From contig WYAU01000073.1 in the NCBI GenBank assembly GCA_011525665.1, positions 1 to 59,927 on the forward strand: DNA of 59,927 nucleotides, in the 5' to 3' direction. The stretch is from Candidatus Brocadia sp. (lineage in GTDB: Bacteria > Planctomycetota > Brocadiia > Brocadiales > Brocadiaceae). Position 1 is the stretch's first letter. Each line of letters starts with the position of its first letter. A program made the position numbers and the translations under genes. Shown here in pieces: positions 1-59,927 of the stretch. The notes beneath the pieces were generated by a model. The model ran no database searches and was not told the origin of the DNA. It saw only the letters and a program-made list of their open reading frames with translations.

Positions 1-196
1 ATTGCATCTTTACACCCTGTTTTCACCTTCAACCCTCCTCCTGTTGTGTATAATCTGTTCTTTACAAACATCTTATACCATAAACAACAGGGGATTTCTA
101 TCTCTTCGGTGAGAAATCCGGGCTAATCCACATTAGGCAAATTCATTAGTTTTCTTAAGTGAAAGTAATTTTACATCATATACCGGGGGAATTTAG

Positions 197-270
197 CGGC
201 AACGCAGACGGCGTGAAACAGCAAAAATCAGCGGCGGGTATCATTTGTCAGCTGGAGTGACTTGTTAGGC
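197..270 (-). repeat. attC-like recombination site A (degenerate)
   Basis: On the minus strand the stop codon of the antitoxin gene lies inside GCCTAAC followed by AA, which fits the R'' core (RYYYAAC) of an integron attC site at plus positions 264-270. The other end is weak: only GTTGCCG near 197-203 could be R'. It is one of four CTAACAA motifs at or beside the ends of minus-strand small ORFs in the first 1.3 kb, which is the main support. Confidence 0.45.
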
Positions 271-486
271 GCCCCTTTTGCTTTTAATAATTTCAGCCAA
301 TGATCTCAATGCCTGATTTACAGAGTCATGGTCAGGGAAAAACTCTGCAACATCTGGATCAATAACTACAACGTTTGTTCCTTCCTCATATCTTTTTGCA
401 TATTTTTCCTGAATACCTTTGCTGAAATCATATTCTTCAAGCATGTCTGAATCTTTTCGCATTCTCTTCATACTGTTTCCTTTCAT
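265..486 (-). CDS. BrnA-type antitoxin of a type II toxin-antitoxin pair
   Basis: A 73-residue acidic/basic protein whose C-terminal half (VVVIDPDVAEFFPD, then a VNQALRSLAEII helix) looks like the short antitoxins that follow BrnT toxins. It should bind and neutralise the upstream BrnT-like toxin and repress the shared promoter through its C-terminal part; this is family knowledge, not seen directly. It follows the toxin gene and overlaps its 3' end by 50 bases, or by 35 if the internal ATG at 471 (MKRMRK) is used. Overlap and order toxin-then-antitoxin are normal for brnTA. The stop codon sits inside an attC-like GCCTAAC motif, so the pair could be one gene cassette. Confidence 0.75.
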   Translation of the reverse strand: MKGNSMKRMRKDSDMLEEYDFSKGIQEKYAKRYEEGTNVVVIDPDVAEFFPDHDSVNQALRSLAEIIKSKRGA

Positions 487-733
487 TTTTTGTTGCTTTT
501 CTTGCGCTTATTATCGTGATTTTATCTCCTCTTCCTGTATGAACAATTACTAAAAGACGATTTTTACAGGAGTTTCCAATTAAAATGAATCTATCCTCTT
601 CGTTAGAATGCAGAGGATCATAAATCGTTAATGATAAGGTATCTTTAAAAGAAGTGCTTGCCTCATCAAAAGATACACCGTGAATTTTAATGTTCTTTTT
701 TGCCTTGCCTGGATCCCATTCAAATAAAAGCAT
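437..733 (-). CDS. BrnT-family toxin (RelE-like fold ribonuclease)
   Basis: A 98-residue protein with the BrnT signature: FEWDPGKAKKNIKIHGVSFDEAS near the start, a central strand with EEDRFILIGNS, and the C-terminal RxxTKNERKQYEE segment. BrnT toxins are RelE-like ribonucleases that inhibit translation; the partner is the antitoxin encoded just downstream. The start at 733 is preceded by an AT-rich leader with a TATTATAAAT stretch that could serve as the -10 element. About 65 bases upstream lies a perfect GTTAGGC (minus strand), the usual left edge of an integron cassette. The competing minus-strand frame at 628-840 has no family resemblance. Confidence 0.88.
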   Translation of the reverse strand: MLLFEWDPGKAKKNIKIHGVSFDEASTSFKDTLSLTIYDPLHSNEEDRFILIGNSCKNRLLVIVHTGRGDKITIISARKATKNERKQYEENAKRFRHA

Positions 734-798
734 ATTTCGTTATTTATAATAGCTTGCACCGATGAATTTGACGATTGCTGGCAAGAGTTCTTTATCGA

Positions 799-894
799 GC
801 CTAACGGTGAAATTGAAGAGCAACCGCATACGGTGTGCAATGGGCAAACGCAATCGTTCGCGTACCACCCTCAATTAACGATTATTTGTTAAAA
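799..894 (-). repeat. attC-like recombination site B
   Basis: Read on the minus strand, TTTTAAC+AA (plus 888-894) opens the site and a perfect R' GTTAGGC (plus 799-805) closes it 96 bases later. Between them AATTGA (811-816) pairs with TCAATT (871-876), giving the nested inverted repeats of a folded attC. The R'' box deviates at its first base. The BrnT/BrnA pair begins right after this site, as the next cassette would. Confidence 0.5.
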
Positions 895-945
895 CCATTT
901 CGATCTAAGCCTTTATGCAGAACCCGGCCCGATTGCTCAATTTTT

Positions 946-962
946 GGTAGGCGATGCCTACC
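946..962. repeat. Perfect 17-base palindrome
   Basis: GGTAGGCGATGCCTACC is a 7-bp-arm hairpin with a three-base loop. It lies at the end of attC-like site C, and its GCCTACC half is one base from the R' consensus. No T-run follows on either strand, so it is not a simple intrinsic terminator. Confidence 0.7.
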
Positions 963-1013
963 CTACTAAAAAAGTGACCTGTAATTCGATTTCACTGCAC
1001 TGCTTTGTTAGGC
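956..1013 (-). repeat. attC-like recombination site C (degenerate)
   Basis: Minus strand: GCCTAAC+AA (plus 1007-1013) as R'', inner arms AGTGA/TCACT (973-977 with 992-996), and GGTAGGC (956-962) as a one-mismatch R'. The 3' end of the 61-codon ORF runs through R''. The short site and mismatched R' make this the least certain call of the four together with site A. Confidence 0.35.
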
Positions 1014-1177
1014 ATTTTCATTTTTGGCATCAAAGCAAAAAACTGGTCACACTTGTTCTGGACATTATCAAGATTATCTGTCCTAAAAGCTTCTGTGTGC
1101 AATTTCCTACAATCCACTGTAACACAATCAATGGCGGTCTTTTCCCAGGGCCGGAAATCTCGCAACCTCTCAGCCAA
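992..1177 (-). CDS. Small ORF of unknown function in the cassette-like array
   Basis: A 61-codon frame with no recognised family and no transmembrane segment or signal peptide. It contains a mixed Cys/His/Lys-rich stretch and ends ...PNKAVQ, reading through an attC-like R'' box. It may be a whole small cassette gene or the tail of a degraded longer one; there is no clear ribosome binding site before the ATG. Support comes only from its position between two attC-like motifs and its shared orientation with the neighbouring small genes. Confidence 0.3.
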   Translation of the reverse strand: MAERLRDFRPWEKTAIDCVTVDCRKLHTEAFRTDNLDNVQNKCDQFFALMPKMKMPNKAVQ

Positions 1178-1223
1178 ATTAGAAGCAAATCCTATTTATC
1201 TTTATTCTATAATTGTCGGCATT

Positions 1224-1310
1224 TTCTAACGCGGGATTGTGGATGTTATACTCAAATCTGCTAAATTCAGTGGTGTGCAGGAGTATGTCTATAGAAGTGA
1301 GTTGTTAGAC
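1224..1310 (-). repeat. attC-like recombination site D
   Basis: Minus strand: GTCTAAC+AA (plus 1304-1310, a perfect RYYYAAC) contains the stop codon of the antitoxin-like gene. It is matched 87 bases later by GTTAGAA (1224-1230). The outer TCTAAC/GTTAGA and inner GAGTAT (1281-1286)/ATACTC (1248-1253) pairs are perfect 6-base inverted repeats. This is the structurally best of the four sites. Confidence 0.55.
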
Positions 1311-1526
1311 ATTTCTTAAATTAGTTTTACCTTCTGCTATCTCTTTTCTTACACCTTCTGCAATTGATGATAATTCTGATTGTGTATCCTTGAATAAAAT
1401 GTCCCATCGGTTCTCATCTTCTAAATCTGCAATATATTTACGCAGGTGTTCCATAATCCTTTCCTGTTTGTCATCAGGTAATGATTCAATCATTTTTATA
1501 ATTGTTATTATCGTTGCAGATGACAT
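1305..1526 (-). CDS. Orphan type II antitoxin-like protein
   Basis: A 73-residue mostly helical protein. The SLPDDKQERIMEHLRKYIADLEDE stretch, a WDILFKDTQ segment and a basic C-terminal KEIAEGK are the pattern of the small antitoxins that precede RelE/ParE-like toxins in many environmental bacteria and cyanobacteria. No toxin gene follows: the next thing downstream is an attC-like motif that includes the stop codon. Just upstream on the minus strand are a good Shine-Dalgarno (AAAGGAG) and a TATAAT box (plus 1540-1545), so the gene probably has its own promoter. It could instead be the surviving half of a broken pair. Confidence 0.65.
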   Translation of the reverse strand: MSSATIITIIKMIESLPDDKQERIMEHLRKYIADLEDENRWDILFKDTQSELSSIAEGVRKEIAEGKTNLRNV

Positions 1527-1634
1527 GGTTTATCTCCTTTGCATATTATACCAAAAACCCCTTATTCCTCGACCTTATTCAGAATGCTTTTGGACAGCAC
1601 TTGGATTGCTGCAGTACTGCACTGAGAACATCTG

Positions 1635-2828
1635 CTAGCTGCCCAAAAATTTCTCAAACCGGTCAAGCCCCTTTTCAATATTTGTCATAGAGGTCGCATA
1701 GGAAATCCGGATGTATTCATCTGACCCGAAAGGGGCGCCGGGTACAAAGGCGACATGTGCCTTTTCGAGTAACAGGTTTACTAAATCAAAAGAGTTCGTG
1801 ACCGACTGTCCGCCAATCTTCTTTTTGTACAAATCAGACACATTGGGGAAGGCATAAAAGGCCCCTTGCGGAAGTAAACAAGACACCCCCTTTATCTTAT
1901 TAAGCCGCTCAACGGTATATTTCCTTCGTTTATCAAATTCACGAACCATCATCCCTACGGAATCCTGATTGCCCTTCAGTGCCTCTACGCCTGCCAGTTG
2001 GGTAATAGAGTTGGCTCCGGAAGTTGTATGGTCCTGTATGTTGGTTGCTGCCTTGATGATTTCTTCGGGGCCTGCGGCATAACCTAACCGCCAGCCGGTC
2101 ATGGAATAGACCTTTGAAAAACCATTTATTGTAATAACCTTTTTATAACATTCCTCATGAAAAGATGCCGGGCTAAAATGTCGGGCGCCATCGTACAGTA
2201 TCTTTTCGTAAATTTCATCGGAGATGACATAAAGTCCTTTTTCTACGGCAAAGCCAATGATTTCCCGTAGTTCTTTTTCTGTATAAACCATACCTGTCGG
2301 ATTACCGGGGCTGTTTATAAAAAGTAATTTAGATCTTGGTGTGATAACTTTTGCGAGAGACTCTTTGCTAATTTTAAAATGTTCTTTGTCTGTGGTTTTT
2401 AGAAATACCGGTGTTGCACCCGCCATGATCACCATTTCCGGATAACTTACCCAATAGGGTGTGGGAATGATAGCCTCGTCTCCGGTGTCACATAAAACGA
2501 GCACAATATTCAGAATGGCTTGTTTTGCTCCGGCAGATACAATAATCTGTGGGGGATTATATTTTAAGTGATTTTCCTTGAAAAGTTTTTCGCAAATGGC
2601 TTCCTTTAATACCGGTGCGCCTGCGGTAGGGGTGTATTTCGTGTAGCCGTCTTTAATTGCCTTAATGGCTGCATTTTTAACATTTTCCGGTGTGTCAAAG
2701 TCAGGTTCTCCTGCGCCAAAGCCAATTACATCAACGCCTTTTGCCGCGAGTTGTTTGGCCCTGGCGGTGATGGCAAGCGTTGCCGATGTCTTTACCTCCC
2801 TGGCAATCCTGGATAACGCCATATACAA
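1635..2828 (-). CDS. aspC: Class I/II aminotransferase, aspartate aminotransferase type
   Basis: A cytosolic fold-type I PLP enzyme of the AspB/AspC group, moving amino groups between aspartate (or prephenate/aromatic acids) and 2-oxoglutarate. Visible family marks are the GFGAGEPDFDTP substrate loop near residue 35, YTPTAG, SPGNPTG near 170, the PLP-lysine segment NGFSKVYSMTGWRLGY near 235, and the C-terminal RISYATS. Length (about 397) is normal. The start may be the first Met or the Met three codons later (MALSRIAREVK), which matches homologues better. Substrate preference cannot be read from the sequence. It stands alone, downstream of a repeat-rich gap. Confidence 0.93.
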   Translation of the reverse strand: MYMALSRIAREVKTSATLAITARAKQLAAKGVDVIGFGAGEPDFDTPENVKNAAIKAIKDGYTKYTPTAGAPVLKEAICEKLFKENHLKYNPPQIIVSAGAKQAILNIVLVLCDTGDEAIIPTPYWVSYPEMVIMAGATPVFLKTTDKEHFKISKESLAKVITPRSKLLFINSPGNPTGMVYTEKELREIIGFAVEKGLYVISDEIYEKILYDGARHFSPASFHEECYKKVITINGFSKVYSMTGWRLGYAAGPEEIIKAATNIQDHTTSGANSITQLAGVEALKGNQDSVGMMVREFDKRRKYTVERLNKIKGVSCLLPQGAFYAFPNVSDLYKKKIGGQSVTNSFDLVNLLLEKAHVAFVPGAPFGSDEYIRISYATSMTNIEKGLDRFEKFLGS

Positions 2829-2946
2829 ATGTCTCCTTTTCTAATAATATTCTTTTTCCTGTAAATAAAATAATCTCAGAGAAGCTGAGACCCTGAGAAT
2901 AGAAGTTAAAATACTAGCGAGGCAAAGCCTCAGACCAATAAAAACA

Positions 2947-3049
2947 TTTAAAACCACAGATTTCGCAGATTACACAGATTCTGGATTTTGAATTCCACAG
3001 ATTAGTGAGATTTTTATCTGTGAAATCTGTGTAATCTGTGGTTTTAAAA
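2947..3049. repeat. Inverted repeat pair of the CACAGATT type
   Basis: A left copy (2947-2980) reading AAACCACAGATTTCGCAG and a right copy (3016-3049) with the reverse complement TCTGTGTAATCTGTGGTTTT face each other about 35 bases apart. Each arm is internally repetitive in 9- to 10-base steps (CAGATT). The pair resembles those flanking the GxxExxY gene relics at 6.1 and 49.2 kb, but nothing is left between the arms here. Confidence 0.7.
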
Positions 3050-3055
3050 CGTTGC

Positions 3056-4477
3056 TTATTCCAAAAACATTTTGTCTGGATTTAATATGCCCTTTGGATC
3101 CAGCAGATGTTTAATGCCTTTCATGATTTGCAATTCTTGCGGTGGCACTTCAAGTGACAAATATCTTGATTTTACATTTCCTATTCCGTGTTCTCCTGAA
3201 ATTGTCCCACCAAGTTCGACGGTATTGCGGAGAATTTCCTCAATCATTCTTTCTGCCAATATCTGTTGCTGTTCTCCTTCGTGGTACATAACATTCACGT
3301 GAATATTGCCATCCCCTATATGCCCGAAGGAAGCGACTTTTAAGGAGAGATACCGTTTATTGATATCATTTATCCTATGCAACATTTCTAGTATCTGGCT
3401 TCTTGGGACGCAGATGTCTTCATTGATTTTATAAGGGGCTATGTGATAAAGTGCCGGAGAGATGGCGCGTCTTACCTCCCAGAGTGCGTCCCGTTCCTGA
3501 GGATTTTTTGCGGAACTTACCTTCAGGGCATGATTTTTGGCGACAATTTTCTCGGTAAGAGAAACTTCCGCTTTAACACTGGTATCTTTTCCATCAATAT
3601 CTATGAGCAAAATGGCATTCACTTCTGCAGGGATTTGAATTTCCTGCTTATATCCCTTAACACAGTCGATGCTTGATTTATCAATAAATTCGAGCGCCCG
3701 GGGCAAGAGACCGTTGGAGATAATCTGGTTTGCGGCCAGAACCGCATCCTGCGGTTCCGTAAAAAAGACCAGAAGCGTCTCAATCTTTTCCGGGAGGGGA
3801 AGCAGTTTTACCGTGATCTGTGTGAAAACTCCCAGCGTGCCTTCTGAACCAACAAACAGACGGGTGAGATCGTAACCCGTTACGCTCTTCAGTGTCTTGC
3901 GCCCCGTATGGATGATGCTCCCATCGGCAAGGACAACCTCCAGCGAGAGGATATAATCCCGTGTAACACCATATTTTAAGCCAGTGATACCGCCTGAACA
4001 CTCAGCCACATTTCCGCCTATGGTAGAGAATGGGGCACTGGCAGGGTCTGGCGGATAAAAAAGCTTATATTTGGCTACCTCTGTTTGTAATGTTTGGGTG
4101 ACAACTCCCGGTTCCACCGTAGCAGTAAGGTCTTCAGGAATGATCTCCCGTATGTGATTCATTCGGGTAAAGTCTAATACAATCCCCCCTTTTACGGGTA
4201 CAGCGCCACCGGTAAGCCCTGAGCCGGCGCCCCTGGGATAAATGGGTATTTCATGCTCATTTGCAAACCGTAATATGTCGGAAACATGCCGGGTAGACTG
4301 CGGTCGCGCAACAACATCCGGTACGTATTTTTGTTTGGAGCCATCGTAAGAATAACATATCCGGTCTTCCAGTGCGTGAAGCACATTTTCCTTTCCGATG
4401 AGCCGGTTTAGCTCATTTGTCAATTCGGTCGTTTTTGACTTTTTAACGGTAGTCGTGTTCATGTTTAGGAATTTCAT
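3056..4477 (-). CDS. glcD: FAD-linked oxidase, glycolate oxidase subunit GlcD type
   Basis: A flavoprotein oxidising glycolate, D-lactate or a similar 2-hydroxy acid. The N-terminal FAD-binding domain shows YPRGAGSGLTGGAVP and the GGNVAECSGGITGLKYGVTRDY segment. The C-terminal FAD-oxidase domain ends with the typical GHIGDGNIHVN and SGEHGIGNVK motifs. The frame is open to 4552, but its first codons come from a C/G-rich dispersed repeat. I place the start at 4477 (MKFLNM), preceded by AAGGGGG; 4462 (MNTTTVK) is the alternative. No glcE or glcF neighbour is present, so the electron acceptor is unknown. Homologues also include D-lactate dehydrogenases. Confidence 0.9.
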   Translation of the reverse strand: MKFLNMNTTTVKKSKTTELTNELNRLIGKENVLHALEDRICYSYDGSKQKYVPDVVARPQSTRHVSDILRFANEHEIPIYPRGAGSGLTGGAVPVKGGIVLDFTRMNHIREIIPEDLTATVEPGVVTQTLQTEVAKYKLFYPPDPASAPFSTIGGNVAECSGGITGLKYGVTRDYILSLEVVLADGSIIHTGRKTLKSVTGYDLTRLFVGSEGTLGVFTQITVKLLPLPEKIETLLVFFTEPQDAVLAANQIISNGLLPRALEFIDKSSIDCVKGYKQEIQIPAEVNAILLIDIDGKDTSVKAEVSLTEKIVAKNHALKVSSAKNPQERDALWEVRRAISPALYHIAPYKINEDICVPRSQILEMLHRINDINKRYLSLKVASFGHIGDGNIHVNVMYHEGEQQQILAERMIEEILRNTVELGGTISGEHGIGNVKSRYLSLEVPPQELQIMKGIKHLLDPKGILNPDKMFLE

Positions 4478-4478
4478 T

Positions 4479-4517
4479 ACCCCCTTGATCTCCCCGTTTA
4501 AGGGGGAAACCGGGGAA
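4479..4517. repeat. C/G-rich dispersed palindrome, copy 1
   Basis: ACCCCCTTGATCTCCCCG followed by TTTAAGGGGGAAACC gives opposing C and G runs around AT. The same design (ACCCCCTT ... AAGGGGGAAAT) recurs at 35281, 38962 and inside lnt at 42214, with a related palindrome (TTTCCCTTTGGCAAAGGGAAA) at about 4618-4640. This copy supplies the upstream region, and possibly the ribosome binding site, of glcD. Confidence 0.65.
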
Positions 4518-4540
4518 AGAGTCGCCGAAGGCCTAATTTT
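4518..4540. repeat. Dispersed motif AGTCGCCGAAGGCCTAATT
   Basis: The 19-base string AGTCGCCGAAGGCCTAATT occurs here directly next to a C/G-rich palindrome. It recurs in reverse complement immediately upstream of nrdJ (14594-14615), with a degenerate third copy at 14666-14688. Function unknown. Confidence 0.6.
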
Positions 4541-4552
4541 AAGGGATTTCAT

Positions 4553-4901
4553 ACCCTTGGTAGGCCAAATACTTATGGGTGTTTACTTTATTAAATTTGG
4601 AGAAATAAGTCAAATCCTTTTCCCTTTGGCAAAGGGAAAGAAAAGTTACCCCGGAGGGCAGATGAGGTGAGATTGATAAAGTGGAAATGAAGTGAGAAGT
4701 TTTCGGGATAAAATAATAACTCTTTTATGTTGCAAAAATAGAGTCAACCGCCTCGATGGTTTCGGTGTGCCCCCCACACATAAACCCTATATCCCCATGC
4801 TGCTTTGTTTCGGCGAAAGGAGGCTCACTGAAACATCTAAAAAGCTTCCGGAAATGGAGTTGCTACCGTGATATGCCGCTGTGTTGGAATCCCGGACATG
4901 G
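4553..4901. other. Gene-free stretch upstream of glcD and downstream of mnmA
   Basis: I see no coding frame with family resemblance. It holds a short palindrome around 4618-4640 (CCCTTTGGCAAAGGG core). It separates the end of mnmA (minus strand) from the start of glcD, so the glcD promoter should lie here, but I cannot point to convincing -35/-10 boxes. Confidence 0.5.
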
Positions 4902-5987
4902 CTAAACAGTTTCCTTGGTTTTCCTTTCTATCCACCCCCCTCCGATGACAGTGTCATTATCATAAAAAACAACTGCCTGTCCTGGAGTAATGGCCCTCTG
5001 TGGCTCTTTGAACACGACACATACCTTATCTGGTTCGTAAGGATATACGGTAGCATGTGCCGGGACGTGATTGTATCGTATCTTTGCCTGGACGTTCATC
5101 GGTGTATCAAGGTTATCAAAAGATATCCAATTGAGAGTTGACGCCATCAATTCTTCTTCCAGAAGTTCGTCGTCGGTACCAATAACAACCGTATTTTCCC
5201 GCGGATTAATATCAATGACATATCGTGGAGTACCCAGGGCAACGCCGAGTCCCTTACGCTGTCCAATAGTAAAGAAGGGCGCCCCGGGGTGTCTTCCCAG
5301 AATATTTCCCCGCGTATCCTTGAGAAGTCCGGGAGTTATACAATCTCCGAACCTTTCGTATAACAGGGTGTGGTAATTGTTGTCCAGCACAAAACAGATA
5401 TCCTGGCTTTCCGGTTTGTCCTTGGTTTTTAAGTTCAAGTCCCTTGCCACTTGCCGTACTGACTCCTTGGTCACCATGCCTAATGGAAAGAGGGTTCTTG
5501 AGAGTTGTTCCTGAGTTAACGAGAACAGCACGTATGATTGGTCTTTACGGGTGTCAATGCCCTTTTTGAGGAGATACCTGTCCTTTGACTTTTCTACCTG
5601 TGCGTAGTGTCCGGTGGCGACAAAGTCGGCATTCAGCATCCTGGAGAAATCCAGTAACCTGCCAAATTTGAGTTCCTGATTGCAGAGAATACACGGGTTG
5701 GGTGTCCTGCCATTGAGGTATTCGGTGCAAAAGGTATCAATGATGCGATCAAAGGCGTCCTTAAAGTTTAAGACATGAAATTGAATACCCAGTTGGTCCG
5801 CTACGGTACGGGCGTCGTTGGCATCCTCAAGGCTGCAGCAGACCTTTGTCTTTGTTATTGCATCGAGTTTATCAATGCCCAGACGCATGAAGAGGCCAAT
5901 GACCTCATAGCCTTGCTCTACCAAAAAATGTGCGGCAACGCTACTATCAACGCCGCCGCTCATGGCAATAACTACTTTTGTCGTCAT
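4902..5987 (-). CDS. mnmA: tRNA-uridine 2-sulfurtransferase MnmA
   Basis: Thiolates U34 of tRNA-Lys/Glu/Gln using ATP and persulfide sulfur. It shows the PP-loop ATP-binding motif SGGVDSS near residue 10, the two catalytic cysteines in NPCILCNQELKFG (about 105) and ESQDICFV (about 205), the GQRKGLG motif and a C-terminal beta-barrel (FYDNDTVIGGGWI). Length (361) is normal. The sulfur donor chain would be supplied by a cysteine desulfurase; NifS-like and TusA-like proteins are encoded near 51-53 kb in this window, but a link is only inferred. Confidence 0.96.
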   Translation of the reverse strand: MTTKVVIAMSGGVDSSVAAHFLVEQGYEVIGLFMRLGIDKLDAITKTKVCCSLEDANDARTVADQLGIQFHVLNFKDAFDRIIDTFCTEYLNGRTPNPCILCNQELKFGRLLDFSRMLNADFVATGHYAQVEKSKDRYLLKKGIDTRKDQSYVLFSLTQEQLSRTLFPLGMVTKESVRQVARDLNLKTKDKPESQDICFVLDNNYHTLLYERFGDCITPGLLKDTRGNILGRHPGAPFFTIGQRKGLGVALGTPRYVIDINPRENTVVIGTDDELLEEELMASTLNWISFDNLDTPMNVQAKIRYNHVPAHATVYPYEPDKVCVVFKEPQRAITPGQAVVFYDNDTVIGGGWIERKTKETV

Positions 5988-6007
5988 AATATTAAAGATA
6001 ACTTTTA

Positions 6008-6295
6008 GCCACAGAGTTCACAGAGAATACTGAGTTATAAAGAAATTCGTTTAATTCCGCCAATAAGCCTACCTTCACCGAAATTAATAAGCAATGTACG
6101 TTTAAGTCCTGTATTCTTATAATTCCTTCCGCCGTTCAAAGTGAAAATTCATGACATAGTGCTTCTTCATAGATTGATTCCAGTATGCCTGGTCCTAAGA
6201 CACGATGAACTTCTATAGCAGCCGAGATAATCTTTTCTGTTAGCAAATCCATTATATTTACATCTCTGTGCTTTCTGTGTCCTCTGTGGCAAAGC
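6008..6295. mobile_element. Inverted-repeat-flanked GxxExxY element (decayed)
   Basis: The left arm GCCACAGAGTTCACAGAGAA (from 6008) and the right arm, whose reverse complement is GCCACAGAGGACACAGAAAG (6268-6290), face each other around a broken GxxExxY gene. The arms are short tandemly imperfect CACAGAG steps. The second GxxExxY relic at 48.99-49.41 kb is likewise enclosed by inverted repeats of another sequence, which suggests gene and repeats travel together. No transposase is visible, so calling it mobile is an inference. Confidence 0.45.
6035..6252 (-). pseudogene. GxxExxY-family protein relic with internal deletion
   Basis: From an ATG at 6252 the frame gives [20 protein letters not shown] followed by [18 protein letters not shown], then a stop at about 6136. 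This is the N-terminal part of the GxxExxY family (TIGR04256, PD-(D/E)XK-like). Beyond it, in another phase, NYKNTGLKRTLLINFGEGRL and IGGIKRISL match the family's C-terminal end, closing at 6035. The middle, including the putative nuclease residues, is gone (normal length is about 125-130 residues). It was found by translating the gap, and no intact reading frame remains. Confidence 0.75.
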
Positions 6296-6306
6296 GTTTA
6301 TTGCAA

Positions 6307-7116
6307 TCAAAGTTTAAGTGGCACGGGGGTAAAGGATACGAAAAATATGATGAACAGGATAATGCCGAGTATCCTGCGTTTAGGGTCGAGTGTGGAGTGT
6401 TCGTCTATAGGGGCGGGATGACGGAATCCAAAAAGCAGGAGCAGTACGGCAAAGACCATCCATCCCGGATAGAGGAGTATGGCAATGACGCAAAAAATAA
6501 AGATCCCCGCGGTGTAAACAATTTTGCTTTTTTTGCCCAACAAAGCGTACATAACATGCCCGCCGTCGAGCTGGCCGATGGGAAGCAGATTAAGTGCCGT
6601 AACAAATAATCCTGCCCACCCAGCAAAGGCGACAGGGTGAAGATAGATATCCATACCCTCCGGGAGATTTCCCAGGACGAGTTTGGCAATAACGGAAAAC
6701 AAGATTGGTTCTCCAAGTCCGAGGTAATTTGAGGTGTCGCTGGGTACAGGGCGCACATCTGAAAGGACGAGCCCGATGATGATCGCAGGGATGGAAAACA
6801 AGAGTCCAATCAGGGGGCCTGCCGCGCCGATGTCAAACAATGCCCTCTTGTCGGGAATAAGCCCCTTCATCTTGATCACTGCGCCAAAGGTGCCGAACGG
6901 GGGGAACGGAAGGGGCAGAAAATAGGGCATAGTCGCCTCAACATGATATTTCCGGCACATGAAAAAGTGACCCAATTCGTGGGAAAGCAGGATCGTCATT
7001 ATGGTGACGGAGTACCATGGCCCATTAACATAATACGTGGTTAAAAACGTTGCTATGAAGAGCAAGACATGGATGCGGGCCTTGCCGAAGAAGTTTGCTG
7101 GTGTAAGCGATTCCAT
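6307..7116 (-). CDS. Site-2 protease family (M50) membrane metalloprotease
   Basis: A polytopic membrane protease of 269 residues. The zinc motif HELGH lies near residue 46 at the end of the first hydrophobic segments, and the second metal ligand in NLLPIGQLDGGHV lies near residue 185, both characteristic of M50 peptidases. Several further hydrophobic stretches follow (e.g. residues 90-115, 205-245). There is no PDZ domain, so it resembles the compact archaeal/bacterial S2P homologues rather than RseP. The substrate is unknown; related enzymes cleave membrane-anchored regulators or signal peptides. The gene stands alone, upstream of the GxxExxY relic. Confidence 0.92.
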   Translation of the reverse strand: MESLTPANFFGKARIHVLLFIATFLTTYYVNGPWYSVTIMTILLSHELGHFFMCRKYHVEATMPYFLPLPFPPFGTFGAVIKMKGLIPDKRALFDIGAAGPLIGLLFSIPAIIIGLVLSDVRPVPSDTSNYLGLGEPILFSVIAKLVLGNLPEGMDIYLHPVAFAGWAGLFVTALNLLPIGQLDGGHVMYALLGKKSKIVYTAGIFIFCVIAILLYPGWMVFAVLLLLFGFRHPAPIDEHSTLDPKRRILGIILFIIFFVSFTPVPLKL

Positions 7117-7591
7117 AATGGTAAAATAATATCAAAAAAAGGCCTCAAATTCAAACGGTATTTGAATGCCTTCCGAATGAGATTGCCCTTGAAAGCAGAA
7201 TAATAAAAAATGGGAAGAAACAGCAGCATGTACATCTTCACGGTACACACAATCGATCCTTTGTAACGCAGGAAGAGGTTTGCTCTGTCTTGACTTCAGG
7301 GTTTCGGAGTATTCAGAAAAACCGTCTCAGAATATGGGTTATCTCCATCTGCATCAGTAATATTTATGTCGCTTTATTTATGCAATGGTATATAATACCC
7401 AAAATTAGGTTTTACCGCGCTGCGTAGCGCGAACTTCAGTTCGCGGAATAGTGATATAACTGATATAAATGTCATGCTCCATGTCCCGACTTGTCCGAGT
7501 TCTGGATGTTTTACGAAAAAATAAATTGTTACGAAATTACCAATTATGATTTGCTGCATACAAAAGCAATTTGAATCTGAATTAAAATAAT
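7117..7591. other. Gene-free stretch with two strong hairpins
   Basis: No frame here resembles a known protein. It contains two adjoining perfect hairpins: GCGCT/AGCGC (7417-7430), and an 18-base palindrome CGCGAACTTCAGTTCGCG (7428-7445). The two share bases 7428-7430 and so could switch. The region lies between the divergent M50 protease gene and the amidohydrolase group and should hold both promoters. Confidence 0.5.
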
Positions 7592-7780
7592 GTGGTTATG
7601 CATAAGAAAAAATTTGTTCACTCAGTTAACAGTGAAGACATTCAACATGTGGCAGAACAGGAATTGGGCAGAAAACCAACAGCGAAAGAGATGAAACTTG
7701 TTGAAGATAAGCTCGGCGATTATGTGGGCTGGTACGAAGCAATTCTTAATACGATCAGTGAAATAAAACTAAAACCCTGA
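7592..7780 (+). CDS. Small conserved-looking protein of unknown function
   Basis: A 62-codon frame starting with GTG (7592) or ATG at 7598. The product is soluble, charged and mainly helical, with a pattern QHVAEQELGRKPTAKEMKLVEDKLGDYVGWYE that looks like a folded helical domain rather than noise. I do not recognise the family. It lies 18 bases upstream of the amidohydrolase gene on the same strand, so co-transcription is likely. No strong Shine-Dalgarno precedes either start. Confidence 0.55.
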   Translation: MVMHKKKFVHSVNSEDIQHVAEQELGRKPTAKEMKLVEDKLGDYVGWYEAILNTISEIKLKP

Positions 7781-7798
7781 AATGTTAAGGAGAAACCG

Positions 7799-9655
7799 AT
7801 GAATGAAAGAGAGAAAAAAGTGTTTTACGATATCCATTGCCATGCACTGAATTTGAGTCATGCAGGGATCCTCGCCTTCCTGAATCGCTTTTTAAAAGAC
7901 AGGGCGGTATCCCTTCCGGATCTGATGGGAAAAGGGAAATTTCTTCAGGTTATCTGCCAGTTATTGGGGATAAATTTCAGCGTTAAATTAATGAAAATAC
8001 TCTTGTTTGTTTTAAGCGCCGTCCTCTCCGGAATCGTATTACTTGCGATAAGTAAATATGAATATTTCCTATCGGTCAAGATAAGTGACATCATTTTGGT
8101 TGTGGCATTTTCCGCTGTTTTAGCTGCATTGATTTTTTCCCTGTGGATGTTGCGTAAGATATCTTCAGGAGAAAGCGACTCTTTAACAGAGGCTATTAAA
8201 AAGAACATAAATCTCCTCTCAGTTATTGAGAACGATACGGGTAGTTTGTTTCTCTCATTGGAAACAGATATCCTGTCGGCAGACGAAAGATACAAAGAAT
8301 TAATAAATAAATATTGCACGGAGTCAACATGCAGATATGCATCTTTTGCGAAAGATCTCAAGGAAAAATGGAAAGAGAACGGAGATGAAATACAGATCAG
8401 AACAAAAAATGGAGAAATATTGAAATATACTAAGGTGGTTATTACCCCTCTGATAATTGATTTTGGTTACAAAGATTTTAACATTCATGGAATCCATTAT
8501 AACAAGCCACCCAGAAAACCCGTTGTGGAACAGGTCGTTGACGTTTTTAACGGGATAAGTGATTACAGGCAGAGGAGTCCTGTGAAATTACTCGATATTT
8601 ACCCCTTTCTGGGCATTAACACGCAGAATTACGATCTGGGAATTGTAAGAGCAGTTCCTAAAGAGGTTAAAGATAAATTCCGTAGTTCTCTGAAGAGCAG
8701 GAAAATCCCTCAAAGGACAAAAGAGCATGTGAGAGACACTTTAGAAAAGAAGGTTACGTATATTGAAAAGACGGGGAAACTGGTATTGTACGGAGAAGCC
8801 GCAACGATGGGAAACGATTTACGCACGATCTCTTCCCTGGTACAAATAGACGGGGGTCTGATTGAGATACTACATGCAATGTCGGATGAGTCGGTTAAAA
8901 ATAATTTAGATGAAAAAAACACTATCCCCCGGATGCTGGAAAAGTATTTTGGGGAATATACGAATGAAAAATATGAAGTATTTGCCAAAAAAAACAGAGA
9001 GCATTATTTTTCCGACGAGAAAGATACCAAAAAGAGGGAAAAAATAATACCGGTGAAAGGCATTGATGACCTGCGCAGTTATTTCTTTGCCGGAATCAAG
9101 TTGTATCCACCCCTGGGGTTTGATCCCTGGCCTGATTACGAAGACAAACCGCTCGATACCGCTACTGAATTTGACAAGGTAAATTATCTCTATCAATTCT
9201 GCAGTGAGAGGGGTATTCCAATAACTGTACATTGTTCGGCTGACGGGTTTAAGACTGCCCACCATGGCATTGAATATACCAATCCTGAAAAATGGAAAAA
9301 CGTGCTTTCTGTATACGACAATCTCAAGATTAATTTTGCACATTGTGGGTTTGATAACAACAAACCTCAAAAATTATGGTTAGATACCATCCTGGAACTC
9401 ATGAGTGAGTTTAAGGGTGTTTATGCGGACTTTTCGTATATAGGAAATAATAAGGATTTTTATAAATTTTTGAAGGAACGGATTATTGATAAAGGGTATG
9501 AGGATCGCATGCTTTTTGGGAGTGATTTCCCGATTAACCTGTTTAGTATTGATTCGTATGGAGATTATGTAAAAAATTTCTTCCATGCTTCTCTGGATGT
9601 GAATCAAAAACAGAAGCTTTGTTCTGAGAATCCCGGGAAATTTCTCTGGATATAG
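7799..9655 (+). CDS. Membrane-inserted amidohydrolase-2-like metal-dependent hydrolase
   Basis: A 618-residue protein of the TIM-barrel amidohydrolase superfamily (PF04909-like). Metal ligands appear as DIHCH at residues 11-15, ITVHC (about 478), NFAHC (about 515) and the distal LFGSDFP (about 575). Unusually, two hydrophobic segments interrupt the barrel early (about residues 60-80 and 95-120), and a long insert of some 300 residues separates the first HxH from the second half. The start has a good Shine-Dalgarno (TAAGGAGAAACCGATG). It is followed 8 bases later by bacteriohemerythrin. The substrate is unknown; decarboxylases and hydrolases share this fold. Confidence 0.8.
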   Translation: MNEREKKVFYDIHCHALNLSHAGILAFLNRFLKDRAVSLPDLMGKGKFLQVICQLLGINFSVKLMKILLFVLSAVLSGIVLLAISKYEYFLSVKISDIILVVAFSAVLAALIFSLWMLRKISSGESDSLTEAIKKNINLLSVIENDTGSLFLSLETDILSADERYKELINKYCTESTCRYASFAKDLKEKWKENGDEIQIRTKNGEILKYTKVVITPLIIDFGYKDFNIHGIHYNKPPRKPVVEQVVDVFNGISDYRQRSPVKLLDIYPFLGINTQNYDLGIVRAVPKEVKDKFRSSLKSRKIPQRTKEHVRDTLEKKVTYIEKTGKLVLYGEAATMGNDLRTISSLVQIDGGLIEILHAMSDESVKNNLDEKNTIPRMLEKYFGEYTNEKYEVFAKKNREHYFSDEKDTKKREKIIPVKGIDDLRSYFFAGIKLYPPLGFDPWPDYEDKPLDTATEFDKVNYLYQFCSERGIPITVHCSADGFKTAHHGIEYTNPEKWKNVLSVYDNLKINFAHCGFDNNKPQKLWLDTILELMSEFKGVYADFSYIGNNKDFYKFLKERIIDKGYEDRMLFGSDFPINLFSIDSYGDYVKNFFHASLDVNQKQKLCSENPGKFLWI

Positions 9656-9663
9656 AGTAAATT

Positions 9664-10071
9664 ATGGAAAAGATTGTATGGGGTGAAGACTTCAGTGTCG
9701 GCGTCCGTGTCCTTGATGAACAACACAAACAAATTGTCACGATGGTAAATACCCTGATTGAGATGCATGATGCAAAAATCGAATCGGAAATTATCTCGGA
9801 TACGTTAACAAAAATGACCCAGTATGCCATCAGTCATTTCAGTAAAGAAGAGGAATACATGCTCGAATATGAATATCCCGACTACCCGATACAGAAAAAG
9901 CAGCACTCAGAATTCAAGAAAAAAACCGTTGATTTCTGCATGGAAACCATGGTCCGTAAAGAGACGGTTCCGGCAGAAATATTTACGTATTTAAGGTTGT
10001 GGTGGACGAGCCATATCCTGAAAGAAGACATGAAGTACAAGAAGTTTTTTAACGACAGGGGACTGAGATGA
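9664..10071 (+). CDS. Bacteriohemerythrin
   Basis: A 135-residue four-helix di-iron O2-binding protein. Ligand pattern: His in DEQHKQ near residue 21, HFSKEEEYM (HxxxE) near 58, QKKQHSEF near 80, and the terminal HILKED (HxxxxD) near 118. The WGEDFSVGV start is typical of the stand-alone family. It may carry or sense oxygen, which would matter to an anaerobe or microaerophile (inference). The tight spacing after the amidohydrolase suggests one transcript. Confidence 0.95.
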   Translation: MEKIVWGEDFSVGVRVLDEQHKQIVTMVNTLIEMHDAKIESEIISDTLTKMTQYAISHFSKEEEYMLEYEYPDYPIQKKQHSEFKKKTVDFCMETMVRKETVPAEIFTYLRLWWTSHILKEDMKYKKFFNDRGLR

Positions 10072-10535
10072 TGAAAAAATTATTTTCAGTATTTTGTATT
10101 AATTAAAGAATTCTTTTGGTATACTTGAAAACGTATTTAAGCGACGCTGCGGGTACACGGGTCTCACCGAGTAGTTATCTGTAAAGGCTAACGTGATCGT
10201 ACACGAATTTTCATTACTATTTAAATGCTTTGCAGAGCAAAGAGGGCCGTTTGCTGTTTGTAGAATCAGTACTCCTCATGCTGGACTTGCCTCTGCTGGA
10301 AGATCAGAACCCAATTCCAATTGTTTCCTGCCTATATTTTCAATAATCTGGTTAGGGTAGCATTGATACGACGAGATGTTTTCAAGGTATGCGCGGGCCA
10401 AAGGAAGGTGTCCGCTACATCCTCATCGTAAAATTCGTTTAATTAAAAATTCTCTGCAATGAGATTGTGATTTTTTTATTAGTGAGCCATTGGCTGATAT
10501 AAACCTGGCTCGTGTTTTAACCAGAAGGAGTTTCT
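10072..10535. other. Gene-free stretch upstream of the DEAD-box helicase
   Basis: About 460 bases with no credible coding frame and no tRNA-like sequence. An AT-rich segment with TATACTT at about 10120 could be a -10 element followed by a GC-richer run that might form an untranslated RNA. DEAD-box helicase genes often have long structured leaders, but I cannot identify a defined element. Confidence 0.4.
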
Positions 10536-11861
10536 GTGAATTTTGAATCATTTAATTTCCATCCGCATATTGCGGCTGGTGTGAAGGCGCTGGGTTACAT
10601 TGCACCCACACCTATCCAACTTCAAGCAATACCTTTTATTCTTCAAGGCCGGGACATCATGGCGCTGGCTCAGACAGGAACCGGCAAAACTGCCGCCTTT
10701 GTACTGCCGGTTTTACAGCGACTGCTGCACGGACCGCGAGGTCGTGTTCGTGCCCTGATAATCGCACCGACGCGCGAACTGGCTGAGCAAATACACGAAG
10801 CCATCGGCGGGTTGGGGCAACAAACAAGGCTTCGGGGTGTAACTATTTATGGCGGCGTGAACATGAAACCACAAATTCAAAAACTGCGTGGCGGAGCTGA
10901 AATCGCCGTGGCCTGCCCCGGTCGTCTGCTCGATCATATACGTCAGGGCACAATTGATTTGTCGCACCTGGAAGTACTCGTGCTGGACGAAGCGGACCGG
11001 ATGTTTGACATGGGCTTTTTGCCCGATATCCGTAAGATTATAAAGCACTTGCCGGCGCGACGGCAGACACTGTTTTTCTCGGCCACCATGCCCGATGACA
11101 TCCGGCATCTGGCACACGACATCCTGCGTGATCCGGCCACGGTGCAAATAAACCATACCATGCCGGTGACTGCTGTATCGCACGCATTGTATCCGGTTGA
11201 GCAGCATCTTAAGACTACCCTGCTAATGGCTCTCCTGAAGCGCACCGACACGGAGTCCGTACTGGTTTTTACCCGTACGAAGCAACGCGCAAAACGAGTT
11301 GCTCTGCAACTGGGAAAGGCGGGCTACAGATCAGCGTCGCTGCAAGGCAATCTGTCTCAGAACCAGCGGCAGGCAGCGCTTGATGGTTTTCGTAACGGCG
11401 CGTTCAAGATTCTGGTAGCGACAGACATCGCTGCTCGCGGCATTGATGTTTCCCGGATTTCACATGTTATTAACTATGATATGCCCGATACCGCCGATGC
11501 TTACACGCATCGAATTGGACGCACGGGCCGTGCTTCCAAAACGGGAGATGCTTTTACCCTCTTTACCCGTGAAGATGCACAGATGGTTCGCACCATAGAA
11601 GGCATACTGGGCGCGAAGCTGGAGCGGCGCAGACTGCAGGACTTCGATTATGCTGCGACTTCTCCCGGCACGGAATGTACACGCCGTCAACCGCAACACC
11701 ATCGCGATCAAACGAAAGTGAAGAAGGTTAGGGCGCAACGATCTGCAACTTCAAGAACCACTACTCAGAGAACGACAATTTCACAAGGGGCTAAACAACG
11801 TTCCTCATGCACGACCCACATGACTGTCCCGCTGGCGAGTAGATCCGGCAGATCGCGATGA
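10536..11861 (+). CDS. rhlE: DEAD-box ATP-dependent RNA helicase, RhlE type
   Basis: Unwinds RNA in ribosome assembly or mRNA turnover. Motifs in order: Q motif (GYIAPTPIQLQAIP), AQTGTGKT (motif I), PTRELAEQ (Ia), DEADRMFDMGF (II), SATMP (III), VFTRTKQ (IV), ATDIAARGIDV (V), HRIGRTGRA (VI). A basic tail of about 65 residues (375-441), rich in Arg, Gln and Thr, follows the helicase core and probably binds RNA. The start is GTG at 10536 with AGAAGGAG seven bases before it. The gene is visibly GC-richer than its neighbours and reads like a proteobacterial RhlE, suggesting horizontal transfer. Confidence 0.93.
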   Translation: MNFESFNFHPHIAAGVKALGYIAPTPIQLQAIPFILQGRDIMALAQTGTGKTAAFVLPVLQRLLHGPRGRVRALIIAPTRELAEQIHEAIGGLGQQTRLRGVTIYGGVNMKPQIQKLRGGAEIAVACPGRLLDHIRQGTIDLSHLEVLVLDEADRMFDMGFLPDIRKIIKHLPARRQTLFFSATMPDDIRHLAHDILRDPATVQINHTMPVTAVSHALYPVEQHLKTTLLMALLKRTDTESVLVFTRTKQRAKRVALQLGKAGYRSASLQGNLSQNQRQAALDGFRNGAFKILVATDIAARGIDVSRISHVINYDMPDTADAYTHRIGRTGRASKTGDAFTLFTREDAQMVRTIEGILGAKLERRRLQDFDYAATSPGTECTRRQPQHHRDQTKVKKVRAQRSATSRTTTQRTTISQGAKQRSSCTTHMTVPLASRSGRSR

Positions 11862-11903
11862 CAATCGCGAGCGACGTGTAATGAGTCGTTTTGAGGGTGT
11901 TAT

Positions 11904-12140
11904 ATGAACAAACAAATGCCCATGGTTATTGAGTTAGCACCAGGTACGTATCAGTGGTGTGCGTGTGGGAAAACAAAAAACGAACCGTTTTGTGATGGCT
12001 CACACAAAGGAACGGATAAAACACCACTTATGTTTAAAATCGTACTGAAAAGAAAATATGTAATTTGCAATTGTTCTTTAACAAAAAATCCGCCATTTTG
12101 TGATGGCATATGTCGTCGTGTCAAAGTTAATGACGCATAA
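11904..12140 (+). CDS. Dual CDGSH iron-sulfur protein with a variant second site
   Basis: A 78-residue protein with two CDGSH-type [2Fe-2S] motifs. The first is canonical: C19, C21, C30 and H34 (WCACG...FCDGSH). In the second, C55, C57 and C66 are present, but the histidine position is C70 (FCDGIC), which would give all-cysteine ligation or a defective site. Proteins of this family act in electron transfer or iron/redox sensing. It lies 42 bases after rhlE on the same strand and is followed by a perfect palindrome facing the convergent nrdJ. Confidence 0.92.
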   Translation: MNKQMPMVIELAPGTYQWCACGKTKNEPFCDGSHKGTDKTPLMFKIVLKRKYVICNCSLTKNPPFCDGICRRVKVNDA

Positions 12141-12174
12141 AAGGTAATTTTATGGCTTTCGGGGAATTCTTAAA

Positions 12175-12192
12175 GGCGCTGGTACCAGCGCC
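12175..12192. terminator. Perfect 18-base palindrome between convergent genes
   Basis: GGCGCTGGTACCAGCGCC is a perfect palindrome flanked by TTAAA and TAAAT, between the end of the CDGSH gene (plus) and the end of nrdJ (minus). The position suggests a bidirectional terminator, but the T-runs are weak. Confidence 0.45.
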
Positions 12193-12276
12193 TAAATACC
12201 CCGGTTCAATGAAAGATAGTTGGACCGTCAAAAAACCACCATATACGTTAAATTGTAGCGCTGCTTTTGGTTATTT

Positions 12277-14592
12277 TTACACACCGTGAGAGCCGCCTCC
12301 CGGAAGTGAGCCTTCTTCGGGATCGATCTCACAGGTGCCGCCAGGACAGGCAGATTCTCTTGCCCCTGCTGTGGAATCTTCTCTCTCGTATATTACGATA
12401 TGGGAAAAATCAATATCGGGAAGGCTTTTCGCCCGCATGCTGTAATTCTCTGCGGTAATTTCTTCAAATGGCGCAAGCTGATATACCGTTTTTGACTTTG
12501 GTAAAAATGATAACCCGCCAAGGATATCCCAGTTCCTGTAAAGCCAGTGTGCCGCCTCAATCCATTCGTCATCCGCCACAGAAACAGTGACAGAAGGATT
12601 GTGCTCGGTGTATTTTTCCTTGACCATTTTCCAGTATTCGAGCTGGCCAATAGCATGGAGATCGTCCCTCGTTATGCTCCCCTCCGGTGATTTTACAGGA
12701 AATTCCAATACATATGTGGTGGCCGTAGCCACGTCTTGTCCAACTTCCGGATAGCACGGAAATTTCTGTTCTTTTAACATCATGAGTAACGGATCCTTTG
12801 CCGAGATTCGGATCCGCCGGATATAATGTCTGGCAAAGCGCGGATGCATGCCCGAGGCTGCATCAACCAGTTGTGAAACCGTTCCGGAAGGTTTAACACA
12901 GGTTACCGCGGCAGATTCACTGATACCGAACCGATGAGCATAGATACGGTTGATTTCTATAGCTCGATCTCTGAGTTTCGCCAAAATCTCAGGATCACGT
13001 ACGGCAGGGGAATCCCATTGCCCGGTAATCGATATTCCCAGAAGCCGTTCCTCTTCACAATTCGTCTTCCATTCCGGGGAGAGGTAGGGAAAGTCCGTCA
13101 ACATGGATTGATAGGTACCCACTATGGAAGCGATCCTGATTTTTTCCCGCAATGTTCTTTCCGTATCGTTTGGGCGGGCAACTACCTCGCTCAGGTTACA
13201 GAACTGCTTCGAACGCAGGATAATCTCCCCGCACGGATTGATGCCGCTTGTCATCCAGTACGGCTCAAATTTCTTCCAGCGGCGGGCAGGGATCTGTTTC
13301 GGCAGGCCTCCGCGATTAAACAATCCACGTTCACCGGTCCCGGCCATTGCCAGGGCAAGCCACTCTTTCAGGAAATCAATAGCTTTGGGTTTTGCAAGAT
13401 AAACGGCAGAATTATTCGCCATCATCCGCTGAGGCTCATTGATATAAAAATAGCCGCTCTTGGCCTGGCGCATGTCATCATCATCAAAATCCGATAAAGA
13501 AATAAGGGCAGCGCGGCGTACCCCCCCCATTTCTACAACCTCGCCAATCTTACAGATGATATCATGCACGTCGATGTTGCGTAAACGTTTACCCTGGACA
13601 CCAAGGATTTTTGCACGTGCGTAATTCATCAGGGCCTGAAGTGGTCCGGGGCCGGAACTGCGCCCCCCCATAGTATACAATCTGGATCCTGATGGTCTGA
13701 CCTGTGAGTAATCAAACGGGATGTCCTTCCCCTGGTACCAGGCGCAGAGTCCGGTTTTGAATGCATTTGCCCAACCTTCCTTGCTATCTCCAATTCCATG
13801 CACGGGAAGTAATTCTCCCGTTTGCCTTTGAATTATTGGGAATTGCTGGACGTTTTGGCTCTCTACAGAGAAACCCACTCCAACGCCGGACATCAAAAGA
13901 AACATAATTTCAGCTAAATCTTCGATGCGTGAAGGGACGATGAACGAGCAATTGTATGCCGCAACACTGTTCTTCCTGGCTGCCGTGCCGGCAGACCATA
14001 AAAGGCGCATAGAAGGCATTACCTGCAGATTCAGGATTGCCTGCCTGATTTCCTCGTACTCCTGCGGGTTTAAGCGGTCTTCCAAATTTTCCTGCATGAA
14101 ATGTACGTATCGGTCCACCGTTTCTATCCATGTTTCGCGCCTTCCTTCATCCTCGATCCAGCGCGAATAAGTCCGGTAATAGATAAATTCAGCAAGGGCG
14201 TTGGGGAAATACTTTTTGCTCTCTGCCACAAGTTGTTTTACCCGGTCGGGAATGGCCAGGGTTTTCTTGCGTATTTCCGCCCGCTCATGCCGGTACAAAA
14301 TGTAGGACTTGGCTGTTTTGGGAAATTCAAGCAGGATCAGTGTCTCTTCAACAATATCCTGAATTTCCTCAACATGTGGAATATGAGTAGCCGGATATTG
14401 TTTGTTGAGTTCTGCCACAACTCCGTCCGAAACCCGTATAGGGTCACTTTCCGGATCACCTTCATTACTTGACTGCATGGCGCGGCAGATTGCGTTTGTA
14501 ATGCGTGTCTGATCAAAAGGTACAATTCTTCCGTCCCGTTTTTTGACATGGGTAAATTTATTCTTTACAGAACTGGACATAATTGTCTCCAT
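12277..14592 (-). CDS. nrdJ: Adenosylcobalamin-dependent ribonucleoside-triphosphate reductase (class II)
   Basis: Makes deoxyribonucleotides from NTPs using a B12-generated thiyl radical, so it works with or without oxygen. It is 771 residues. An ATP-cone-like N-terminus (KRDGRIVPFDQTRITNAI) is followed by a barrel of the monomeric Lactobacillus-type RTPR. Visible catalytic residues are the radical cysteine in NPCGEI and, eleven residues on, the redox cysteine in QFCNL; the AAYNCSF cysteine is probably its partner. The C-terminal swinging pair is ACPGGTC (C-x4-C), followed by a Gly-rich tail. It is unlike the class I R1/R2 pair. I looked for a cobalamin riboswitch upstream and did not find one. 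Confidence 0.93.
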   Translation of the reverse strand: METIMSSSVKNKFTHVKKRDGRIVPFDQTRITNAICRAMQSSNEGDPESDPIRVSDGVVAELNKQYPATHIPHVEEIQDIVEETLILLEFPKTAKSYILYRHERAEIRKKTLAIPDRVKQLVAESKKYFPNALAEFIYYRTYSRWIEDEGRRETWIETVDRYVHFMQENLEDRLNPQEYEEIRQAILNLQVMPSMRLLWSAGTAARKNSVAAYNCSFIVPSRIEDLAEIMFLLMSGVGVGFSVESQNVQQFPIIQRQTGELLPVHGIGDSKEGWANAFKTGLCAWYQGKDIPFDYSQVRPSGSRLYTMGGRSSGPGPLQALMNYARAKILGVQGKRLRNIDVHDIICKIGEVVEMGGVRRAALISLSDFDDDDMRQAKSGYFYINEPQRMMANNSAVYLAKPKAIDFLKEWLALAMAGTGERGLFNRGGLPKQIPARRWKKFEPYWMTSGINPCGEIILRSKQFCNLSEVVARPNDTERTLREKIRIASIVGTYQSMLTDFPYLSPEWKTNCEEERLLGISITGQWDSPAVRDPEILAKLRDRAIEINRIYAHRFGISESAAVTCVKPSGTVSQLVDAASGMHPRFARHYIRRIRISAKDPLLMMLKEQKFPCYPEVGQDVATATTYVLEFPVKSPEGSITRDDLHAIGQLEYWKMVKEKYTEHNPSVTVSVADDEWIEAAHWLYRNWDILGGLSFLPKSKTVYQLAPFEEITAENYSMRAKSLPDIDFSHIVIYEREDSTAGARESACPGGTCEIDPEEGSLPGGGSHGV

Positions 14593-15065
14593 GAATTAGG
14601 CCTTCGGCGACTTTTCATTGGTATCATGAATTGCCTCTACAAAGATTGAAATTCCTATACATTTAAATTAAGCCTTTTTGCGACTTTTAGATTGCACGCA
14701 GGAGCCGTCTCCTGACGGCGATTGGCTCTTACATGCCGTTCCTCTGGCGCCCGGCGTTGGTGCGGTTTTTGTCTATTCATACACCGCTCTTCATGGAGCA
14801 TTTTCTGTTTTTTTTCAAAAACCTAATCCAAATGAATCGGAACGTGTAGCGCGACATTTATGCCGCCGTCCGCAGCTGGGCTGGTCCTAACCCAGCTTTC
14901 GCAGAAAGGTGGGCTAAGATTTCATAGGATCCAGCATGCTGGCTTTATTTCTCCCCTCTTAATTTCCCGATTATACCGGATCTGTTCAAAATATTTATAC
15001 AATATTATGAGTGACGGGGTGAACTGTGTTCTGACATGTTATTCTCTGTGCAGCATTTATAATTT
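14593..15065. other. Gene-free stretch upstream of nrdJ with repeated motif
   Basis: No coding frame is convincing. Immediately upstream of nrdJ (14594-14615) lies AATTAGGCCTTCGGCGACTT, the reverse complement of the motif at 4518. A degenerate second copy is at 14666-14688, so two direct copies sit 72 bases apart in the presumed leader. An inverted repeat AGCTGGG/CCCAGCT (14874-14897) lies further out. The nrdJ promoter must be here. Confidence 0.5.
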
Positions 15066-16397
15066 TTACGGGATTTTTTTCAAACACTCTTCAAATATGG
15101 ATAAAGCGATATCGGCGTCGTCTGTCGAAAGTATCAAAGGAGGACAAAAACGGATGGCGCTGCGTCCGCAACCTAGCAGTAAAAGCCCCTTTGAAAACGC
15201 CTGCTGGATGATACTGTCCCGCTCTTCAGGTGCGTATTCTTTGGTTTCTTTATCTTTCACGATTTCAACGGCAAGCATGAGTCCTAATCCTCTGACGTCC
15301 CCAATGAGGGGATATGTGCGTTCCAGTTTTTTTAATTCTTGCATCAGATAAGCACCCTGCCTGGCTGCATTGTCTATGAGTCCACCCTCAAGGAGCTTAA
15401 TAGTTGTGAGCGCAGCCTGACAACCGACGGGGTTGCCTCCAAACGTACTTGCATGACTGCCAGGCGTCCAGTCCATGATCTCTTCTCGTGCAACCGTGGC
15501 GGATAAGGGAAGTCCTGACGCAATACCTTTGGCAAGGGTAATGATATCCGGAACTATGTCAAAATATTCGGAGGCAAACATCTTTCCCGTACGACCCATG
15601 CCCGATTGAACCTCATCAGCAACATAGAGGATGTTATAATCGCGCGTCAATTGATATAGGGCATGGTGAAATTCTTTGGGAGGCACAACATATCCACCTT
15701 CTCCCTGGATAATTTCGACAAAGATCGCTGCCACGTCTTCCGGTGGCACCTTTGTCTTGAATAGTTCTTCACGAATCCAGGTTACACAGGCCATAGTGCA
15801 ATTATCCGGAGTCAGGCCGTAATGACATCGATAACAATATGCGTAGGGAATATGGATAACTTCAGGAACGAGAGGAAGAAAATGTTTGCGTTGGTTTAAT
15901 TTGCTGGCAGTGAGGGAAAGTGCCCCCATGGTCCTGCCGTGAAAGGCATTATAAAAGGCAATGACAATGCTGCGCCTTGTATGGTAGCGAGCCAGTTTAA
16001 ATGCAGCCTCCACAGATTCTGCGCCGGAATTACCGAAGAAGACTTTTTTTGTATGGGGTCCCGGGCAAATCGCTGAAAGTTTTTCGGCCAATTCGATATG
16101 GAGGGGATTATAAAAATCTGCACCTGACATATGAATAAGGGCATTTGCCTGACTCCAGATCGATGAGATAATTTGGTCATGGTTGTGCCCGGTATTACAA
16201 ACTGCAACGCCCGCGGTAAAATCGAGGAAGGTGTTATCATCCACGTCCGTAACAACCATGCCTTTTGCGCTTTTTGCCACCAAGGGATAGCCTTTTGTTG
16301 AGGACGGTGAGACAAATTTTTTTTCCTTCTCCAGGTATTGGATAGCATTCGGACCGGGAAGTTTTGTGCGTATGCAGGGATGATTTTTTATCGTCAT
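15066..16397 (-). CDS. Class III aminotransferase (acetylornithine/4-aminobutyrate type)
   Basis: A PLP-dependent fold-type I transaminase of 443 residues acting on omega-amino groups. Visible: VDDNTFLDFTAGVAVCNTGH near residue 50, GNSGAESVEAAFKLAR near 120, FYNAFHGRTMGALSLT, the EIIQGEGGYVVPP segment, ADEVQSGMGRTG, and the PLP-lysine motif TLAKGIASG near 285, then THASTFGGNP-like SHASTFGGNPV. The pattern is nearer to 4-aminobutyrate/putrescine-type enzymes than to ArgD, but the substrate cannot be fixed. Upstream lies only a helicase relic, so it is probably transcribed alone. Confidence 0.9.
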   Translation of the reverse strand: MTIKNHPCIRTKLPGPNAIQYLEKEKKFVSPSSTKGYPLVAKSAKGMVVTDVDDNTFLDFTAGVAVCNTGHNHDQIISSIWSQANALIHMSGADFYNPLHIELAEKLSAICPGPHTKKVFFGNSGAESVEAAFKLARYHTRRSIVIAFYNAFHGRTMGALSLTASKLNQRKHFLPLVPEVIHIPYAYCYRCHYGLTPDNCTMACVTWIREELFKTKVPPEDVAAIFVEIIQGEGGYVVPPKEFHHALYQLTRDYNILYVADEVQSGMGRTGKMFASEYFDIVPDIITLAKGIASGLPLSATVAREEIMDWTPGSHASTFGGNPVGCQAALTTIKLLEGGLIDNAARQGAYLMQELKKLERTYPLIGDVRGLGLMLAVEIVKDKETKEYAPEERDSIIQQAFSKGLLLLGCGRSAIRFCPPLILSTDDADIALSIFEECLKKIP

Positions 16398-16427
16398 GTG
16401 GACCTTTCAATTTTTCATCTTTCAGGA

Positions 16428-16775
16428 TTATTTCTTACTCTTCAATCTTTGGGCGACGAATCGTTTTTTATCGACAAGGGAGGCATTGTCGCTGCCATTC
16501 GCATATAATTCAAGGCTATTTGTAGCCGCCTCTGGTCCTCCTCGCACAGGAATTTATAACGGCGCCATGTGGCTATCAGTTTTTAATCCTCTGTGACTCA
16601 TCAAGGATAATCATATCAGGTGCCCAACCCCGTATCATATTTATATCCCTAAAGACCAGATCATAGTTGATAAGCTTGTAAAACGACTCGTTCAGACAGC
16701 ATTGCCTCCTCTGATGGCTGAGACCTTCGATCACCTGTACAGACCTGTTGCTAAATTTCGCTGTGTGTGCTGGAC
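16428..16775 (-). pseudogene. Decayed SNF2-family helicase remnant
   Basis: Translating the gap shows two pieces of an SNF2/RapA-type helicase on the minus strand. The first (about 16775-16586) reads KFSNRSVQVIEG, FYKLINYDLVFRDI and WAPDMIILDESQRIKN, with the DEAH-like motif II in ILDESQRIKN, and ends in a stop. The second, after a large deletion and in other phases, reads WRRYKFLCEEDQRRLQIALN, YMRM and then SDNASLVDKKRFVAQRLK, ending at 16428. These match the regions around motif II and the start of the C-terminal lobe. Motif I and the whole second lobe are missing. Confidence 0.65.
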
Positions 16776-16788
16776 ATTCTCATGATAA

Positions 16789-17355
16789 TTAGTTTTTCCT
16801 TTGACAATAATACTTATACACGAGATCAGCAAATGCCTCCAGTGCGTATGACCCTTTCCCCAGGTCTGAAAGGCATCTTCTGAATTCCCGGAGATTTTTA
16901 AAGTTTTCAGACACATACTGGGCGACAAATGTTTCTGCCGATATGAAATTGAGCTCCGGGCCTTTGTCGTCGGGACTTTGGTAAAGTTTATAGGCCACTA
17001 TGTCCGCGATCATTTTTAAATTGACGTCTTTTGTCTTTGAAATCATATTCTTGACGATGTCAAAGCTCAATAGTTGCTTGTCCTGGTAGTAATTATACAC
17101 CGTGTCAGCAAATTCATTGATTGATTTCATTCCTTTATCCATCTGAGACAGGTGGATTTTCAGTGAATCCAAGTCCTCAAATGTTTCTGATGTATAGTGG
17201 GCTACAGCATCGGCAGATGCGAGAAAATTGGCCTCGGGCCCCATATTTTCCGGACTTTCAGAGATTTTATACGCTATGATATCGGTGATCGTCTTCAGTG
17301 AAATATCTTCCCTGCTGTGGATTTTGCTTTTTATGAACTCTTTGTCGATGGGCAT
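16789..17355 (-). CDS. Protein with two tandem copies of an unknown domain
   Basis: 188 residues from the ATG at 17355, which has GGAGGAGCGAAA directly before it; the frame stays open to 17421, but those codons lack support. Residues about 20-92 and 113-185 are clearly duplicates. Both contain I(A/T)DI(I/V)AYK, an SP(E/D)(N/D)xGPE segment, an NF(L/I)(S/A)A block, Y(T/V)SE(T/N)F, a KG turn and FAD(T/L)VY(N/K)YY. Each copy is predicted helical, with no signal peptide or membrane segment. I do not recognise the family. The gene follows a weak TATAAA-type promoter and is divergent from the TPR gene. Confidence 0.75.
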   Translation of the reverse strand: MPIDKEFIKSKIHSREDISLKTITDIIAYKISESPENMGPEANFLASADAVAHYTSETFEDLDSLKIHLSQMDKGMKSINEFADTVYNYYQDKQLLSFDIVKNMISKTKDVNLKMIADIVAYKLYQSPDDKGPELNFISAETFVAQYVSENFKNLREFRRCLSDLGKGSYALEAFADLVYKYYCQRKN

Positions 17356-17481
17356 TTTCGCTCCTCCGTACCGGCAATGAAACAAAATCAAAATATTTAT
17401 ACTGGGACTTGACAACCGCATATTTTATACATATATTAGCGCAAGAGCAACAATTATAAACAAGAATACATTAAACATACA

Positions 17482-17922
17482 ATGACAACCGGAACGAAAA
17501 ACAGATTTCTCAATTCCATCACACTGCCGAACTACGAATTTGTTATTTCCCTGCCTGAATTTAAAAAAGAAGGGGAAGAATTTACTATTTGGTTTCTTGA
17601 GGGCGTCCTTGAGAGAAATCCCGAATATATTGATTGTCTCCTCTATTTGGGCAATGCGTATACGGCGCAGGGCATGTATGAAAAGGGTCTTTCGGTAGAC
17701 CAGAAGTTAAGCCTTCTTCGGCCGAACGACCCCCTGGTCTACTATAACCTTGCCTGTAGTTACGCATTGCTGAAAAATATCGATGCCGCATTTGAAGCCC
17801 TGGAAAAGGCAATTGCGTTGGGCTATAATGATATTCACCATCTGGAAGGGGACAAAGATCTGGCTTGTCTCAGAGAAGATGCCCGGTATCAAAAGGTGGT
17901 CGAGAAAATCAGGAAACAGTAA
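17482..17922 (+). CDS. Tetratricopeptide-repeat protein
   Basis: 146 residues with about three TPR units: IDCLLYLGNAYTAQGMYEKG (residues 50-70), LVYYNLACSYALLKNIDAAF (about 88-110), and a terminal LEKAIALGY followed by a short capping region (DKDLACLREDARYQKVV) typical of bacterial stand-alone TPR proteins. It is a likely scaffold for protein contacts; the partner is unknown. No signal peptide. Its 3' end overlaps that of the convergent coaX gene by 14 bases. Confidence 0.85.
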   Translation: MTTGTKNRFLNSITLPNYEFVISLPEFKKEGEEFTIWFLEGVLERNPEYIDCLLYLGNAYTAQGMYEKGLSVDQKLSLLRPNDPLVYYNLACSYALLKNIDAAFEALEKAIALGYNDIHHLEGDKDLACLREDARYQKVVEKIRKQ

Positions 17923-18676
17923 CGCGGTGTGACGATGCATGCGGTGATTTGTGCGTGATACTGATTCCTTCCAGCGTCAGGTAGGGCAATACTGTAGTAA
18001 TGAGAGGGATTTCCCGCGCCAGCATGGCTGCATTTCCTCCGGTTGCGATCACGGTTGCCTGACATTTCATTTCGTCACGAATCATACCGATGAGCTGGTT
18101 TACCATCCCGACAGTTCCCCAATAAATGCCTGAATTTATTGCTTCTTCTGTGTTTTTCCCGATGACATGTTGTGGCCTCCTGATGGATATCTGTGGGAGA
18201 AGTGCCGTAGAGGTGTGGAGTGCTTGTGAGGAAATGTCTGTTCCCGGCGCAATAATCCCCCCCAGAAAAGCCCCTTTGTCGTTTATCCCGTCAATAGTTA
18301 TTGCGGTACCTGCATCAACAACGATTGTCCAGTTTTTTGTCCGTTCGAATGCGGCGACTGCGTTCACCAGCCGGTCTATACCCACTTTTTCCGGAGAGCC
18401 GGTCAGAATCGCGAGGGGGACAGGGAGGTCTTTCCCAATAATCCGGGGTTTTACCTGCAGATGCCTGTGGAGCGTTTCGATGACGAACGCTTCTGCCTTT
18501 GGATTGACAGACGCGATGGCGGCCTCTGCTTTATTCAAGATGGCAGGATTAAGAATCTTTATAAGATTTGCCCGGCGTGAGTATGCTGCTTCTGTGGTAT
18601 GGACAGACCGTAAGGTGTCTCCTTCAAATATCCCGATGTGAATGTTTGTATTGCCAATGTCGATTGCTAGCAACAT
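17909..18676 (-). CDS. coaX: Type III pantothenate kinase
   Basis: Phosphorylates pantothenate, the first step of CoA synthesis. The ASKHA-fold phosphate-1 motif DIGNTNIHIG (residues 5-14), PLAILTGSPEKVGIDRLVNA (GxDR motif, about 105-125), DAGTAITID (phosphate-2, about 140) and GGIIAPG are all present. Length 255 is normal. It overlaps the 3' end of obgE by 10 bases on the same strand, so it is co-transcribed and probably translationally coupled. Confidence 0.95.
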   Translation of the reverse strand: MLLAIDIGNTNIHIGIFEGDTLRSVHTTEAAYSRRANLIKILNPAILNKAEAAIASVNPKAEAFVIETLHRHLQVKPRIIGKDLPVPLAILTGSPEKVGIDRLVNAVAAFERTKNWTIVVDAGTAITIDGINDKGAFLGGIIAPGTDISSQALHTSTALLPQISIRRPQHVIGKNTEEAINSGIYWGTVGMVNQLIGMIRDEMKCQATVIATGGNAAMLAREIPLITTVLPYLTLEGISITHKSPHASSHRVTVS

Positions 18677-19695
18677 ACAGGGTGGTCTGTGCCGGTCTGA
18701 ATTTCATTTAATGCACGTGCCATCATATGTATCAGTGTGTCAATATTCCTGCCCGTGACCATAGAGACGGGACAGACGGGTTTGGATATTTTTTCTTCCA
18801 GGGTGTGAATACACTTGTTACCGGCCTCTGCGTCAAGGAGATCCATTTTGTTTGCAATGACAATTTCGGGTTTTTCTGCGAGGGCGGGGTTGTATTGTCT
18901 TAATTCGTTCCTGACAATGTAATAGGCGTCCAGAGGATGTGAACCCGCAAGGGGCGAAACGTCTAAAAGATGGACGAGCAGTTTTGTTCTTTCGATGTGG
19001 CGAAGGAATTCATCTCCCAGGCCTATTCCCCTATGTGCACCTTCAATGAGTCCGGGGATATCGGCGACAACAAATCTTCGGTAATTCTCTGCCTCAACAA
19101 TTCCTAATTGGGGTTGCAGTGTGGTGAATGCGTAATCGGCGATTTTTGGCCTTGCTGCGGAGATTCGGGAGAGTAATGTCGATTTTCCCGCGTTTGGCAT
19201 ACCGATGAGACCAACATCTGCAAGTAATTTCAGTTCCAGGATCAGCCATCGTTCCTCTCCTGGTTTTCCTTTTTCCGCCCTGCGTGGGACTTGATTGGTG
19301 GAAGTGGCGAAATGTTTGTTTCCTCTTCCCCCTCTTCCCCCCCGCGCGATAACAATGCTTTCCCCACCGATACTCATATCTTTCAGGATACGTCCGCTTT
19401 CTTTGTCTTTAATGACAGTTCCTTTGGGCAGGTCAATGATGAGATCTTGACCATTTTTGCCTCTTTTCGTAGATCCTTTTCCGTGCGCCCCGTCTTCTGC
19501 CGTATATTTTACCCGTGAGGCAAGGTCGAGTAATGTGTCTTTATTACAGCTGACATGAAGTATGACGTCCCCGCCTTTACCTCCGTTTCCCCCGTCAGGT
19601 CCTCCACGGGGGACGTACTTCTCCCTGCGGAAACTGACACAACCGTTTCCTCCGTCACCCCCCTTTACAAATATAACCGCTTCGTCGATAAACAT
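18667..19695 (-). CDS. obgE: GTPase Obg/CgtA
   Basis: A large-ribosomal-subunit assembly GTPase. The glycine-rich Obg fold occupies residues 1-158 (GGDGGNGCVSFRREKYVPRG, GGKGGD, GGRGGRGN). The G domain follows with P-loop GMPNAGKST, DIPGLIEGAHRGIGLG (switch II) and NKMDLLD (NKxD). At 342 residues it lacks the variable C-terminal OCT domain, as many homologues do. It sits downstream of the L21-L27 genes, the classic rplU-rpmA-obgE order, with coaX after it. A hairpin between rpmA and obgE may reduce readthrough. Confidence 0.97.
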   Translation of the reverse strand: MFIDEAVIFVKGGDGGNGCVSFRREKYVPRGGPDGGNGGKGGDVILHVSCNKDTLLDLASRVKYTAEDGAHGKGSTKRGKNGQDLIIDLPKGTVIKDKESGRILKDMSIGGESIVIARGGRGGRGNKHFATSTNQVPRRAEKGKPGEERWLILELKLLADVGLIGMPNAGKSTLLSRISAARPKIADYAFTTLQPQLGIVEAENYRRFVVADIPGLIEGAHRGIGLGDEFLRHIERTKLLVHLLDVSPLAGSHPLDAYYIVRNELRQYNPALAEKPEIVIANKMDLLDAEAGNKCIHTLEEKISKPVCPVSMVTGRNIDTLIHMMARALNEIQTGTDHPVCC

Positions 19696-19711
19696 AATTC
19701 AGAAAAGATAA

Positions 19712-19736
19712 AGGGCGCATGCCAGAAGCGCCCTTC
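19712..19736 (-). terminator. Hairpin between rpmA and obgE
   Basis: AAGGGCGC and GCGCCCTT form an 8-bp stem with a nine-base loop. On the minus strand it is followed by TATCTTTTC and lies 24 bases after the rpmA stop. It would act as a full or partial terminator separating ribosomal protein genes from obgE. Confidence 0.6.
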
Positions 19737-19759
19737 TTTTAAATAAAAACCGTCATTTT

Positions 19760-20008
19760 TTACTGAGGTGCCGCATAGACGCTCACGCGGCGCCTTGTTT
19801 CAAATTTTACCACGCCATCTATCCTGGAAAAAAGCGTATCGTCTCTTCCGATGCCGACGTTCAATCCCGGCTTGAACTTTGTCCCGCATTGCCGGACTAA
19901 TATCGAACCGGCTGTTACAAATTGTCCGCCGAATCTTTTTATGCCCCGCATTTGCGGATTACTGTCTCTTCCATTTTTTGAGGAACCTTGTCCTTTTTTA
20001 TGAGCCAT
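19760..20008 (-). CDS. rpmA: 50S ribosomal protein L27
   Basis: 82 residues starting [20 protein letters not shown], close to the conserved N-terminus that reaches the peptidyl transferase centre. [20 protein letters not shown] and the [14 protein letters not shown] segment are diagnostic. No N-terminal pre-extension (the Firmicutes-type cleaved leader) is present. It follows rplU by 58 bases. Confidence 0.97.
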
Positions 20009-20066
20009 GTTATTCCCTCCGTTTTGAAATAGAGTAAAGAATAGTGAAATACCGGTAAAGCTTGAT

Positions 20067-20387
20067 TTAGCCGCAGATGATTTCTTTGATTTTTATCCGG
20101 GTGTATCTTTCCCGGTGTCCTCTTCTGGTCATTGATTCCTTCCTTCTGCGAAATTTTATGGTCATGGACTTTACCCCTTTTTTAATGCCTTCGACTTCCG
20201 CAATAACTTTTGCATTTTTATTGGCAGCAGTTCCAAAGGTTGTACTGCCTTCTTCATTTGAACAAACTAATACATCGTGAAATTCCAAAATTTGCCCGAT
20301 TTGGGCATCGGCTTTTAAGTCGATAAGGTGATGCTCGCCGGCCCTTACCTTGTACTGTTTCCCCCGGTCTTTTACTATTGCGTACAT
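20067..20387 (-). CDS. rplU: 50S ribosomal protein L21
   Basis: The protein starts at [14 protein letters not shown] (20387), with AAAGGAG eleven bases upstream. The frame stays open to 20435, but those codons overlap the end of rng and are not conserved-looking. About 106 residues, with the family's [12 protein letters not shown] start, central [11 protein letters not shown] segment and [22 protein letters not shown]-binding stretch. Confidence 0.96.
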
Positions 20388-20415
20388 GTGTTCATTTCTC
20401 CTTTCATGGTAAAAA

Positions 20416-21936
20416 TTATATCGTGACAGGCTCATCTCTGTGGTTTAAGTAACGGATGTCTATTTTACCGTACTCGTGATTCACCGCGCTGAAAATATGG
20501 ATCTTTTTATTATAGGACTCTTCAATTTCTATCATTTGCTTTCTCTTTTGATTTTGCAAATAATTTGCCACTTCCTGGTTCGCGACGATCTCAATTTTCG
20601 CGATCTGGGGTGAATGGATGGCGAACTTCAGGTCTCTCATGGCGTTTAAACAAAGGCTTTCAACCGTCTTGGCGTAGCCGGTGCCTCCGCAAAGCCGACA
20701 CTCCTCAAAAAGAACGTCCCTCAGGCTTGAACGGATCCTTTGGCGAGTAAGTTCAATGGTGCCAAATTTTGACATCTTCAGCATCTTTGTTCGGGCCTTG
20801 TCCCTTTTCAGGGCTTCGGCGACGACCTTTTCGATGGCATGATTGTGAGATTCCGTACGCATGTCTATGAAGTCTATCACAATCACACCACCCAGATCCC
20901 GTAATCGTATCTGGCGCACAATTTCCCTTGCCGCTTTGAGATTGGTCTTAAAGGCCGTTTCCTCCGGGTCGCTTTCTTCTTTAAATTTGCCGCTATTGAC
21001 ATCAATTGCGACAAGTGCCTCGGTCTGTTCAAGCACGATTGAACCGCCCCGGGGCAGGCGGATTTTTTTACAGTTTATCTCCTCAATCTCTTTTTCGATA
21101 TTGTATTTGTGGAATAACGGCTTATCCTCACTGTAGAGGGTTAAATGTTTTTCGTATTTGGGCATAATCATACGAAGGAAATCACGTGTTCGTTCATAGA
21201 CGGCTTCCGTATCGACGATAATTTCCTGTATGTCAGATGAAAAGATGTCTCTGATGGCGCGGATTACCAAATCACTTTCCTGGTAGATGGTTTCGGGCGC
21301 ACTGACAGTTTTTGCCCGTTTCTCAATATTTTTCCAGAGTTTTAGCAAATAGTGAAAGTCCTTGTGGATTTCCTTTTTGGTTTGTTGTGCTCCCGCCGTG
21401 CGTATGATGAAACCGACATCCGGGGGAGGGTTTAATCCCTCGAGTATTTTTTTTAACCGCTGCCGCTCTTCTTCACTTGCAATTTTCCGGGAAACTCCGT
21501 GACGGGGCACGTCCGGCATTAAGACCAGGTACCTGCCGGGCAGGCTTATGTATGTCGTTAAACTAGGCCCCTTTGTGCCGATACTTTCTTTTGTCACCTG
21601 AACAAGCACCTCTTGCCCCTGATGTAAAATATCCCGTATCTTGCGGAATTCCCGGTGAGACCTTGTATGGGCATCACTCTCTGATGCGTGGTTCCCCTTT
21701 TCGGCGGGAATGAGAACGTCCGAAATGTGGAGAAATCCATTTTTCTTGAGGCCGATATCGACGAACGCCGCCTCAATGCTGGGCTCAATGTTAACGACCC
21801 TTCCCTTGTAAATATTGCCTGCAATTTGTTCCCGGGAGCTCCTTTCAATGTACAGTTCTTCCAGAATGTTATTTTCCAATATGGCAATGCGGCATTCTTC
21901 AGGCTCAACTGCGTTAATAAGCATCCTCTTATCCAT
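20416..21936 (-). CDS. rng: Ribonuclease G/E family endoribonuclease
   Basis: Processes rRNA and decays mRNA. The N-terminal S1 domain (GNIYKGRVVNIEPSIEAAFVDIG) occupies about residues 35-125. The catalytic DNase-I-like part carries VAIDVNSGKF (about 310) and VIVDTEAV, with the metal-binding DFIDM near 350. The zinc-link CRLCGGTGYA near 405 holds a CxxC pair. At 506 residues it is RNase G-sized, without the long disordered tail of RNase E. It is encoded directly before rplU, a common arrangement. Confidence 0.94.
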   Translation of the reverse strand: MDKRMLINAVEPEECRIAILENNILEELYIERSSREQIAGNIYKGRVVNIEPSIEAAFVDIGLKKNGFLHISDVLIPAEKGNHASESDAHTRSHREFRKIRDILHQGQEVLVQVTKESIGTKGPSLTTYISLPGRYLVLMPDVPRHGVSRKIASEEERQRLKKILEGLNPPPDVGFIIRTAGAQQTKKEIHKDFHYLLKLWKNIEKRAKTVSAPETIYQESDLVIRAIRDIFSSDIQEIIVDTEAVYERTRDFLRMIMPKYEKHLTLYSEDKPLFHKYNIEKEIEEINCKKIRLPRGGSIVLEQTEALVAIDVNSGKFKEESDPEETAFKTNLKAAREIVRQIRLRDLGGVIVIDFIDMRTESHNHAIEKVVAEALKRDKARTKMLKMSKFGTIELTRQRIRSSLRDVLFEECRLCGGTGYAKTVESLCLNAMRDLKFAIHSPQIAKIEIVANQEVANYLQNQKRKQMIEIEESYNKKIHIFSAVNHEYGKIDIRYLNHRDEPVTI

Positions 21937-21952
21937 GATTATTTTCCCTTTG

Positions 21953-22513
21953 TTAGGCAGAAGAAGACAGGTTGACCTTTATTCGCGTAATTTCAAAGAG
22001 CGTTTTTTCCCCGGTTCCCCCTATCGAATGGATCACCTCTTCCGGTCTTGCCATGCCTTCTGTTTCCATTTTTATCGACATAAGCAAGCCGTCGGGCTTC
22101 ACCGTGATTGCCTGAACAGATGGCCGGATATCAAATGGTTTTGGGTATCCATCCTTTATGCGATTTACGATAACGGACGATTGCTGTAAAAATTCGCCGA
22201 TCTTTACGGGATTTAAAAAACCAGGTTCTTTAAAAACAACACTATACAGTACATCACGGACCGGACTCCGCAATGAAGTGGGTATCGTTTCTCCCGAAAG
22301 AATACAAATTCCCTGCGGCAGTTGATGGCCCAAACGTTCGGTCAGGATTTCAGGAGGCATTGATTCGAGCAATTCCAGTTCCAAAACTTCATCTTTGCCG
22401 GCTATTCCAACACTCAATGCCACCGGGATAGACAGTTTCGGGTGTGGATTGAAACCTTTGGACATAGCAACGGGGATGCTCGCCCTTCTGATAGCCCTTT
22501 CGAAGACCTTCAT
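21953..22513 (-). CDS. TIGR03936 family (DUF2344) radical-SAM-associated protein
   Basis: Homologues accompany or are fused to TIGR03960 radical SAM proteins; that partner is encoded here at 28240-30084. Recognisable are FERAIRRASIPVAMSKGFNP and HPKLSIPVALSVGI. The first ATG is at 22513, but homology continues upstream in the same frame (IAKIRIRFAKVGDIRFISHH, then DL) for more than 20 codons. It runs back to a TGA at about 22586 without any ATG, GTG or TTG. So the real start is a rare codon (ATA 22579, ATA 22570 or ATT 22564), or a base is missing. Followed 17 bases later by rng. Confidence 0.85.
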   Translation of the reverse strand: MKVFERAIRRASIPVAMSKGFNPHPKLSIPVALSVGIAGKDEVLELELLESMPPEILTERLGHQLPQGICILSGETIPTSLRSPVRDVLYSVVFKEPGFLNPVKIGEFLQQSSVIVNRIKDGYPKPFDIRPSVQAITVKPDGLLMSIKMETEGMARPEEVIHSIGGTGEKTLFEITRIKVNLSSSA

Positions 22514-22658
22514 CAGATCATGATGGGAGATAAAGCGAATATCGCCTACTTTGGCAAATCGAATACGTATCTTTGCTATAGTTAATCAACCATTAAAAAA
22601 CTTCAACTGTAATAAATTAAAATACTTATGCAAAATTTTAACATGATGTTCATTACTG

Positions 22659-24713
22659 TCAAGGATATTTTTGCCCCTCAAATACCTCGGGCAGTATTTC
22701 TATGGCGATATTCCTCAGGTAGCTGATTGTTTTTTCCGGGTCATCAAACTGACAAACGGTTTCCGCTATCTCTTTTGCCTTTTCATAAGTGATCGAACGG
22801 ACAATTTTTTTTATTTCCGGTATAATCGTTGCCGGGGCTACGCTAAACTCGGTGAGACCCAACCCGATAAGGGGTGCCGTGTATTCAATTTCACTTCCCA
22901 TCTGTCCGCATATTCCAACCGGGATGTTATTTTCTTCCGCGGCCGTTATGGCAAGTTTTAAAAGTCTTAAGATGGCAGGGTGGACGGGGCAATACAGATA
23001 GGCTACCCGTTCGTTGTTTCTGTCAACGGCCAGAGAGTATTGGATGAGGTCATTGGTGCCGATGCTAAAGAAATCACACTCTTTTGCCAGGATATCGGCA
23101 ATCATGACGGCGGAGGGGACTTCGAGCATGATTCCCATAGGGATGTTTTTGTTGACAGGGATATTTTCCTTGTCCAGTTCTTCCATTGTTTCCCAAACCA
23201 TCTGCTTTGCGCGTCTCAGTTCCTGAAGGGAAGAGATCAGCGGAAACAATATCTTCACGTTTCCCAGCGCAGAGGCCCGTAAAATGGCCCTGAGTTGCGT
23301 CTTAAATATGGCAGGATTTTCAAAACAGTACCGTATGGAACGGCATCCCAGGAAAGGGTTTCCCTCTTTTCTGTCGTCCAAAGAATCGAATTTGTCGGCG
23401 CCGAGATCCAGCGTCCGGATGATAATGGGCTTATCCTTTAATTCCCGTACCACAGCGGTGTACGCCTCGAGGTGCTCCTCTTCTGTTGGAGGCCGGGGAG
23501 CCCCCAAATAGAGAAATTCCGTTCTGTAAAGCCCGATTCCCTCGGCGCCGTACTTTACGTTCAAACTGGTTTCTTTTGGAAATTCGATATTGCCATAAAT
23601 GGAGATATGTTTTCCATCCCGGGTGGTTGAAGGTTGGTCCTTCAGCTCTATGGCTAATTTTTCTTCAAAGACATGTATGCTCTTGACCTTGCTTTGATAT
23701 GCCGCCAGGGTTTCTGCGTCAGGCCTGACGATAACAATGCCGCTATTGCCGTCCACAATTACCATATCGCCCCCAAAAACGTCTGTGGTAATCGTACCGA
23801 GCCCCACCACCGCCGGTATGCCCAGCGCGCGGGCGACGATGGCGGTGTGAGATGTCCTTCCCCCCACGTCGGTGGCGAAACCCTTGACTTTTTCCGTGTC
23901 GAGTGAGGCTGTTTGCGAAGGGGTAAGGTCGTGCGCCACCAGCACCACTTCTTCGGCGAGATTTTTGAGCTCTTCCCTCTTTTCACCCAATAAATTTTTT
24001 AAAAGCCGCCGTTCAATGTCAAAGATGTCGGTCACCCGTTCCGCCAGATAAGAGTCGTGAACGTCCTGGAATTTCCTGATGTAAACCCGCAAGGCCAGCG
24101 AAACGGCAAATTCCGGCGTAAAGTTGGTTTTCTTTATTTTTTCAATAATTTCATTTTTTAAACGGGCATCCTGCAATACCATCCGGTGTGTGCCAAAGAT
24201 CGACCCGATTTCGGATCCCAAATTTTCAGAAACCTTCTGCTCCAGGTCGTGTATTTCCCTTTTTGAATCCTCGATGGCCTTTTCGAGCCTGGAGACTTCG
24301 CCCTCCACTTCTTCTTTTCTTATGATATGGCGGGGAATGCGATATCCTTCGCTCTCGAACATAAAGGCCTCGCGGATAACTACTCCGGGAGAGACCGCGA
24401 TCCCTTTTCTGATTTCCATAAACTCTTCTTCGAATTTGCTTTTTACCAAACCCTCCAGGGCATCCAGCGCTTCCGCTGCATCGGGGCCTTTGGCGGCAAT
24501 GATTATTTCCGTGCCGTTTTCCGCGCCAAGGGTGAGAAGTTCGATAATGCTTTTGCCATCGACCTCTTTGTTTTTCGTTTTGATACGGATTTCCGAAGTA
24601 TATTTATTGGCAATTTCTGCGAATTTAGTGGCAGGGCGTGCATGCATCCCGTTGGAATTCGAGATTTTAACTTTTCGTTCTAATGATGCGGAATGTTTGA
24701 CGTAGATATTCAT
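22659..24713 (-). CDS. ptsP: HPr-Enzyme I fusion, phosphoenolpyruvate-protein phosphotransferase
   Basis: Transfers phosphate from PEP through Enzyme I to HPr. Residues about 12-95 are an HPr domain with the phosphorylated histidine H24 (NGMHARPA) and, 31 residues on, the regulatory serine position S55 (GKSIIELL). Enzyme I follows from about residue 100: helical HPr-binding part, phosphohistidine segment GGRTSHTAIVAR near 290, and the PEP barrel with GIGLYRTEFLYLGAP, LDLGADK, IGTNDLIQYSLA and CGQMGSE. No sugar-specific EIIB or EIIC gene is seen; ptsN lies just upstream on the same strand, so a regulatory rather than a transport chain is likely. Confidence 0.93.
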   Translation of the reverse strand: MNIYVKHSASLERKVKISNSNGMHARPATKFAEIANKYTSEIRIKTKNKEVDGKSIIELLTLGAENGTEIIIAAKGPDAAEALDALEGLVKSKFEEEFMEIRKGIAVSPGVVIREAFMFESEGYRIPRHIIRKEEVEGEVSRLEKAIEDSKREIHDLEQKVSENLGSEIGSIFGTHRMVLQDARLKNEIIEKIKKTNFTPEFAVSLALRVYIRKFQDVHDSYLAERVTDIFDIERRLLKNLLGEKREELKNLAEEVVLVAHDLTPSQTASLDTEKVKGFATDVGGRTSHTAIVARALGIPAVVGLGTITTDVFGGDMVIVDGNSGIVIVRPDAETLAAYQSKVKSIHVFEEKLAIELKDQPSTTRDGKHISIYGNIEFPKETSLNVKYGAEGIGLYRTEFLYLGAPRPPTEEEHLEAYTAVVRELKDKPIIIRTLDLGADKFDSLDDRKEGNPFLGCRSIRYCFENPAIFKTQLRAILRASALGNVKILFPLISSLQELRRAKQMVWETMEELDKENIPVNKNIPMGIMLEVPSAVMIADILAKECDFFSIGTNDLIQYSLAVDRNNERVAYLYCPVHPAILRLLKLAITAAEENNIPVGICGQMGSEIEYTAPLIGLGLTEFSVAPATIIPEIKKIVRSITYEKAKEIAETVCQFDDPEKTISYLRNIAIEILPEVFEGQKYP

Positions 24714-24887
24714 ATTGGAGTACTGTGCTGTTAAAACAGATATCTCGGTAAGTTTTATGATTTATGCAGCTTGCGCGCTTGAGGGAATGATATAAGCACT
24801 TGGCGGAAGACGGGAGATGGCAGATTCCCGTTGCCCCGCGCCCTTTGCTTGACGCCCCTGTGTCTTTTACAGTAGCAGCGATACCGG

Positions 24888-25358
24888 CTACACCTGAATT
24901 CCATCGACCTCGTGCAATATTTCAATCATACCCGTTTTGCCATGAGCTTCGCGCATAAACCGGCGGAAATCATTGTCCCTTATTACGGTGGATATTCTTT
25001 CCAGCGCGGCAAGATGTGATCCTGCTGAATCGTTAGGGGAAAGCAGGAGAAAGAAGAGATGGACCGGTTCGCCGTCCAGCGCATTAAAGTCAACGCCGTG
25101 CGTCGACCGCGCGATCGTCCCCATAATCTTTTTTACGGAATCATGCTTTGTATGAGGGACGGCGACACCCTTCCCGATGCCGGTGCTCCCCAATTCCTCC
25201 CGTTTCATGAGGGATTTAATGATAATTTCGACATCCCTGTCATTGATTTTCTGTGCATCTTTCAGCGAGCATACCATCTCTCGAATTACCGCCTCTTTGT
25301 CAGTGGCCTTGATTTCTGTGATTATCGCATCCTCCACAATAAAATCAGTTAATTTCAT
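24888..25358 (-). CDS. ptsN: PTS EIIA-Ntr-type regulatory protein
   Basis: 156 residues of a fructose/nitrogen-type EIIA domain. The phosphorylatable histidine is in GKGVAVPHTKHDS near residue 70; EELGSTGIGKG before it and VHLFFLLLSPND after it are family marks. It would accept phosphate from the HPr-EI fusion encoded 175 bases downstream and signal through protein contacts (family knowledge). It lies after hpf on the same strand, an order (hpf-ptsN) also seen near rpoN in other bacteria, though rpoN is not here. Confidence 0.93.
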   Translation of the reverse strand: MKLTDFIVEDAIITEIKATDKEAVIREMVCSLKDAQKINDRDVEIIIKSLMKREELGSTGIGKGVAVPHTKHDSVKKIMGTIARSTHGVDFNALDGEPVHLFFLLLSPNDSAGSHLAALERISTVIRDNDFRRFMREAHGKTGMIEILHEVDGIQV

Positions 25359-25391
25359 GCTATAAAACTCCTCCGATCGAATAGTTTTTCC

Positions 25392-25751
25392 CTATGTTTC
25401 GGGTATACCTTCAAAACCTTCCGTTTCAGCCGTTGCAGGTTTTTTTCTGCGGACAATCCTGGATTGGATTTTACCCTTGTGCTTTTTCAACTGCGCTTCA
25501 ATCTTATCCACCACGAGGTCAATTGCGCGATACATATCGGGATTCGATACCTCTGCAACGAGTGTGGGTCCTCTCGAAACCGAAACAATCATTTCGACAA
25601 TATGGCCATTGTCCCCCCCAATGTCTAGCGTTATCTGTATCTGTAGGATCCGTTCAAAGAATTTCTTTATTTTGCTTGCTTTTTGCAGTGCATAATTTTT
25701 AATGGCTTCCGTTATGTGCAAATGTCTTGCAACGATCGTAATGTTATCCAA
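25392..25751 (-). CDS. hpf: Ribosome hibernation promoting factor, short form
   Basis: A 119-residue protein of the HPF/YfiA family, binding the 30S decoding region to inactivate ribosomes in slow growth. The start IVARHLHITEAIKNYALQKA, the KKFFERILQIQITLD strand and VEAEVSN-like LVAEVSNPDMYRAIDLVVDK helix are conserved. The last 25 residues (KGKIQSRIVRRKKPATAETE) form a basic tail instead of the dimerising domain of the long form. It is followed by ptsN after 33 bases. Confidence 0.94.
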   Translation of the reverse strand: MDNITIVARHLHITEAIKNYALQKASKIKKFFERILQIQITLDIGGDNGHIVEMIVSVSRGPTLVAEVSNPDMYRAIDLVVDKIEAQLKKHKGKIQSRIVRRKKPATAETEGFEGIPET

Positions 25752-25853
25752 GGGAGAATCCTTTCTGGAAAAGGTAAAAGCTTCTCAATAATACAGGAAC
25801 ACATAATTTTACTTTTTAAGAAATCGTCAGTCAAGGAAATTAAAATCACCTGC

Positions 25854-26597
25854 CTAATCATGATGTTTCGCCGTTGCCAGAACGAGTAAATGAATAGATG
25901 CCGCCCCGGCTTCTCTGAGTTTTTTTGAGCACTCGGATGCAGTCACTCCGGTGGTCAATACATCGTCGACGAGCACTACCCTCTTCCCCCTGAACGACTC
26001 CGGAACGGCAACAAAAAAAGCGTTGTGGATGTTTACCTGCCTTTGATTTTTTGAGAGGTGGGTCTGCGATGCTGTGTTTCTGCAACGGCAGAGGTTATTT
26101 GCCGACAGGGGCTTTGAAAAATGTCTCTGAATTCCGAGCGATAAAAGCTCGGATTGGTTAAAACCCCGACGCATTTTCTTGAACCAGTGAAGAGGCACCG
26201 GTACGATGACATCGCTGTCGGGAACGACCTCCCGCACTCTTCCGTGGGATATCAGGATATCATGTAACAAACGGGATAAGAATTTTAGCCTGGCGTATTT
26301 AAACTTATGGATCAGTGTTTTCATAACGTCATCATAATAGGCAACGGATGTCATGGTGTCAAAGGGGAGGTATTTCCCTTTGCATGCCGCACAACCTTCT
26401 TTTGCCTTTGATTTCACATGGGGGCCCAAAAGAGCTCCGCAGCGAATGCAACAGGGATGACTGATGTAGGGGATTTTTCCCGCACACGTCTCACAGAGGT
26501 AAAGGCCGTGCGAATTGTTTAAATTGCGATTGCAGTGCAAGCAGGATCGGGGATAAAAAATGTCCAGGAAGGTATGCAGGTAGTCACCGATGGCCAT
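25854..26597 (-). CDS. comF: ComF-family phosphoribosyltransferase-like protein
   Basis: 247 residues: an N-terminal zinc-binding region with CLHCNRN, CETC, CIRC and CAAC pairs (residues 20-85), then a phosphoribosyltransferase fold with the PRPP loop VVLVDDVLTTGVTA near 210. ComF proteins help DNA uptake in competent bacteria, but most homologues have an unknown role. The spacing to the upstream LptF/G-like gene (about 70 bases) makes one transcript plausible. Confidence 0.9.
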   Translation of the reverse strand: MAIGDYLHTFLDIFYPRSCLHCNRNLNNSHGLYLCETCAGKIPYISHPCCIRCGALLGPHVKSKAKEGCAACKGKYLPFDTMTSVAYYDDVMKTLIHKFKYARLKFLSRLLHDILISHGRVREVVPDSDVIVPVPLHWFKKMRRGFNQSELLSLGIQRHFSKPLSANNLCRCRNTASQTHLSKNQRQVNIHNAFFVAVPESFRGKRVVLVDDVLTTGVTASECSKKLREAGAASIHLLVLATAKHHD

Positions 26598-26670
26598 AGC
26601 GCTGTCCTCTTGCCATACAGAAAACTGTAACTGTCTAAAAGTCAGTGGTTGTTTGCCTGTGCCGCATATA

Positions 26671-27744
26671 CTACATTTGCATCATATCAAACAACAATAG
26701 TCCGACAGATCCAAAAATAACTATGGGCAGCCACGCTGCAAATGCGGGATGGATCATACCCGTGTTGCCGAGATTGGAGCATACAAAAGTCAATGCATAA
26801 AAAATGCCACAGACCAGGACGCACAGACCAACCCGCAAAAACAAATTTCTGCTCAGTCTTTCAAATCCGACGACAAGGGGTATGCCAAGCAGGAGCAACA
26901 CAAAATGTGTAAGGGTATAGGCAATCCTGGAATGAAACAACACCCTGTTTCTCGGGTTATCAGGTTCGTTTTTACAGAGTTCCTTTAATTGCTCAAAGTT
27001 CAATAAACTGGGGTCCAGCTTTATTTTGCCAAGATCCATAGGGGTTATGGTGGATTCAAATTCCATGCTATCCATTTGTTGTAAGGGCGCAACCCACTTT
27101 CCCCGTTCATCATAAACATGTTTCACTGCCTTGCTCAGCAGCCATGTGTTATTTCCCAGCCATCTGCCTTCCTCGGCGCTTATGGTAAACTTCTTTTTTC
27201 TGTTTTCATGGCGCGCAAGGACAAATACGGACTGCATCGTTTGCGTTTTGTTGTTATATTTCCAGATACGAATTAACGCATTATTCTCTTTGTCTTCCAG
27301 CAAAAGGTTTCGCTGGATATTATCGCCAAACGAGTTTTGCCGCAAGGTTTCCAGTCTCTCTGCAAATTTTGGTATGAGCCATTCCTGGTCGCCAAAAGAA
27401 GCAAAGGACATGAACACGGTGATAACAAAGATGGGAAGCAATATCCTGTAAAGCGAGATACCGGCAACCTGCATGGCCAGTATTTCTCGGTTTTTCGATA
27501 ATCGCACCAGGACGATTCCAACGGCCACCAGAGTAACGGCAGGAAAAAATTGAAAGACGATCACAGGAAAGAGATAAATGTAGTACCGGATTCCCGTGCC
27601 AAAGGCGTCACCACCCATCTCCACAAATTCACCCAGTTTTTGAAGCAGGTCAACAACAATATAAATTCCCGAAATGATAAGGAGGCACATGATAAACGTG
27701 GGGATAAAGGCCTTTAGTATATAGTTGTCGAGTCGTGAGAACAT
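26671..27744 (-). CDS. LptF/LptG-family permease (YjgP/YjgQ)
   Basis: A 357-residue inner-membrane protein with three N-terminal and three C-terminal hydrophobic segments around a periplasmic beta-jellyroll domain, the LptF/G layout. The start MFSRLDNYILKAFIPTFIMC is typical. Such proteins extract lipopolysaccharide-like lipids together with LptB. Only one of the two permeases is encoded here, and I cannot tell F from G. Its first 31 bases overlap the end of folK. Confidence 0.9.
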   Translation of the reverse strand: MFSRLDNYILKAFIPTFIMCLLIISGIYIVVDLLQKLGEFVEMGGDAFGTGIRYYIYLFPVIVFQFFPAVTLVAVGIVLVRLSKNREILAMQVAGISLYRILLPIFVITVFMSFASFGDQEWLIPKFAERLETLRQNSFGDNIQRNLLLEDKENNALIRIWKYNNKTQTMQSVFVLARHENRKKKFTISAEEGRWLGNNTWLLSKAVKHVYDERGKWVAPLQQMDSMEFESTITPMDLGKIKLDPSLLNFEQLKELCKNEPDNPRNRVLFHSRIAYTLTHFVLLLLGIPLVVGFERLSRNLFLRVGLCVLVCGIFYALTFVCSNLGNTGMIHPAFAAWLPIVIFGSVGLLLFDMMQM

Positions 27745-28229
27745 ACCTTTGTGTCAGAAACCGATGATGAAGTTTTGAGTTCTAGATATAATTGAAGAAT
27801 ATTTTTTTTTAAAATGGGGTGAACAAAGTTTGGGGCAATCTCAGCAAATGGCTCCAAAACAAATAACCGCGTGTGCATCAAGGGGTGAGGTATTTTCAGA
27901 TGTACATCATCAACGACCTCGTCTCCATAGAGCAAGATGTCAATATCGATAATCCTCGGTCCCCATTTTACCGTACGAACCCTCCCCATGAGGTTTTCGA
28001 TGTGCTGGAACCGTTCAAGCAATTGATGGGGCGATAGATTTGTTGTAATACCGAGAGCGGCATTCAGAAACATCGGTTGCAGCGGCCCCCCGAAAGGGGC
28101 AGTCTCATAAAAGCGCGAGAGTTTTAACGATTCTATTCCCTCCGTAGTAACAATATGGTCGTACGCAGAGAATAGATTTCTTTCCCTGTCTCCCATATTT
28201 GAACCGAGGCCGATATACATAGGCACCAT
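27714..28229 (-). CDS. folK: 2-amino-4-hydroxy-6-hydroxymethyldihydropteridine pyrophosphokinase
   Basis: Folate biosynthesis: pyrophosphorylates the pterin alcohol before condensation with pABA. It shows YIGLGSNMGDRERNL at the start, YETAPFGGPLQPMFLNAA near 45, LERFQHIENLMGRVR, and the signature GPRIIDIDILLYGD with PHPLMHTRLFVLEPFAEIAP. The start is at 28229 (MVPMYIG) or 28220; the frame stays open far upstream inside the radical SAM gene, but that part is not FolK. The 172-residue product is normal length. It begins 10 bases after the TIGR03960 gene. Confidence 0.94.
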   Translation of the reverse strand: MVPMYIGLGSNMGDRERNLFSAYDHIVTTEGIESLKLSRFYETAPFGGPLQPMFLNAALGITTNLSPHQLLERFQHIENLMGRVRTVKWGPRIIDIDILLYGDEVVDDVHLKIPHPLMHTRLFVLEPFAEIAPNFVHPILKKNILQLYLELKTSSSVSDTKVCSHDSTTIY

Positions 28230-28239
28230 AATTAATTCA

Positions 28240-30084
28240 CTATACCGTACAAAAACTCTTTGAGCGGGCACAACTCCCGCATTCCGGGCATTCGGCAGTG
28301 CGGCAATCAGGGGTAATTCCCTCGTTAAAAGATTTTTGCCTTTCCTGCATAAGAAACGGCTTTGCCACGCCACAACTGATGTGGTCCCAGGGGAAGACCT
28401 CGTTGTCGCCTCTCTGCCGGTGCACATAAAATGTCCAATCGATTCCCACCTTTTGAAAGGCGTCCATCCATTTTTGGAAATTGAAGTGTTCCTCCCAGGC
28501 GTCAAACGTGCAACCATCCTGCCATGCCTGGTAAATAACCCTTCCCAACCTCCGGTCACCCCTGGCAAATATGCCTTCCAGAATGCTCCGTTCAGCATTG
28601 TGAAACTTGATATGGATGCATTTTCGACGGACGCGGTCGAATAACCTTCCCCTGATCTCTTTTATCCGTCTCAGGGTAACCATCGGGTGCCACTGAAAGG
28701 GGGTATGCGCCTTGGGTACAAAGGGCGCTATGCTGATATTCACCTGTCCGAAGGAGCCGCTGATATTTTTTTTCAGATCAGAGACGTTATAGGCAAGCCT
28801 TGCAATGGCGTCGATATCGTCATCTGTCTCGGTGGGAAGGCCGACCATAAAATAGAGTTTCACAAGATTCCAGCCCTGCCTAAATGCCTCCCCAATACCC
28901 TTATAGAGGTCGTCATCGGAGATGTTTTTATTAATAATCTTCCTTAGTGTCTGCGTTGCCGCTTCAGGCGCAAGGGTAAGCCCTGACTTCCGAACGGTAT
29001 TGAGCTGGGAAGGCAAAAGAACGAGTTGCTCATTTACCCGCAAGGACGGAAAAGAGATATTAACATACCGGGGACTGAAGATTTGATTCATCCGGTCCAT
29101 CAACTGTTTCAAAAACGGATAATCGCTGATGGAAAGGGATGCAAGGGATATCTCGTTATGTCCGGTATGGGCATAGCAAAGCTCCGCCAGGTGTAAAATA
29201 TTTTCAACCGTACGGGGGCGGGTAGGCCGCTTACTCATGCCGGCCTGACAAAACCTGCATCCCTGTGTACAGCCGCGCATGACTTCAATGGTGATCCGGT
29301 CGTGAATCGTTTTCACATACGGCACGATAGGTCTGGTTGGGAAATAGGTCTTGTTGAGGTCCTTTACCGAGGCGGACCGTATGAGGGATGGTAAACCATC
29401 CAGCATGGGATTTATCGCCTTTATCGTGTTATCGTGATGGTAAGCAACCTTGTATAACGATGGCGCATAGGCATTCTTCATGGCCCGTGCCAGGGAAATT
29501 ATCTTTTCAGTGCGGGAGTGGTTTTTGTGCTTTGCATCCTTCCATAACTCAATAAGTTGTGGCAGGCTCTCCTCCCCGTCTCCGACAAGAAAGATATCGA
29601 TAAAATCCGCTAATGGCTCCGGAGAAATGGCGGCAGGCCCCCCCGCGATGACAAGGGGGTCTCTTTCCTTACGTTCAGATGCCATAACGGGAATCCCCGA
29701 GAGATCCAGCATATTCAAGATATTGGTATACGATAGTTCATACTGGAGTGAGAAACCCAGGATGTCGAATTCCTTCAAAGGGGTATACGTTTCAAGGGAA
29801 AAGAGAGGAATCTTGTGCTTTCTGAGGAGTGATTCCATGTCATTCAGGGGGGCAAAAACCCTCTCGCAGGCGGTGTCCTTTCGTTCGTTAAGCAGACCGT
29901 ACAGAATCTGAATGCCAAGATGAGACATGCCAATGCTGTACGTGTCGGGAAATGCCAGTGCGATTTTTATATCGGCGCCGGGATGGGCCTTAACGATGGA
30001 ATTCCATTCTTCTCCGATGTATTGTCCGGGCATTTCTACCTGTGGCAGTATGTATTCTGTTGTGAATCGTTTCAGGGCATTCAT
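28240..30084 (-). CDS. TIGR03960 family B12-binding radical SAM protein
   Basis: 614 residues. An N-terminal cobalamin-binding-like region (IALAFPDTYSIGMSHLGIQI, then GGPAAISPEPLADFIDIFLV) is followed by a radical SAM core with the cluster motif C-TQG-C-RF-C near residue 270. The reaction is unknown; family members pair with TIGR03936 proteins, which here lie about 5.7 kb away on the same strand rather than adjacent. The C-terminus has a Cys-rich CRTAECPECGSCA stretch that could bind another cluster or zinc. No typical Shine-Dalgarno is evident before the ATG. Confidence 0.9.
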   Translation of the reverse strand: MNALKRFTTEYILPQVEMPGQYIGEEWNSIVKAHPGADIKIALAFPDTYSIGMSHLGIQILYGLLNERKDTACERVFAPLNDMESLLRKHKIPLFSLETYTPLKEFDILGFSLQYELSYTNILNMLDLSGIPVMASERKERDPLVIAGGPAAISPEPLADFIDIFLVGDGEESLPQLIELWKDAKHKNHSRTEKIISLARAMKNAYAPSLYKVAYHHDNTIKAINPMLDGLPSLIRSASVKDLNKTYFPTRPIVPYVKTIHDRITIEVMRGCTQGCRFCQAGMSKRPTRPRTVENILHLAELCYAHTGHNEISLASLSISDYPFLKQLMDRMNQIFSPRYVNISFPSLRVNEQLVLLPSQLNTVRKSGLTLAPEAATQTLRKIINKNISDDDLYKGIGEAFRQGWNLVKLYFMVGLPTETDDDIDAIARLAYNVSDLKKNISGSFGQVNISIAPFVPKAHTPFQWHPMVTLRRIKEIRGRLFDRVRRKCIHIKFHNAERSILEGIFARGDRRLGRVIYQAWQDGCTFDAWEEHFNFQKWMDAFQKVGIDWTFYVHRQRGDNEVFPWDHISCGVAKPFLMQERQKSFNEGITPDCRTAECPECGSCARSKSFCTV

Positions 30085-30501
30085 ATTTTTTATGATAATA
30101 TGAAATCAGGTATTAAGCAAGCGTTGTTTCGTTTTTAAAATTTTTCCTGCGGGCTGCGGTTTACGGCAGGGAACTTGAAATCTTGGGTTTGATTCCGGTT
30201 TACGCGGTGTATAGATTCCGATATTACGATTTTTCAGAGAAATGCATGAATAGAGGGTGGCGCAGACACACAGGGTTTGTCCGTGCTGAACTTGCACGAA
30301 ATTGCTTGTGAGCCATCCATCGGGGAATTTCAATGGACGGTGCGGCTGCGTCTGTTGCACGTGCAAGGCGTTAAGCAGTTTCACAGAAGCACGGGCAAGC
30401 ATAGCTTGTCCGTGCCACGCCGGTGGGATAGATGCAATGTCCCGACTTTACAAATCGCGATGTGTGACTTTTGTGGGTGTATGAGGCCTTTTCGCTGCAT
30501 A
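30085..30501. other. Gene-free stretch with a 27-base hairpin
   Basis: No frame here shows homology that I recognise. A strong hairpin, GCACGGGCAAGC-ATA-GCTTGTCCGTGC (30389-30415), and upstream at about 30252-30275 a GGTGGCGCAGAC/GGGTTTGTCCGTGCT segment resemble the hairpin at 45073-45117 (shared TTTGTCCGTG). It separates the exporter operon end from the radical SAM gene start. Confidence 0.55.
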
Positions 30502-31491
30502 TCATCTTGCCTCCTGTGTTTTTTCCCCAACGGCTTGCGGTGTTGCGCCGGGAGGAGTGGCGCGGTCAGGCGCTTCAATGAATACATCCATCTGCTGGCC
30601 GGTAAAGATCGGCAGATCGTGGCGTTCGAAGCTGTAAATGACCTGCAGTACACGGGTGTCAACGCGTTCGGTGCTGTCTCCGGTGAGCGACTTCTTCGGG
30701 ATGACATACGGCTCAAAACGAACGAATTTCAGGGGTGTTTTAATGTTCCGGTTGCCGCGCAGAAAGGCCACTGCCGTGGCATCCGGATACACACGCCATG
30801 CGTCATTTTCATCCACATCGACACGGACGTTCAGGGGTTCTGTGCTGCCAAAGAGCATGAGCGGCGTTTGGGTCACTCCGGCGGGAGCAAACTCCCCGAT
30901 GTGGATTTTTGACTGTAAAACTTTACCGTCACACGGCGCCCGCACGATGACGCGGTCAAGGTTGGTCTCCGTTTCTTTCACCTGCGCCCGAACGGAAGCA
31001 ACCTCTGCTCTGGCCCGGTCAAATCTTGCCCGGGCAATTTGAACCGCATAACGGCGCCTGTCCAGTTCGTCCGCGCTAATCACCTTTTTCTGAGACAATA
31101 TTTCGGCCTTGACCAGTTGATCTTTCACATCATCCAGTTGCGCCTTTTCTACCCTGACGTTTGCCTTCGCCACCCTTAGCGCCGTCTGTCGTATTACGTG
31201 CTGAGCCTTTAGATCACGGTCATCGATTTTAAACAGCGGATCGTGTGCATTGACCCTGCTTCCCACGGAGACATGAATTTCAGAGACAACGCCGGGAATA
31301 ATTGTGCCGATGGCGATATTTTCCGTATTCGCTTCCACAATACCGGCCCCGGCCACGGATGATCTGAAGGGTGGCTCGCCCGGATCCACGACAGGCTGAG
31401 ACGGAGGAAGGGATTTGCTGCCGGTAAGTACCGTTAATATGGCAAACCCGATACCGAAAACAGACAGGACGGGGAGCAGGTATTTTCTCAT
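30502..31491 (-). CDS. HlyD-family membrane fusion protein of an ABC exporter
   Basis: 329 residues. An N-terminal membrane anchor (LLPVLSVFGIGFAILTVLTG) is followed by the biotinyl-lipoyl half motifs (GVVSEIHVSVGSRVNAHDPL and RVIVAPCDGKVLQ-like IVRAPCDGKVLQSKIHIGE) bracketing a coiled-coil hairpin (residues about 95-190), then beta-barrel segments. It would link the ABC transporter below to an outer-membrane channel. Gene order permease-ATPase-adaptor on one strand resembles DevCAB/MacAB-like exporters. The cargo is unknown. It starts 12 bases after the ATPase gene. Confidence 0.9.
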   Translation of the reverse strand: MRKYLLPVLSVFGIGFAILTVLTGSKSLPPSQPVVDPGEPPFRSSVAGAGIVEANTENIAIGTIIPGVVSEIHVSVGSRVNAHDPLFKIDDRDLKAQHVIRQTALRVAKANVRVEKAQLDDVKDQLVKAEILSQKKVISADELDRRRYAVQIARARFDRARAEVASVRAQVKETETNLDRVIVRAPCDGKVLQSKIHIGEFAPAGVTQTPLMLFGSTEPLNVRVDVDENDAWRVYPDATAVAFLRGNRNIKTPLKFVRFEPYVIPKKSLTGDSTERVDTRVLQVIYSFERHDLPIFTGQQMDVFIEAPDRATPPGATPQAVGEKTQEAR

Positions 31492-31503
31492 AAGAGATAC
31501 CCC

Positions 31504-32232
31504 TTACATTTTTTTATTGTCCGAAGAATTACGGTTCAAACTCTCAACGCCAATAATGTAGCCGTCATCCATTTTGGCGATGCGGTCTGCAAATTGAAAA
31601 ATGCGTGCATCGTGGGTGACGACGATAAATGCACGGTCAACGCCAACCGCCACCTCGCGAAGCAGTTCCATGACCCTGTAGCCGGTTTCATGGTCAAGCG
31701 CACTGGTGGGTTCGTCGCATACAATGAGTTTCGGGTTGTGCAACATTGCCCGCGCGATGGCAACCCGTTGTTGTTGTCCGCCCGAAAGTTCCGGAGGGAG
31801 TGAGTTTGTGCGATCGCTCAGTCCGACGCGGCAGAGGATGTCACGCGCCCGATCTATTGCCTCGCGGCGTTTGGCGCCGCTGATAATCAGCGGAACCGCA
31901 ACGTTCTCGGCAGCCGTCAGGGTAGGGATCAAGTTGAACATCTGGAAAACAAACCCGATGTTCTGTCCCCGATACCGTGTTTTCTCGTGATGGTTCATGC
32001 TCTTGAAATCATGTCCAAATACCAGACATTCGCCGCCGTCCCGGTCCAGAACACCGGCAATGACCGAGATCAACGTGGTTTTGCCGCTGCCCGACGGACC
32101 AACCAGCATCATCAGTTCTCCCGTGTGAACCTCCAGATCTACCCCGCCCAGGGCATGTACCCTGGTGCTGCCACTCCCGTAAGTTTTCGTCACGCCTTTA
32201 CAGTGTACTGCAATGTTATCCGTATTTGGCAT
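31504..32232 (-). CDS. ABC transporter ATP-binding protein (DevA/LolD/MacB-like)
   Basis: 242 residues with Walker [11 protein letters not shown] (about 43-52), Q-loop [18 protein letters not shown], signature [15 protein letters not shown], Walker [13 protein letters not shown] and switch histidine VVTHDARI. It matches the FtsE/LolD/DevA group that energises FtsX-fold permeases, which fits its neighbours. Confidence 0.94.
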
Positions 32233-32298
32233 AATGATAGATACTTTTTATAAACAATTTATCGTCACAAATAAGTTTCAGATGCAATCCTCGATATG

Positions 32299-32332
32299 CG
32301 GTTCAAACGGCTCAAACGGTTTAAACGGTTTT
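32299..32332. repeat. Short tandem repeat, unit CGGYTYAAA
   Basis: CGGTTCAAA, CGGCTCAAA and CGGTTTAAA followed by CGGTTTT make about 3.5 nine-base units in the 109-base gap between the permease and ATPase genes. Function unknown; it may influence transcript stability or allow slippage. Confidence 0.75.
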
Positions 32333-32341
32333 CTTTGCCCT

Positions 32342-33496
32342 CTAGCTTTTAAAGACAACCGCTGGCTCCAGCCGTATCACCTTCCACATACTGAGGGCTG
32401 CGGAGATAGCGCAAATCAACATGATGGCTATTGCGCTGAAGGCCAGGAGTTGCCAGGGGAGACGGAAGGAAAGCTCCGTGTGACCGGACAGCAATCCAAA
32501 TGCTGAGGCGGCACCAACTCCGAGTCCGTATCCGATGCCTCCGACCATGGTCGCCTGGAGCAGGATCATCCGCAACAACATAAAATCCGAAGCACCCATT
32601 GCCTTGAGTGTTCCAAAGTAGCGCAAATTGTCAAGGGTAAAATTATAAAATGTCTGTCCGGCGATAGCAATACCGACGATAAAACCAAGCACTACCGTGG
32701 TACCGAAATTGATAGGAATACCCGTGTATTTCCTGTAATAACTGATCGTTATTTTTTTGAATTCATCCCTCGTGTATGCAGCCAAACCCGTTTCCTTGCG
32801 GATGCGCCGGCAAAGTGTTTGAAGATCCTGGCCCGGTTTCGCTTTTACCAGCACGAAAGACATCTGTTTGCGCTCTCGCGGCGAGAAGGTCGTTGCCCGT
32901 GAGAATGTGGTGTAAACAACGGGTTGTGACTGGAATGTTCGCTGCACCTGACAAATTCCCACGACAACGGCGCGATGGTCATTAAGCTCCATGGTATCGC
33001 CTATTTTCATGGGTACACGTCTGCCGTCCGGCAGGATACTGGCCAGCTTGCCCCTTGCGCCGACAACATCAACGATAACGGCATCGCTGCGGCGGAGGTC
33101 AGCCATCTGCCCCTGTAACATCCTGGGTGGACCTCCGATTAATGTTTCGTCATCAAGGCCAATGACGTTGCATGTCTGAAAGGTTCCGTTCGGAAGCCTT
33201 GCCTTCAATAACCCTTTGTACAGAGGCACCGCCCACGCAACCCCTTGTACGCTGCGAACACGAAGCGATTCCGTTTCTTTCAGGGGTTTAAGATCGTCGA
33301 TATACTGCACCTTCGGATCCATTACCCAGATGTCGGGAAGCGCCGTATCTGTCAGAAAGCCGAACGTCCGCGTCATCAGCCCCACAAAGATGGCAGACTG
33401 CTGGGTAATGAGGAGTGAAGCGAACGTTAGCCCGACGACGATACCGAGGTATTTGGCGCGATTTCCCACGAGCATTTTCATTGCAATGAAATTCAT
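32342..33496 (-). CDS. FtsX-fold ABC transporter permease (DevC-like)
   Basis: 384 residues: one N-terminal membrane segment (YLGIVVGLTFASLLITQQSA), a periplasmic domain of about 220 residues (DIWVMDPKVQYIDD, GGPPRMLQG), then three C-terminal membrane segments (TTVVLGFIVGIAIAGQTFY; MILLQATMVGGIGYGLGVGA; LLAFSAIAIMLICAISAAL). That is the MacB/DevC topology of mechanotransmission-type exporters. It starts 6 bases after rodA, so the exporter may be transcribed with the cell-shape genes. Confidence 0.9.
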   Translation of the reverse strand: MNFIAMKMLVGNRAKYLGIVVGLTFASLLITQQSAIFVGLMTRTFGFLTDTALPDIWVMDPKVQYIDDLKPLKETESLRVRSVQGVAWAVPLYKGLLKARLPNGTFQTCNVIGLDDETLIGGPPRMLQGQMADLRRSDAVIVDVVGARGKLASILPDGRRVPMKIGDTMELNDHRAVVVGICQVQRTFQSQPVVYTTFSRATTFSPRERKQMSFVLVKAKPGQDLQTLCRRIRKETGLAAYTRDEFKKITISYYRKYTGIPINFGTTVVLGFIVGIAIAGQTFYNFTLDNLRYFGTLKAMGASDFMLLRMILLQATMVGGIGYGLGVGAASAFGLLSGHTELSFRLPWQLLAFSAIAIMLICAISAALSMWKVIRLEPAVVFKS

Positions 33497-33502
33497 TTTT
33501 TC

Positions 33503-34612
33503 TTACCGTATTTCGTGGAGGCGCCTCGATGCGAGGTCAATCTTCGAACGCATTCTGATATTAAAGATGATGGAGAGGGCGACGAACGATGTGAGCATGG
33601 AGGAACCTCCGTAACTGACAAAGGGGAGGGTGATCCCTACAATAGGAGCTATTCCCAGGGTCATACAGACATTGACCACGATTTGGGTTGCAAACATGGT
33701 GACCAGCCCTACGACAATGAGTCGTCCGCAGGGTTCGCGCGTGTTTCTGGCAATACCGATCCCGCACGTGAGGAAAACAAGATAGAGGAGGAGGACAAAG
33801 CAAGCCCGTAAAAATCCCCACTCTTCGGCAATAACGGCAAAGATAAAATCGGTATGCCGCTCCGGCAGGAATTTCATCTGATTTTGTGTGCCATTTCCCC
33901 ATCCCGCTCCGAGGAAACCGCCGGAACCGATGGCGATGAGGGACTGGAGTCTGTGATAGCCCGCGCCCCAATCAGCAGTTTTTTCAGGCCAGAGAAAGCC
34001 AATGACCCTCATTTTTTGATAGGATTTTAACAGGAACATCCAGAGGAGGGGGGAGACGGCTAATCCGGCGCCAATAAATATCAGGAGGTGATGGAGCCGG
34101 ATACCCGCAGTGTAAAGAATGGAAAGCAAAATAGGAACCATGATCAGCGCCGTCCCCAAATCAGGTTGCTTGATAATGAGCGTCATGGGTATGAGTGTCA
34201 AAAGAAGGGAAATCCCGATATCAAAAAGTCCGAGACCGTACTTCCTGTACCGGAGAAATCTTGCAAGGGTGAGAACCAGGGTTATTTTCATGAACTCGGA
34301 CGGTTGAATTGAAAAGGAACCGACGGAAAACCACCGCTGTGAACCTTTCACGGAACCTCCAAGGATAGGCAGGAGCAGTAAGAGGGAAAGGACGCATGCG
34401 TAGATAATGTATGCATAGTGGGCGAATGAGAGATAGTCAAAATACAGGAGGGTAAAAAAAAGGGTAAATCCCATTAGGATCCAGATGAGTTGTCTGAATA
34501 CGAACTTCTCGGATGACGCGCTCCAGATAAAAAATACCCCCACGGTCAAAATGATACAAAGTATGGGAAACATGAACCAGTCAAAATTTTTTGTACTTAC
34601 ATTGTTTATCAT
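33503..34612 (-). CDS. rodA: Peptidoglycan glycosyltransferase RodA
   Basis: SEDS-family polymerase, 369 residues with about ten membrane segments. Visible family motifs: GSVKGSQRWFSVGSFSIQPSEFMK (about 85-108), KQPDLGTALIM, and the C-terminal GGFLGAGWGNGTQ, FIFAVIAEEWGF and LPFVSYGGSSM. It would polymerise glycan strands with PBP2 (encoded at 36.4-38.3 kb). Length and motifs favour RodA over FtsW given the elongasome context. It begins 6 bases after the rfbC stop. Confidence 0.94.
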   Translation of the reverse strand: MINNVSTKNFDWFMFPILCIILTVGVFFIWSASSEKFVFRQLIWILMGFTLFFTLLYFDYLSFAHYAYIIYACVLSLLLLLPILGGSVKGSQRWFSVGSFSIQPSEFMKITLVLTLARFLRYRKYGLGLFDIGISLLLTLIPMTLIIKQPDLGTALIMVPILLSILYTAGIRLHHLLIFIGAGLAVSPLLWMFLLKSYQKMRVIGFLWPEKTADWGAGYHRLQSLIAIGSGGFLGAGWGNGTQNQMKFLPERHTDFIFAVIAEEWGFLRACFVLLLYLVFLTCGIGIARNTREPCGRLIVVGLVTMFATQIVVNVCMTLGIAPIVGITLPFVSYGGSSMLTSFVALSIIFNIRMRSKIDLASRRLHEIR

Positions 34613-34618
34613 TTTTTC

Positions 34619-35173
34619 TTAATAATGAAAATTATTATCTGCGTTCTTCAATAAAGAAAACCCGGTGTCTTTTTCAGATAAGAGCGGGTTTTTCACGGGC
34701 CATGGTATTTTTACATCAGGGTCGTTCCAGATAATCCCCCTTTCATGGTCGGGAGAGTACGTATTGGTGCAGTGATAGGTGATTTCCGCCGTGTCAGAAA
34801 GCACGCAAAATCCGTGGGCAAACCCTTCCGGTATATACAGCATTTTCATATTTTCCGATGATAATGTTTCACACACCCATTTCCCGTAATAGGGTGATCC
34901 CTGTCGTATATCTACCGCAACGTCAAAGATTTCACCAGTTACTACCCGCATGACCTTCCCCTGTGCCATGGGGTTTTTCTGATAATGGAGTCCCCTCAGC
35001 ACGTTTTTTTCTGATTTCGAGTAGTTGATCTGAACGATGTGTTTTGTTATGCCGCAGCGGGAAAAATCGGGATATTTATAAAGCTCCGCAAAAACGCCCC
35101 GGGAATCGGGAAATACCTTCGGTTCAATTAATATCACATCCGGGATTTCTCGTTTTTTAAAAGAGAAAGGCAT
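34619..35173 (-). CDS. rfbC: dTDP-4-dehydrorhamnose 3,5-epimerase
   Basis: Third step of dTDP-L-rhamnose synthesis. From MPFSFKKREIPDVILIEPKV (start 35173) the product is 184 residues, the normal size. An upstream in-frame Met at 35254 adds 27 residues without homology. Family marks: FPDSRGVFAELY, the catalytic-His region NVLRGLHYQK, VAVDIRQGSPYYGKW, YIPEGFAHGFCVLSD and TYHCTNTYSPDHERGI. It is encoded with rfbA 190 bases upstream, though rfbB and rfbD are not in this window. Confidence 0.93.
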   Translation of the reverse strand: MPFSFKKREIPDVILIEPKVFPDSRGVFAELYKYPDFSRCGITKHIVQINYSKSEKNVLRGLHYQKNPMAQGKVMRVVTGEIFDVAVDIRQGSPYYGKWVCETLSSENMKMLYIPEGFAHGFCVLSDTAEITYHCTNTYSPDHERGIIWNDPDVKIPWPVKNPLLSEKDTGFSLLKNADNNFHY

Positions 35174-35280
35174 CGTAGGGTAAACGGCAAAGATAAAGTC
35201 ATCATTCCTGCAAAAGCAGCAGGAATCCAGGGTTTTCAGGGTAGTCACGGACAAACAAAGTTTGGCCGCGATGCCCTGTA

Positions 35281-35304
35281 ACCCCCTTAAATAAAAGGGA
35301 AATT
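35281..35304. repeat. C/G-rich dispersed palindrome, short copy
   Basis: ACCCCCTTAAATAAAAGGGA followed by AATT matches the ends of the element at 4479-4517 with the middle shortened. It lies in the gap between rfbA and rfbC. Confidence 0.5.
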
Positions 35305-35441
35305 CTTATACAATGCGGAAGCGGGAACCACTTCCTTTTGAATATTTTCCGGCATTTGCCGGGACGGCGTCTGGATTATCCCTTTCGTGGGAATGGCATT
35401 CTCGCAATACAAATATCATCTTTTTCGCGGCATTCACTATA

Positions 35442-36308
35442 CTATCCCTCTTGTAATATCTGATTTAAATATTCTCCGTAACTGGTATTGATCTGGTTTG
35501 CAAACTTCCGCACCTGCTCAGCATTAATAAACCCCATCCGGTAGGCAATCTCTTCGATACAGCCAATTTTTAATCCCTGTCTTTCTTCGATGGTTTTTAT
35601 AAAGAGGGAGGCATCGATTAACGAATCATACGTCCCCGTGTCAAGCCAGGCATAACCGCGTCCCATGAGATGGACTTTCAATTGGTTTTTCCGCAAATAC
35701 GCAGTGTTGATGTCAGTAATCTCCAGTTCGCCCCGTTTCGACGGCTTCACTTTTCTTGCTATTTCGACCACGGTGTTATCGTAAAAGTAGAGTCCCGTAA
35801 CTGCCCAATGAGATTTTGGACGCGCGGGTTTTTCTTCGATGGAGACGACGTGGTTGTTCCTGTCAAATTCAACGACACCGTAACGTTGCGGGTCTTTTAC
35901 ATAATAAGCAAAGACCGTTGCTCCTTCTCTGTGAGCGGCGGCTTCCTTGAGCATATCCGAAAGGCCGTGGCCGAAGAAGATGTTGTCGCCCAAAACGAGA
36001 CAGACCCTATCGGTCCCGATAAATTTTTCCCCGATGATAAAGGCATCGGCCAATCCTCTGGGTTCCTGTTGCCGGGCATAGCTGATGTTTATTCCATAAT
36101 CTGTCCCATCGCCTAAGAGGTCGTTAAATCGCGGCAGGGCGTCGGGAGTAGAAATAATCAGGATGTCCCTTATCCCTGACAACAACAGGACCGATAAAGG
36201 ATAATAAATCATCGGCTTGTCATATACCGGGAGCAATTGTTTACAGATGCCTTTCGTTACCGGATATAATCGCGTTGCCCTGCCGCCTGCCAGGATGATA
36301 CCTTTCAT
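35442..36308 (-). CDS. rfbA: Glucose-1-phosphate thymidylyltransferase
   Basis: Forms dTDP-glucose, the first step towards dTDP-rhamnose. The nucleotide-binding start [40 protein letters not shown], the [10 protein letters not shown] segment and [11 protein letters not shown] are diagnostic of RfbA/RmlA. At 288 residues it is full length, and [21 protein letters not shown] is also typical. It lies between mrdA and rfbC on the same strand, placing sugar-nucleotide synthesis inside a cell-envelope gene block. Confidence 0.95.
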
Positions 36309-36399
36309 TCGCTAGCCCCTTTATAAAGATAAAAAACTAAAGATAAAGGATTTAAGAATAAAAATACAGATAAAAATGCAAAAATTATTTCTGCACAAG

Positions 36400-38328
36400 C
36401 TACGATGCTTCATTCAGTTCGGGAAACAGATACGACATAAGTTCTCTGGCGATGGGACCTGCAATATCTCCGCCATGCCCTGGTGTATGTTCCACGAGAA
36501 TGGCAAAGCAGTATTGCGGGTTGTCATAGGGTGCATAGCCGACAAACCAGGCATGGTTGTCTTTGTGACGTCCTGTTTCCGCGGTGCCCGTTTTCCCGGC
36601 GACCTTGTATACATCCAGTCCTTTGTCTTTCGCGGTTCCGCGGGTGACGACGTCCTGGAGGCCCATGCGCATGCTGCTGAGAATAGAGGGTGGTATCTCG
36701 AGTTTCTGTTTATTCTCCGATTGAAATGCCCGGACAGTTTCACCCCGGCCGTTGGTGATCTTTAATAAGAGATGGGGTTGTACCAATGTGCCGCCATTTG
36801 CCACGGCGGCGTATGCACGAACCAACTGCAGTGGCGTGGTGAGCAATGCCCCCTGCCCAATGGCGATGTTCATGGTAGAGGCAGTTGTGGCTGTTTTGGG
36901 CATACTCCCTCGTTTTTCATGGGGAAGATCAATGGCGGTCTTTTCGCCGATGCCGAATTTTTTTGCCCACTCATATAAAGTGTTTCCACCGAGCATCTTT
37001 GCCGTTTCGAAAAAGAATACATTGCATGAGTAGGGGATGGCGTCTTCGATGGTAACCAATCCATGTCCATAGTCTGACCAGCATTTAAAAACGATATTTT
37101 TGTACTTTGTGTAACCCGGACACTCAAAGGTAGAGCGGGTAGTTATGCAATTTGAACTCAGGGCAGCGGTTGCTGTGATAATTTTAAAAATGGATCCCGG
37201 CGGCAATGCGCCCTGTATGGCGCGGTTGAGAAAAGGTTTTGAAGGATGCCTGATGAGTTTGCCGAAATCTTTGTCGATGGTATTCGGGTTAAAGCGCGGA
37301 TGGCTCGCCATGGCGAGTATTTCTCCCGTCCAGGGGTTCATAACAACAATAGCGCCGGGGTTTTTGCCGAGAGACCTTTCTGCATAAGCCTGTATTTGGC
37401 TGTCGAGGGTCAGGTAGAGATTATTTCCCGGAATGGGTGGTCTTTCCAGTACGGTTTTTTCAATTTGGGTGTTTTTACAAATAATTTCCTCGAATCTTTT
37501 GCCGCGAAGTCCGCGCAGTTCCTCTTCATATTGTGCCTCAACGCCTGCCCTTCCTACCGTATCATTTTTTGCATAACCATCGTAAAGCAGAGAAGTTGTA
37601 TCGTTGCCTGCGCTGCTGGATGCCAGGATGAAATTATTCCATCTGATACTATGCGCCTTCCATTCGTCTTCGTTGAGTTTACCCATATAACCTAAAATAT
37701 GTGCGGCGAGCTCCTGTTCGGGATAGATTCTTTTCGGTTTGGGGGTGATACGGATGCCTGGAAAGTTGTCCTGATTGATTTCTATTTGAATAACCTTTTC
37801 CCAGTCAACATCGGAGGCGACGGGGTAAAAGTCTGTTTCCTCCCTGATGCGGATTGCCCTGCCGTATTTTTGTTGCATATTTTGCTTTAGTTTCTCCACC
37901 CTTTCGATTACCTGGTTTGTGTCTTCCAGCAATTTTTTCGGCGGGATACGCAACAGGTGAGACAACTCTTTTAGCCAGACGTCCTGATTTTCATGACATT
38001 CTCTGCAGGATTTTTTTGCCTTTTTATGTACCTCCATTTCAGGGATTCGTGAGATTGCCTTGTTATTATGCATAACGGCGCCGTAAAGCAGGTATTTATA
38101 CTGGACGGATATGTCGAAGGTATGCTGGTCTATTGCAAGAACCTTGCCGTGCCTGTCGAAAATAGAACCCCGCACAGAGTCTAAGGGAGATGAAGTAATG
38201 CGACGTGTTTTGGAGATGCCCCTGTACTTATCACTTTCAATAATCTGGAGTTGAAAAAGCCGGACAACAATACCGATAAAAAGCATGACGAAAATGATGA
38301 GGATGATCTTGAAACGAAATGGGTACAT
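36400..38328 (-). CDS. mrdA: Penicillin-binding protein 2 with an embedded heme c motif
   Basis: Elongasome transpeptidase, from MYPFRFKIILIIFVML (start 38328, 7 bases after mreD); the frame is open to 38406 without support. One N-terminal membrane segment is followed by the pedestal domain and the transpeptidase domain with SxxK (PPGSIFK), SxN (YSCNVF) and KTG (VAGKTGTAETG), all intact. Unusually, the pedestal region contains CRECH (residues about 108-112, bases 37993-38007), a CxxCH heme c attachment motif within KKSCRECHENQDVW. A periplasmic CxxCH could be hemylated in a cytochrome-c-rich organism; this is inference. Product 642 residues, normal length. Confidence 0.94.
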   Translation of the reverse strand: MYPFRFKIILIIFVMLFIGIVVRLFQLQIIESDKYRGISKTRRITSSPLDSVRGSIFDRHGKVLAIDQHTFDISVQYKYLLYGAVMHNNKAISRIPEMEVHKKAKKSCRECHENQDVWLKELSHLLRIPPKKLLEDTNQVIERVEKLKQNMQQKYGRAIRIREETDFYPVASDVDWEKVIQIEINQDNFPGIRITPKPKRIYPEQELAAHILGYMGKLNEDEWKAHSIRWNNFILASSSAGNDTTSLLYDGYAKNDTVGRAGVEAQYEEELRGLRGKRFEEIICKNTQIEKTVLERPPIPGNNLYLTLDSQIQAYAERSLGKNPGAIVVMNPWTGEILAMASHPRFNPNTIDKDFGKLIRHPSKPFLNRAIQGALPPGSIFKIITATAALSSNCITTRSTFECPGYTKYKNIVFKCWSDYGHGLVTIEDAIPYSCNVFFFETAKMLGGNTLYEWAKKFGIGEKTAIDLPHEKRGSMPKTATTASTMNIAIGQGALLTTPLQLVRAYAAVANGGTLVQPHLLLKITNGRGETVRAFQSENKQKLEIPPSILSSMRMGLQDVVTRGTAKDKGLDVYKVAGKTGTAETGRHKDNHAWFVGYAPYDNPQYCFAILVEHTPGHGGDIAGPIARELMSYLFPELNEAS

Positions 38329-38335
38329 CAGGTAT

Positions 38336-38833
38336 TTACCTTTGATTGAAAAAAAGCCTCCGGCCGTGATGAAATTTATTGAATATCCAAAACAGGGCAG
38401 GGACAACCATGGCTGTGTAAAGGGAACAGGAAAAGATTATCCAGAGTGTTGACGAAAGCGGCAGGGAATGAAAAGAGAGCGAGGCGTGCGCTGCGTAAAG
38501 CACATTGTATACAAGGGAAAAGAGAAAGGTGATGAGAATCTGGGTAACCAGATGCCCCCGGAACAGGATTTCCCTGAATGACCAGATGAAAAAGCCCACG
38601 GCGACAAAAAATATGGAATTTATCCCAAGGCTGCCTTCTGAAAATAAATCTTTTGCAAAACCCGTGAACCAGTTTGCAATGGTATTCCGTTTTAAATCGG
38701 TAAGAAAGGAATAAAAAACTACTAAGGGAAAGTACAAATCGGGTACCGCTGGACCGAAATTAATCCGATGTATCATGGTCGACTGAAAAAGGGAGATACA
38801 GAGTAAGATACAAAAAAATGTAAACCACCGCAT
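38336..38833 (-). CDS. mreD: Rod shape-determining protein MreD
   Basis: A 165-residue inner-membrane protein with five to six hydrophobic segments, placed between mreC and mrdA. Sequence conservation in MreD is low; position and topology carry the call, with PDLYFPLVVFYSFL and the FAKDLFSEGSLGINSI segment (cf. family G-x-x-x-D-x-x-s pattern) in support. It would connect MreC to the cytoskeleton and PBP2/RodA. Confidence 0.88.
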   Translation of the reverse strand: MRWFTFFCILLCISLFQSTMIHRINFGPAVPDLYFPLVVFYSFLTDLKRNTIANWFTGFAKDLFSEGSLGINSIFFVAVGFFIWSFREILFRGHLVTQILITFLFSLVYNVLYAAHASLSFHSLPLSSTLWIIFSCSLYTAMVVPALFWIFNKFHHGRRLFFNQR

Positions 38834-38961
38834 AATGTATTGTATACCCGTGATTATATCGTAGAAAATCTGTACGATACAGATAGTAAAGCAAAAGGTG
38901 CTACGTTTGTTGGTAAGTCAGGGAATTTCAATTCTTTTTTTAAGCGTATGAACGACAATCA

Positions 38962-39011
38962 CCCCCTCCCCCTTTCAAAGGGGAAATTTGAGAAATCCCC
39001 TCTTGGTGGGC
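38962..39011. repeat. C/G-rich dispersed palindrome, copy between mreC and mreD
   Basis: CCCCCTCCCCCTTTCAAAGG, then GGAAATTTGAGAAATCCCCT and a GGTGGGC end. It has the same ACCCCCT...AAAGGGGAAAT design as the copies at 4479 and 42214. It lies in the 216-base gap between mreC and mreD. Confidence 0.65.
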
Positions 39012-39049
39012 AAAAAAGTCATCAGGTTTTTTATCTTTTACAACCCCAC

Positions 39050-39880
39050 CTAGTTTATAATGACAAGTACGCTCTCAATTTTTGAAATGTTTACCCGGGG
39101 CAGTACCTTTACCGATTGAAAGAGGTCGCCCTCTTTCGTTTCATTTTCCACGACTGTGGCTATTGGCAGAGAGGGGGGACAAAATCCGCCGATGTCGGAG
39201 GTGACGATATCATCCCCTTTTTTTAGCTTTGCCCAGCGCGGCACATATTTTAATGTGCAAAAAACCGTAGCATTTCCCTCAACAATGACCTGTTCCCGTG
39301 TTTGAACCACCCTTCCCGGTATGCGCGATGCAGGATCTGTAATGAGTTGAACAACGCTGCTTCCTCCGCTTGCCGAGATGATCTTTCCTACCAGCGCATT
39401 ATGCGATACGACTATGTCATTGGGTTTTATGCCGTGCTTCGAACCGGCATTGATGACGATGCTCTTTCTCAAATTAGATGTATCGTATCCGATTATGTCT
39501 GCCGGTACCAATTTTGTTTTTATATTTTTATGCACTGCCGCGAATTTTGATACGGCGTTTAATTTGTTTTGTAATTTATATATGGTATCCTGTTGTTCTA
39601 CCAGTTTGTTTTTGAACTGGGTGACTTGTTCTTCCATCTGTTTTTCCCTGTGCACATCCTGCCACGCAGAAAGAACCCGATCAAAAAAATTACTGGCTGA
39701 ATTACTGCAGAAACAGGTTGCCCACTGCAACGGCCTGACAGGGACAACACAGGCCATTTTAATGTGGTGTGTAAATTTTGGCGGCAGGAACAGCAAGGTC
39801 AGGGACACTGCTAAAAGGACAATTACGGCTGCAAGGGGATTTTTTATGAGATTGCTGAAACTAGGAGTGGACGTCCTCAT
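39050..39880 (-). CDS. mreC: Rod shape-determining protein MreC
   Basis: From MRTSTPSFSNLIKN (39880; the frame stays open to 39940): an N-terminal membrane anchor (PLAAVIVLLAVSLTLLFLP), a coiled coil (QMEEQVTQFKNKLVEQQDTI to about residue 110), then the two beta domains with DIIGYDTSNLRKSIVINAGS, VVSHNALVGKII, DPASRIPG and IVTSDIGGFCPPSLPIATV. About 276 residues. The start overlaps the last 20 bases of mreB, so translation is coupled. Confidence 0.95.
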   Translation of the reverse strand: MRTSTPSFSNLIKNPLAAVIVLLAVSLTLLFLPPKFTHHIKMACVVPVRPLQWATCFCSNSASNFFDRVLSAWQDVHREKQMEEQVTQFKNKLVEQQDTIYKLQNKLNAVSKFAAVHKNIKTKLVPADIIGYDTSNLRKSIVINAGSKHGIKPNDIVVSHNALVGKIISASGGSSVVQLITDPASRIPGRVVQTREQVIVEGNATVFCTLKYVPRWAKLKKGDDIVTSDIGGFCPPSLPIATVVENETKEGDLFQSVKVLPRVNISKIESVLVIIN

Positions 39881-40916
39881 CCTGTAAAACAGATTTAAAT
39901 AAATCAAGGTTTTCGAGGAGATAACCCGTTCCCCGCGCAACGGCCGTCAGGGGGTCGTTGCCCACCTGCACGGGTAGCCCCGTTTCTTCTGCCAGGAGTT
40001 TGTCCATCCCTCTGATCAATGCGCCTCCGCCAACCAATACCAGGCCATTGGTTATTAAATCAGAAGCTAATTCCGGAGCTGTCTTTTCAAGGGTGGATTT
40101 CACGGCGGTTACAATTTTATCGATGGCCTCTTTTAAGGCTTCTCTGATCTCTTCTGAGGTAACGGTCGTTGCCCGGGGCAATCCTGCGATGGCATCGCGG
40201 CCCCTGATTTCCAGAGAAAGTTCTTCTTCCAAAGGATAAGCGGAACCGATTTCCATCTTTATTTGCTCTGCGGTGCGGTGTCCAATGTCCAGATTATAGG
40301 TTTTCCGTATGTACTGGACGATTGATTCATCAAATTCATCCCCCGCAATCCTGAGGCTTTCATGCGTGAATATATCGCCAAGGGAGAGCACGGCAACTTC
40401 CGTAGTTCCCCCCCCGATGTCAACGATCATGCTTGCTACAGGCTCGCCTACCGGAAGGCCTACTCCAATTGCCGCTGCTTTCGGCTCGGAGACGAGATAT
40501 ACCTCGCGCGCGCCGGCGCGCTCCGCCGAGTTAACCACCGCCCGTTTCTCCACGGCTGTAATACCCGATGGGATTGCTATCAAAATTCTTGGCCGGACGC
40601 CCCACTTGCGTTTATGTACCTTGGTGATGAAATACTTGAGCATGGCCTCGGTGATATCAAAATCCGCTATCACGCCATTTTTGAGCGGGCGTATGACAGA
40701 GATGCTGCTTGGCGCTTTTTCCAGCATGGACTTGGCAACGTTTCCTACGGCGTTCCCGTTTAAAAGAACCTTATTCGTGCCCGGTTTCACCGCTACAACG
40801 GATGGTTCCGATAAGACGATCCCTTGTCCGGGAATGCAAACAAGCGTATTTGCCGTTCCAAGATCAATCCCCATGTCCGTTGAGACGAAACCTAATATGA
40901 AATCTAATGGGTGCAT
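39861..40916 (-). CDS. mreB: Rod shape-determining protein MreB (bacterial actin)
   Basis: 351 residues with the actin-fold phosphate-1 motif DLGTANTLVCIPGQG, connect-1 and phosphate-2 IVDIGGGTTEVAVLSLG (about 163-180), the adenosine motif GLVLVGGGALIRGMDKLL near 297, and EPKAAAIGVGLPVGEP. Full length. It is the first gene of the mreB-mreC-mreD-mrdA cluster and is preceded on the minus strand by a near-perfect sigma-70 promoter. Confidence 0.97.
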   Translation of the reverse strand: MHPLDFILGFVSTDMGIDLGTANTLVCIPGQGIVLSEPSVVAVKPGTNKVLLNGNAVGNVAKSMLEKAPSSISVIRPLKNGVIADFDITEAMLKYFITKVHKRKWGVRPRILIAIPSGITAVEKRAVVNSAERAGAREVYLVSEPKAAAIGVGLPVGEPVASMIVDIGGGTTEVAVLSLGDIFTHESLRIAGDEFDESIVQYIRKTYNLDIGHRTAEQIKMEIGSAYPLEEELSLEIRGRDAIAGLPRATTVTSEEIREALKEAIDKIVTAVKSTLEKTAPELASDLITNGLVLVGGGALIRGMDKLLAEETGLPVQVGNDPLTAVARGTGYLLENLDLFKSVLQDEDVHS

Positions 40917-41005
40917 TCGGATTGTTTTTTCGCCGGGATGACTTTTATTTCAATGCCCTATTTTTCACAAGTATCTTTGCTTTTTATAGTTAATACAATG
41001 AAGTG

Positions 41006-41035
41006 ATTATACGGTTAACATTTGCAAAATGTCAA
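41006..41035 (-). promoter_or_regulatory. Sigma-70-type promoter of the mre cluster
   Basis: On the minus strand TTGACA (plus 41030-41035) and TATAAT (41006-41011) are both perfect consensus hexamers, 18 bases apart. They would give a leader of about 80 bases before the mreB ATG at 40916. Confidence 0.8.
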
Positions 41036-41097
41036 GAGGAAAACCCTTTTCCTGCTCCATTAGGAAAACAGATGGTCGGGGAATAAGGCAAAATTTT

Positions 41098-42789
41098 TCA
41101 CGTCAGGCCGCCTCCGGCAGCAAATGATCCGGATTTAAAAATAGCAAGGAAAAGCATGATTCCCGTTGCAGCAGTGCAAAGGATGGCAAACCAATCGCCA
41201 CACAGGGTATAAAGAGGGTTATACTTTTCCACCAATCTTATACGATTTGTCAGCGTGCCGCTAATTTCTCTGTATTTTCCCGTCCGATCGGATAACCTGT
41301 CATAGATAGCGCCGTCGGGGGAAATAAAGGAGGATATGCCGGTATTGGCCGCCCGCGCCATACCGATGCGGTTTTCGATTGCCCTGAATACCATAATGGC
41401 AAGGTGCTGGTCGAGCTCGGCGCTATCGCGAAACCATCCGTCATTCGTCACGTTTAACATGAAATCCGCCCCGTCTTTTTTAAATCTTCTGATCAGAGAC
41501 GGCACGGTATCCTCATAACAGATAGAAGCGCCAAACGTAAAATTTCCGTTTTCGTGGGTATCTACAGGAAATAACGTCCGCCGCTGGCCGGGGGTCAGTC
41601 CGATTTCATAGGGAACGAGGTTCGCCAGGAATGGAAAATATTTTTTCAGGGGTGTAAATTCGCCAAAGGGGACGAGATGGATTTTGTCGTAACGGTCCAA
41701 TAATTTCCCCACCCTGTTATAGTAATATACGCTGTTAAAATATATCTGCTCCTCTCCCGCCAGGGCTAAGGCAATTCCTCCCAGAAGTAAATTTGTGTTT
41801 AATTCCTGCGCCAGCTGAATGGCGGTAAGCTGCGATAGTACGTCGATCTTTCTCCCGGTGAGTTCCGGGTCAATGTTGAGCAATCCCGGCATCATGGTCT
41901 CCGGCCACACGAGCAAGTCGATCTGCGCGCCTTTTGTACCCAGTGACAGGTCGGAATACTTCTTCAGGATCTGGATTTGATCTTCTTCGGTAGACTCAAA
42001 TTTTAAATCCTGGGGTATATTTCCCTGTACCATGCATACTGCTGGACCTTCCAGAGGTTTGTAATGCCCGAGCCAGGAGTAACCATAAAACAGGGCTGCC
42101 GTCAGGAGCACTGCAGGGAGAACACACGTCAGGCCGAAAAAAATAAGCCTTCGGCCCGGGGGCTGGCACTGAGAGTATTGCTCTGCAAGAAATACCCTTT
42201 TTGAGACATTTTTACCCCCCCCTTTTTCTCCACCCACGTAAGGGGGGGAAATTTTGCGGCTTGCAAAGCTGCGGATTATTAGGTCAACGATAGCTGCGTT
42301 TACCATGACAAGGATGAAGGAGATACCGTAAACGCCGGTGATATCGGCGACCTGTATTACCGGCAGATACTGATACTGGGTATGTCCGATAAAAAACCAG
42401 GGGAATCCGGACAGCAGAAATGACCGTATGAATTCAAACGTTGCCCAGATACAAGGTGCAATAACAACAAGGGGCCATTTTAATTTAAAAATGATAAATC
42501 GGGTACAGAACGCGAAGGCGAGAAAATACGCAGAACAGTACAAACCCAGCAAAACCCAGGCAATAACAGCCACGTGGCGTAGCCACGAAAGCTGGATAAA
42601 GAAAAATACTGCTCCAAGAAACAATGCGTTAAGATAAACGTATTTCTCCTCAGTTATGATCAGGACGAACCACGGAATAAGGGCGATCCACGCAAGATAG
42701 CCAAGATCTGCAGGTGGAAAGGAAAGACATAAGAGAAGGATGGTCAGAAAGGAAAGGGTGAGGAGTTTTATAAAATTTGTTTTGCTCAA
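41098..42789 (-). CDS. lnt: Apolipoprotein N-acyltransferase
   Basis: Adds the third acyl chain to lipoproteins at the periplasmic face of the inner membrane. About seven N-terminal hydrophobic segments (residues 8-165 and about 205-235) precede the nitrilase domain with the Glu-Lys-Cys triad: LLVWPETMMPG, YDKIHLVPFGEFTPL and FGASICYEDTVPS. A last membrane segment is at the C-terminus. At 563 residues it is somewhat long, partly because codons about 179-193 (SPPYVGGEKGGGK) are read from a C/G-rich dispersed repeat inserted in frame. It is upstream of mreB on the same strand. Confidence 0.94.
   Translation of the reverse strand: MSKTNFIKLLTLSFLTILLLCLSFPPADLGYLAWIALIPWFVLIITEEKYVYLNALFLGAVFFFIQLSWLRHVAVIAWVLLGLYCSAYFLAFAFCTRFIIFKLKWPLVVIAPCIWATFEFIRSFLLSGFPWFFIGHTQYQYLPVIQVADITGVYGISFILVMVNAAIVDLIIRSFASRKISPPYVGGEKGGGKNVSKRVFLAEQYSQCQPPGRRLIFFGLTCVLPAVLLTAALFYGYSWLGHYKPLEGPAVCMVQGNIPQDLKFESTEEDQIQILKKYSDLSLGTKGAQIDLLVWPETMMPGLLNIDPELTGRKIDVLSQLTAIQLAQELNTNLLLGGIALALAGEEQIYFNSVYYYNRVGKLLDRYDKIHLVPFGEFTPLKKYFPFLANLVPYEIGLTPGQRRTLFPVDTHENGNFTFGASICYEDTVPSLIRRFKKDGADFMLNVTNDGWFRDSAELDQHLAIMVFRAIENRIGMARAANTGISSFISPDGAIYDRLSDRTGKYREISGTLTNRIRLVEKYNPLYTLCGDWFAILCTAATGIMLFLAIFKSGSFAAGGGLT
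42214..42256. repeat. C/G-rich dispersed palindrome inside the lnt coding region
   Basis: ACCCCCCCCTTTTTCTCCAC and GTAAGGGGGGGAAATTTT bracket a short middle. The element keeps the lnt frame open and adds a Gly/Lys/Pro-rich peptide in a loop between membrane segments. Same design as the intergenic copies at 4479 and 38962. Confidence 0.7.
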
Positions 42790-42907
42790 GGTTTTGGAGA
42801 TATGTTATGTTTTTATAATCCTACGTCAGAGCTTCGGCAACTTTTAACGCTGCTAAATTTAAGCTGTTCAGCCTTCCCGTCTGTCCGTTTTTCCTATTGG
42901 CTCTTAG

Positions 42908-43093
42908 CTATTCTGAGAAATTATTTTCTATCAGCTTCGCTGAATAGTTACCAAAATTGTTATATTGTCCTAATTTATAGACAATAAAAGCGAGAAATGC
43001 AGCGGATAAAGTTATGATAATATCCGAAGCTTGATCCATTTGGTCGGCAATGACCTTGAACATGGAGGTATGGGCGGGAGGAACACTTCCCAT
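42908..43093 (-). CDS. Small membrane protein of unknown function
   Basis: 61 codons from ATG at 43093, which is preceded by GGGGAAGTAAAAT, a usable Shine-Dalgarno. One hydrophobic segment (IIITLSAAFLAFIVYKLG) lies in the middle with a charged C-terminal tail. The sequence overlaps the frame-shifted extension of the neighbouring hicA relic. I do not recognise a family; an unlucky open frame is possible. Confidence 0.4.
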   Translation of the reverse strand: MGSVPPAHTSMFKVIADQMDQASDIIITLSAAFLAFIVYKLGQYNNFGNYSAKLIENNFSE

Positions 43094-43142
43094 ATTTTAC
43101 TTCCCCTTCTTTTCCTTTGCACCAAAGTGGTTGTATACTATT

Positions 43143-43347
43143 CCACTCTTCGGGGCTTATATTAGCCTGTTTCAATGTTCTTCTGATAAGGCCAACGCCT
43201 ATATCACCCTTATGGATTGGGAATGATAAGCCGGATATGTTCTTTCTCCATCCAACTATGTTTGCCACCGGGGTATGAGCCTTCGAATCCAAACTCCTTC
43301 AACTTCCTGATTAGCACCTGCCGTTTACAGGGTTTCAGGCTAGACAT
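43143..43347 (-). pseudogene. hicA: Frameshifted HicA-family mRNA interferase toxin
   Basis: From the ATG at 43347 the frame reads MSSLKPCKRQVLIRKLKEFG, FEGSYPGGKHSWM (catalytic-type His at residue 30) and ends LIIPNP at a stop at 43210. The next phase continues the family sequence HKGDIGVGLIRRTLKQANIS with PEEW, so two bases are missing within AATCCATAAGGG. The double-stranded-RNA-binding fold is cut before its last helix, so the toxin is probably inactive unless this is a sequencing error. It overlaps the end of hicB by 8 bases (ATGTCTAG). Confidence 0.85.
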
Positions 43348-43606
43348 AAACTAATACCTTTGAGTCAGCTGCAAGGCGACAGCCGTTAATAACGGGCATT
43401 TTTTCACCTTTCTTCAACCCGACGGTAACCCAAAGTTCAATAGCGTCTATGAGGTTTTCCCTGGCCTCTTCAAAATTTCGGCCTTGGGTAAAACATCCTG
43501 GCAGGCATGGCGCCTCCGCAATTATAGCATCGGAGCTTTCGTCTTTTTCATAGACGGCAGTTTTTAATATCTCTGTTATATATTCTCTAAAGGTTACGGT
43601 CTTCAT
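43340..43606 (-). CDS. hicB: HicB-family antitoxin
   Basis: 88 residues with the partial RNase-H-like fold of HicB: the strand DAIIAEAPCLPGCFTQGRNF, the helix EEARENLIDAIELWV and a terminal strand. There is no separate DNA-binding domain after it, as in the short HicB form. It precedes its toxin gene (hicB-hicA order) and is intact, while the toxin gene is frameshifted. Confidence 0.9.
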   Translation of the reverse strand: MKTVTFREYITEILKTAVYEKDESSDAIIAEAPCLPGCFTQGRNFEEARENLIDAIELWVTVGLKKGEKMPVINGCRLAADSKVLVYV

Positions 43607-43665
43607 AGAGGCTAAAGCTATAGTAAAAGGTATACTTTGTCAATAAAAAACCTTAACACTGTTTG

Positions 43666-44865
43666 TTAATCCAGAAGTATAACATCGACCAGTTGTCCTG
43701 AGGCGAGTTTTTCTGCGTCTTCGCGGACGATAAGCAGGCAGTTTGCCCTGGTGGTAGCCAACAGGTCGGCCGAGCCATGCCATTCTACCGGAGAGACAAG
43801 CCATGTGTTGTTTTCCATACGAAGGCATGCCGGACGGTACTCGCGGCGCCTTCTCCTGACGACGATCTCCGTCTCCAGCGATGCCTTTAAAAGAGTTCTG
43901 TGGATGGTGGTGAATCCCATCATTTTTCGAATGGCGGGATAAATGAATAATTCAAAGGTGACAAAGGATGCTACGGGATTTCCCGGTAAGGCAAAGATAA
44001 AGGTCTTGTCCTTTTTGCCGAAAATGACGGGTTTACCCGGCCTTAATGCCACCTTCTCAAAATAGATCTGTGTCTTTAAATCCTTCATTACGTCTCCTAC
44101 GAGATCGTATTCCCCCATAGAAACCCCACCGGAAAGGATCAGGATATCCTTTTGTAAGCCCCTGCACAACATGCTGGAAATTTCCTCTTTTGTGTCCTTA
44201 ACAATACCCAGGATTTCAACCTCTGCCTTTAAACGTCTGGCCTGTGCAGACAGGGAATAACCGTTGCTGTTGCGGATCTGTCCGACGGAAGGCTTGCTTC
44301 CAGCGTCTACCAGCTCGTCGCCGGTAGAGATGATACCTGTCGCTGGCGCAGAAAACACCTCCACAGGGGATTTTCCTGTCATGGCAAGGATACCGATTTC
44401 CTGGGGTCTTACGGGCATGCCTTTGTGAAGAACGGTTTGTCCGGCCTGCATATCCTCGCCACGTTTTGAGATATTTCTTCCCCTGTCAATTGTCCGGAGG
44501 ATTTTTACCCGGTTGTTTGTAGAAAGGTCTTCCGTTTCTTCAAACTTGACCACGGCATCCGCCCCTTCGGGCACTGCGGCGCCTGTCATAATCCTGGATG
44601 CCTGCCCACGCGATACCCTTTTTGTGGGCATGTGGCCCGCTGCGATGTCCTCAATAACAGTTAATTCAACGGGGGCAGCAGCAGTGTCTTCCGCGATGAC
44701 GGCATAACCATCCATTGCTGACCGGTTAAAGGGAGGCATATCGATATCCGATTGCACATCCTGAGCGAGGCAGAACCCAAGCGCACTTTCAAGGGGCACG
44801 GTTCTCGGGGGCAGCGGTGTGACGGTCTCCGCAACAATCTTTATGGCTGTATCAACTGAAATCAT
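43666..44865 (-). CDS. moeA: Molybdopterin molybdenumtransferase
   Basis: Inserts molybdate into adenylated molybdopterin to form the cofactor used by nitrate/nitrite and formate enzymes. Domains: the MPPFNRSAMDGYAV start region, RIMTGAAVPEGADAVVKFEE, the MogA-like domain with IISTGDELV, RNSNGYSLSAQA and ILSGGVSMGEYDLV, PGNPVASFVTFELF, and a C-terminal beta domain. 399 residues, full length. The promoter places the transcription start almost at the ATG, so the message is probably leaderless. Confidence 0.95.
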   Translation of the reverse strand: MISVDTAIKIVAETVTPLPPRTVPLESALGFCLAQDVQSDIDMPPFNRSAMDGYAVIAEDTAAAPVELTVIEDIAAGHMPTKRVSRGQASRIMTGAAVPEGADAVVKFEETEDLSTNNRVKILRTIDRGRNISKRGEDMQAGQTVLHKGMPVRPQEIGILAMTGKSPVEVFSAPATGIISTGDELVDAGSKPSVGQIRNSNGYSLSAQARRLKAEVEILGIVKDTKEEISSMLCRGLQKDILILSGGVSMGEYDLVGDVMKDLKTQIYFEKVALRPGKPVIFGKKDKTFIFALPGNPVASFVTFELFIYPAIRKMMGFTTIHRTLLKASLETEIVVRRRRREYRPACLRMENNTWLVSPVEWHGSADLLATTRANCLLIVREDAEKLASGQLVDVILLD

Positions 44866-44874
44866 AGTTTTTCT

Positions 44875-44903
44875 ATGTTAAATGAATGGCAATAATATGT
44901 CAA
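44875..44903 (-). promoter_or_regulatory. Promoter of moeA, probably giving a leaderless transcript
   Basis: Minus strand: TTGACA (plus 44898-44903), a 17-base spacer, then TAACAT (44875-44880). Only nine bases separate the -10 box from the ATG at 44865, so initiation should fall within a few bases of the start codon. No Shine-Dalgarno fits in that space. Confidence 0.65.
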
Positions 44904-45072
44904 GCATTGTTACTCAAAAGGCCGTGCCTTTCTTTTTGAAAAAAACTTGACAGGATAAAGCCTAATGGATATAAGGACTTAAAAATCCCGCTAGCATCTT
45001 ATTTGCAGCAAAATAGGAGCTTGTATTGAGTTGTTTTTCGATCAAAAAGGCAATCCTCTGGCGGGGTGGCGT

Positions 45073-45117
45073 GGACAAACCATGTCCCTGTATGTCTTGT
45101 ACAGGGATCGTTTGTCC
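45073..45117. repeat. Long hairpin upstream of the lipoprotein gene
   Basis: GGACAAAC/GTTTGTCC (outer) and TCCCTGTA/TACAGGGA (inner) arms are perfect, making a nearly continuous stem around an 8-base loop region. Related wording (GTGGC...TTTGTCCGTG) occurs at 30252-30275 and 30389-30415. It ends about 45 bases before the lipoprotein start. Confidence 0.7.
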
Positions 45118-45162
45118 GTGTTTGCCCATGTATCGAATGAATATGGCACAACAAGGAATACC

Positions 45163-45678
45163 ATGAGTTATTTTTATAAGAGAAAAGTACTTCTCTGGTT
45201 GGCTATCTCAAGTTTCATATATATATTCGGTTGCGCACCATTACAGGTCAAAGACGGTGTCTTTTTCCCCCCGCACGAAAAATATACCGTAAGCATACCG
45301 GGAAAAGGATGGGAGCCGATGAGGGTTGATGGAGAAGATATAGCCTTATGGCATGAACAGCATGGTGCCATGATTGCCATCATGTCCAGTAAAATAGAAA
45401 ATGAGGGATTTTCCCTGGAGACGCTCAGGAGGCATCTTTTTCTTGGTATGACAGGCAAGAAAATCATATCAAAAGAATCCGTGTCTGTGAATAGTCAAAG
45501 CGCACTGCATACCATTGCGGAGGGAGAAGTGGATAATAACAAATTAAAGATTGACTCCTATATCATTAAGGCGGGAGATACGGTTTACGATATGGTATAC
45601 TGGGCGCCGGCAGTCTCGTTTGATTCTGTGAAGGCTGATTTTGAGAATATGGTACAGGCCTTTTACCTGAAGAACTAA
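45163..45678 (+). CDS. Lipoprotein of unknown function
   Basis: From the ATG at 45163 (MSYFYKRKVLLWLAISSFIY) a signal peptide ends in the lipobox IFGC, so the mature protein is predicted to be lipid-anchored. The frame is open to 45031, but that part lies over a hairpin repeat. The mature domain of about 150 residues (KYTVSIPGKGWEPMRVDGED, ALWHEQHGAMIAIMS, a C-terminal FDSVKADFENMVQAF) resembles the small lipoproteins that carry a compact alpha/beta domain in many Gram-negatives, but I cannot name a family. It stands alone between moeA (divergent) and a large palindrome. Confidence 0.8.
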   Translation: MSYFYKRKVLLWLAISSFIYIFGCAPLQVKDGVFFPPHEKYTVSIPGKGWEPMRVDGEDIALWHEQHGAMIAIMSSKIENEGFSLETLRRHLFLGMTGKKIISKESVSVNSQSALHTIAEGEVDNNKLKIDSYIIKAGDTVYDMVYWAPAVSFDSVKADFENMVQAFYLKN

Positions 45679-45711
45679 TCGACATGTTTTTCGGAAGATT
45701 CTTTCTAAAAT

Positions 45712-45763
45712 GGCGTGCCATGTCACACAAGTGTGACGTCACACAAGTGTGACATGGCACGCC
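45712..45763. repeat. 52-base near-perfect palindrome with tandem hairpin core
   Basis: Two directly adjoining copies of the 16-base hairpin GTCACACAAGTGTGAC are framed by GGCGTGCCAT and ATGGCACGCC. The whole is palindromic except for the AA loops of each core. It begins 33 bases after the lipoprotein stop. No T-run follows, so termination is not obvious; a paired protein-binding site or cruciform is possible. Confidence 0.85.
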
Positions 45764-46004
45764 TTTCCCGTTTGATTTTAAAATCTTCGGCATTATCAAT
45801 CCTGTCTTTTGCGATTCGTAAGTGCTTTAATGTAGGAGTTCAACAACACAATTTGTGGAAATTTATTTCTTTTTGCCAATCAGGTACGCTATTTGATCTC
45901 CAATACTATAGGCGTATGTATTCTCGTGTCTTTTTCCATGCTGTTTGATTGGCTGGCAGTAGCAAGTTTTAATTGGCTTTGTATGATAATTTTTAATTTT
46001 TTCC

Positions 46005-46033
46005 TTGACTTTGATGGGGGGATTCGTTACTTA
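46005..46033 (+). promoter_or_regulatory. Promoter of the riboswitch-metalloprotease unit
   Basis: TTGACT (46005-46010), a 17-base spacer and TACTTA (46028-46033) give a plausible sigma-70 promoter. It starts transcription about 20 bases before the riboswitch-like fold. Confidence 0.55.
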
Positions 46034-46057
46034 TAGCCCATTTAGAAATACCGTCAT

Positions 46058-46160
46058 CACGATAAGGGCAAAACCTGAGTGATCAGGCGACGCAAAGTAA
46101 AAGGGTCTTAATAATAGCTGTTTAAGCCGTTGAAACGCTTTCAATGGCTTTCAAAAGATA
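46058..46160 (+). ncRNA. c-di-GMP-I (GEMM) riboswitch-like leader
   Basis: The conserved GEMM-I core is visible in order: AAGGGCAAAACC, a hairpin CCTGA-GTGA-TCAGG closed by a GNRA tetraloop (46074-46087), then CGACGCAAAG, then AGGGTCTTAA. This corresponds to GGCAAACC...GNRA...GACGCAAAG...GGNCT in known c-di-GMP-I aptamers. A second stem (GCCGTTGAAA/TTTCAATGGC, 46126-46148) follows, and directly after it comes a strong intrinsic terminator. The exact aptamer end and the ON/OFF sense cannot be fixed by eye. Confidence 0.8.
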
Positions 46161-46213
46161 GCCTTACTGCCGAAGATGTTTTTTATGAATATCTTTGCAG
46201 TAAGGCTTTTTTG
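46161..46213 (+). terminator. Intrinsic terminator forming the riboswitch expression platform
   Basis: GCCTTACTGC (46161-46170) and GCAGTAAGGC (46197-46206) form a perfect 10-bp stem with a 26-base loop, followed by TTTTTTG. It lies between the aptamer and the metalloprotease start at 46357, so it would stop transcription before the gene unless the aptamer fold prevents it. Confidence 0.88.
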
Positions 46214-46356
46214 TTTTGGGGGGGGAAAGGAGGTGTTTGTCAAAAAAAGTGCGTTTGTGGAGGGTGTTGTCTTTGGAACACCGTGTATAAAAGGATAGTG
46301 GTGTGTCAAAAATTTGATTTATGAGGATGAGTATTTTGAAAAGGAGGAGTAATTTT

Positions 46357-47616
46357 ATGAAAAGAGCATTTGGAATACTGGTGTCGTTAATAACGTTTAT
46401 GGGAATTACTGGAAACAATTCTTTTGCACTCGAAGGTGAGGGCGTTCCCTATATCTACGAGGGGCAAAAATATATTGTATCGATTAACAATGATGCTATC
46501 CTTCGGGTAGAGCCGCTTTCTGATTCTGACGAAGCGCTTCCTTGCACTTCCGAATCGCCGTGCCTTTACGATGATCTTCCCTTTGGAACCGAGGAGTACT
46601 CAACCAGTGGTGGAAGTTGGCCTGTAACGGGTTTTACTTACAGTGTCGTGGGGACTGGCAGTCCGGATATTGCGTGGGCGTCTGAAAGGGGAATTATTGG
46701 GCAGGCATTTGGTCTCTGGTCCAATGTAACGAGGGTATACCCTCATGAGGTATTGGATGACGGCGGTTGCGCTGGCAATATTCGTATCTGGTGGGCTGTG
46801 GGAGATCATGGTGACGGATATCCGTTTGACGGGCCAGGTGGCGTGTTGGCGCATGCCTTTTATCCCCCACCGGTCAATGCGGGGTGTATTGCCGGGGATA
46901 TCCATTTTGACGACGCTGAAACATGGGTAACGCCCTCTTTTGGAGGGGGAGGGGTTGATTTATTAACCGTTGCGGCACATGAAATCGGCCATTCACTTGG
47001 ATTAAGGCACTCTACGGACCCCAATGCCCTGATGTATCCATACTATACGGGAAGAAGGGCATATCTTTCTTATGATGACATTAAAGGTATTCTTGCAATT
47101 TATGGGAATCGCTGGAATGATTGCATCTTCCAGATCGAGCTTGTTGATGATGCGGGCGGTCCCGGTCATGGAAGTTTCAGAATTTTAGAAGGCGGTGTAA
47201 CGGTAAGGCTCAGAGAGAGGGGTACGGGTTTGCTTCACAACCGCCCGCTACCAAGGGCAGCTAATCTTGGTCTTGGTACCGTGGTGGCGGATGTTGATGG
47301 GGTATTGGCACGCGACGCTTATGGCGCTCAATTTGACGGATACTGGTGGCATGTAGGAGATCTTTGCAGGGCACAATTTGGCCTGCCTGCTACGAGAGAG
47401 GATATTGATCAGATTCAGGTGGATATGACCATTTCCAATAACGTGCTTACCGATCCGGAGACTGTGCGTTTATCTTTGAATGGGCAGGTTTTAGGGGACA
47501 TCGTAATAAATCCGGGAGATGTTGCTAAAAGCGCTACCTACCCCGTGCATTTTGTAAATCCATCCCTTAAAGCGCAGGCCTTTGGAGAAAATATTTACAA
47601 TGACGGCAAGCACTAA
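46357..47616 (+). CDS. Secreted matrixin-type zinc metalloprotease
   Basis: 419 residues from the ATG at 46357, which has AAAAGGAGGAG before it. A signal peptide (MKRAFGILVSLITFMGITG, cleaved near NSFA) is followed by a catalytic domain with HEIGHSLGLRH (HExxHxxGxxH, residues 208-218) and the Met-turn NALMYPYY, the metzincin/matrixin pattern. A C-terminal part of about 150 residues after the catalytic domain has beta-rich segments without a known domain. It would act outside the inner membrane or on the cell surface. Expression appears to be gated by the c-di-GMP-like leader and terminator upstream. Confidence 0.9.
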   Translation: MKRAFGILVSLITFMGITGNNSFALEGEGVPYIYEGQKYIVSINNDAILRVEPLSDSDEALPCTSESPCLYDDLPFGTEEYSTSGGSWPVTGFTYSVVGTGSPDIAWASERGIIGQAFGLWSNVTRVYPHEVLDDGGCAGNIRIWWAVGDHGDGYPFDGPGGVLAHAFYPPPVNAGCIAGDIHFDDAETWVTPSFGGGGVDLLTVAAHEIGHSLGLRHSTDPNALMYPYYTGRRAYLSYDDIKGILAIYGNRWNDCIFQIELVDDAGGPGHGSFRILEGGVTVRLRERGTGLLHNRPLPRAANLGLGTVVADVDGVLARDAYGAQFDGYWWHVGDLCRAQFGLPATREDIDQIQVDMTISNNVLTDPETVRLSLNGQVLGDIVINPGDVAKSATYPVHFVNPSLKAQAFGENIYNDGKH

Positions 47617-48037
47617 ATTGCAATCAATGGGGAATAATGGAAAAAAAATACCGTGGAGGAGGGGTTTTTTGCCCCTCCTCCTTTTTCTGTTCCTTTTGGG
47701 ATTTCCCACCACGGATGTCTATTGCCTTATACAGCGGCTGGAGAATTCAGAACTCGTTGCCCGCTCAAATCTCGTTATATATGGTGTAGTTAATGAAGTT
47801 CGCTCAAAGGGCGAGAGCCGGGAGGCGGTTGTCGCAGTCGAGTGCGTGCTGAAGGGCAAACTTCCTCCGCAGGGCGAAGTAAGGGTCATATTTTCGCCTG
47901 GCATGGCAGAAAGTCCTCTTTTTGAAAAAAATGAAGGCGTTCTTCTCTTTTTGACAGAAACTACCGCGGGGCTGTTTCAGACAGTGGGAGGACTCCAGGG
48001 TAAATTTTCTTTTGGCAAGTCCGCATATCGGGAATAA
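47600..48037 (+). CDS. Secreted protein of unknown function, encoded after the protease
   Basis: Starts at ATG 47600 or TTG 47582 (both overlapping the protease 3' end) or at ATG 47627. A basic stretch and a Leu-rich segment (FLPLLLFLFLLGFP) form a signal peptide. The mature part of about 100 residues (LVARSNLVIYGVVNEVRS, VAVECVLKGKLPPQGEVRV, GVLLFLTET) is beta-rich and resembles small extracellular domains that accompany bacterial matrixins, but I cannot name it. The overlap suggests a two-gene operon with the protease. A terminator-like hairpin lies within its signal-peptide codons. Confidence 0.75.
   Translation: MTASTKLQSMGNNGKKIPWRRGFLPLLLFLFLLGFPTTDVYCLIQRLENSELVARSNLVIYGVVNEVRSKGESREAVVAVECVLKGKLPPQGEVRVIFSPGMAESPLFEKNEGVLLFLTETTAGLFQTVGGLQGKFSFGKSAYRE
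47655..47687 (+). terminator. Terminator-like hairpin inside the signal-peptide codons
   Basis: GGAGGAGGGG (47655-47664) pairs perfectly with CCCCTCCTCC (47672-47681), followed by TTTTTC. It is 38 bases after the protease stop codon and within the first codons of the next frame, so it could attenuate expression of the second gene. Confidence 0.75.
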
Positions 48038-48209
48038 AAAATTCTTGTGTGTGAATTTGGCAAAGCTTCCGGCGCTGCCGAGATGATAGGGCTGTAAGTT
48101 TTCCGCCTTTTTCAATTTGTAACTAACCTACTTCTTCCTTCTTCACTCCTTCCTGTCACCCATACAAAAGCCTTGAAATCCTAAAAATGTTTTAAGATAA
48201 TCTACGCGT

Positions 48210-48986
48210 ATGAATATCTTATTATCCATCGACGTTACTGCCAAAAAGTTTATCCTCTCGGTGGGGCAGGTGACCTTGCTGGCAATCAAGGGGTTTGCGG
48301 GAATCTTTGTGCCTCCCTTCAATCTGAAGCTGGCACTCCGGGAAATAGACAACTTCGGGGCGGGGTCGCTCCTGCTGGTCGATCTCATCGCCCTGTTTAC
48401 GGGGATGGTGATGGCGCTGCAGACGATTTATGGATTGAGCATGTATGGCGCGGAGATATACGTCGGCAGTGTGGTTGCCTTATCCATTATCAGGGAATTA
48501 GGACCTGTCATGGCGTCAATAATGGTTGGCGCAAGGGTGGGGTCCGGTATTGCGGCAGAGATTGGCTCCATGCAGGTAACGGAACAGATCGACGCCATGC
48601 GCGCCCTGGGAGCGAGTCCCGTGAAAAAACTGGTGACCCCAAAGATACTCGCCGCAATGATTACATTGCCGTTGCTTACGGTTACGGCGGATATCGTGGG
48701 AATATTCGGGGGTATGATTGTTGCGCTCTTTGAGCTTGAGATAGATCGCACGTTCTATATCGATTCCGTTTTAACAACGGTTAAAATTTCTGATTTATTG
48801 AGCGGTATCGGGAAGACGGTGTTTTTTGGGTTCCTTATTGCCGTGCTTGGGTGTTACTTCGGATTGAGGACTACCGGCGGCACAACGGGTGTGGGCCGTT
48901 CGACGACCACTACCGTCGTGACCATATCGATCCTGATCCTGATTTCAGATTTTTTTCTGACGAAATTATTTCTGATCATTTTTTAA
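48210..48986 (+). CDS. mlaE: MlaE-family phospholipid ABC transporter permease
   Basis: 258 residues of the MlaE/YrbE fold: five hydrophobic segments, with conserved LVDLIALFTGMVMALQTIYGL, GPVMASIMVGARVGSGIAAEIGSM and EQIDAMRALGASPVKKLVTPK. It forms the membrane part of a retrograde phospholipid (or related lipid) carrier with MlaF and MlaD, which follow after an interrupting GxxExxY relic. There is no mlaB- or mlaC-like gene in the window. Confidence 0.94.
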   Translation: MNILLSIDVTAKKFILSVGQVTLLAIKGFAGIFVPPFNLKLALREIDNFGAGSLLLVDLIALFTGMVMALQTIYGLSMYGAEIYVGSVVALSIIRELGPVMASIMVGARVGSGIAAEIGSMQVTEQIDAMRALGASPVKKLVTPKILAAMITLPLLTVTADIVGIFGGMIVALFELEIDRTFYIDSVLTTVKISDLLSGIGKTVFFGFLIAVLGCYFGLRTTGGTTGVGRSTTTTVVTISILILISDFFLTKLFLIIF

Positions 48987-48989
48987 TTT

Positions 48990-49413
48990 TTGACTGGGAC
49001 ACAGCTAAACAACGCAGATTATCCAGATTATAAGGATAATAAATACAAAGAATTGACAGAGAAGATTATTAATATTTTCTATAAGGTTTATAATAAACTT
49101 GGCTGTGGTTTTCTAGAAAAGGTTTACGAAAATGCAATGATGAAAGAACTAAAGAAAGCAGGTATTCCGACTGCTTCCCAAGCTCCAATAAAAGTATTCT
49201 ATGAGGGTGAAATTATGGGTGAGTACTTTGCCGATATACTTGTTGACGATAAGGTAATTGTTGAAATAAAAGCCGCGAAAAGTTTGGTAATAGAGAATGA
49301 AGCGTAGTTGTTAAACTATTTAAAAGCATCGAAAATTGATGTTGGACTCTTACTTAACTTCGGCCCCCAAACCAGAAATAAAACGTAAAATATTTGATAA
49401 TTTTAGAAAATAG
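48990..49413 (+). pseudogene. GxxExxY-family protein with nonsense codon and frameshift
   Basis: The frame from TTG 48990 gives YKELTEKIINIFYKVYNKLG, CGFLEKVYENAMMKELKKAG, and a PD-(D/E)XK-like core DILVDDKVIVEIKAAKSL. It then stops at TAG 49305-49307, where relatives have Gln (EAQLLNYL). Homology continues as LLNYLKASKIDVGLLLNFGP, then after a shift as KPEIKRKIFDNFRK to 49413. A single C-to-T change plus one base of indel explain the damage, so the decay is recent. Inverted repeats flank it. Confidence 0.85.
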
Positions 49414-49450
49414 GTATCTGTGGTATCCGTGTAAATCTGTGTCCCGTTTT
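48994..49450. mobile_element. Inverted repeats enclosing the second GxxExxY relic
   Basis: Left end from 48994: GGGACACAGCTAAACAACGC with AGATTATCCAGATTATAAGG. Right end to 49450, reverse complement: GGGACACAGATTTACACGGA with TACCACAGATACC. Both begin GGGACACAG and share the CAGATT step. The block sits exactly between mlaE and mlaF, separating genes that are normally adjacent. Confidence 0.45.
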
Positions 49451-50194
49451 ATGTCTACGGTAATTATTGAATTTAAAGATGTCTACAAATCCTTTAACGG
49501 ATTTCCGGTCCATAATGGGATAAACCTGTCCATCCGGGAGGGTGAGATTATGTCCCTCCTGGGGGGAAGCGGTTCCGGGAAGAGCGTCCTTCTTAAGGAA
49601 TTAATCGGGCTTATGAAGCCCGATAAAGGCGACATTATGGTCTTTGGTAAAAATGTGACCCGAATGAGGGAAGACGAACTGATTAAGCTGCGGGAGCATG
49701 TAGGGATGCTGTTTCAGGGGGCTGCCCTCTTTGATTCGCTCACGGTGTTTGAAAATATCGCTTACCCGCTCCGGGAGCACCTTCAACTTACCGAGAAGGA
49801 AATTCAGAAACGGGTAGCTGACAAATTACGCCTCGTCGGGCTGAGCGGGATTGAGAACAAGATGCCGGCGGAATTAAGCGGCGGGATGAAAAAGCGGGTC
49901 GGACTGGCAAGGGCGATTGCCACGGAACCCGATATTATTCTGTACGACGAACCCACGACAGGCCTGGATCCGATGACTGCGCAACGCATTAATGAGTTGA
50001 TTATCGAATTGCAGACGAAGCTGGGAGTTACCACAATTGTCGTAACGCATGATCTGCACTGCGTGAAAACCGTTTCCAACAGGATTGCCATGCTGTATGA
50101 GGGAAAGATTGTTACCGTTGGCACGTGGGAAGAACTTGCAACCTCCAGGATACAGGCAGTGAAAGATTTTATCAGCGGTATTATCTGTGATTAA
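49451..50194 (+). CDS. mlaF: MlaF-family phospholipid ABC transporter ATPase
   Basis: 247 residues from MSTVIIEFKDVYKSFNG (ATG at 49451; the open frame upstream is inside the repeat). Walker A GGSGSGKSVLL, Q-loop MLFQGAALFDSLTVFENIAY, signature LSGGMKKRVGLARAI, Walker B IILYDEPTTGLDP and VVTHDLHC are all present. Its partner permease MlaE is upstream across the GxxExxY relic and MlaD follows after 12 bases. Confidence 0.95.
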   Translation: MSTVIIEFKDVYKSFNGFPVHNGINLSIREGEIMSLLGGSGSGKSVLLKELIGLMKPDKGDIMVFGKNVTRMREDELIKLREHVGMLFQGAALFDSLTVFENIAYPLREHLQLTEKEIQKRVADKLRLVGLSGIENKMPAELSGGMKKRVGLARAIATEPDIILYDEPTTGLDPMTAQRINELIIELQTKLGVTTIVVTHDLHCVKTVSNRIAMLYEGKIVTVGTWEELATSRIQAVKDFISGIICD

Positions 50195-50206
50195 AGGGGG
50201 GCTTTT

Positions 50207-51022
50207 ATGACAAAAGAACAATTTGCTGAATTACGGGCTGGCGTCTTTACGCTGATTACTTTGGTAGGCTTTGGCGCCATGGTATTTATCCTCGGTACAC
50301 AAAAAGGATATTTTGAGCCTCAGATTACTTTAAAAACAAGGTTTTTGAATGTATACGGATTAAAGGCGGGCGCGCCGGTACGGTTTATGGGTGTGGGGAT
50401 AGGGCAGGTAAAGGACATCATTTTACCCCATGAATTGCCCTGTACAGGGATTGAAGTGATATTAAAGATCGGTAAATCGGCGCAGAAGAATATAACCCGT
50501 GACTCTGTTGCTACCATTAAGTGGCTGAGCTATGTAACGGGGGATTCATATGTGGAGATTGCGTCGGGCGCATGCCTTGAGCCTGTGGTGGAGGATGGTG
50601 ATTCGATAAAAAACGTGGAACCGATTGATTACACCACAGCTATTACGGGCGGTATTGGCGCTGTTGAATCCTTTTCAAAGGTTGTGAAAAAGCTGGAGGA
50701 GGGTGGTTTTGCAGAATCATTGAGCAATGTTCTGGCGTCTCTGAATGAAAGCGTTCATGCCTTTCAGAAGGGTGACGGCTTGCTCTACTCCCTTATGTAT
50801 GACCCCGGAGGCAAGCAACTTTTGGAGCATCTGGTTAAGACCACAGAGTCCCTGGATGAGATTGCCGGAAAAATCGCCGGCGGAGAAGGTACCATCGGCG
50901 CCCTGATTGCAGATCCGACCTTGTATGAAAATCTAAAAAGGCTCCTGGGCGGCGCCGAGCGGAGCTTTATCCTGCGCAGGCTGATTCGAAAGAGTATTGA
51001 AATGGGAAAAGATGAGAAATAA
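50207..51022 (+). CDS. mlaD: MlaD/MCE-domain lipid transport protein
   Basis: 271 residues with an N-terminal membrane anchor (GVFTLITLVGFGAMVFILG) and one MCE domain (TRFLNVYGLKAGAPVRFMGV, IGQVKDIIL, VTGDSYVEIASG; residues about 40-120), then a long helical tail (LEEGGFAESLSNVLASLNES). It forms the hexameric periplasmic lipid-binding ring of the Mla complex. The start has AAAGGGGGGC upstream. Confidence 0.93.
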   Translation: MTKEQFAELRAGVFTLITLVGFGAMVFILGTQKGYFEPQITLKTRFLNVYGLKAGAPVRFMGVGIGQVKDIILPHELPCTGIEVILKIGKSAQKNITRDSVATIKWLSYVTGDSYVEIASGACLEPVVEDGDSIKNVEPIDYTTAITGGIGAVESFSKVVKKLEEGGFAESLSNVLASLNESVHAFQKGDGLLYSLMYDPGGKQLLEHLVKTTESLDEIAGKIAGGEGTIGALIADPTLYENLKRLLGGAERSFILRRLIRKSIEMGKDEK

Positions 51023-51023
51023 A

Positions 51024-51043
51024 GGACACGGTGCTCCGTGTCC
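51024..51043. terminator. Bidirectional terminator hairpin between mlaD and tusA
   Basis: GGACACGG-TGCT-CCGTGTCC is a perfect 8-bp stem with a tetraloop, followed on the plus strand by CTATTTT. It lies exactly between the convergent stop codons. Confidence 0.85.
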
Positions 51044-51274
51044 CTATTTTAGCCTTCTGATGAAAACGTGTATCTCGCCATCATCCTCTTTGATCTCCAG
51101 GAGCTCATTTCCTGTGGTGTTGCACCAGGAAACAATATCCTTCTTTATGCCTTCGTCGGTGGCAATGACCTCAAGTACCTTGCCAATTTCAACGTCTTTC
51201 ATCCTGACGGACGTTTTAAAGATGGGCATAGGGCACATGAGGCCATAACAATCCAATGTTTCATCCGCCTTCAT
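51044..51274 (-). CDS. tusA: TusA-family sulfur carrier protein
   Basis: 76 residues with the sulfur-accepting CPxP motif in CYGLMCPMPIFKT (residues 9-21). The family passes persulfide sulfur from cysteine desulfurases to acceptors such as tRNA thiolation enzymes. It is the last gene of a minus-strand group with the scaffold and NifS-like genes. One cysteine precedes the motif (DCYG), as in many homologues. Confidence 0.92.
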   Translation of the reverse strand: MKADETLDCYGLMCPMPIFKTSVRMKDVEIGKVLEVIATDEGIKKDIVSWCNTTGNELLEIKEDDGEIHVFIRRLK

Positions 51275-51291
51275 AAGAAAATTCCTTATAT

Positions 51292-51717
51292 TTAATGCCC
51301 GTGATGTTCGTCGTGTGCATGATGCTTCTTTTTCTCAAGGCCTTTACCGGTCGTCTTCCTGAGGTAATCATCAATGGCTGCCTCAATGGCCTCTTCGGCA
51401 AGCACAGAACAATGCATCTTGGCCGGCGGAAGCCCGTCCAGCGCCTCTGCCACCGCCTTGTTGGTAAGTTTTAAGGCCTCGTCCAGGGTCTTTCCCTTGA
51501 TCATCTCTGTGGAAATACTACTGGTGGCAATGGCAGCGCCGCACCCGAAGGTCTTGAATTTCACATCGACGATGACGTTGTCCCTGACCTTGATGGACAT
51601 CTTCATAATGTCGCCACACGCCGGGTTTCCAACCTCACCCACGCCGTCGGCATCGGGGAACTCCCCCACGTTTCGGGGATTTGCAAAATGGTCCATAACC
51701 TTTGCGTTGTATTGCAT
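51292..51717 (-). CDS. iscU: Iron-sulfur cluster scaffold, IscU/NifU N-domain type
   Basis: 141 residues with the three cluster-ligand cysteines in NPACGD, TFGCGAAIAT and MHCSVLAEEAI, and LPPAKMHCS. The C-terminal 20 residues are His-rich (KKKHHAHDEHHGH), which could bind metal. It assembles [2Fe-2S]/[4Fe-4S] clusters with sulfur from the NifS-like protein encoded upstream, from which it is separated by a Uma2 gene. Confidence 0.95.
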   Translation of the reverse strand: MQYNAKVMDHFANPRNVGEFPDADGVGEVGNPACGDIMKMSIKVRDNVIVDVKFKTFGCGAAIATSSISTEMIKGKTLDEALKLTNKAVAEALDGLPPAKMHCSVLAEEAIEAAIDDYLRKTTGKGLEKKKHHAHDEHHGH

Positions 51718-51733
51718 ATTAGAACTCCTAATC

Positions 51734-52288
51734 TCAAAATATTTCCTTTAAAACTATTGTTAAACCTTTCAAAGACGGCGATTCAAGGGTATCAGCTTTG
51801 CCATGTGTCTTATGATGCTGATATGTGTTATCTTTCAGGAGATAAATTTCTATCTCCTCTTCTTCCGGAATTACTATCCAATATTCCCTTACGCCAAATC
51901 TTGCATAGAGCCTCTTCTTCTGCACCATATCCCGGTAGACACTGTTTTCTGAAATTATTTCAATGGCAAGATCGGGTGCGCCCTGTATATTTTTTTCACC
52001 TATAATATTCAGTCTGTTTTTTGAAATAAAAAGGATGTCTGGCTGAACTACATTTTCTTCGTCAAAATATACATCACAGGGAGCACAAAACACTTTGCCA
52101 AGATCATTTGTCGTAGCAAAATGTTTAATTCTAAAAGCAAGTTCAATAGATACAGACTGATGTTTTGGAATCGGGGATGGAGTCATGAGCAGTTCTCCGT
52201 TAATCAGTTCGTACCGCTTGTCATCGGGTATTTTTAGATAATCTTCGTATGTATATCTTTTCTTTTCTGCTGTAAGAGCCGATGTCAT
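51734..52288 (-). CDS. Uma2-family (DUF820) PD-(D/E)XK endonuclease-like protein
   Basis: 184 residues: YTYEDYLKIPDDKRYELING at the start, VQPDILFISKNR with the PD residue, APDLAIEIISENS (ExxSE-type core) and YARFGVREYWIVIPEE. These are the Uma2 nuclease-fold marks. The family is abundant in multicopy in cyanobacteria and planctomycetes, and its function is unknown. It lies between the scaffold and NifS-like genes, 16 and 18 bases from them, and is probably inserted in that operon. Confidence 0.93.
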   Translation of the reverse strand: MTSALTAEKKRYTYEDYLKIPDDKRYELINGELLMTPSPIPKHQSVSIELAFRIKHFATTNDLGKVFCAPCDVYFDEENVVQPDILFISKNRLNIIGEKNIQGAPDLAIEIISENSVYRDMVQKKRLYARFGVREYWIVIPEEEEIEIYLLKDNTYQHHKTHGKADTLESPSLKGLTIVLKEIF

Positions 52289-52306
52289 AGAGCACCTCTT
52301 TAAAAA

Positions 52307-53473
52307 TTATTTTTTTTGGCTATATAAAGGTGACATCTGACGGAGGCGTTCGACAATGGGCGGCAATTTTTCCAGAACGTATTTCACATCATCCTCAGAA
52401 TTGTCAATTCCCAGGCTGAATAGTACTGTTCCCTGCGCAAGTGCAGCGTCAACACCCGTTGCCATGATGACGTGAGACGCCTTGAGCGACCGTGAGGTAC
52501 ATGCAGACCCGCTGGAGATGGCTATTCCCTGCATATCCAGAAATAACAAAACCGATTCGCCTTCAATGTACTCTATGCACAAACTGAGGTTCCCCGGAAG
52601 ACGGTTCGTCGGATGCCCATTGATATACACGTGCGGTATGTTCTTTTCTATACCATCCCTTAACTGGTTTTTCAAATTTTGAACCTTATCCATGCGCTGG
52701 GTCATTTCTGCCAGTGCCAGCTCTGCCGCCTTGCCCATTCCGACAATGCCAATAATATTTTCCGTACCCGCCCGGCGTCCACCCTCCTGTACGCCACCCT
52801 CCATAAAAGGGAGTATCCTTACCCCTTCCCGGAGATAAAGCGCCCCGACTCCGGGCGGACCGGAGAATTGATTGGCAGACATGCTCAGGGCATCGATGTG
52901 GACGCCGCTGACATCAATGGGTATATTTCCCGTTGCCGCAACGGCATCTGTATGAAACAGGACGCCCTTCTCCTTTGTAATAACCCCGATCTCTTTCATG
53001 GGTTCAATCGTCCCGATCTCCCCGTTAGCATACATAATGGATACCAATGCTGTTGTTGTTTTTATGGCCTTTTTCACATCGTCGGGATTCACCATCCCAT
53101 ATTTATCAACCGGGAGATAGGTGATTTCATGTCCTGATTTTTCCAGGGATTTTAAGGGATTAAGCACGGAAAAATGTTCAATTTGCGAGGTGATAATGTG
53201 ATTTCCCTTCTTTTTATGCGCGGCGAGCAAGCCTTTCAGGGCGAAATTGTTGGACTCTGTGCCGCTTGACGTAAATATGATTTCAGCCGGTTTTGCATGA
53301 ATAAGATGAGCCACCTGTCCCCGTGCTGACTGGATGGCATCGCTCGCACTCCTGCCAAATTGATGGAGGTTCGAGGGATTGCCGAAACCTTCCGTGAAAA
53401 ACGGCAACATTGCCTCTGTGACCTTCGGGTGCATGGGAGTACCCGAAGCATTGTCCATATAGATCTTTGTCAT
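52307..53473 (-). CDS. nifS: NifS/IscS-like cysteine desulfurase homologue lacking the canonical PLP lysine
   Basis: 388 residues of the class V aminotransferase fold. It has MDNASGTPMHP, the GTESNNFALKG loop, the PLP-stacking H100 (IEHFSVL), HTDAVAATG (D176), RRAGTENI and the catalytic cysteine loop SSGSACTSRS near 325. The segment that normally reads SxHK(x)xGPKGVGALY, with the Schiff-base lysine, reads SMSANQFSGPPGVGALY. Position 202, by alignment the lysine, is Gln (codon CAA). Either another lysine serves, or the protein does not act as a standard desulfurase. First of the nifS-Uma2-iscU-tusA group. Confidence 0.9.
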   Translation of the reverse strand: MTKIYMDNASGTPMHPKVTEAMLPFFTEGFGNPSNLHQFGRSASDAIQSARGQVAHLIHAKPAEIIFTSSGTESNNFALKGLLAAHKKKGNHIITSQIEHFSVLNPLKSLEKSGHEITYLPVDKYGMVNPDDVKKAIKTTTALVSIMYANGEIGTIEPMKEIGVITKEKGVLFHTDAVAATGNIPIDVSGVHIDALSMSANQFSGPPGVGALYLREGVRILPFMEGGVQEGGRRAGTENIIGIVGMGKAAELALAEMTQRMDKVQNLKNQLRDGIEKNIPHVYINGHPTNRLPGNLSLCIEYIEGESVLLFLDMQGIAISSGSACTSRSLKASHVIMATGVDAALAQGTVLFSLGIDNSEDDVKYVLEKLPPIVERLRQMSPLYSQKK

Positions 53474-53702
53474 GAAACAGTTTCCCGTGTAAAGTGAAAT
53501 AAATTAATCCTGAAAGGATAGTAAAGACGTATATATTATATCAGCTTCTTCCCGTAATCCAATCATTTAATAGCGCCCCTGAGTTAATAAAATACAAAAG
53601 TTATTGCGAAAAAAGGAGTTTATTCGGTAATATTATACAATTATGAAATTTATAGGTGATTAGGCGAAAAAAACGGTTCTGGAGAAGTGGAAAGGGATAT
53701 AA

Positions 53703-53975
53703 ATGTTGGAAAATTTTGAAAGGCACAAAGAGCTGAGCAAAAAGGTATTAATTCCTGGCGAGTCCGGATTTCCCGTGCAAAAAAGATCGAATCGAGTCCG
53801 GCTGACTCCCGCGCAACTCATGTATGCATTTTTCTTAGGCGCTATCGTGGGGTTTTTTGTTTTTGTGGCACTGTGGATTATTGCCGGTTTCTCAAAGTTA
53901 CCGCTTATGCTGCCGTTCATCGGTGGATTTTTTGGAGTAGCTATTGAAGCGACAAGGCGGAAGCGCAAGGTATAG
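53703..53975 (+). CDS. Small membrane protein at the head of a GTPase gene group
   Basis: 90 residues: a charged cytoplasmic N-terminal half (residues 1-35), a hydrophobic segment (AFFLGAIVGFFVFVALWIIAG), a second shorter one (LMLPFIGGFFGVAI), and a basic end TRRKRKV. Family unknown. It precedes the GTPase gene by 55 bases on the same strand. A weak promoter (TTGCGA at 53604, TAATAT at 53628) lies upstream. It could anchor the GTPase unit to the membrane (inference). Confidence 0.65.
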   Translation: MLENFERHKELSKKVLIPGESGFPVQKRSNRVRLTPAQLMYAFFLGAIVGFFVFVALWIIAGFSKLPLMLPFIGGFFGVAIEATRRKRKV

Positions 53976-54030
53976 TATTCAGATATAAGGCCGTGTGTAA
54001 TTATTAATGTTTTTGAGAGGTGGATGAAAC

Positions 54031-55104
54031 ATGAAAGTAACGATGGTTGGCGTGTCAGGCTCCGGCAAAACGACGTATATGTCTTCGCTTTACGAGACAT
54101 TGGGGGATGCAGGTCAAAATGACGCGGGTTTTTACCTTGCCCCGCGTTCAGTTCAGCAGTTTGATAAGGCTATACTGAGCGTCGGTGATTTTAGCAGGTT
54201 TTCCCTTGTTGATAAATTCAAATGGCCGGACGGTACTCAACAGACAACAGTATGGCCTTTTACGGTTTATTATAATTCAAAACCGGTAACGTACTTCGAT
54301 TGGATAGATTATCGGGGCGGTATTCTGACAGAAATTACGGACGTCATAGACACGCATGATACTTCAGAAGCGACAAAATCAGAAATCCTTGACCTGGTTT
54401 CTCACATTGAACTCAGCAATGCCGTTATCCTTGTCGCTGATGCCTTTGTCCTGACGTACTACGATAATATAAAAGAGGCGAGGCACCGGTCGGGGGCGCG
54501 CAGGATCCATGAGATATTTACAACCTATAGCAGGGTGTATCCCGGCAGAAACTTGACATTTGTGATCATACTTACGAAGGCAGACACGGTGGCCCCCCGC
54601 TGGAAGAGCGATAATTATGCGCCTTTGATAGAGCGCGGTATGGAAGTATTCAATCAGATGGTGTCTTTGTGTAAACAAAACCCAACATGGGAGGGGGGTA
54701 TCGTTCCGGTCTCTGCAGTAGGCGAAGGTAATGCAAAGAGGACTGTTATTCCCACAGGAGATATGATACACCCTTTTAAATCTGAAGATACAATTATAGG
54801 ATTTCCATCGCCTCTGAATGCGGAACATGTTTTATTTTACTGTTTGGGTCAAACGTTGAAACAAATGAAAGTGGAGGCCCATAAGAGCATAAAACAGCGT
54901 GAAAGGGAGCTTTCAGAGGTGCTGAAAAAGGCGGGACTGGTTAATAAAATCTGGTCTCTCATCACGCGTAAACCCGATGCCGAGAGTATTGCCCGCGCTA
55001 TTCTGGAGGAAAAAAACAAGGATTATGAGGTTTTAAGCCAGTTTGAGCCTTACATCGAACCGCTCCTCAATAAGGCGCTGGAAAGGGTGAAGCGGATCGC
55101 ATGA
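54031..55104 (+). CDS. TRAFAC-like GTPase resembling the double-GTPase (DO-GTPase) conflict-system family
   Basis: 357 residues with P-loop GVSGSGKTTY (residues 7-16), a Walker B-like YFDWIDYRGG (about 90-99) and the guanine-specificity motif TKAD (about 183). A regulatory C-terminal half has a helical region (KSIKQRERELSEVLKKAG). It is not a translation or Era/Obg-type GTPase. The layout, with a GAP1-like partner translationally coupled behind it, matches GTPase-centred systems predicted to act in biological conflict or signalling. I rely on recollection of those families, so the assignment is tentative; that it is a P-loop GTPase is firm. Confidence 0.75.
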   Translation: MKVTMVGVSGSGKTTYMSSLYETLGDAGQNDAGFYLAPRSVQQFDKAILSVGDFSRFSLVDKFKWPDGTQQTTVWPFTVYYNSKPVTYFDWIDYRGGILTEITDVIDTHDTSEATKSEILDLVSHIELSNAVILVADAFVLTYYDNIKEARHRSGARRIHEIFTTYSRVYPGRNLTFVIILTKADTVAPRWKSDNYAPLIERGMEVFNQMVSLCKQNPTWEGGIVPVSAVGEGNAKRTVIPTGDMIHPFKSEDTIIGFPSPLNAEHVLFYCLGQTLKQMKVEAHKSIKQRERELSEVLKKAGLVNKIWSLITRKPDAESIARAILEEKNKDYEVLSQFEPYIEPLLNKALERVKRIA

Positions 55105-56039
55105 TATACCAGGAACTCTTATATTCCCGTTCCCTGTCAAAAGATTACCGGTGGATGATTATTCCTCCGAAAATTTCACCGGAGGGTCTTAATGCATTAA
55201 ATCGATTGTATGATTTGTATGACAAATACAAAAATGCCTTTGAAAATCCATCGGTTTTGCCCCTTTATTGCTTAAACCACGCGGATGCCACATTTTTCGT
55301 AAGTTGTGGTTTGTCGAAGTATAAAGACAAGGACGGTCGTGATATTTACTGTCTGCAGGGAATTAGTGTCCCGCGGGAATACCGGCGGCATTTCTGGTCT
55401 ATTCTCCCCCGGATATTGGCTAACTACGAGGGTAAAGGGTTATTAAATTCCTGGAAAAATATAGATTTTTCCGGCGCTGATGATATTGTGCGCCGCGCAT
55501 CGGAAGATTACGTTTTGAAGCTTGACCAACGGGATGAATCACTTGTAAAATTAACCCAAACACCACGGCCTTCTGAGAAATTGCCCGTCAATGAGCCGGT
55601 GTATATCCCGTTTGATACAAGCGGGTTAAAAGAGCTATCTCGTTTATTGCTGTCTTTCGATGACTGTATCGACTTTGCCTTTGGCGCCACGCCGGAAATA
55701 ATAAAAAAATTTAACTTCAAGATCATTGCGAAAGCAGGACACCGCTCGAAAAGAAAAAATAGTACCGGGGTGGTGGCTGCCGGTATTGCTCCTTCTCCTG
55801 TTTCTGATGGTGGTCAGGTCAGATCCGTTGATGAACATTTCCATGACCCTGTCGATCGTTTTGATCCGAGAAGGAAAAAGGCCGATATGATAAATAAGGT
55901 GGAGCTAGCGAGCACAAAAAACAGGCTATTTTGTGGAAACGGCTCTTCCCGCATAGTGAGCCAATTTTTCCCGCGCCTTTTGTCTGTATTAAAGATGGGT
56001 AAAAAATTGAAACGGTCAAAGGGTTCAGGGCAGCAATAA
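55101..56039 (+). CDS. GTPase-associated partner protein, GAP1-N-like
   Basis: 312 residues, starting within the stop codon of the GTPase gene (ATGA overlap). The N-terminal region (MIYQELLYSRSLSKDYRWMI, NALNRLYDLY, YCLQGISVP) recalls the N-terminal domain of GTPase-associated protein 1, which opens with a Q-x-L-x-Y-S pattern. The C-terminal third is low-complexity and basic (GHRSKRKN, KKLKRSKGSG), without a recognised effector domain. Probably the obligate partner of the GTPase. Short compared with fusion forms, so it may be a minimal or truncated version. Confidence 0.6.
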   Translation: MIYQELLYSRSLSKDYRWMIIPPKISPEGLNALNRLYDLYDKYKNAFENPSVLPLYCLNHADATFFVSCGLSKYKDKDGRDIYCLQGISVPREYRRHFWSILPRILANYEGKGLLNSWKNIDFSGADDIVRRASEDYVLKLDQRDESLVKLTQTPRPSEKLPVNEPVYIPFDTSGLKELSRLLLSFDDCIDFAFGATPEIIKKFNFKIIAKAGHRSKRKNSTGVVAAGIAPSPVSDGGQVRSVDEHFHDPVDRFDPRRKKADMINKVELASTKNRLFCGNGSSRIVSQFFPRLLSVLKMGKKLKRSKGSGQQ

Positions 56040-56474
56040 AATAGCGGATAGCGGATAATTAGTGATGCATCCGTGCGGGTTTGCAAGAAAAGGCTTCAAA
56101 AGATTGAAATGCGCTTTTTTATCGTTTCTTCCCTGCGGCAAATATAGCACAGAAAACTATTAGTTAACCATTTCATCTTGAAAATCGTTTGATTCTTCCT
56201 TCCTGTCTGCTATAATTTCATTTTGAAATAGTACTGTCATCGGTTTTAGAATACAATTTGAAATTTTACCGCAAAGCACGCAGAGAAGGCTGTAAGAACA
56301 AAAACCTGTTCTCTATGGATTCAGAAATTAAAAGATTCAAATTCTCTGCCTCAAAAATATTATGCTCACGTTTTTTAACTTACAAGGATGAATTTCTTCT
56401 TAAAATTCCCTGCGACCTCCGCGCCCTTTGCGGTGAGAGACCTGTTACACATTAATATTGGGAGATTTTAATTC
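56040..56474. other. Gene-free stretch with inverted GCAAAG repeats and the argG promoter
   Basis: No credible frame. ACCGCAAAGCACGCAGAGAA (56268-56290) faces the reverse complement of ACCGCAAAGGGCGCGGAGGT (56415-56434), a third repeat pair with nothing recognisable between. A promoter-like TTGAAA (56223-56228), 18-base spacer and TAGAAT (56247-56252) lies just before the left arm, so any argG leader would contain the repeat pair. Confidence 0.55.
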
Positions 56475-57767
56475 ATGTCTGTACAACGGAAAAAGGTGGT
56501 GCTGGCTTATTCGGGCGGGCTGGATACCTCGGTGGCAATCAAGTGGATTCCCGAGAAATATGATATGGATGTTATTACGGTGACCATTGACCTGGGGGCG
56601 GTAAAAGACCTTGACGCCATCCGGGAAAAGGCATTGAAAATTGGTGCGAAGAAGGCAATTGTCATCGATGCAAAGGATACGTTCGTTAAGTATTTCATAT
56701 TTCCGGCATTACAGGCGGGTGCATTATACGAGGGTGTTTATCCCCTGGCGACGGCCTTAGGCAGGCCGCTCATTGCAAAATTGTTGGCAGATGTTGCACA
56801 CGAGGAGAAGGCAGATGCCGTTGCCCACGGCTGCACAGGGAAAGGAAATGACCAGGTACGCCTGGATGTGTCTTTGCAGGTACTGAATCCCAAGTTGCAG
56901 ATCATTGCCCCCGTGCGGGAGTGGAAGATGACGCGTGATGAAGAAATCAGATACGCCGAGGAACAGAATATCCCCGTTGAGGCAAAGATCAAGAGCCCCT
57001 ATAGTACGGATGAAAATCTCTGGGGAAGGAGTATTGAATGCGGGATACTGGAAGATCCGTGGGCTGAGCCGCCGGAGGAGGTCTATAAGTGGACAAAAAA
57101 CGCGCAGGATGCCCCCGATGAACCTGAATATATCGAGATCCATTTTGAAAAGGGGATTCCCCTGGCCATGAATGACGTAGAGATGGATGGGGTTACCCTT
57201 ATCAATACCTTGAATGCGAGGGGTGGAAAGCATGGCGTTGGCCGTATCGACCACCTGGAGAATCGACTCGTGGGAATTAAGTCAAGGGAGATATATGAGT
57301 CCCCTGCTGCTCTTATCTTACATGCTGCCCACAGGGCGCTGGAAGGTATGATAATGACAAAGGATGCCTTGCGGTTTAAGGATATTGTTTCTGTGCACTA
57401 TGCGGATTTGATTTATAATGGATTATGGTTTTCTGCATTTCACCAGGACCTGGTGGCATACGTGCTGAGTAGTCAGAGGCTTATGACGGGAACGATCCGC
57501 GTAAAATTATCGAAAGGTACCTGTACTGTAGTGGGGCGTAAGTCGCCACTTTCCCTGTATAGCGAAAAACTGGCTACATATCAGAGAGAAGATACCTTCG
57601 ATCATAGTGCATCTCTTGGGTTTATCAAGATATACGGTTTGCCGGTAAAAATACAGGCCCAAAAGCAAATGGACGTTCTGGCAGGGCGGGAGGCATTGCA
57701 TCTGGATTCGATCATGCCGCCGAAGATTAAATCTCTTGGAAAAGCAGAGGGGGATAAAAAAAGGTGA
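56475..57767 (+). CDS. argG: Argininosuccinate synthase
   Basis: Condenses citrulline and aspartate with ATP in arginine synthesis. The ATP pyrophosphatase motif AYSGGLDTSVAIKW (residues 10-23), GCTGKGNDQVR near 120, and SPYSTDENLWGRSIE near 180 are diagnostic. 430 residues, a little longer than usual because of the C-terminal tail. argH is not in this window. The downstream radical SAM gene begins four bases after its stop, implying cotranscription. Confidence 0.97.
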   Translation: MSVQRKKVVLAYSGGLDTSVAIKWIPEKYDMDVITVTIDLGAVKDLDAIREKALKIGAKKAIVIDAKDTFVKYFIFPALQAGALYEGVYPLATALGRPLIAKLLADVAHEEKADAVAHGCTGKGNDQVRLDVSLQVLNPKLQIIAPVREWKMTRDEEIRYAEEQNIPVEAKIKSPYSTDENLWGRSIECGILEDPWAEPPEEVYKWTKNAQDAPDEPEYIEIHFEKGIPLAMNDVEMDGVTLINTLNARGGKHGVGRIDHLENRLVGIKSREIYESPAALILHAAHRALEGMIMTKDALRFKDIVSVHYADLIYNGLWFSAFHQDLVAYVLSSQRLMTGTIRVKLSKGTCTVVGRKSPLSLYSEKLATYQREDTFDHSASLGFIKIYGLPVKIQAQKQMDVLAGREALHLDSIMPPKIKSLGKAEGDKKR

Positions 57768-57771
57768 AGTA

Positions 57772-59547
57772 ATGAAAATACTGCTCATATTCCCCCCGTC
57801 GTGGCATTCTTCACAGCCTTACCTCAGTCTACCCTCTTTAACGGCTTTTTTACGACAAAACGGCGTTCATGATGTCGTCCAGAGAGATGTTAATATTGAG
57901 TTGCTGGACGTACTTCTAACGGAAAAGACCTGCGGTGAATTTTATCAGAGGATTGTTGATAAATTAAGGCGCATGGATACTATGAGGGCGGTACCTCACC
58001 AGGGTGTCGCCCCTGGTGAACGAGAAAAACGCCATGTCCTGGTTCATGCAGCCGAAACGCTTCCCGACATGATGAAAAAGGTGGAATCTGCGAAACGCAT
58101 TTTAAGGTCAGAGGGTTTTTACGACCTCGAAAGGTATATGGAGAGCGTCAATACCATAAATGAATCCCTTGTAACTATGTCTGCCCTGTATTATCCCTCA
58201 TCTCTGACCGCACTCAACAACGATATGCGGTATTCCGTATATTCCTCCCGGGAAATTTTTCAGGCACTGGACGATGAGGAAGAAAACATATTCCTCAACC
58301 TTTATAAGGACCATCTTCTTTCTTCCATCCTGGCCTTTTCTCCAAAATTGCTGGGTATTTCCATTACCAGTACTTCTCAGATCATTCCGGGGCTCACGCT
58401 TGCAAAACTGATAAAGGACCGCGATAGGGATGTTCACATTACCATAGGGGGAAGTGTTTTTACCAAGCTCATTGAAAATTTGAAAAAGGTGGGCGGATTG
58501 TTTTCGATTGCGGACAGCTTTATTGTATTTGAGGGTGAGCATGCCTTGTTGGAACTTGCAGCACAGCTTGATGGCAAGAGGGATTTTAAAAAGGTACCTA
58601 ACCTGATTTACCGGGAGAACAATGTTACAAAGATTAATGAGCCATTTTATGCAGAAGACCTGAATAAACTTCCTACACCGGATTTTGACGGGCTTCCACT
58701 GAAACTTTACCATGCCCCTGCGTCCGTTCTGCCCGTGCAAACATCAAGGGGATGTTATTACCGGAAATGTGCCTTTTGCAATCTGCATCTTGACCATAGG
58801 AACTTTCGTTTGCGGAAAGCGGATTTACTCCTGGAAGACATCCATAAGCTTTCTCAAAAGTATCAAACACCGTATTTTTTCTTTACAGACGAATCCGTTC
58901 CTGTCAACCAATTGCGGGAGATATCTCAAGGCCTGCTGAAAAACAAATGGGACATAAAATGGATGGGAGGGGTGCGATTTGAGAATGCCCTCAATGGTGA
59001 TGTGCTGCGGAAGATGCATGAATCCGGATGTCAAAAATTGGTCTTTGGTCTGGAATCATACAATCAACGTGTATTGGATTTAATGAAAAAAGGGATAAAA
59101 GCGGACGTCATAAAAAGGATATTGGATGAATGTTTAAAAGCAGGCATATCATTTCACCTTTATATAATCATCGGGTTCCCAACAGAAACAGAAAAAGAGG
59201 CGTTGGAAACGCTCGATTTTGTGCTTGACAAAGAATTTCTCGGATCGCCTGGCTATTCCTGTTTGCCGTCCCTTTTTGGGATGGAGAAGGATTCTCCGAT
59301 TACTCAAAATCCAGCAGAATACGGATTAAGGAGTATAGTGGCGCCCGGAGGTGAAGATCTGGGGTTGGGTTATTTTTTCGAAGTGGAACAGGGCATGTCA
59401 CCGGAAGAAGCCGAGAGGATGTATCATTACGTTATCAGTCGATTAAGTGAGCAACTCTGCCCCTTCCCCTATAATTATTCGATGTCTGATGGGTTGTTAT
59501 ATATTACGCATATAAAACAACGCATTACAACAGTAAAAGCGAATTGA
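57772..59547 (+). CDS. B12-binding-domain radical SAM protein
   Basis: 591 residues from MKILLIFPPSWHSSQPYLSL (ATG 57772, with AAAGGTGAAGT before it). An N-terminal cobalamin-binding-like domain (LGISITSTSQIIPGLTLAKL, HITIGGSVFTKL; to about residue 290) is followed by the radical SAM core with the cluster cysteines in RGCYYRKCAFC (C-x4-C-x2-C) near residue 330, FFTDESVPV and a C-terminal region. The reaction is unknown; relatives modify peptides, lipids or cofactors. Tight coupling to argG is unusual and not obviously functional. Confidence 0.88.
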   Translation: MKILLIFPPSWHSSQPYLSLPSLTAFLRQNGVHDVVQRDVNIELLDVLLTEKTCGEFYQRIVDKLRRMDTMRAVPHQGVAPGEREKRHVLVHAAETLPDMMKKVESAKRILRSEGFYDLERYMESVNTINESLVTMSALYYPSSLTALNNDMRYSVYSSREIFQALDDEEENIFLNLYKDHLLSSILAFSPKLLGISITSTSQIIPGLTLAKLIKDRDRDVHITIGGSVFTKLIENLKKVGGLFSIADSFIVFEGEHALLELAAQLDGKRDFKKVPNLIYRENNVTKINEPFYAEDLNKLPTPDFDGLPLKLYHAPASVLPVQTSRGCYYRKCAFCNLHLDHRNFRLRKADLLLEDIHKLSQKYQTPYFFFTDESVPVNQLREISQGLLKNKWDIKWMGGVRFENALNGDVLRKMHESGCQKLVFGLESYNQRVLDLMKKGIKADVIKRILDECLKAGISFHLYIIIGFPTETEKEALETLDFVLDKEFLGSPGYSCLPSLFGMEKDSPITQNPAEYGLRSIVAPGGEDLGLGYFFEVEQGMSPEEAERMYHYVISRLSEQLCPFPYNYSMSDGLLYITHIKQRITTVKAN

Positions 59548-59577
59548 TATCTGTTCTCTAAATGAAGAGTAACAAAT

Positions 59578-59781
59578 ATGTCCGACAAACTTGAGTGGAA
59601 AACCAGGAAAGAGAGAATTGATAAAAAACTCATTACACTTAAGTCCGCCTGGGAGATTGTCAAATACAAAGAAGGGATGGGCACCTCCGCTTTGCAGTGT
59701 CATGCCGTTACAGAATACCCGACTGCCAATGGCCCTGCCGATTATGCCTTTTTCGTCAAAGGAAAGCTTTTAGGATATTAA
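59578..59781 (+). pseudogene. Truncated N-terminus of a type I restriction enzyme HsdR subunit
   Basis: The frame gives EWKTRKERIDKKLITLKSAW, EIVKYKEGM and HAVTEYPTANGPADYAFFVK with GKLLGY, matching the start of HsdR proteins (…GPADYALFVNGQLLGIIEAKK). It stops at TAA 59779-59781, just before the conserved IEAK nuclease-core segment. What follows to the window end is AT-rich without continuing homology. No hsdM or hsdS is seen, so this is a remnant, unless the remainder lies beyond the window after a rearrangement. Confidence 0.7.
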
Positions 59782-59927
59782 CAATATTTTTACATGTGCT
59801 TTCACTACTGTCCGGACGTTTAAATAAATATTTGTTGTAAGTATTATAATTCAAGAGAGATACAAGGAAAAAAGAACGTAATCGATTTGAAATTCAAAGT
59901 ATACTATAGCCATTCTATTCTTCATAA

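Follow-up and report, generated by a model that had tools for sequence, protein, structure and literature searches.

A predicted c-di-GMP ON riboswitch ahead of a secreted karilysin-type matrixin and its small secreted partner in Candidatus Brocadia

A c-di-GMP-I riboswitch aptamer that shares its 3′ part with an intrinsic terminator lies ahead of the gene for a secreted karilysin-type matrixin and the gene for a small secreted partner protein in Candidatus Brocadia sp. The locus is found in a window of 59,927 nucleotides, the whole stretch of DNA that we analysed (contig WYAU01000073.1), and its features are collected in Table 1. The arrangement of aptamer and terminator predicts that the protease is made at high c-di-GMP. 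We think it probable, with some reserve about the whole, that the locus is a transcriptional c-di-GMP ON switch for an operon of matrixin and partner, which would act in surface or matrix remodelling in the sessile state. An earlier note on this DNA had described a riboswitch and terminator before a secreted matrixin, and this part of it is supported, with the same arrangement kept in the genus Jettenia.

Table 1. Features of the riboswitch, matrixin and partner locus (positions in the window)
Feature	Position	Strand	Basis or remark
c-di-GMP-I aptamer	46057..46174	+	RF01051 score; alignment to RF03167
P2 hairpin with GUGA tetraloop	46074-46087	+	within the aptamer
Aptamer helix P3, 5′ strand GUAAAAGGGUCUU	46097..46109	+	pairing taken from the RF03167 alignment
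Switching strand AAGAUAGCCUUACUGCCGAAGAU	46155..46177	+	doubles as P3/P1 3′ strand of the aptamer and terminator 5′ arm
Intrinsic terminator overlapping the aptamer	46160..46212	+	3′ arm 46191-46207; six-T run to 46212
Secreted karilysin-type matrixin (M10), 419 aa	46357..47616	+	PF00413, E 1.7e-42; signal peptide
Zinc-binding motif HEIGHSLGLRH, then Met-turn ALMYPYY	46978..47010 (HEIGHSLGLRH)	+	sequence; alignments
Small secreted partner, 136 aa, best start ATG 47627	47627..48037	+	matrixin-linked family without a name
Stem-loop in partner signal-peptide codons, then T5	47655..47681	+	candidate attenuator, protease versus partner

The aptamer is identified by a match to the Rfam family RF01051 (c-di-GMP-I, GEMM-I) at 46057-46174 on the plus strand, with a score of 55.7 bits (E 3.2e-8 for the window) compared to a curated cut-off of 35 bits. 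The earlier note had claimed a GEMM-I-like aptamer and had proposed a covariance search as a check, and the search agrees with the claim. No other match was found by Rfam at curated thresholds in the entire window. The 191-nt leader folds with a z of -5.6 compared to shuffled sequences. The positions that contact the ligand are canonical in the alignment, with G20 at 46067, A47 at 46094 and C92 at 46170, in what we take to be the Vc2 numbering. The aptamer also has the canonical GCAAAG, compared to GCGAAG in the consensus of RF03167 (c-di-GMP-I-GGC), and a permissive search of the leader with RF03167 gave 52.5 bits, under the cut-off of 59 for that family. These features bear on whether the ligand might be another cyclic dinucleotide, such as 3′,3′-cGAMP, whose riboswitches are closely related to c-di-GMP-I aptamers (PMC9262584). 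However, position 20 is G here but A in the cGAMP class, both A47 and C92 are canonical, and it is RF01051 that scores well above its cut-off while RF03167 does not reach its own; we consider a ligand of this kind very unlikely. By its sequence and alignments, 46057-46174 is a c-di-GMP-I riboswitch aptamer, and binding of c-di-GMP is predicted.

The sign of the switch is predicted from the overlap between this aptamer and the terminator. Because the switching strand is common to P3/P1 and to the terminator 5′ arm, the ligand-bound aptamer and the terminator are mutually exclusive; ligand should thus block termination, and an ON switch is predicted. When growing transcripts were folded computationally in their ligand-free form, the strand from 46155 paired upstream until ∼46198 and downstream from 46207. 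The earlier note had described a perfect terminator with a T-run, which was nearly right: the T-run and a fully paired 10-bp core are present, but the stem (46160-46207) has one bulged base. Matches of animal microRNA families to the terminator in a permissive Rfam search were rejected as chance matches to a long hairpin. In the mechanism that we propose, the nascent RNA would refold when ligand is absent, with the 3′ half of the aptamer becoming the 5′ arm of the terminator, and transcription would halt. When c-di-GMP is bound, P3/P1 would be held, the terminator would be blocked, and RNA polymerase would continue into the matrixin and partner genes, which we infer are co-transcribed as a two-gene operon. 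ON regulation at high c-di-GMP is a prediction from structure that is well supported by the sequence.

The promoter claimed in the earlier note was not recovered. A consensus scan of the 100 bases upstream found none, and the best sigma-70-like site in this region scored 8/12, a score that 86% of shuffles attain. Farther upstream, a long palindromic hairpin (45712-45763, -43 kcal/mol) contains two copies of a 16-base unit, GTCACACAAGTGTGAC; a third copy elsewhere in the genome lies ∼200 bases 5′ of a different c-di-GMP riboswitch (C71:6509).

This genome has many switches of this kind. We find 35 RF01051 matches over the cut-off, and the ON platform, which consists of the switching strand GCCTTRCYGC, a complementary arm 19-32 bases farther downstream, and a T-run after it, is present in 34/34 complete copies, a count that omits the one copy (C102) cut by a contig end. 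The terminator 5′ arm begins 15-30 bases within the aptamer in this genome. Some variants of the switching strand are compensated in the arm, for example CCTTGCTG with CAGCAAGG, and CTTACCG with TGGTAAG. A search with the platform pattern gave 22 matches in the window's genome and 9-41 per genome in ten congeneric species, and the reversed control gave 0. The number of c-di-GMP-I copies per genome is 20-56 in these ten congeners, 21-28 in the genus Jettenia and 1-21 in the remaining genera of the family. We found no description of a genus-wide expansion of class I switches in the open-licence literature that was searched. With 20-56 class I switches per genome, all of the ON design in the window's genome, these switches may provide a handle on the c-di-GMP regulon of organisms in which manipulation is difficult.

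The P3 tip (46110-46154 in the window) varies in length and sequence among the paralogous aptamers, and palindromes of the GTTTAAAC type are frequent in it. Riboswitches occur in series before one gene at C17:10963/10676, C17:9212/8997 and C58:18772/18107. At one locus (L038), riboswitches are clustered before genes for exported proteins, for a PEP-CTERM-like protein and for an exosortase (PF09721). On contig C60, the riboswitch before a PAS-GGDEF gene allows possible positive feedback.

Among the genes downstream of the riboswitches are those for cytochromes, for proteins of the Kelch, FG-GAP, Ig-like and beta-helix kinds, and for a pseudopilin-like protein. Others encode an exosortase together with a PEP-CTERM-like protein, a contractile sheath, a sigma-54 regulator and the PAS-GGDEF protein; the genome has 20 GGDEF matches in all. 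By a crude hydrophobicity rule, 18/31 first genes look exported compared to 10/45 genes of the window (p = 0.0016), an enrichment that is indicative, since the background is one window only. Since the switch ahead of the matrixin is one of ∼35 of equal sign, mostly before exported proteins, the most likely role of the protease would be in processing or remodelling of the cell surface or matrix when the cell is sessile and c-di-GMP is high. The protease might instead be offensive or nutritional, directed against the proteins of neighbours in dense communities, with the partner protecting the producer. The regulon also includes a contractile-sheath operon (C15) as well as genes for an M23 peptidase protein (C14) and for an amidase (C85), and potempins shield the surface of the producer, all of which we count in favour of an attack on neighbours. 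However, no sequence feature indicates a foreign substrate, and the regulon has numerous structural proteins of the surface as well as an exosortase/PEP-CTERM cluster. We therefore regard an offensive or nutritional protease as unlikely and prefer a role at the cell surface or matrix.

The predicted sign also bears on the role in detachment that the earlier note had proposed by analogy with Clostridioides difficile, in which class I switches turn OFF upon c-di-GMP and ZmpI is among the repressed genes (PMC6200980). In such a device, the protease would be repressed at high c-di-GMP, freed when c-di-GMP falls, and would cleave adhesins as ZmpI does, and a class I riboswitch before a secreted metalloprotease does work this way in C. 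difficile (PMC6200980). However, the C. difficile class I OFF layout is absent from the window, as the terminator overlaps the aptamer with no intervening antiterminator, so that ligand should prevent termination; the window protease is not of ZmpI's family; and all 34 sister copies have the ON layout, one of them before the PAS-GGDEF gene. The two readings make opposed predictions, the C. difficile analogy that the protease is made at low c-di-GMP and the sequence that it is made at high c-di-GMP. A protease predicted at high c-di-GMP argues against a device for release at low c-di-GMP, and we consider the functional analogy unsupported and the detachment device very unlikely.

The first product of the putative operon is a matrixin on the basis of its PF00413 match, zinc-binding motif and Met-turn (Table 1), in agreement with the signal-peptide-bearing HExxHxxGxxH protease of the earlier note, which had also correctly claimed a secreted partner. 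The matrixin starts at ATG 46357, with AGGAGGA in front; the longer ORF start at 46321 is not favoured. The protein has, in order, a signal peptide, a propeptide with CTSESPCLYDDLP, the catalytic domain and a C-terminal domain of 160 residues. A sequence search finds the pro-form of karilysin (PDB 4r3v, E 7.5e-45) as the nearest solved structure; the predicted model of the whole matrixin is weak (pLDDT 51.7), and karilysin tops the fold search with this model for the catalytic part only. The propeptide CTSESPCLYDDLP aligns both with LYDNGP of karilysin (LYDxxP) and with PRCGxPD, the cysteine-switch motif in other relatives from bacteria, and the segment so aligned is SPCLYDDLP. Since the propeptide resembles that of karilysin and can be aligned to the MMP-type cysteine switch found in relatives, the matrixin, a protease like the human MMPs, is probably a latent zymogen and would be exported as such. 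No matrixin relatives were found in the viral contigs that were searched.

The second product is encoded 10 bases after the protease stop (47616 to the ATG at 47627), and thus adjoins a karilysin-like protease as potempin genes do. The partner has no match in Pfam or NCBIfam, but a profile of its family finds relatives in 32/392 Planctomycetota genomes. These relatives are linked to zinc proteases: 10 of the 16 divergent Planctomycetota loci of the family have an HExxHxxGxxH/D gene within ∼1.5 kb, when 0.2 would be expected from the density of zincins in the fetched regions of the window's genome. The order of the two genes differs, as the partner is 3′ of the protease in the window, but 5′ of the protease in most divergent loci. 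This matrixin-linked family, whose tested members have no Pfam or NCBIfam name, is a target for testing as a bacterial regulator of matrixins.

The fold of the partner may be that of an OB-fold. NtA, a domain of agrin, is an OB-fold that resembles the N-terminal TIMP domain. NtA (PF03146) matches 3/18 family members below the cut-off (best E 7.3e-5), while the window member has no match, and of four weak matches in an NtA search of 294 genomes the best three are family members that adjoin matrixins. A TIMP (PF00965) search of the 294 genomes gave only noise and no match to the partner. Neither the window partner nor its Jettenia orthologues have the N-terminal Cys-x-Cys with which TIMP chelates the zinc of the protease, and a lipobox was not found in them either. 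PDB sequence searches with the partner family found nothing relevant, including among potempin chains, and the AlphaFold model of the partner, made with two sequences as input, has a pLDDT of 40. The weak NtA matches thus hint at a fold.

Two precedents make a TIMP-like role reasonable: karilysin is bound by potempin A, the product of a neighbouring gene (PDB 8b2q; PMC7296668), and in the Listeria Mtz-Tim system the metzincin cleaves and releases a TIMP-like partner, whose action is on the cell wall (PMC8235301). We propose the partner as a candidate OB-fold (NtA/N-TIMP-like) modulator or inhibitor of the matrixin; in the mechanism set out above it may be of this fold and would most likely restrain or otherwise regulate the protease. 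For the Listeria Tim, it is cleavage by its metzincin that has been shown rather than inhibition (PMC8235301), and the partner here might likewise be released by the protease, as a substrate or effector, or else be a chaperone needed in export or folding. Besides this precedent, the position of the partner after the protease here and before it in most divergent loci fits any tightly coupled role. A relative, karilysin, has an inhibitor of its own encoded next to it (PDB 8b2q; PMC7296668), which argues the other way, and we find a substrate, effector or chaperone somewhat doubtful. With the partner as an inhibitor, the system would be a bacterial counterpart of animal MMP and TIMP, in which secreted Planctomycetota matrixins stand beside a small inhibiting OB-fold protein and, in Brocadiaceae, the pair is under a c-di-GMP ON switch that belongs to a genus-wide expansion to 20-56 class I switches per genome, driving a regulon of exported proteins; we put this forward tentatively, as possible rather than probable.

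The output of the partner might be set apart from that of the protease. The stem-loop in the signal-peptide codons of the partner has a folding energy of -24.4 kcal/mol, the lowest of 23 signal-peptide regions, the next being -17.0. A stem-loop of -23.4 to -25.1 kcal/mol occupies the corresponding position in Jettenia, where its sequence differs. This element is a candidate partial terminator or translational brake, which might keep partner output below that of the protease.

The closest named relative of the locus is in Candidatus Jettenia ecosi, in agreement with the planctomycete of the earlier note, and the order of riboswitch, matrixin and partner is identical in the Jettenia genomes (L057 and G015-G017). 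The matrixin and partner are ∼63-66% and 56-57% identical to the Jettenia proteins, respectively. When the leaders are compared, the switch core has hardly changed, in contrast to the P3 tip and the remaining leader, which have diverged. The matrixin-partner pair was not found in any of the ten congeneric species; it was thus gained or lost within the family and is not a core function in the genus. In genomes of the genus g6 (L075, L076, L077 and L104), the partner is beside a matrixin-like gene in which the third zinc ligand is changed (HELGHSLSLDD or similar), and no riboswitch was found within the fetched stretch. Elsewhere in the window, a GxxExxY-like ORF with an early TAG stop (48990-49307) is flanked by the MlaE and ABC genes and resembles a decayed insertion. 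A search for hydrazine synthase alpha (PF18582) gave no match in the near-complete genome; as the control genomes gave none too, this result carries no information on anammox metabolism.

The switch is most like the GEMM-I riboswitch of pilM in Geobacter metallireducens, an ON switch in which the terminator competes directly with the aptamer (PMC9262584). In both, aptamer and terminator are mutually exclusive, ligand prevents termination (a prediction for the window), and the terminator sequesters the C that pairs with the ligand. However, pilM senses cGAMP, whereas the window pocket is canonical for c-di-GMP; the target in the window is a protease operon, and its genome has 35 platforms of one design. 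To our knowledge, the ZmpI locus of C. difficile has no co-encoded partner. Cdi-1-12/ZmpI is alike in having a class I c-di-GMP riboswitch before a secreted zinc metalloprotease, but is OFF where the window switch is predicted to be ON, and the protease families are unrelated (PMC6200980). Karilysin of Tannerella forsythia (PDB 4r3v) is the closest solved protease, with the LYDxxP alignment in the propeptide and an adjoining gene for a small exported protein. Potempin genes, however, are directly upstream and encode lipoproteins (PDB 8b2q; PMC7296668), while the window partner is downstream, has no lipobox and is not similar in sequence to any PDB chain. Finally, Listeria Mtz-Tim (PMC8235301), compared by description, is alike in its secreted metzincin with a small TIMP-like gene immediately after it, but differs from the window pair in its CI/Cro-like regulators, its phage context and its lipoprotein partner.
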